NCBI GenBank assembly: GCA_002317115.1
Contig: DCIP01000210.1
Location: 1-17,490 of the forward strand
Direction of reading: 5' to 3'
DNA length: 17,490 nucleotides
Source: Candidatus Scybalocola fimicaballi
GTDB taxonomy: Bacteria; Bacteroidota; Bacteroidia; Bacteroidales; Paludibacteraceae
The notes beneath the pieces were generated by a model. That model had not been told where the DNA came from, searched no databases, and worked only from the letters and a program-made list of their open reading frames with translations. Both the position numbers and the translations under genes were made by a program. Shown piece by piece: positions 1 through 17,490 of the stretch; positions within the stretch are counted from its first letter, which is position 1, and each line of letters opens with the position of its first letter.

Positions 1-284
1 ACTGTGGAGATCTCCTTGATTCCTGCCCACACTACGGCTCCATTCTTCGTTTGGAATGTTCCCAATGTGTCGAGTGTGATGTCAAATGGAGCAAATGTGA
101 CTTCACTCACAGCTTTGCGAATCTTCGACAGATCGAATGATTCTCCGATAAAAGTCAATGTCAGATGTAGATTTCCATACGGACAGTAATTGCCTTCAAC
201 ACCTCTGGCTCTCATCTCTTGCTGTGCTTCAACAAGGTATGATTTGAAATCTTCTGTGAAACGTATGGCGATAAAAATTCTCAT
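1..284 (-). CDS. thpR: RNA 2',3'-cyclic phosphodiesterase (2H phosphoesterase), 3'-truncated by window edge
   Basis: The minus strand from an ATG at 282-284 reads open to base 1, giving the first 94 residues of a protein beginning MRIFIAIRFTEDFK. This is the typical N-terminus of the ThpR/LigT 2H phosphoesterases. The first of the two signature HxTx motifs is visible as HLTL at residues 40-43, inside NLHLTLTFIGE. The family opens 2',3'-cyclic phosphate ends of RNA in the cytoplasm. The second HxTx motif and the C-terminus lie outside the window, so catalytic completeness cannot be judged. It is co-directional with the operon to its right but separated by 81 nt containing a hairpin, so it may be a separate unit or be reached by read-through. 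The family call is fairly secure; the cellular substrate is unknown. Confidence 0.85.
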   Translation of the reverse strand, partial: MRIFIAIRFTEDFKSYLVEAQQEMRARGVEGNYCPYGNLHLTLTFIGESFDLSKIRKAVSEVTFAPFDITLDTLGTFQTKNGAVVWAGIKEIST

Positions 285-308
285 CTTATAATCCTATTAA
301 ACGAATAA

Positions 309-334
309 AGACGGGGATATGACATGCCCCGTCT
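309..334 (-). terminator. Hairpin, probable terminator of the apbE operon
   Basis: An 8-bp perfect stem (309-316 AGACGGGG with 327-334 CCCCGTCT) encloses a 10-nt loop, 31 nt after the stop codon of the propeller lipoprotein. On the minus strand the stem is followed by TTTATTCGTTT, a modest U-rich run. The placement fits an intrinsic terminator of the six-gene operon; the weak U-tract means some read-through into thpR is possible. Confidence 0.6.
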
Positions 335-365
335 CTACATTATATGATTTATAATCAAAATAGTG

Positions 366-1892
366 TTATCTTAATTTAGACGCTCCGGATTTTCCATCCA
401 CCTTCTTTGTCATTGGTGATCCGAACTTTGCTTTCTCTGCATCTTGCTTTGCCACAACCTCCATGTATTCGGCAGTGCTGAATGGAGCTGCTGTCTGTGC
501 AAACTCAGGCACGTTGTAGCTTTTTAGCAAATCTGCGTCATGACGTGGGTTGAGACGTGGCATACGGAATGGCTTAGTGGCGTTTCCGTTCTCATCGATG
601 TGAGTGATGTAGTTGCGGGCATAACTTCCGTCCTCTCGTTTCGACGCAATTAGCAGCCATCTGCTGTTGGTTGACCAACTGTGGTAGCTGTCGCAAAGTG
701 GAGAGTTGGCATTCTTCAAAGGAAGAAATTCCTTAGTTGCCAAGTTGACCAAGCATACATCAGCACTATGTTCTGTTGGCACCTGCATTCCATACTCCGC
801 ACGTGTGATGGCAAGGAATTTGCCGTCGGGTGAAATCTTTGGAATTGTGGCGCTGCTGTCAAGTTTTGTGGCTTCATATACAGTGTCGATCTTGCCCCAG
901 TTGCGTGTCTCGGCGTCGAACGCGATTCTCAAGATATCGTATTTCACGCTGTCGAATGGCAACTTGTTCTTATCGTCGTCGGTGCAGACGAAGTATAGAT
1001 GCTTTCCGTCGGGAGCCCATTCAGGGAACGACTCGAATCTGTTTTCCGAGCGGATGATGTTAGTGATCTCATTCTTCTCAATATCGTAAAGCACCAGGTC
1101 GCCATGAAGATTGAATGTCTCGATTTTGTTGACGGTAGACGAGTGGAACGACTGCTTGAAGTTGTCCATCGAGAATGCTATCAACGGAAGGGTAGGGTGC
1201 CATGAGGTGATTGATGTTGAGAATGGCATGTCGCCAGTCTTTGTGTCAATCTTGCGGACTGTGCCGTTGTATGAAAGGATCATGCCACCTTTCTCTCCAC
1301 GATAGTAGAAACTTCTGTTCTGTGAGTTGTGTCTGCTTACGAAATGGCAGTTGACGCATCTCTGCACACGATAGCCTGGCTGTGAGTGTGTGTAGTGGTC
1401 CGACGCGATGATGTTCTCCTCTCCAGTGGATAGGTTATACTGGTTGATAGACATCTCTCCACTCGCCATATAGCTTGGCTCAATCATACGGTATGTGACG
1501 TATTCGTCGATGGAGTCGCTGCTCACTGTCATTGTGAACGGAGCGTAACGTAGATAGCCGTTGCTTGTCTTCTCGTAAACCTCGAATGTGATATCTTTAT
1601 CTTTGTTTTCAGCAAGCAATGCCTTCCATTTGTCGATTGGGAAGCATACGTTGCCATTATCCGACGCTACCGACATCTCCGTCTTCTCGCCTGACACTTT
1701 GACTACGTAGTCTTTATTCGCGTCGACACAGAAATTCATAGGTAGAATGTTGCACGGAATGGTTGTCCCGATATAGCAGTCGGGAGTAATGGGTGCGACG
1801 TCGGAACTCTCTGTAAAAGACTTCGGCGCGTCCACTGAGCAGGCTGACATTAGCGTCGCCAGCATAAACATGATTATATTAGTCTTTTTCAT
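366..1892 (-). CDS. PD40/TolB-like beta-propeller lipoprotein with a CxxCH heme motif and a C-terminal flavinylation-like motif
   Basis: A 508-residue protein with a lipoprotein signal (MKKTNIIMFMLATLMSAC; lipobox Cys18), so exported and lipid-anchored. Residues about 225-425 hold PD40/TolB-propeller signatures: SWHPTLPLIAFSMD (230-243), EWAPDGKHLYFVC (291-303), KISPDGKFLAITR (352-364) and SWSTNSRWLLIAS (405-417). Just before the propeller is CVNCH (179-183), the c-type heme attachment pattern CxxCH. The last residues contain DGKSGAS (499-505), matching the D-x-x-S/T-G-A-T/S pattern to which ApbE covalently attaches FMN, with Ser505 as the expected acceptor. An apbE gene opens the same operon. 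The start codon overlaps the upstream stop by 4 nt (ATGA), implying translational coupling; an AAAGGAGG sequence lies 12 nt upstream. Exact role unknown; I infer an envelope electron-transfer function. Similar Bacteroides proteins have, as I recall, been labelled cytochrome c biosynthesis protein, which nothing here directly supports. Confidence 0.8.
   Translation of the reverse strand: MKKTNIIMFMLATLMSACSVDAPKSFTESSDVAPITPDCYIGTTIPCNILPMNFCVDANKDYVVKVSGEKTEMSVASDNGNVCFPIDKWKALLAENKDKDITFEVYEKTSNGYLRYAPFTMTVSSDSIDEYVTYRMIEPSYMASGEMSINQYNLSTGEENIIASDHYTHSQPGYRVQRCVNCHFVSRHNSQNRSFYYRGEKGGMILSYNGTVRKIDTKTGDMPFSTSITSWHPTLPLIAFSMDNFKQSFHSSTVNKIETFNLHGDLVLYDIEKNEITNIIRSENRFESFPEWAPDGKHLYFVCTDDDKNKLPFDSVKYDILRIAFDAETRNWGKIDTVYEATKLDSSATIPKISPDGKFLAITRAEYGMQVPTEHSADVCLVNLATKEFLPLKNANSPLCDSYHSWSTNSRWLLIASKREDGSYARNYITHIDENGNATKPFRMPRLNPRHDADLLKSYNVPEFAQTAAPFSTAEYMEVVAKQDAEKAKFGSPMTKKVDGKSGASKLR
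378..398 (-). other. Candidate ApbE flavinylation site codons (DGKSGAS)
   Basis: These codons encode Asp499-Gly-Lys-Ser-Gly-Ala-Ser505 at the end of the propeller lipoprotein. The pattern matches the FMN-attachment consensus known from NqrC, NqrB and RnfG-type proteins, where the final Thr or Ser receives FMN through a phosphoester bond. It sits on a tail outside any recognisable FMN-bind domain. The assignment is by motif and by the presence of apbE in the operon only. Confidence 0.55.
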
Positions 1893-3697
1893 TTGCTCAA
1901 ACTTCCTCCTTTATAATTTTTAGTGTCGACATCTTGATAGAAATAGAAGTAGACATAAGAGCCCTGATATTTCTCAAACTTATCTCTGGCGTTTTTGCCT
2001 GCTCTTCTAATCTCGTTTACAAGTTTTTGCGTGTTTAGAGCAAGATTTCTATCGACGTTGATGCTCTGCACAGCTGTTGTGTTTCCTGAAATAGCACATA
2101 GACAAGCGGCTTCCTGAATACATTTAGGCGGCATGTGTCCATCGTAAATTCTCGCTGCGACTGGAATGTCTTTCACGAATGCATCCAAATCTTTTGCGTA
2201 AAGTTCGGCAAGGATTCTTGCCTCCGCAATCTTTGGATTGGTGATGTTGCCTCTTTCAGCGATGAAATCGGCTGCGGAATAGTTGTGAAACCAGTCGTCT
2301 TGCTTCTCGAAATAAGATTCGAAGTTGGCGTATGCTGGTTTGTCTGCCAACAACTGTTTTTTGTTGCCGACATATTTTCTCCACTCTTTAGCATAGTCAG
2401 AGTAGACACCGCTTGTCTCCAAAATATTTAGATATCGCTCTGTAAGCTTTGGCTCTTCCATCATCACCGCGCAACGCATCATTCGTTTCAAACGACGGAA
2501 ATTCTCTCCTGTCAACTGGTAGTACTCCATTGCGTGGAATAGCGACATGGCGTAGTTTCCAGTGGCGAATGCGAAATCTTCGTAGTGAATCATGTGAGGC
2601 ACGACGAAGTTGCTGGTGTTGAAGCTTTCCCATGCTACAGGGAAATTAAACATCTTGTCTACATCCTCATCTTTCGCAATCAATGCTTCCACATAGTAGG
2701 CGTAGACGTCGGATGTCGGATGTTCTGTCTCTCTTGCCTCCTTGATCATCTCAGCCCAGTTGTCCTCGTTTTCCAATTGCTGCAATCGAAGGATCTTATG
2801 AAAGGTTTCGTCGTTGTAACAACATAGTTTTGCGATTACAATGACAACGATAAATGCGATTCCTGGACTCAAAATCTTCTTTACTGGCAATTCTGCCTCG
2901 TCTTGGCATCTGTTGGCAACAAATGGATATGCAATCATCAGTGCCATAGCTACAAGTGAATAAAAGAAGAATGAACTTGAATGCTGAACGTAAAGTGGAG
3001 CAAACATCGCTATTGAGTAGACCTCGTAGTGAAGCTGTGTCGATGTCAAATAGTTGAATCCAAACCATGATGCCAACCCGATTCCGGCAAGCATCATCGC
3101 TATCTTATTGTCTCTCTTAATGTACGACGTCGCTCCAATCAGCATTGCTAACGGAGAGAAAACTCCGATTGCGAAGTAGGAAAACTCCGCAGCTACAATC
3201 GATAGGTACAATGAAATCCTATTCTCTATCTGCATCCACCATGCCAAAAGCACTGCGATGAGGCTTCCAAGCAATAGCGACATCACAACCGAACCGTCGA
3301 CTTTATCGAAAAGAAGATATTCAAGATTGCATATTGCGACGTATAATGTAAGGGTTGGAACTGCCGCCATACCGATCTTCTTGGCGTTCGTCTGCTTTGT
3401 CACTCCCTTCAACAACACTGCGTAAATGGCTGTGAGTGTGGCTGATACAGCGAATACACCGAATATCGGTGATGCAAAAAACTGTGTGATGAATCTTGCT
3501 GCAAAACTAAGGGTTCCTGCTCCGTATGAAAAGATGATGGAGCGGAATGGATCACTATCCAAGTATAGGGTATAGTCGGAAAGTGCATATAGATACGACT
3601 GCTCGTATATTGCTGTCAAAGCAAATATGACAACGAAGAAAATTGCGATGGACGCATTTTCAATTGTCTTTATGCTGAATGTTTTGGCATCTTTCAT
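1889..3697 (-). CDS. Polytopic membrane protein with soluble helical C-terminal half (DUF6057-like)
   Basis: A 602-residue protein. The N-terminal half has about eight or nine hydrophobic segments (roughly 14-32, 78-98, 108-124, 136-154, 160-178, 180-192, 198-214, 240-262, 275-293), so it is an integral inner-membrane protein. Residues from about 300 onward are soluble and helix-rich with TPR-like spacing (for example LENEDNWAEMIKEARE near 308). The layout resembles the Bacteroidetes family DUF6057, whose function I do not know. It overlaps the downstream heme/flavin-motif lipoprotein by 4 nt and follows the tyrosine phosphatase by 9 nt. The overlap suggests it works with the lipoprotein, for instance as a membrane partner or electron donor, but that is inference. 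AGAGG lies a few bases upstream of the ATG. Confidence 0.7.
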   Translation of the reverse strand: MKDAKTFSIKTIENASIAIFFVVIFALTAIYEQSYLYALSDYTLYLDSDPFRSIIFSYGAGTLSFAARFITQFFASPIFGVFAVSATLTAIYAVLLKGVTKQTNAKKIGMAAVPTLTLYVAICNLEYLLFDKVDGSVVMSLLLGSLIAVLLAWWMQIENRISLYLSIVAAEFSYFAIGVFSPLAMLIGATSYIKRDNKIAMMLAGIGLASWFGFNYLTSTQLHYEVYSIAMFAPLYVQHSSSFFFYSLVAMALMIAYPFVANRCQDEAELPVKKILSPGIAFIVVIVIAKLCCYNDETFHKILRLQQLENEDNWAEMIKEARETEHPTSDVYAYYVEALIAKDEDVDKMFNFPVAWESFNTSNFVVPHMIHYEDFAFATGNYAMSLFHAMEYYQLTGENFRRLKRMMRCAVMMEEPKLTERYLNILETSGVYSDYAKEWRKYVGNKKQLLADKPAYANFESYFEKQDDWFHNYSAADFIAERGNITNPKIAEARILAELYAKDLDAFVKDIPVAARIYDGHMPPKCIQEAACLCAISGNTTAVQSINVDRNLALNTQKLVNEIRRAGKNARDKFEKYQGSYVYFYFYQDVDTKNYKGGSLSK

Positions 3698-3706
3698 AGC
3701 CTCTTC

Positions 3707-4186
3707 TTATAAGTTATCCTTTTTTAGTTTTTCATATAATCCCTTGCACGCATCTTCAAGAAGGTCGAGCACAAGTTCAAAACCATCCGCTCCTCCATAG
3801 TAAGGGTCTGGCACATAGTCGTTGGTGAAACTTCTGCAGAACTCGGTCATCTTGTGGATCTTCTGTGTGTGCTCCACAGTGGCAGCACGGTCGTGAAGAT
3901 CGTCGATATTGGTGTTGTCCATACCGATCACCAGGTCGAAATTGTCAAAGTCGGCTGTCTTGACTGGTCGGCTTATTGATGTGACGTCGTAGCCTCGGCG
4001 CGACGCGAATGATATCATACGTGGGTCGGCATGCTCACCTTGATGGTAACTCAAGATGCCGGCAGAGTCGATATTGAAATCAGCAGACTCTCCCTTGTCG
4101 TCGACAATCTTCTTCATCACAGCCTCTGCTGCAGCCGAACGACAGATGTTGCCCAAACAAACGAATAATATGTTGTGTTTTGCCAT
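3707..4186 (-). CDS. Low-molecular-weight protein-tyrosine phosphatase
   Basis: A 159-residue cytoplasmic protein, the usual length of the LMW-PTP family. The N-terminal P-loop reads VCLGNICRS (residues 9-17), with nucleophile Cys10 and Arg16 of the C-x5-R-S signature. The general acid is Asp127 in VPDPYY (125-130), the classic DPYY motif. All key catalytic residues are present, so it should hydrolyse phosphotyrosine or related low-molecular-weight phosphoesters. It lies 19 nt after the helicase and 9 nt before the DUF6057-like gene, inside the operon. No tyrosine kinase is visible in the window, so the substrate is unknown; Bacteroidetes paralogs are often linked to capsule control, but nothing here points to that. 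Confidence 0.93.
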   Translation of the reverse strand: MAKHNILFVCLGNICRSAAAEAVMKKIVDDKGESADFNIDSAGILSYHQGEHADPRMISFASRRGYDVTSISRPVKTADFDNFDLVIGMDNTNIDDLHDRAATVEHTQKIHKMTEFCRSFTNDYVPDPYYGGADGFELVLDLLEDACKGLYEKLKKDNL

Positions 4187-4205
4187 GTTATTAAAGTTAT
4201 AATAA

Positions 4206-5726
4206 TCAACCTACGGAATCATCCTTAGGATGATTGCCATGCTGAGGATTCTGGCCATTATTATTGTTACGATGGTTATTATAATGGCGACGGTGATTGT
4301 TGAATCTTCTTGGTTTCTGCTCACCGTTCTGTTGATTCTGAATGTTTCCCGATTGTTGTGGCTGACTTTGGACAGGCACAGAAGCACCTACGTTTTGACC
4401 GTCATTCCCGTTTAGTTGGCCATTTGGACGTGGACCACGATGATTGTTGTTATGTGGTCTGTTATGGTTGTTTCGGTTTCCATTACGATTGCCATTGCGG
4501 TTTTCGTTATGGTTGTTGTTAACGTTAGCGTTAACGTCAACGTTTCTTCTTCTGTTTCTTCCCTTAGCCTTCAATCTTGGCTCGTACGCTGGACCTTCAC
4601 CAAGTTCTTCTGGCAATGGCATCTTGTCGATCTCTTTCTCCAAGAACTGTTCGATCATTCCAAACTTGTCCTGGTCTTTCTCCGACACGAATGTGATACC
4701 CACTCCCTGACGGTTGGCACGTGCTGTACGGCCGATACGGTGGATATAGTCTTCCGCGTCGTGAGGCACATCGTAGTTGATTACCATGTCGATACCTTCG
4801 ATATCGATACCACGGGAAAGAATGTCAGTGGCTACAATCACGTTGATTTTGCCACTCTTATAGTCGAGCATCACTTCGTCGCGCACTGCCTGATCCAAAT
4901 CGGAATGCATGGCTCCGACCTTGATCTTCATGCGAAGAAGAGCGTTATATACGTCTTTCACATTCTGTTTCGACGATGAGAAGATGATTGTCTTGTCGAC
5001 GCTGTTGTTTGCCAACAACTTCTGCACCAACATACGTTTCTGAGTCTCGTAGCAGATGTAGGCTTGCTGAGTGATTCCCTCTGCAGGTTTGGAGATTGCG
5101 ACGTTGACAAATTCTGGCTCATGAAGGATTGTCTCTGCCAATTTCTTGATCTTGGCTGGCATTGTTGCTGAGAACATCACTGTCTGGCGTTTCACTGGCA
5201 ACTGCTTCACGATGGAGATGATATCGTCGTAGAAACCCATGTCGAGCATACGGTCGGCCTCATCCAAGATGAAATGCTCCACGCCTGAGAAATCGGCGTT
5301 CTCCATCTTGATATGTGAGATCAAACGGCCTGGTGTGGCGATCACGATATCCGTACCGTTCTTCATTGCCTGCTTCTGTGTCTCGTAGGCTGAGGCATCG
5401 TTGCCACCGTAAACGGCTACTGATGAGATGGATACGAAGTATGAGATTCCTTCCAACTGCTGGTCGATCTGTTGAGCCAACTCACGAGTCGGAGCCATGA
5501 TGATGGCACGTACTTTGTCGTGTGATGGTTTTCTAAGCAATTGGTTGATTAGCGGCAATAGGTATGCGGCTGTCTTTCCTGTACCTGTCTGAGCACAGGC
5601 TATCAAATCCTTACCTTCCATCACCACTGGCATTGCCTTCTCTTGCACAGGAGTCATCTCCTGGAAGTTCATGGCGTCTATACCGTCAAGTAGCGACGGT
5701 TCAAAATCTAATTCGTCGAATCTCAT
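4206..5726 (-). CDS. rhlE: DEAD-box ATP-dependent RNA helicase, RhlE type
   Basis: A 506-residue protein with all helicase motifs in order: Q motif region near Gln28, Walker A AQTGTGKT (45-52), PTRELA (79-84), TPGR (131-134), DEAD (155-158), SAT (186-188), ATDILSRGID (299-308) and HRIGRTAR (329-336). The core ends near residue 380 and is followed by a low-complexity tail (about 385-506) rich in Asn, His, Gly, Arg and Gln, with repeats such as NRNGNRNGNRNN. Such tails bind RNA non-specifically and can drive condensation. RhlE-type helicases remodel RNA in ribosome assembly and mRNA decay. The gene lies 6 nt after the WG-repeat gene and 19 nt before the phosphatase, so it is co-transcribed with envelope genes, which is odd for a housekeeping RNA enzyme. 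Confidence 0.92.
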   Translation of the reverse strand: MRFDELDFEPSLLDGIDAMNFQEMTPVQEKAMPVVMEGKDLIACAQTGTGKTAAYLLPLINQLLRKPSHDKVRAIIMAPTRELAQQIDQQLEGISYFVSISSVAVYGGNDASAYETQKQAMKNGTDIVIATPGRLISHIKMENADFSGVEHFILDEADRMLDMGFYDDIISIVKQLPVKRQTVMFSATMPAKIKKLAETILHEPEFVNVAISKPAEGITQQAYICYETQKRMLVQKLLANNSVDKTIIFSSSKQNVKDVYNALLRMKIKVGAMHSDLDQAVRDEVMLDYKSGKINVIVATDILSRGIDIEGIDMVINYDVPHDAEDYIHRIGRTARANRQGVGITFVSEKDQDKFGMIEQFLEKEIDKMPLPEELGEGPAYEPRLKAKGRNRRRNVDVNANVNNNHNENRNGNRNGNRNNHNRPHNNNHRGPRPNGQLNGNDGQNVGASVPVQSQPQQSGNIQNQQNGEQKPRRFNNHRRHYNNHRNNNNGQNPQHGNHPKDDSVG

Positions 5727-5732
5727 CTGTAG

Positions 5733-7550
5733 TTATTTCTTTGGGTCTTCCTTCTTTGCTGGTTTGTCGCATTCGTCGCCTGGATAAAGCGAGACACATT
5801 CATAGCCAGGGAAGACTTCTTTCATAAAGTTTGGCACTTCAGAGCATGTTCCGACAGAGACGATTCCCTCTACCAGTTTCTCTGATTTTTTGCCATTTGT
5901 GTCGATGTAATATTTCTTGTTGACCATCGCAAGGCCATCCTTGAATGGGTATGCGTGGTTGAAACTTGGAGATATCGCCTCCTTGAATTGGTCGTTTAGG
6001 AATCCAACCTTGTCGCCCTTGGCTATACGGGCGAATCCGCAGCTGTACGGGTTGATGTAGTCGTATTGTGGCTCAACAACCTCTTTGCCAAGGCTGTTTA
6101 TCATTCCCCACTTGCCATCTTTCTTGACTATAGCCAAACCGTTGTAGAAGACGTCGATAAACTCGTAGATTGGGTTCACATAGATAGCCTGGCGGTCTGG
6201 AGTCAACAATCCGTATAGGTTGTTCTGCTCGAAACGGATAAGCTTTGTTGGATCGTCGACTTTGGTTGAAGGCTCGTAGTAAACAATGCTCTCCTCCTTC
6301 ATGCCGTTTTTTATCAAGATGACATTGTTTCTCTTGCTCTTGTTGGCATAGATTGAGTCGTATGCACACTCTATGATAGGGAAACCTCCTAAGTCGTAGA
6401 TTCCAAGTTTGCCGTTTTTCTTCACCAACAATACATCCGTGCTGTTCTCGAAACGCATGATGGAGTCGTATTTGCATGGAATCACCGACTGTCCAAGCTC
6501 ATCCACCAAACCGTATAGAGCTCCTGTTTTTACGAGAGCAACATGTGATAGAAAATAACTCATGTCGTCGTAACGAGCGGAGATGATTGTCTTGCCTAAA
6601 TCGTTAACCAAACCTTTCTTTCCGTTCTGCACAAACACAACATAGCCGGGACGGAATTTAAGCAAAGTGTCGTAAACACAGTCGATTACGTGCTTTCCGT
6701 TCTTGTTGATGAATCCACATTTGCCAGCAAGTCTTGCAAAAGCCAAATCTTTCATCACCGGACCTTCTTTGATTATCGACTCGTCAAATGTCTCGTCGAA
6801 AGATGTCTCCATTCCGAACAATCCGATTGTGTCGTAGCGGCAAGGTACGATGGTCTTGCCCATGTTGTTGATTAATCCCCATCTTCCGTCTTTCTTGACG
6901 CGGGAATAACCCTCTTCGTAGTAGTACAACTCGTCGTATTCGTGAGGGATAAGCTCCTCGTTGTTGCAGTTCATCAATCCCCACTTGTCGTTGTGACGAA
7001 GGCGTACAGTGCCGTCGGGATAATGCTGCATATATTCGTAGTTGTATGGGAAGACGTCGGTGCCGTTCTTATAAACGAAATTCCACTTGCCTTTGACCAA
7101 TACTCGTGAATAATCATCAATCAATGTGTCGATGAAAACGTAGTCTTTCGGACGTGCTGCCTCACGTTGCTTCTCATTCGTGTTCAACGCATAGCTGACT
7201 TTTGTCTTCAATGTGACTGTCTGAGCCTCCCCCTTGATTTTGATTGGCTCGAAGTTTGGCATTGTTTCAAAAAGGCTTCTTGCCTCTCTCAAAAGTTGCG
7301 GATTGCATTTGCACGATGGCTTGATATCTGAAATATGTCCGTCCTTGTTGACAGTGAAAGTGACAGTGACGTCGCCACCTTTCATTCTTATTGCATCCTC
7401 TCCGACAAGTTCGGATGGATACTGTTTTGCGGCAGATATATATTTATTGAATTCAGGGTCATCCACGCCAGTAAACCCTTTGGCTGAGGCGTTGAATGAG
7501 AATGAACTCAACAGAATTCCCAATATGATAGTTTTCAGGTTAAGCTTCAT
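5733..7550 (-). CDS. Secreted WG-repeat protein with TonB-C-like N-terminal domain
   Basis: A 605-residue protein with a Sec signal peptide (hydrophobic core about 6-19, likely cleavage after ASA at residue 23). Residues about 55-125 (GDVTVTFTVNKDGHISDIK and the following helix and strand) resemble the C-terminal domain of TonB-type proteins, including a CKC pair. The rest is a chain of about ten WG repeats, visible as GKWNF, DKWGL, GRWGL, GKCGF, GKKGL, ALYGL, GKLGI, NLYGL, GKWGM and DKVGF, each followed by an acidic or polar turn and a Tyr-Asp motif. WG repeats are beta-rich and of unknown biochemical role; in Bacteroidetes they are common in exported proteins. The start overlaps the apbE stop by one base (TAATG), and the helicase follows after 6 nt. 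It probably acts in the periplasm or on the cell surface; no enzymatic motif is seen. Confidence 0.85.
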   Translation of the reverse strand: MKLNLKTIILGILLSSFSFNASAKGFTGVDDPEFNKYISAAKQYPSELVGEDAIRMKGGDVTVTFTVNKDGHISDIKPSCKCNPQLLREARSLFETMPNFEPIKIKGEAQTVTLKTKVSYALNTNEKQREAARPKDYVFIDTLIDDYSRVLVKGKWNFVYKNGTDVFPYNYEYMQHYPDGTVRLRHNDKWGLMNCNNEELIPHEYDELYYYEEGYSRVKKDGRWGLINNMGKTIVPCRYDTIGLFGMETSFDETFDESIIKEGPVMKDLAFARLAGKCGFINKNGKHVIDCVYDTLLKFRPGYVVFVQNGKKGLVNDLGKTIISARYDDMSYFLSHVALVKTGALYGLVDELGQSVIPCKYDSIMRFENSTDVLLVKKNGKLGIYDLGGFPIIECAYDSIYANKSKRNNVILIKNGMKEESIVYYEPSTKVDDPTKLIRFEQNNLYGLLTPDRQAIYVNPIYEFIDVFYNGLAIVKKDGKWGMINSLGKEVVEPQYDYINPYSCGFARIAKGDKVGFLNDQFKEAISPSFNHAYPFKDGLAMVNKKYYIDTNGKKSEKLVEGIVSVGTCSEVPNFMKEVFPGYECVSLYPGDECDKPAKKEDPKK

Positions 7551-8575
7551 TATTGTTTGAATTTAAATCCATTTGTCTGTTTTTCCAGATACTCTCCGTT
7601 TTCTCCGGAATATATAAAATAGCCCTCTACGTTATGTAGGGATTCGATAAGTGACATTGCTGAATCCACGCCAAACACCATGCATGATGTTGCCAAAGCG
7701 TCGGCGGTCATGCAGTCGTCTGCGATGATAGAACTGCTTAGCAGTGTATGGCAGACTGGTTTGCCAGAGCGAGGATCGATAGTGTGCGCGTATTTCACAC
7801 CATCTTTGTAGTAATATTGCAGATAGTTTCCACTTGTTGCCAATGATTTCCCGTCGAGCTGCACAACACGTTGAATCTCAGCTGTATGCTGCATTGTGCT
7901 GTCTTCGATAGGCTTGTTGATGCCGATGCTCCAGACGTTTCCTTTGTCGTTGACTCCGCTGCAGACAACCTCTCCTCCGACCTCAACCATGAAGTCGTTG
8001 ATGCCGTTGTTGCGTAGGACGCGAGCCACCTCGTCGGAACCAAAACCTTTGGCAATAGCCGATGCGTCTAATTTGATCTGTGGGTTTTCTTTCTTGATAT
8101 ATCCCGATTGGCATAAAACCACCTTCTTCCAGCCTACGATCTTTTTCAATTCTGCGATCACACTGTCTGGAGTCGAACGATCCGGATCATATCCAAAGCC
8201 GTATGCGTTGACAAGTGGAGCGACGGTGATGTCGAAAGCTCCGTTTGTGATTGTGGAAATCTCACACGCTCTGTTGTAGACAGTCAGGAATAACGAATCT
8301 TTCTCACTCAAAAGGACAGAGTCGGAAGATAGGTTGACGCGGGTGATTGTAGATTGCTTGTTGAAAGTGGACAATGCAGTGTCGACGTTGGCAAGAGCCT
8401 CAAGATATTCCGTCTTCACATCTTTGCCATTTGACTTATACTTTATATTATAGAAAGTACCGAACACTCTGCCGCTATCGCTGACATATTCAGCCGACGG
8501 TTGTGTGTTGTGAACACATGCCGACAACAGAATAGCGGAAATAAATATTATTAAATAGCGTAACGTCGCTTTCAT
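7550..8575 (-). CDS. apbE: FAD:protein FMN transferase ApbE, lipoprotein
   Basis: A 341-residue protein with a lipoprotein signal ending LLSAC (lipobox Cys20), placing it on the periplasmic side of a membrane. ApbE family motifs are present in order: STFNKQSTITRVN (69-81), GAFDITVAPLVNAYGFG (112-128), KLDASAIAKGFG (168-179), VEVGGEVVCSG (197-207), ATSGNYLQYYYKDG (246-259), HTIDPRSGKP (264-273) and ADALATS (291-297). ApbE takes FAD and, with Mg2+, transfers FMN onto Ser or Thr of a Dxx[ST]GA[ST] motif in exported redox proteins. It is the first gene of the operon, under the promoter at 8613-8643. No Rnf or Nqr genes are visible. A matching acceptor motif occurs in the last gene of the same operon, which is the best candidate substrate here. 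Confidence 0.95.
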   Translation of the reverse strand: MKATLRYLIIFISAILLSACVHNTQPSAEYVSDSGRVFGTFYNIKYKSNGKDVKTEYLEALANVDTALSTFNKQSTITRVNLSSDSVLLSEKDSLFLTVYNRACEISTITNGAFDITVAPLVNAYGFGYDPDRSTPDSVIAELKKIVGWKKVVLCQSGYIKKENPQIKLDASAIAKGFGSDEVARVLRNNGINDFMVEVGGEVVCSGVNDKGNVWSIGINKPIEDSTMQHTAEIQRVVQLDGKSLATSGNYLQYYYKDGVKYAHTIDPRSGKPVCHTLLSSSIIADDCMTADALATSCMVFGVDSAMSLIESLHNVEGYFIYSGENGEYLEKQTNGFKFKQ

Positions 8576-8612
8576 TTATACAAGATATATGCAAGTTAAG
8601 TGATATATTTTG

Positions 8613-8643
8613 CAAAAATACACACTTTTTTTAATATGACAAA
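8613..8643 (-). promoter_or_regulatory. Bacteroidetes-type promoter for the apbE operon
   Basis: On the minus strand, TTTG (8643-8640) is followed after exactly 19 nt by TATTTTTG (8620-8613). This matches the Bacteroidetes sigma-ABfr consensus TTTG / TAnnTTTG. Transcription would begin near 8606-8609, leaving an AT-rich leader of about 30 nt before the apbE ATG. Confidence 0.75.
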
Positions 8644-8694
8644 ATGTAGAATTTATATAATCTTTACGTCGTTTGCCAAGTTGCTTGTATTATA

Positions 8695-9456
8695 TTATTT
8701 GCGGAATACAAACATTTTTTTCTCATCAAGCTGAATCTTGTACTCTTTTTCATCGAAAGTGAAAAGATAGCCTGGACGTCCAACTCCCTTTGAAAACTCA
8801 TTTATCTGAACAACATATTTAAGGGAAAGCATCTTTTTCTGGAAATTGCGTCTGTCCAATGGCTTGTATTCTTTTTTATTGTCGAGAACGTATGCGCACG
8901 ACTCAAACACAGCATCGTAGATCACCTGGAGCTGTGTCATTGTGAATTTCTTGTTTAGCAGACGGAATGCGATCGGCTCATACATGATCTTGTTGCGCAA
9001 CTGGCCTAATGCCATGTGTATGATTTCCCTGTGGTCGAAAGCAAGCTCAGGCAAATTGTTCACTGGAAACCATTGTGCGTTAGCGGCGTCGTCGCCAGCC
9101 ACTACAGAATAATCATCCTGGCGGATAAATGCCATGAATGCGATGGTCATCACTCTTTCTGGTACACCTGTGATCTCATCTACACGTGGGTCACGTCCGA
9201 TTGCTGTAAATGTGTGAAGTTGTTCCAAATAAATATCTTCAACTCCTGTCTCCTCTTTCAATTCACGCAACGCACCCTCTTCTGCTGTCTCGTCCATACG
9301 GATGAATCCTCCTGGCAACGCCCATGCTCCCATGTATGGCTCAAGGTTTCTTTTGATCAACAATATGTTGAGTGCTTTGCCGTCGATCGCAAACACTACG
9401 CAGTCTGCAGTCACCGCAGGATGTGGATACTTGTATATATAAGCTAAGTCGTTCAT
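8695..9456 (-). CDS. Nudix-domain/winged-helix transcriptional regulator (NrtR/AraR-like)
   Basis: A 253-residue protein with two parts. The N-terminal Nudix domain (about 10-150) has a full Nudix box, G50-x5-E56-x7-R64-E-L-x-E68-E69-x-G71-V, so hydrolase residues are intact. The C-terminal part (about 165-253) is the winged-helix domain of this family, with LDRRNFQKKM as the likely recognition helix and GRPGYLFTFD in the wing. In the NrtR family the Nudix domain senses a ligand such as ADP-ribose; in Bacteroides thetaiotaomicron AraR, a relative, it senses arabinose. Neither NAD nor pentose genes are nearby, so the ligand cannot be assigned. It could regulate the apbE operon directly downstream or act elsewhere. 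The ATG is preceded by a -7-like TAAATTTG at 9487-9480. Confidence 0.85.
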   Translation of the reverse strand: MNDLAYIYKYPHPAVTADCVVFAIDGKALNILLIKRNLEPYMGAWALPGGFIRMDETAEEGALRELKEETGVEDIYLEQLHTFTAIGRDPRVDEITGVPERVMTIAFMAFIRQDDYSVVAGDDAANAQWFPVNNLPELAFDHREIIHMALGQLRNKIMYEPIAFRLLNKKFTMTQLQVIYDAVFESCAYVLDNKKEYKPLDRRNFQKKMLSLKYVVQINEFSKGVGRPGYLFTFDEKEYKIQLDEKKMFVFRK

Positions 9457-9479
9457 CTTTGTTTTTTCATATTTTGACG

Positions 9480-9487
9480 CAAATTTA
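9480..9487 (-). promoter_or_regulatory. Possible -7 element upstream of the Nudix regulator
   Basis: TAAATTTG on the minus strand (9487-9480) matches TAnnTTTG and lies 24 nt before the start codon. No good TTTG sits at the expected -33 distance, so only half of the promoter is convincing. Confidence 0.45.
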
Positions 9488-9543
9488 CGGATTTATTTTC
9501 AATATAAGACGTTAATATTGTTGCGATCACACAAATAGTTCGC

Positions 9544-9577
9544 AAAAAATATAGGGGCAGGTGTTATACCTGCCCCT
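9544..9577 (-). terminator. Intrinsic terminator of the small secreted-protein gene
   Basis: A perfect 10-bp GC-rich stem (9553-9562 AGGGGCAGGT with 9568-9577 ACCTGCCCCT) and a 5-nt loop lie about 30 nt after the stop codon at 9608. On the minus strand the stem is followed by TATATTTTTTG, with six T at 9549-9544. On the plus strand no U-tract follows, so it acts in the minus direction. Confidence 0.88.
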
Positions 9578-9607
9578 TGCATATAAGTCAGCTTTAACTG
9601 ATTGGGT

Positions 9608-10135
9608 TTATTTCTTATTGAATTTATTTTGTTCTTTCTCTTTTAGCTTGCCGCTTTTGAAATCTTTAAGCATCTTATTCATTGCTCTTTCATTTCCTAT
9701 TGCAGCCTTGTTCTTGTCGTAATAAGTCAACATTTGGGAAATGGCGAAATAGTGCATGTCGAAATCATGATCACGATGTTTGTTGTCCAAACAGTATATT
9801 ATGCAGCCTGAGAGATATGCCCCCAACATCTGTACGGCTCTGTTTTCATTCTTGCATTTCAAATATGGACTTCTTCTTGGACTGATCTTGAACACTATGT
9901 CCTCAGAAGCTTGTGTCCATATCCACATGTATTTGGCTGCTGATATAGCCTCGTACTTATCGTCTTGCAGATTTGTCGACAAATAGTATTTTGCAGATTT
10001 GTACACAATGTCGTTGTCTTTCTTGCATTGCTCGGCATTCTCGTATTTCTCGATCTCAGGAATCGTAAAATCTGGTTTAGCATAGCTGCTGACAGCTATA
10101 AATGCCATGATTATAAGTGATACTATCTTTTTCAT
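9608..10135 (-). CDS. Small exported protein of unknown function
   Basis: A 175-residue protein with a Sec signal peptide (MKKIVSLIIMAFIAVSSYA, likely cleavage after Ala19). The mature part is helical and charged, with a mid-region YMWIWTQASEDIVFKISPRR, a Cys pair near GCIIYC, and a very basic C-terminus (KSGKLKEKEQNKFNKK). I recognise no family; it looks like the short periplasmic proteins conserved among Bacteroidales without assigned role. It stands alone: its own strong terminator follows it, and the neighbouring nitroreductase is divergent. The start at 10135 is supported by the signal peptide beginning at that Met. Confidence 0.75.
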   Translation of the reverse strand: MKKIVSLIIMAFIAVSSYAKPDFTIPEIEKYENAEQCKKDNDIVYKSAKYYLSTNLQDDKYEAISAAKYMWIWTQASEDIVFKISPRRSPYLKCKNENRAVQMLGAYLSGCIIYCLDNKHRDHDFDMHYFAISQMLTYYDKNKAAIGNERAMNKMLKDFKSGKLKEKEQNKFNKK

Positions 10136-10191
10136 TTGTCTTACTTTCTATTTTTCATTCAGCCGTATCTGATGGCTAATTCACACAACTA

Positions 10192-10199
10192 CAAATATA
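10192..10199 (-). promoter_or_regulatory. Possible -7 element for the small exported protein
   Basis: TATATTTG on the minus strand (10199-10192) matches TAnnTTTG, 56 nt before the start codon. The -33 position does not hold a clear TTTG, so the call is tentative. Confidence 0.4.
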
Positions 10200-10282
10200 A
10201 AGCAAATGAAAATTGCATCCTAACGATGAACGCATTTTTTCATTGAAGATATTAACTGTTTTTTTTGATTACGTCAATTTCC

Positions 10283-10290
10283 TATCTTTG
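10283..10290 (+). promoter_or_regulatory. Probable -7 element for the nitroreductase gene
   Basis: TATCTTTG matches TAnnTTTG and is followed by a 25-nt leader before the ATG at 10316. The -33 region is a run of eight T (10259-10266) ending in G10267, so a TTTG-like element exists although not at ideal spacing. Confidence 0.6.
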
Positions 10291-10315
10291 CGTCTAAACA
10301 AAATAAATTTTTTCT

Positions 10316-10999
10316 ATGACACTAATTGAAGCTATACAGGCTCGCCACTCGGTGAGAAAATATAAGAATATTCCTCTTCCTGAAGATGTTATCTCGACTC
10401 TTAGTCAGAAAATCAAGGAACTCAATGCGGAAGGCAATCTGCATATTCAGTTCGTCACTAATGAGCCTAAAGGATTCAACGGTATTTTGAATTATGGCGT
10501 TTTTGGTGGAATCACTAATTATTTCGTCGTGGCTGGCAAGAAGTCGGATGATCTAGACGAGAGGGCTGGCTACTATGGTGAGCAGCTTGTTCTTCTTGCC
10601 CAACAACTTGGATTGAACACTTGTTGGGCTGGTTTGACATATAAGAAGGTCGATGGTACTTATTCGCTTGCCGACGGTGAGAAAATCGTCTGCTATATTG
10701 CTGTGGGCTACGGTGAAACACAGGGTACGGAGCGTAAACATCGTTCGATTGCCGATTTGAGTAATGCGAGCAGCACAACTCCAGAATGGTTTAATAGGGG
10801 AGTGGAGATGGCACGTTTGGCTCCGACCGCAGTCAACCAGCAGAAATTCTATATTGAGTATCTTGGTGAGACTGGTGGCAAACATAAGGTTAAGGCAAAA
10901 ACGAGATTCTCGCTGGCTGGATACACAAAGTTGGATCTTGGCATCGTCAAACTACATTTTGAAATCGGAGCCGGAAAAGAGAATTTTGAATGGAAATAA
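10316..10999 (+). CDS. Nitroreductase-family FMN oxidoreductase (TM1586-like)
   Basis: A 227-residue cytoplasmic protein. The N-terminus carries the nitroreductase signature IEAIQARHSVRKYK (residues 4-17), with RHSVR contacting FMN phosphate. The middle has a helix-strand unit around YYGEQLVLLAQQLGLNTCWAGLTY, the usual nitroreductase core segment. The C-terminal part contains MARLAPTAVNQQKFYI, the conserved P-T/S-A-x-N-x-Q loop. This arrangement is that of the TM1586-type putative nitroreductases (about 220-250 residues), which use FMN and NAD(P)H; physiological substrates are unknown. It is the only clear plus-strand gene in the window, divergent from the small exported-protein gene and convergent with the thiamin operon. 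The stop at 10997-10999 is followed by a hairpin. Confidence 0.87.
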   Translation: MTLIEAIQARHSVRKYKNIPLPEDVISTLSQKIKELNAEGNLHIQFVTNEPKGFNGILNYGVFGGITNYFVVAGKKSDDLDERAGYYGEQLVLLAQQLGLNTCWAGLTYKKVDGTYSLADGEKIVCYIAVGYGETQGTERKHRSIADLSNASSTTPEWFNRGVEMARLAPTAVNQQKFYIEYLGETGGKHKVKAKTRFSLAGYTKLDLGIVKLHFEIGAGKENFEWK

Positions 11000-11011
11000 G
11001 TTGAAAATAAT

Positions 11012-11051
11012 ATAGGCACAAATAAACTTTTTTTTGCTTATTTGTGCCTAT
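11012..11051. terminator. Bidirectional hairpin terminator between nitroreductase and thiH
   Basis: A perfect 14-bp stem (11012-11025 with 11038-11051) with a 12-nt T-rich loop sits between two convergent genes, 12 nt after the nitroreductase stop. The right arm overlaps a 13-nt direct repeat TTTGCTTATTTGT at 11033-11045 and 11051-11063, so an alternative pairing is possible. U-rich sequence follows on both strands but without a long run, so efficiency is uncertain. Confidence 0.6.
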
Positions 11052-11136
11052 TTGCTTATTTGTTAGACAACATAAACCTTATTTCATTTTCAGAAATATG
11101 TAGACGGAATCCCCACCAAAGTAGGATTGTACCGAC

Positions 11137-11171
11137 AATTATGAATTACGAATTATGCATTACAAATTATT
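11137..11171. repeat. Heptanucleotide array A (AATTATG units) at the thiH stop codon
   Basis: Five consecutive 7-nt units on the plus strand: AATTATG, AATTACG, AATTATG, CATTACA, AATTATT. The last unit contains the complement of the thiH stop codon (11167-11169). The array has the same orientation and register as array B at the thiC stop. No gene adjoins it other than thiH. Confidence 0.8.
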
Positions 11172-12279
11172 GCAAAACCTGATCCCAGTCTTTCCAAACT
11201 GGCTCTCTACCCATCTTCTTCAACGCTGCCATCACCTCAACGGCTGTACGCTCGTCTGAGACGTGGAACTGCTCCAACGCTTGTGGATATGTGAAGTAGC
11301 CTCCTGGCTCAGTCTTGCTCTCCGCCGACATTGTTGTGACTCCGAGTGTGGCCATGTTATCACGGATGTTGGCTGGCTCACGAGTGGAGTAGCTGATGTC
11401 GATATCGTGGTCGAAGATACGGAAGGCGAATGTCAACTGTGCAAGTTCCTTGTCGCTCATGATGACGTTAGGCTGGAATCCTCCGTTTTCTGCCACACGC
11501 ATACGTGGAAAATTGACACTGTACTTTGTCTTCCAGTAGTTCTTCTCCAAATAGCGGACGTGATGAGCCATCATGGTCATGTCTGTACGCCAGTCCTCTA
11601 ATCCGACCAATACTCCCATGCCGATGGAGTGAACACCTGCTTGGGCCATACGGTCGAATCCGTTCAGTCTCCACTCAAAATTGGATTTCATACCTCTTGG
11701 ATGGTACACTTTGTATCTGGCTTTGTTGTATGTCTCCTGGAAACAGATGACACCGCTCAAACCGTGGTCGCAAAGTGTGGAATAGCCTTCCACGTCCAAT
11801 GGCATAACCTCAATCTTGATGTTGGCGAAATATTTCTTAGCAATGTCGATGGCGTTGGCAAGATAAGGAACTCCGGCTTTTGCTGGGTTCTCTCCTGTCA
11901 CCAACAGAATATTCTCGAATGGGGATAGCTTTTTGATTGCCTTAAACTCATTCTCAATCTCTTCCATTGTTAGAATTGTGCGAGCCATAGGATTCTGGAT
12001 GTGGAATCCACAGTATACGCATGAGTTGGTGCATGAGTTTGTAAGATACAACGGTATGAACATCGAAATGGTTTTTCCGAATCGTTCAAGCGTGATCTGT
12101 CGGCTCTTCGCTGCCATCTGCTCCAAATAGGGCTCGGCGGCTGGCGATATAAGAGCCATGAAATCGTCGACAGTTAGTCTGTCTTTCGCCAAGGCACGAC
12201 GTACATCAGCGTCTGTCTTTGCATAGATGGATTTCGTTGTCTCATCCCACGAAATCTTCTCTAATTCATCTGAAAACAT
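11167..12279 (-). CDS. thiH: 2-iminoacetate synthase (radical SAM tyrosine lyase)
   Basis: A 370-residue protein of normal ThiH length. The radical SAM cluster motif is C83-x3-C87-x2-C90 in NSCTNSCVYCGFH. Other family stretches are visible: LLVTGENP, IEVMPLDVEGY, FQETYNKARYKVYHPRG, HSIGMGVLVGLEDWRTD and VNFPRMR. ThiH cleaves tyrosine to p-cresol and dehydroglycine, the C2-N donor for ThiG in anaerobic thiazole synthesis. It lies 6 nt after the EamA gene and is the last gene of the operon in this window; thiF, which often follows thiH in Bacteroides, is not here. Its stop codon lies inside heptamer array A. An AAGG sits just upstream of the ATG. Confidence 0.97.
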   Translation of the reverse strand: MFSDELEKISWDETTKSIYAKTDADVRRALAKDRLTVDDFMALISPAAEPYLEQMAAKSRQITLERFGKTISMFIPLYLTNSCTNSCVYCGFHIQNPMARTILTMEEIENEFKAIKKLSPFENILLVTGENPAKAGVPYLANAIDIAKKYFANIKIEVMPLDVEGYSTLCDHGLSGVICFQETYNKARYKVYHPRGMKSNFEWRLNGFDRMAQAGVHSIGMGVLVGLEDWRTDMTMMAHHVRYLEKNYWKTKYSVNFPRMRVAENGGFQPNVIMSDKELAQLTFAFRIFDHDIDISYSTREPANIRDNMATLGVTTMSAESKTEPGGYFTYPQALEQFHVSDERTAVEVMAALKKMGREPVWKDWDQVLQ

Positions 12280-12285
12280 ACCTTG

Positions 12286-13173
12286 TTATTTGTTTTGTTT
12301 ATTGTTTGCAATTATTAAACCTATGAATATCAGCAATGTGCCAGCCACAACCCAAATCGTAATTTCTTTGGAGAAGAAAATGGCTGCCGACGCTGCTGAC
12401 ACAATCGGAAGCAGATATAGGAAGTTGTTGGTCTTGGCTGCACCAATCGTTCTGAACGATACGTTCCACAACCAAAGGCTTGCACCGCTCGCCACGAGTC
12501 CTAAATAGGCTGTGCCGAGTATATGAGTCCAATTCATCTTTCCCCATATCTCTGCTGGCGACGGTGCGTCGCTCTCCAATAGCACAACCGGTAGAATTGT
12601 CAATGCTCCGTAGAAGAAAAGTCGACGTGTGGTCTGCAACTCTGTCACTTCCTTTGGCATCTTCGTCAATAGGAGAGAGTAGACTGCCCACGAAAAAACT
12701 GCCAGGAAGGTGATGAAATCGCCTAATGGACTTAAATTGAGCACCAACATTCCATTTAGCACGACGCAAGCCACTCCTGCCAACGCCACCATACTGCCGA
12801 TGATGAATCCTCTCGTCGGCTTCATCAATCTAAGGATGATGAAGAGTAGGGCTGTGGCGATTGGCACTGTCGCGCATATCAGCCCGACGTTGGTGGCACT
12901 CGACATCTTCAATCCGTTGTACTCAAGGAAGAAGTAAAGGCTTCCTCCCGTCAAACCGATCAAGAACATCTTTAGCTCTGTGAGTGTCTTCTCCATCTTG
13001 TAGGGTTTGGGACACATGACGCATAATGCGATGTATGCCAACACAAACCTGCAGAAGATGAGTTGCACTGGAGTTATCCCCGTCTCAAGAATTGATTTCG
13101 AAATGACGAAGGTTGATCCCCAGATTAGTGCTACTATTAGAGCGGGAGCGTATTTTATAAATTCATAATTCAT
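12286..13173 (-). CDS. EamA/DMT-superfamily transporter
   Basis: A 295-residue membrane protein with about ten hydrophobic helices in two EamA repeats (about 8-140 and 150-290). The N-terminus APALIVALIWGSTFVISKSIL is the hallmark first helix of the drug/metabolite transporter superfamily. Substrates of EamA proteins cannot be read from sequence. Its place between thiC and thiH, 6 nt before thiH, suggests a link to thiamin or its precursors, but this is only inference. The start codon and the first five residues (MNYEF) are encoded by heptamer array C; other ATGs in that array (13187, 13166) are out of frame. The start was therefore probably created or displaced by the repeat. Confidence 0.88.
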   Translation of the reverse strand: MNYEFIKYAPALIVALIWGSTFVISKSILETGITPVQLIFCRFVLAYIALCVMCPKPYKMEKTLTELKMFLIGLTGGSLYFFLEYNGLKMSSATNVGLICATVPIATALLFIILRLMKPTRGFIIGSMVALAGVACVVLNGMLVLNLSPLGDFITFLAVFSWAVYSLLLTKMPKEVTELQTTRRLFFYGALTILPVVLLESDAPSPAEIWGKMNWTHILGTAYLGLVASGASLWLWNVSFRTIGAAKTNNFLYLLPIVSAASAAIFFSKEITIWVVAGTLLIFIGLIIANNKQNK

Positions 13174-13191
13174 AATTCACAATTCATAATT
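13157..13191. repeat. Heptanucleotide array C, inverted relative to B
   Basis: Four clear units at 13164-13191 (CATAATT, CATAATT, CACAATT, CATAATT) plus a degenerate fifth at 13157-13163. This is the reverse complement of the AATTATG units in array B. It begins 6 nt beyond the stop codon of the four-helix-bundle gene and contains the start codon of the EamA gene (13171-13173). With array B it frames the small gene as an inverted pair. Confidence 0.85.
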
Positions 13192-13197
13192 GTTTTG

Positions 13198-13566
13198 TTA
13201 TGATGCTTTTTCCTCTTCTTTATGCTTACATATAGAAGTCAATAATTTTAATAATTCTGTACAATCTGCATTGATATTTTCAAAATGGTCTTTTGAAATA
13301 TAATCAGTTTCATGTAGAATTTCAAGCCAATATTCTGTTTCAGAAGCCTCTTTTAGAGCAATACATAATTTTGCATAAAAGTCTGCTTTTGATTGGGCTC
13401 TTACTCCTTCTTTGATATTAGCACCAATGCTTGTGCCACTTCTAAGAAGCTGCTTTGACATTACGAATTCACTTTTCTCCTTACATAAGTATTTATAGAG
13501 ATTTACACAACGAATCGCAAATTTCTTACTCTTACTGAGTATCGCATTATTGTCTTGATTCTTCAT
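13198..13566 (-). CDS. Four-helix-bundle protein (S23 / 23S rRNA intervening-sequence protein family)
   Basis: A 122-residue protein matching the S23/IVP family in length and signature: SGTSIGANIKEG (43-54) and KLCIALKEASETEYWLEIL (66-84). The family was first found encoded in intervening sequences of 23S rRNA and is structurally related to Avd, the accessory protein of diversity-generating retroelements. These proteins form basic pentameric barrels that can bind nucleic acid; their cellular role is unresolved. Here it is not in an rRNA gene but between thiC and an EamA gene, visibly more AT-rich than its neighbours, and framed by inverted heptamer arrays (13157-13191 and 13573-13607). This points to acquisition as a small element. 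AAGG lies 3 nt before the ATG. Confidence 0.9.
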   Translation of the reverse strand: MKNQDNNAILSKSKKFAIRCVNLYKYLCKEKSEFVMSKQLLRSGTSIGANIKEGVRAQSKADFYAKLCIALKEASETEYWLEILHETDYISKDHFENINADCTELLKLLTSICKHKEEEKAS

Positions 13567-13572
13567 GCCCTT

Positions 13573-16123
<2,551 letters not shown>

Positions 16124-16155
16124 TTCTATATTGTTTTTTTATTTTCATTTATAAG

Positions 16156-16197
16156 TCTGTTTTGTGGCTGACGTTATAACGTCAGCCACAAAACAGA
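16156..16197. repeat. 42-bp perfect palindrome between thiE and thiG
   Basis: Every base from 16156 to 16197 pairs with its mirror around the centre at 16176/16177 (core GTTATAAC, flanked by GTGGCTGAC / GTCAGCCAC and TCTGTTTT / AAAACAGA). It starts one base after the thiE stop codon. On both strands the GC-rich stem is followed by A-rich, not U-rich, sequence, so a standard intrinsic terminator is unlikely. Confidence 0.85.
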
Positions 16198-16198
16198 A

Positions 16199-16846
16199 TC
16201 AGAAACATTTTTCAATAATCTTCAAAATTTCCTCTGTCTCTACCTTTGGATCGGCTGCCGAAAGAATTCCTCCTGAGATGGCGATGCCGTTTGGACCGGC
16301 ATTAAGCACTTTGCGGATGTCGTCCTTGGTGATGCCTCCGATTGCCACGATAGGAATGTTGATTCCTTTCTCTCGGCATTTCCACACGATTTCCTGATAA
16401 CCCTCAAGGCCAAGCACAGGAGCAAGTTTCTTCTTTGTCGTAGTGAAACGGAATGGCCCGCAGCCGATATAGTCGACGTCGTCCTTGATGGCAAGGATAT
16501 CCTCGAAACTGTTGCATGTGCCGCCGATGATGAACCCGTCGCCAAGGATAGTGCGTGCATCTTTAGGATTCATATCCATTTTGCCAAGGTGAACACCGTC
16601 GGCTCCGACTTCTTTCGCAAGCTCCACGTGATCATCGATGATCATCACTGCATTATACTGCTTGCATAGCGGCAACAGTTCAAGTGCCACCTTCTTCACC
16701 TCCTCCACAGGAGTGTCCTTCATTCGTAGTTGCACCCATTTGCAACCACCCTCAAGGGCAAGTTTGGCTCCCTCGATCTCAGACATTCCGTTGACGGGAT
16801 GAGTTATAAGTTGTAGCGAGAAAGCTCGCATCTGCATTAGATTCAT
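16199..16846 (-). CDS. thiE: Thiamin-phosphate synthase
   Basis: From the ATG ending at 16846 the protein has 215 residues (MNLMQMRAFSLQLITHP), close to the usual ThiE length. Family motifs are VQLRMKD (38-44), IIDDHVELAKEVGADGVHLGKMD (69-91), IIGGTCNSFEDI (106-117), YIGCGPFRFTTTK and VAIGGITKDDI. The residues for HMP pyrophosphate and Mg2+ binding appear intact, so it should couple HMP-PP with thiazole phosphate to give thiamin phosphate. The frame is open upstream to a GTG at 16891 that overlaps the preceding stop (TAGTG), with further ATGs at 16876 and 16867. The upstream residues look unlike ThiE and partly fall in a hairpin, so the downstream start is preferred, not proved. Confidence 0.93.
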   Translation of the reverse strand: MNLMQMRAFSLQLITHPVNGMSEIEGAKLALEGGCKWVQLRMKDTPVEEVKKVALELLPLCKQYNAVMIIDDHVELAKEVGADGVHLGKMDMNPKDARTILGDGFIIGGTCNSFEDILAIKDDVDYIGCGPFRFTTTKKKLAPVLGLEGYQEIVWKCREKGINIPIVAIGGITKDDIRKVLNAGPNGIAISGGILSAADPKVETEEILKIIEKCF

Positions 16847-16867
16847 ATTTTTCTGTATTTTATCCAT

Positions 16868-16888
16868 CCGTGTCATGGTAAGACACGG
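16868..16888. repeat. Short hairpin between the TenI-like gene and thiE
   Basis: A perfect 7-bp stem (16868-16874 CCGTGTC with 16882-16888 GACACGG) with a 7-nt loop lies directly after the TenI-like stop codon. No U-tract follows. It covers the GTG/ATG candidate starts at 16891 and 16876 and so argues for a later thiE start or for control of thiE translation. Confidence 0.55.
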
Positions 16889-16890
16889 CA

Positions 16891-17487
16891 CTACACCATC
16901 ATTTGTTTAATTATCTCGATTTGCGCAATTCCGTCTTTCCAGGCACTTCCCAAAATGGCGACGCCTCCGAATCCGTATTCACGAACCTGATCAAGTTTGT
17001 CGACGGTGATGCCTCCAAGCGCAATCACGTTTTCGTTGATGATTCCATCTGCTTTGGCTTGCATCAAAACCTCTGGAGTGAAGTTTGAGGCATAACCCAC
17101 TTTGCTGATGCTGTCGAAGATTGGGCTCAAAAAGCAGTATTGCAAATTTTTCGACGTCGCAACCTCCTCCAACGAATGACACGATCGGGAACAAAAAAAC
17201 GATTCTCTGACGTGCGTGTCATCGTCAAGGTTAACGTCAACGTTTATATGTCTGCCGTTCAGATGAGCCCCTCCAAGATTATATTCGTCGACGAGATTGT
17301 AGCAGTCGTGAAGCACAATCTTCTTTCTCTCCTCTGCTGTCAACCCCTCGATGATGCATCTCAACGTCTGCTCGTCAGCCTTAGGATGACGGAGATGCAG
17401 ACGAAAAACACCGCAGCCAATCACTCGTTTGATCTGCTCCGTCTCACAGTCGAAAGGATTCTCCGGAGTGATGACGACTACTTTCAT
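16891..17487 (-). CDS. tenI: ThiE/TenI-family protein, probable thiazole tautomerase
   Basis: A 198-residue TIM-barrel protein related to ThiE but diverged at active-site motifs. The ThiE substrate motif QLR-x-K is replaced by RLHLRHPKAD (29-38), and the HLG-type motif reads GGAHLNGRH (72-80). TenI-type segments SCHSLEEV (102-109), SPIFDSISKVGYAS (121-134) and VIALGGIT are present. TenI isomerises the ThiG product to the aromatic thiazole carboxylate before ThiE uses it. A true thiE lies directly downstream, which favours the TenI role here. It is the most upstream thi gene visible; the ATG at 17485-17487 is 3 nt from the edge, so a longer N-terminus cannot be fully excluded. The symbol reflects the likely subfamily and is less certain than the family. 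Confidence 0.8.
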   Translation of the reverse strand: MKVVVITPENPFDCETEQIKRVIGCGVFRLHLRHPKADEQTLRCIIEGLTAEERKKIVLHDCYNLVDEYNLGGAHLNGRHINVDVNLDDDTHVRESFFCSRSCHSLEEVATSKNLQYCFLSPIFDSISKVGYASNFTPEVLMQAKADGIINENVIALGGITVDKLDQVREYGFGGVAILGSAWKDGIAQIEIIKQMMV

Positions 17488-17490
17488 TTT

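What the first reader, a model, noticed from the sequence alone, without database searches (positions are those of the whole stretch)
366..8575. ApbE operon ending in a lipoprotein with both a c-heme motif and a C-terminal flavinylation motif
Seen: apbE opens a tight six-gene operon, and the last gene encodes a lipoprotein whose final ten residues include DGKSGAS (499-505). Known: ApbE transfers FMN to the last Thr/Ser of Dxx[ST]GA[ST], normally within FMN-bind, NqrB/RnfD or similar domains. Inference: this PD40 propeller protein carries the acceptor on a bare C-terminal tail, next to a CVNCH heme site, forming an extracytosolic heme-flavin carrier that works with the DUF6057-like membrane protein translated in overlap with it. 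I know of no described system with this arrangement. Chance match of a short motif is the main caution.
Basis: partly seen in the sequence, partly recalled or inferred. Interest (0 to 1): 0.82.

Follow-up and report, generated by a model that had tools for sequence, protein, structure and literature searches.

The report
Heme lipoprotein with C-terminal flavin tags
A bacterium of the Bacteroidales kind makes a lipoprotein with a heme-binding motif whose loose tail ends in the tag that the enzyme ApbE uses to attach a flavin; many relatives keep or repeat this tag, which points to an overlooked family of heme-and-flavin redox proteins.

Summary
In detail: on the minus strand, apbE heads six tightly spaced genes that end in a 508-aa lipoprotein with CVNCH (179-183) and the tail DGKSGAS-KLR (499-508). 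The motif is not chance. Of 280 distinct family members, 75 carry the strict motif Dxx[ST]GA[ST] in the tail (shuffled tails: mean 0.07, maximum 2), against 2 in 129,871 body residues. It ends 3-20 residues before the stop and occurs in 1-4 copies; on a tree built without the tail it fills two well-supported clades and appears in two further groups. In a second search, from a far clade, 76 of 120 listed hits carry it, mostly as DALSGAT. All 240 listed homologs have CxxCH. Cytochrome-c assembly genes are in 21 of 22 genomes with the lipoprotein. The constant partner is DUF6057 (fold possibly GT-C plus TPR). apbE shares the operon only in this genus (7 of 9 genomes); in the other tail-bearing genomes it is present but unlinked. 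Best reading: a periplasmic TolB-fold c-heme lipoprotein carrying one to four ApbE-attached FMNs on a flexible arm. Flavinylation, heme and electron flow are inferred, not measured. Terminal flavin tags have precedents; this substrate family appeared in none of my paper searches.

The parts
7550..8575 (-). apbE: FAD:protein FMN transferase, first gene of the operon; lipobox LLSAC by eye
   Evidence: Pfam ApbE 5.6e-77; PDB 6nxi (FAD:protein FMN transferase) 1.3e-53 with the His of YAHTIDP aligned to YSHIIDP
5733..7550 (-). WG-repeat protein with a sub-threshold TonB_C-like stretch and an apparent signal peptide; follows apbE, also in G005 where the lipoprotein pairs are elsewhere
   Evidence: Pfam WG_beta_rep 1.1e-68
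4206..5726 (-). DEAD-box RNA helicase
   Evidence: Pfam DEAD 1.8e-50
3707..4186 (-). low-molecular-weight tyrosine phosphatase
   Evidence: Pfam LMWPc 4.6e-39
1889..3697 (-). DUF6057 membrane protein: helical membrane bundle (GT-C-like, uncertain) plus TPR-like part; constant partner of the lipoprotein
   Evidence: Pfam DUF6057 4.8e-55; model pLDDT 89; VIA-align; neighbour statistics
366..1892 (-). TolB-fold (PD40) c-heme lipoprotein, 508 aa
1839..1892 (-). lipoprotein signal peptide up to lipobox Cys18
   Evidence: sequence; Cys18 in 132 of 135 aligned members
1344..1358 (-). CVNCH (179-183), c-heme attachment motif
   Evidence: CxxCH in 120 of 120 and 120 of 120 listed homologs and 181 of 182 complete locus copies
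369..422 (-). C-terminal tail, residues 491-508, low confidence in the model (491-500 mean pLDDT 58, 501-508 mean 41)
   Evidence: AlphaFold2 model
378..398 (-). DGKSGAS (499-505): predicted flavinylation site, acceptor Ser505

Best explanation
The lipoprotein is exported, lipid-anchored and carries a covalent c-heme at CVNCH beside a TolB-like six-bladed propeller. ApbE, in this genus encoded in the same operon, attaches FMN to Ser505 at the end of a flexible tail; relatives carry one to four such tags. The protein acts in the periplasm as a heme-flavin redox protein in which the tethered FMN works as a movable arm, passing electrons between a membrane or periplasmic partner and the heme. DUF6057, a membrane protein with a TPR-like part, serves as its partner or docking scaffold. 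Shown: anatomy, motif conservation and spread, the DUF6057 pairing, co-occurrence with cytochrome-c assembly. Inferred: flavin attachment, heme attachment, the direction and partners of electron flow, the role of DUF6057.
For: Strict Dxx[ST]GA[ST] in the tails of 75 of 280 distinct members and 29 of 104 representatives; shuffled tails mean 0.07, maximum 2; 2 in 129,871 body residues; one copy in 51 members, two in 17, three in 6, four in 1; at the free second position of the motif only G/A/S/T occur (29 of 29 representatives), while the flanks vary. Tree without the tail: 8 of 8 rows of one clade (SH-aLRT 99) strict; 23 of 23 of another (100) strict (18) or relaxed (5); three more strict rows (L028, L053, L069) among tail-less relatives. 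Second search: 76 of 120. The operon ApbE keeps the catalytic His, forms its own clade and is linked in 7 of 9 genomes of the genus. The tail is disordered in a confident model. Heme: CxxCH in 240 of 240 listed homologs; Cytochrom_C_asm in 21 of 22 lipoprotein-bearing genomes against 38 of 59 others (Fisher p 0.005), and 13 of 13 against 9 of 22 within the family at 90% completeness or more (p 0.0006; genomes are related, five of the 13 being one genus); ResB/CcsA gene near the pair in G009 and G040. Papers: a 7-residue tag suffices for ApbE and works best at a terminus (PMC12052999, passages and section 8).
Against: No flavin or heme has been measured. apbE is unlinked outside the genus in the genomes read, and in G224 an apbE lies close to tail-less copies (L200). 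70 of 104 representatives have no tail, so flavin is not needed for the family's basic function. The acceptor here is Ser, while ApbE is reported to prefer Thr, with 10 to 55% less flavinylation on Ser (PMC12052999 section 8). One complete family member lacks CxxCH (L198). No strictly conserved distal heme ligand: His232 in 118 of 135, His404 in 124 of 135. DUF6057 shows no invariant column and no evident redox motif. The homolog lists start from tail-bearing queries, so the prevalence figures are biased upwards.
Confidence: 0.72

Rival explanations
1. The tail tag is recognised by something other than ApbE (a sorting factor, protease or binding partner) and is not flavinylated.
For: apbE is linked only in one genus; other recurrent C-terminal endings occur in tail-less members, such as ..VDTLYMxxHL.
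Against: The tails match the ApbE motif residue by residue, including the known S-for-G variant D(g/s)x(s/t)(s/g)AS (PMC8065229 passages); tandem copies fit a repeatable modification site; the only other strict-motif gene in the fetched loci is an FMN_bind protein.
Confidence: 0.13
2. The tail is flavinylated, but flavin and heme do not exchange electrons: the FMN serves a separate partner or flavin storage, and the heme-propeller has its own function, as in the tail-less homologs.
For: The tail is a module absent from 70 of 104 representatives, while the heme motif stays.
Against: The tag occurs on this heme protein in at least four parts of the tree, which suggests a link between the two cofactors; a flexible tail can plausibly reach its own protein (inference, no distance measured).
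Confidence: 0.25
3. The operon ApbE belongs with the WG-repeat protein or with general flavinylation, and its place beside the lipoprotein is incidental.
For: In G005 apbE-WG stand together without the DUF6057-lipoprotein pair; elsewhere the tag persists with unlinked apbE.
Against: The WG protein has no strict flavinylation motif; the genome's other ApbE sits beside another candidate target, which suggests that each ApbE is paired with a target.
Confidence: 0.25
4. Chance match of a short motif at the C-terminus.
For: The motif is short and degenerate.
Against: 75 observed against 0.07 expected in tails; confirmation in a distant clade; every row of two clades carries a strict or relaxed form.
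Confidence: 0.01

Closest known systems
FMN_red-family ApbE substrates with C-terminal extensions (Firmicutes; PMC11334425, section 6 read)
   Same: One or two ApbE motifs on an unstructured C-terminal extension; apbE neighbours; flavinylation and its loss on site mutation shown there by gel
   Different: FMN_red is itself a flavin-binding fold; here the carrier is a TolB-fold heme lipoprotein without any recognised flavin domain, with up to four tags
Kinetoplastid NADH-fumarate reductase FRDg (PMC8065229, passages read)
   Same: Flavinylation tag at the extreme terminus, D3(g/s)x(s/t)(s/g)AS9, with the same S-for-G variation as some tails here
   Different: N-terminal tag, ApbE-like domain in the same polypeptide, a fumarate reductase inside eukaryotic cells
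Multi-flavinylated FMN_bind proteins (PMC11334425 and PMC12052999, passages read)
   Same: Several covalent FMNs on one protein
   Different: There the FMNs belong to folded FMN_bind domains; here tags are spaced along a short tail
TolB
   Different: Sequence far below the TolB model (28.7 against a cut-off of 343.15 bits); heme motif, lipid anchor and flavin tail; DUF6057 as constant neighbour
Hydrazine synthase alpha subunit (5c2v chain A; that chain A is alpha is my inference from its length)
   Different: Its active heme lies in a middle domain after the propeller (PMC12758564 passages), here the motif comes before or at the start of it; only the propeller is shared
NqrC/RnfG FMN_bind subunits
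   Same: Motif form close to DALSGAT, the commonest in the far clade here (the NqrC/RnfG comparison is from recall)
   Different: Folded FMN_bind domain; none found here

Membership tests
ApbE FAD:protein FMN transferase (gene 8575-7550) | ApbE domain above Pfam cut-off | tested here: met
   259.3 bits against 25.6
ApbE FAD:protein FMN transferase (gene 8575-7550) | Catalytic His | tested here: met
   YAHTIDP aligned with YSHIIDP of 6nxi; 6nxj has G there
ApbE FAD:protein FMN transferase (gene 8575-7550) | FMN transferase activity | not testable with these tools
   needs expression
ApbE-flavinylated protein (lipoprotein) | Motif Dxx[ST]GA[ST] | tested here: met
   DGKSGAS 499-505; conserved in relatives
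ApbE-flavinylated protein (lipoprotein) | Exported out of the cytosol | tested here: met
   lipobox Cys in 132 of 135; sequence only
ApbE-flavinylated protein (lipoprotein) | ApbE in the same genome | tested here: met
   22 of 22 genomes whose tails I read as strict (21) or relaxed (1); background 73 of 81 and 350 of 393, so weak
ApbE-flavinylated protein (lipoprotein) | apbE in the same gene cluster (usual, not obligatory) | tested here: inconclusive
   7 of 9 genomes of the genus; not seen in other tail-bearing genera examined
ApbE-flavinylated protein (lipoprotein) | Covalent FMN | not testable with these tools
   needs gel fluorescence or mass spectrometry
FMN_bind-domain protein | FMN_bind domain (PF04205) | tested here: not met
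   Pfam scan at E 0.01 finds only PD40 and a sub-threshold DPPIV_N
c-type cytochrome | CxxCH motif | tested here: met
   240 of 240 listed homologs; 181 of 182 complete locus copies, L198 without it
c-type cytochrome | Cytochrome-c assembly system in the genome | tested here: met
   own genome has 2 Cytochrom_C_asm matches; 21 of 22 genomes with the lipoprotein
c-type cytochrome | Conserved distal axial ligand | tested here: inconclusive
   His232 118 of 135, His404 124 of 135
c-type cytochrome | Bound heme | not testable with these tools
   needs pyridine hemochrome or heme stain
TolB of the Tol-Pal system | TolB equivalog score | tested here: not met
   28.7 against 343.15 bits; fold alike
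GT-C membrane glycosyltransferase (DUF6057) | GT-C transmembrane fold | tested here: inconclusive
GT-C membrane glycosyltransferase (DUF6057) | Conserved acidic residue in the first outer loop (recalled) | tested here: inconclusive
   no invariant column in A2

The most novel reading that the evidence does not exclude
A large family (7774 of 8000 scored candidates at E 1e-30 or better, tail-bearing and tail-less together) includes many members that couple a c-heme to FMNs written by ApbE onto a disordered C-terminal arm, one to four per protein. The arm appears in at least four separate places on a common heme-lipoprotein/DUF6057 chassis, by repeated gain or repeated loss. Surveys that start from apbE neighbours would miss most of it, because apbE is mostly unlinked. 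It would be a periplasmic electron-transfer system in which flavins on a string replace folded flavin domains.
Probability: 0.6. Interest if true: 0.85.

Novelty: new variant of a known kind. Interest (0 to 1): 0.76.

Why it matters
If true, ApbE has a widespread class of targets in Bacteroidales without a recognised flavin-binding domain, easily missed by surveys that start from apbE gene clusters or FMN_bind domains. It would give a first biochemical handle on DUF6057 and its heme lipoprotein partner, a pair found in many rumen and gut Bacteroidales records (titles); DUF6057 is named in no paper of the library searched. It also offers a natural case of a terminal flavin tag on a protein that is not a flavin-binding fold.

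Tried and rejected
Chance: rejected. A rule that apbE is linked wherever the tail is: rejected outside the genus. Presence or absence of ApbE as a strong co-occurrence test: tried, of little power, because ApbE is in 73 of 81 and 350 of 393 genomes; of the 49 genomes with the lipoprotein, 48 are in the ApbE list, the exception G285 (65% complete) having a tail-less copy (L161). A constant third partner: neighbour clustering found only DUF6057 as constant; other neighbours (TonB receptors, S9 peptidases, glycoside hydrolases, ribosome recycling factor) vary. Hydrazine-synthase-like heme site: only the propeller matches. GT-C membership of DUF6057: suggestive only; a lenient Pfam scan of 40 members gave, beyond DUF6057, only hits to single members, the best NnrS at 6.3e-5. 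Papers: searches returned no paper; searches listed none that names this family in its title or the shown start of its abstract; the main text of PMC8238504 holds neither 'Bacteroid' nor 'propeller'. The library holds open-licence papers only.

Limits of the counts: the 280 members are the 120 listed hits and 160 distinct complete locus copies of at least 420 residues; of 185 locus hits, 1 cut, 2 short (L116, L188) and 1 without CxxCH (L198) were left out, so the 135-row alignment has CxxCH partly by selection. The tail line was set by a C-terminal landmark, absent in 13 of 280 sequences, where the last 60 residues were taken. Some loci overlap (the same place fetched twice), so the locus counts are not independent. 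Not every match had its C-terminus read. The tree is a quick one (SH-aLRT only, midpoint root); its fewest changes (10 strict only, 5 with relaxed motifs) cannot tell gain from loss.
Full report
What is there. Searches confirm six closely packed minus-strand genes: apbE (8575-7550), a WG-repeat protein (7550-5733), a DEAD-box helicase (5726-4206), a small tyrosine phosphatase (4186-3707), DUF6057 (3697-1889) and the lipoprotein (1892-366), which overlaps DUF6057 by four bases. Pfam supports each name. The lipoprotein has a lipobox with Cys18, CVNCH at 179-183 and ends ...VDGKSGASKLR. The operon ApbE aligns with a solved FMN transferase (6nxi, 1.3e-53) and keeps the catalytic His. The genome, 77.6% complete, has a second ApbE on another contig.

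Is the tail motif real? A search of 5.8 billion proteins gave 560 homologs at E 1e-5, of which the best 120 were listed. Their C-termini show the motif in 43 of 120 (last 70 residues), including sequences only 35-45% identical to the query, in tails that otherwise differ. Pooling these 120 with 160 further distinct complete copies from fetched loci gave 280 members: 75 have the strict motif Dxx[ST]GA[ST] after the end of the propeller, 51 once, 17 twice, 6 three times and 1 four times. 1000 shuffles of the same tails gave a mean of 0.07 and at most 2 sequences with it. The bodies hold 2 in 129,871 residues. The last motif ends 3-20 residues before the stop. Reduced to 104 representatives (60% identity), 29 are strict, 5 relaxed ([DNE]xx[STA][GS]A[ST]) and 70 have neither. 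The lists begin from a tail-bearing query, so these shares are not population frequencies.

Further evidence. In the tree of the 104 bodies without tails, one clade (8 rows, from several families of the order) is 8 of 8 strict; the clade with the window's genus (23 rows) is 18 strict and 5 relaxed; L028, L053 and L069, each with two copies, stand among tail-less relatives. The fewest changes are 5 (strict or relaxed against none) or 10 (strict only); gain and loss cannot be told apart. A second protein search started from L184 of the distant clade (7774 of 8000 scored candidates at E 1e-30 or better, 120 listed) gave 76 of 120 with the motif in the last 70 residues, DALSGAT in 56 and DALSGAS in 15, and none in 52,441 body residues. 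Of the 44 without it, one is a partial sequence and several carry near-forms such as DALSSAT, DALSGST or NALSGAS. Among 1619 distinct mechanically predicted genes of the loci then on hand (family members included), one gene outside the family has the strict motif; it is an FMN_bind/FAD_binding_2 protein. So in this sample the motif elsewhere marks an ordinary flavinylation target.

Gene neighbourhood. In 80 named genome loci, DUF6057 is found in 79 (L069 begins at the lipoprotein). Strict tails are in 9 loci (L004 twice), relaxed in L003 and L057, one C-terminus is cut (L027), and 68 loci have none. No apbE was found in these 80 loci (many are shorter than the 10 kb flanks asked for). Clustering of neighbours puts DUF6057 in 123 loci, at position -1 in 128 of 146 placements, same strand in 145 of 146; no other family is constant (some loci overlap). 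In the window's genus, apbE is in the same operon in 7 of 9 genomes; in G008 the two genes are on different contigs of a fragmented assembly; in G005 apbE-WG stand apart from the lipoprotein pairs. In G007 the operon holds two DUF6057-lipoprotein pairs, one with two tags. The operon ApbE forms its own clade away from the genome's second ApbE. In other tail-bearing genomes apbE lies elsewhere; for G275 its place was not listed, but none is in the 8 kb around the tail-bearing copy (L187). All 22 genomes whose tails I read as strict (21, G196 from a partial copy) or relaxed (1, G005) have ApbE, but so do 73 of 81 and 350 of 393 genomes overall, so this is weak. G224 has an apbE near tail-less copies on the opposite strand (L200), which counts against reading every neighbouring apbE as meaningful.

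Heme. CxxCH is present in 120 of 120 and 120 of 120 listed homologs, and in 181 of 182 complete locus copies, L198 being the exception. Asn181 between the cysteines is constant in an alignment of 135 members chosen for CxxCH in part. Cytochrome-c assembly (PF01578) is in 21 of 22 genomes with the lipoprotein against 38 of 59 without (p 0.005); within the family at 90% completeness or more, 13 of 13 against 9 of 22 (p 0.0006). These genomes are related (five of the 13 are one genus), so the p-values are too small. The one exception, G008, is 64% complete. In G009 and G040 a ResB/CcsA gene lies close to the pair. A distal ligand is not settled (His232 118 of 135, His404 124 of 135).

Mechanism. 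ApbE needs only a seven-residue motif and works best on tags at a terminus (PMC12052999, passages and section 8). Its reported tolerance fits the variants seen here: loss of the Asp had minor effect in one substrate, and the kinetoplastid enzyme has a natural S-for-G form (PMC8065229 passages). Against it, Ser acceptors are reported to be modified less well than Thr. I expect FMN on Ser505 here and on the tags of multi-tag relatives. A heme and a tethered flavin on one exported lipoprotein most simply make a periplasmic electron-transfer protein with a moving flavin arm; DUF6057 would be its membrane partner. The last two statements are inference.

Known or new. Flavinylated C-terminal extensions are known in FMN_red proteins (PMC11334425, section 6) and an N-terminal tag in kinetoplastid fumarate reductase. 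A flavin-tag tail on a heme propeller lipoprotein, with its repetition and scattered spread, appeared in none of my paper searches (open-licence papers only, the listed ones seen as titles and abstract starts except those named). I rate it a new variant of a known kind.

Noticed in passing
L135:11480-13213 (G000:C160), also L136, L137, L138, L143: The genome's second apbE lies beside a 577-aa protein with an apparent signal peptide and no Pfam match, with a DV[VF]TSAT[NS]GKASRF stretch in 5 of 5 full-length copies; this fits the S-for-G variant of the flavinylation motif and may be another new ApbE target.
   Followed up: partly
L004, L114, L068, L079, L200: The DUF6057-lipoprotein pair occurs twice side by side; in L004 and L114 both copies carry tail tags.
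   Followed up: partly
P0054, P0061, P0070, P0073, L033 C-termini: Multi-tag tails of one group end in ..HGE or ..IHE after the last tag; some tail-less members end in ..NFYE or ..EEH, and tail-less members from the second search in VDTxYMxxHL. Meaning unknown.
   Followed up: no
L098, L129 (G005): Tail NGTSGAS...NGVAGAS: the Asp of the motif is replaced by Asn, in the genome where apbE is not linked to the lipoprotein.
   Followed up: no
L146, L120: A ResB/CcsA cytochrome-c assembly gene close to the DUF6057-lipoprotein pair in G009 and G040.
   Followed up: partly
L198:2062-3459 (G155): A tail-less family member without any CxxCH motif: a heme-less copy, or a damaged one.
   Followed up: no
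window 11167-17487: Thiamine-type genes on the same strand, upstream of the apbE operon: a radical-SAM/BATS protein and a TMP-TENI protein by Pfam, others thiC- and thiG-like by eye. apbE was once linked to thiamine synthesis (PMC12052999, passage); here the neighbourhood is probably incidental.
   Followed up: no
window 13198-13566: 23S rRNA-intervening-sequence-type protein just before the thiamine-type genes.
   Followed up: no
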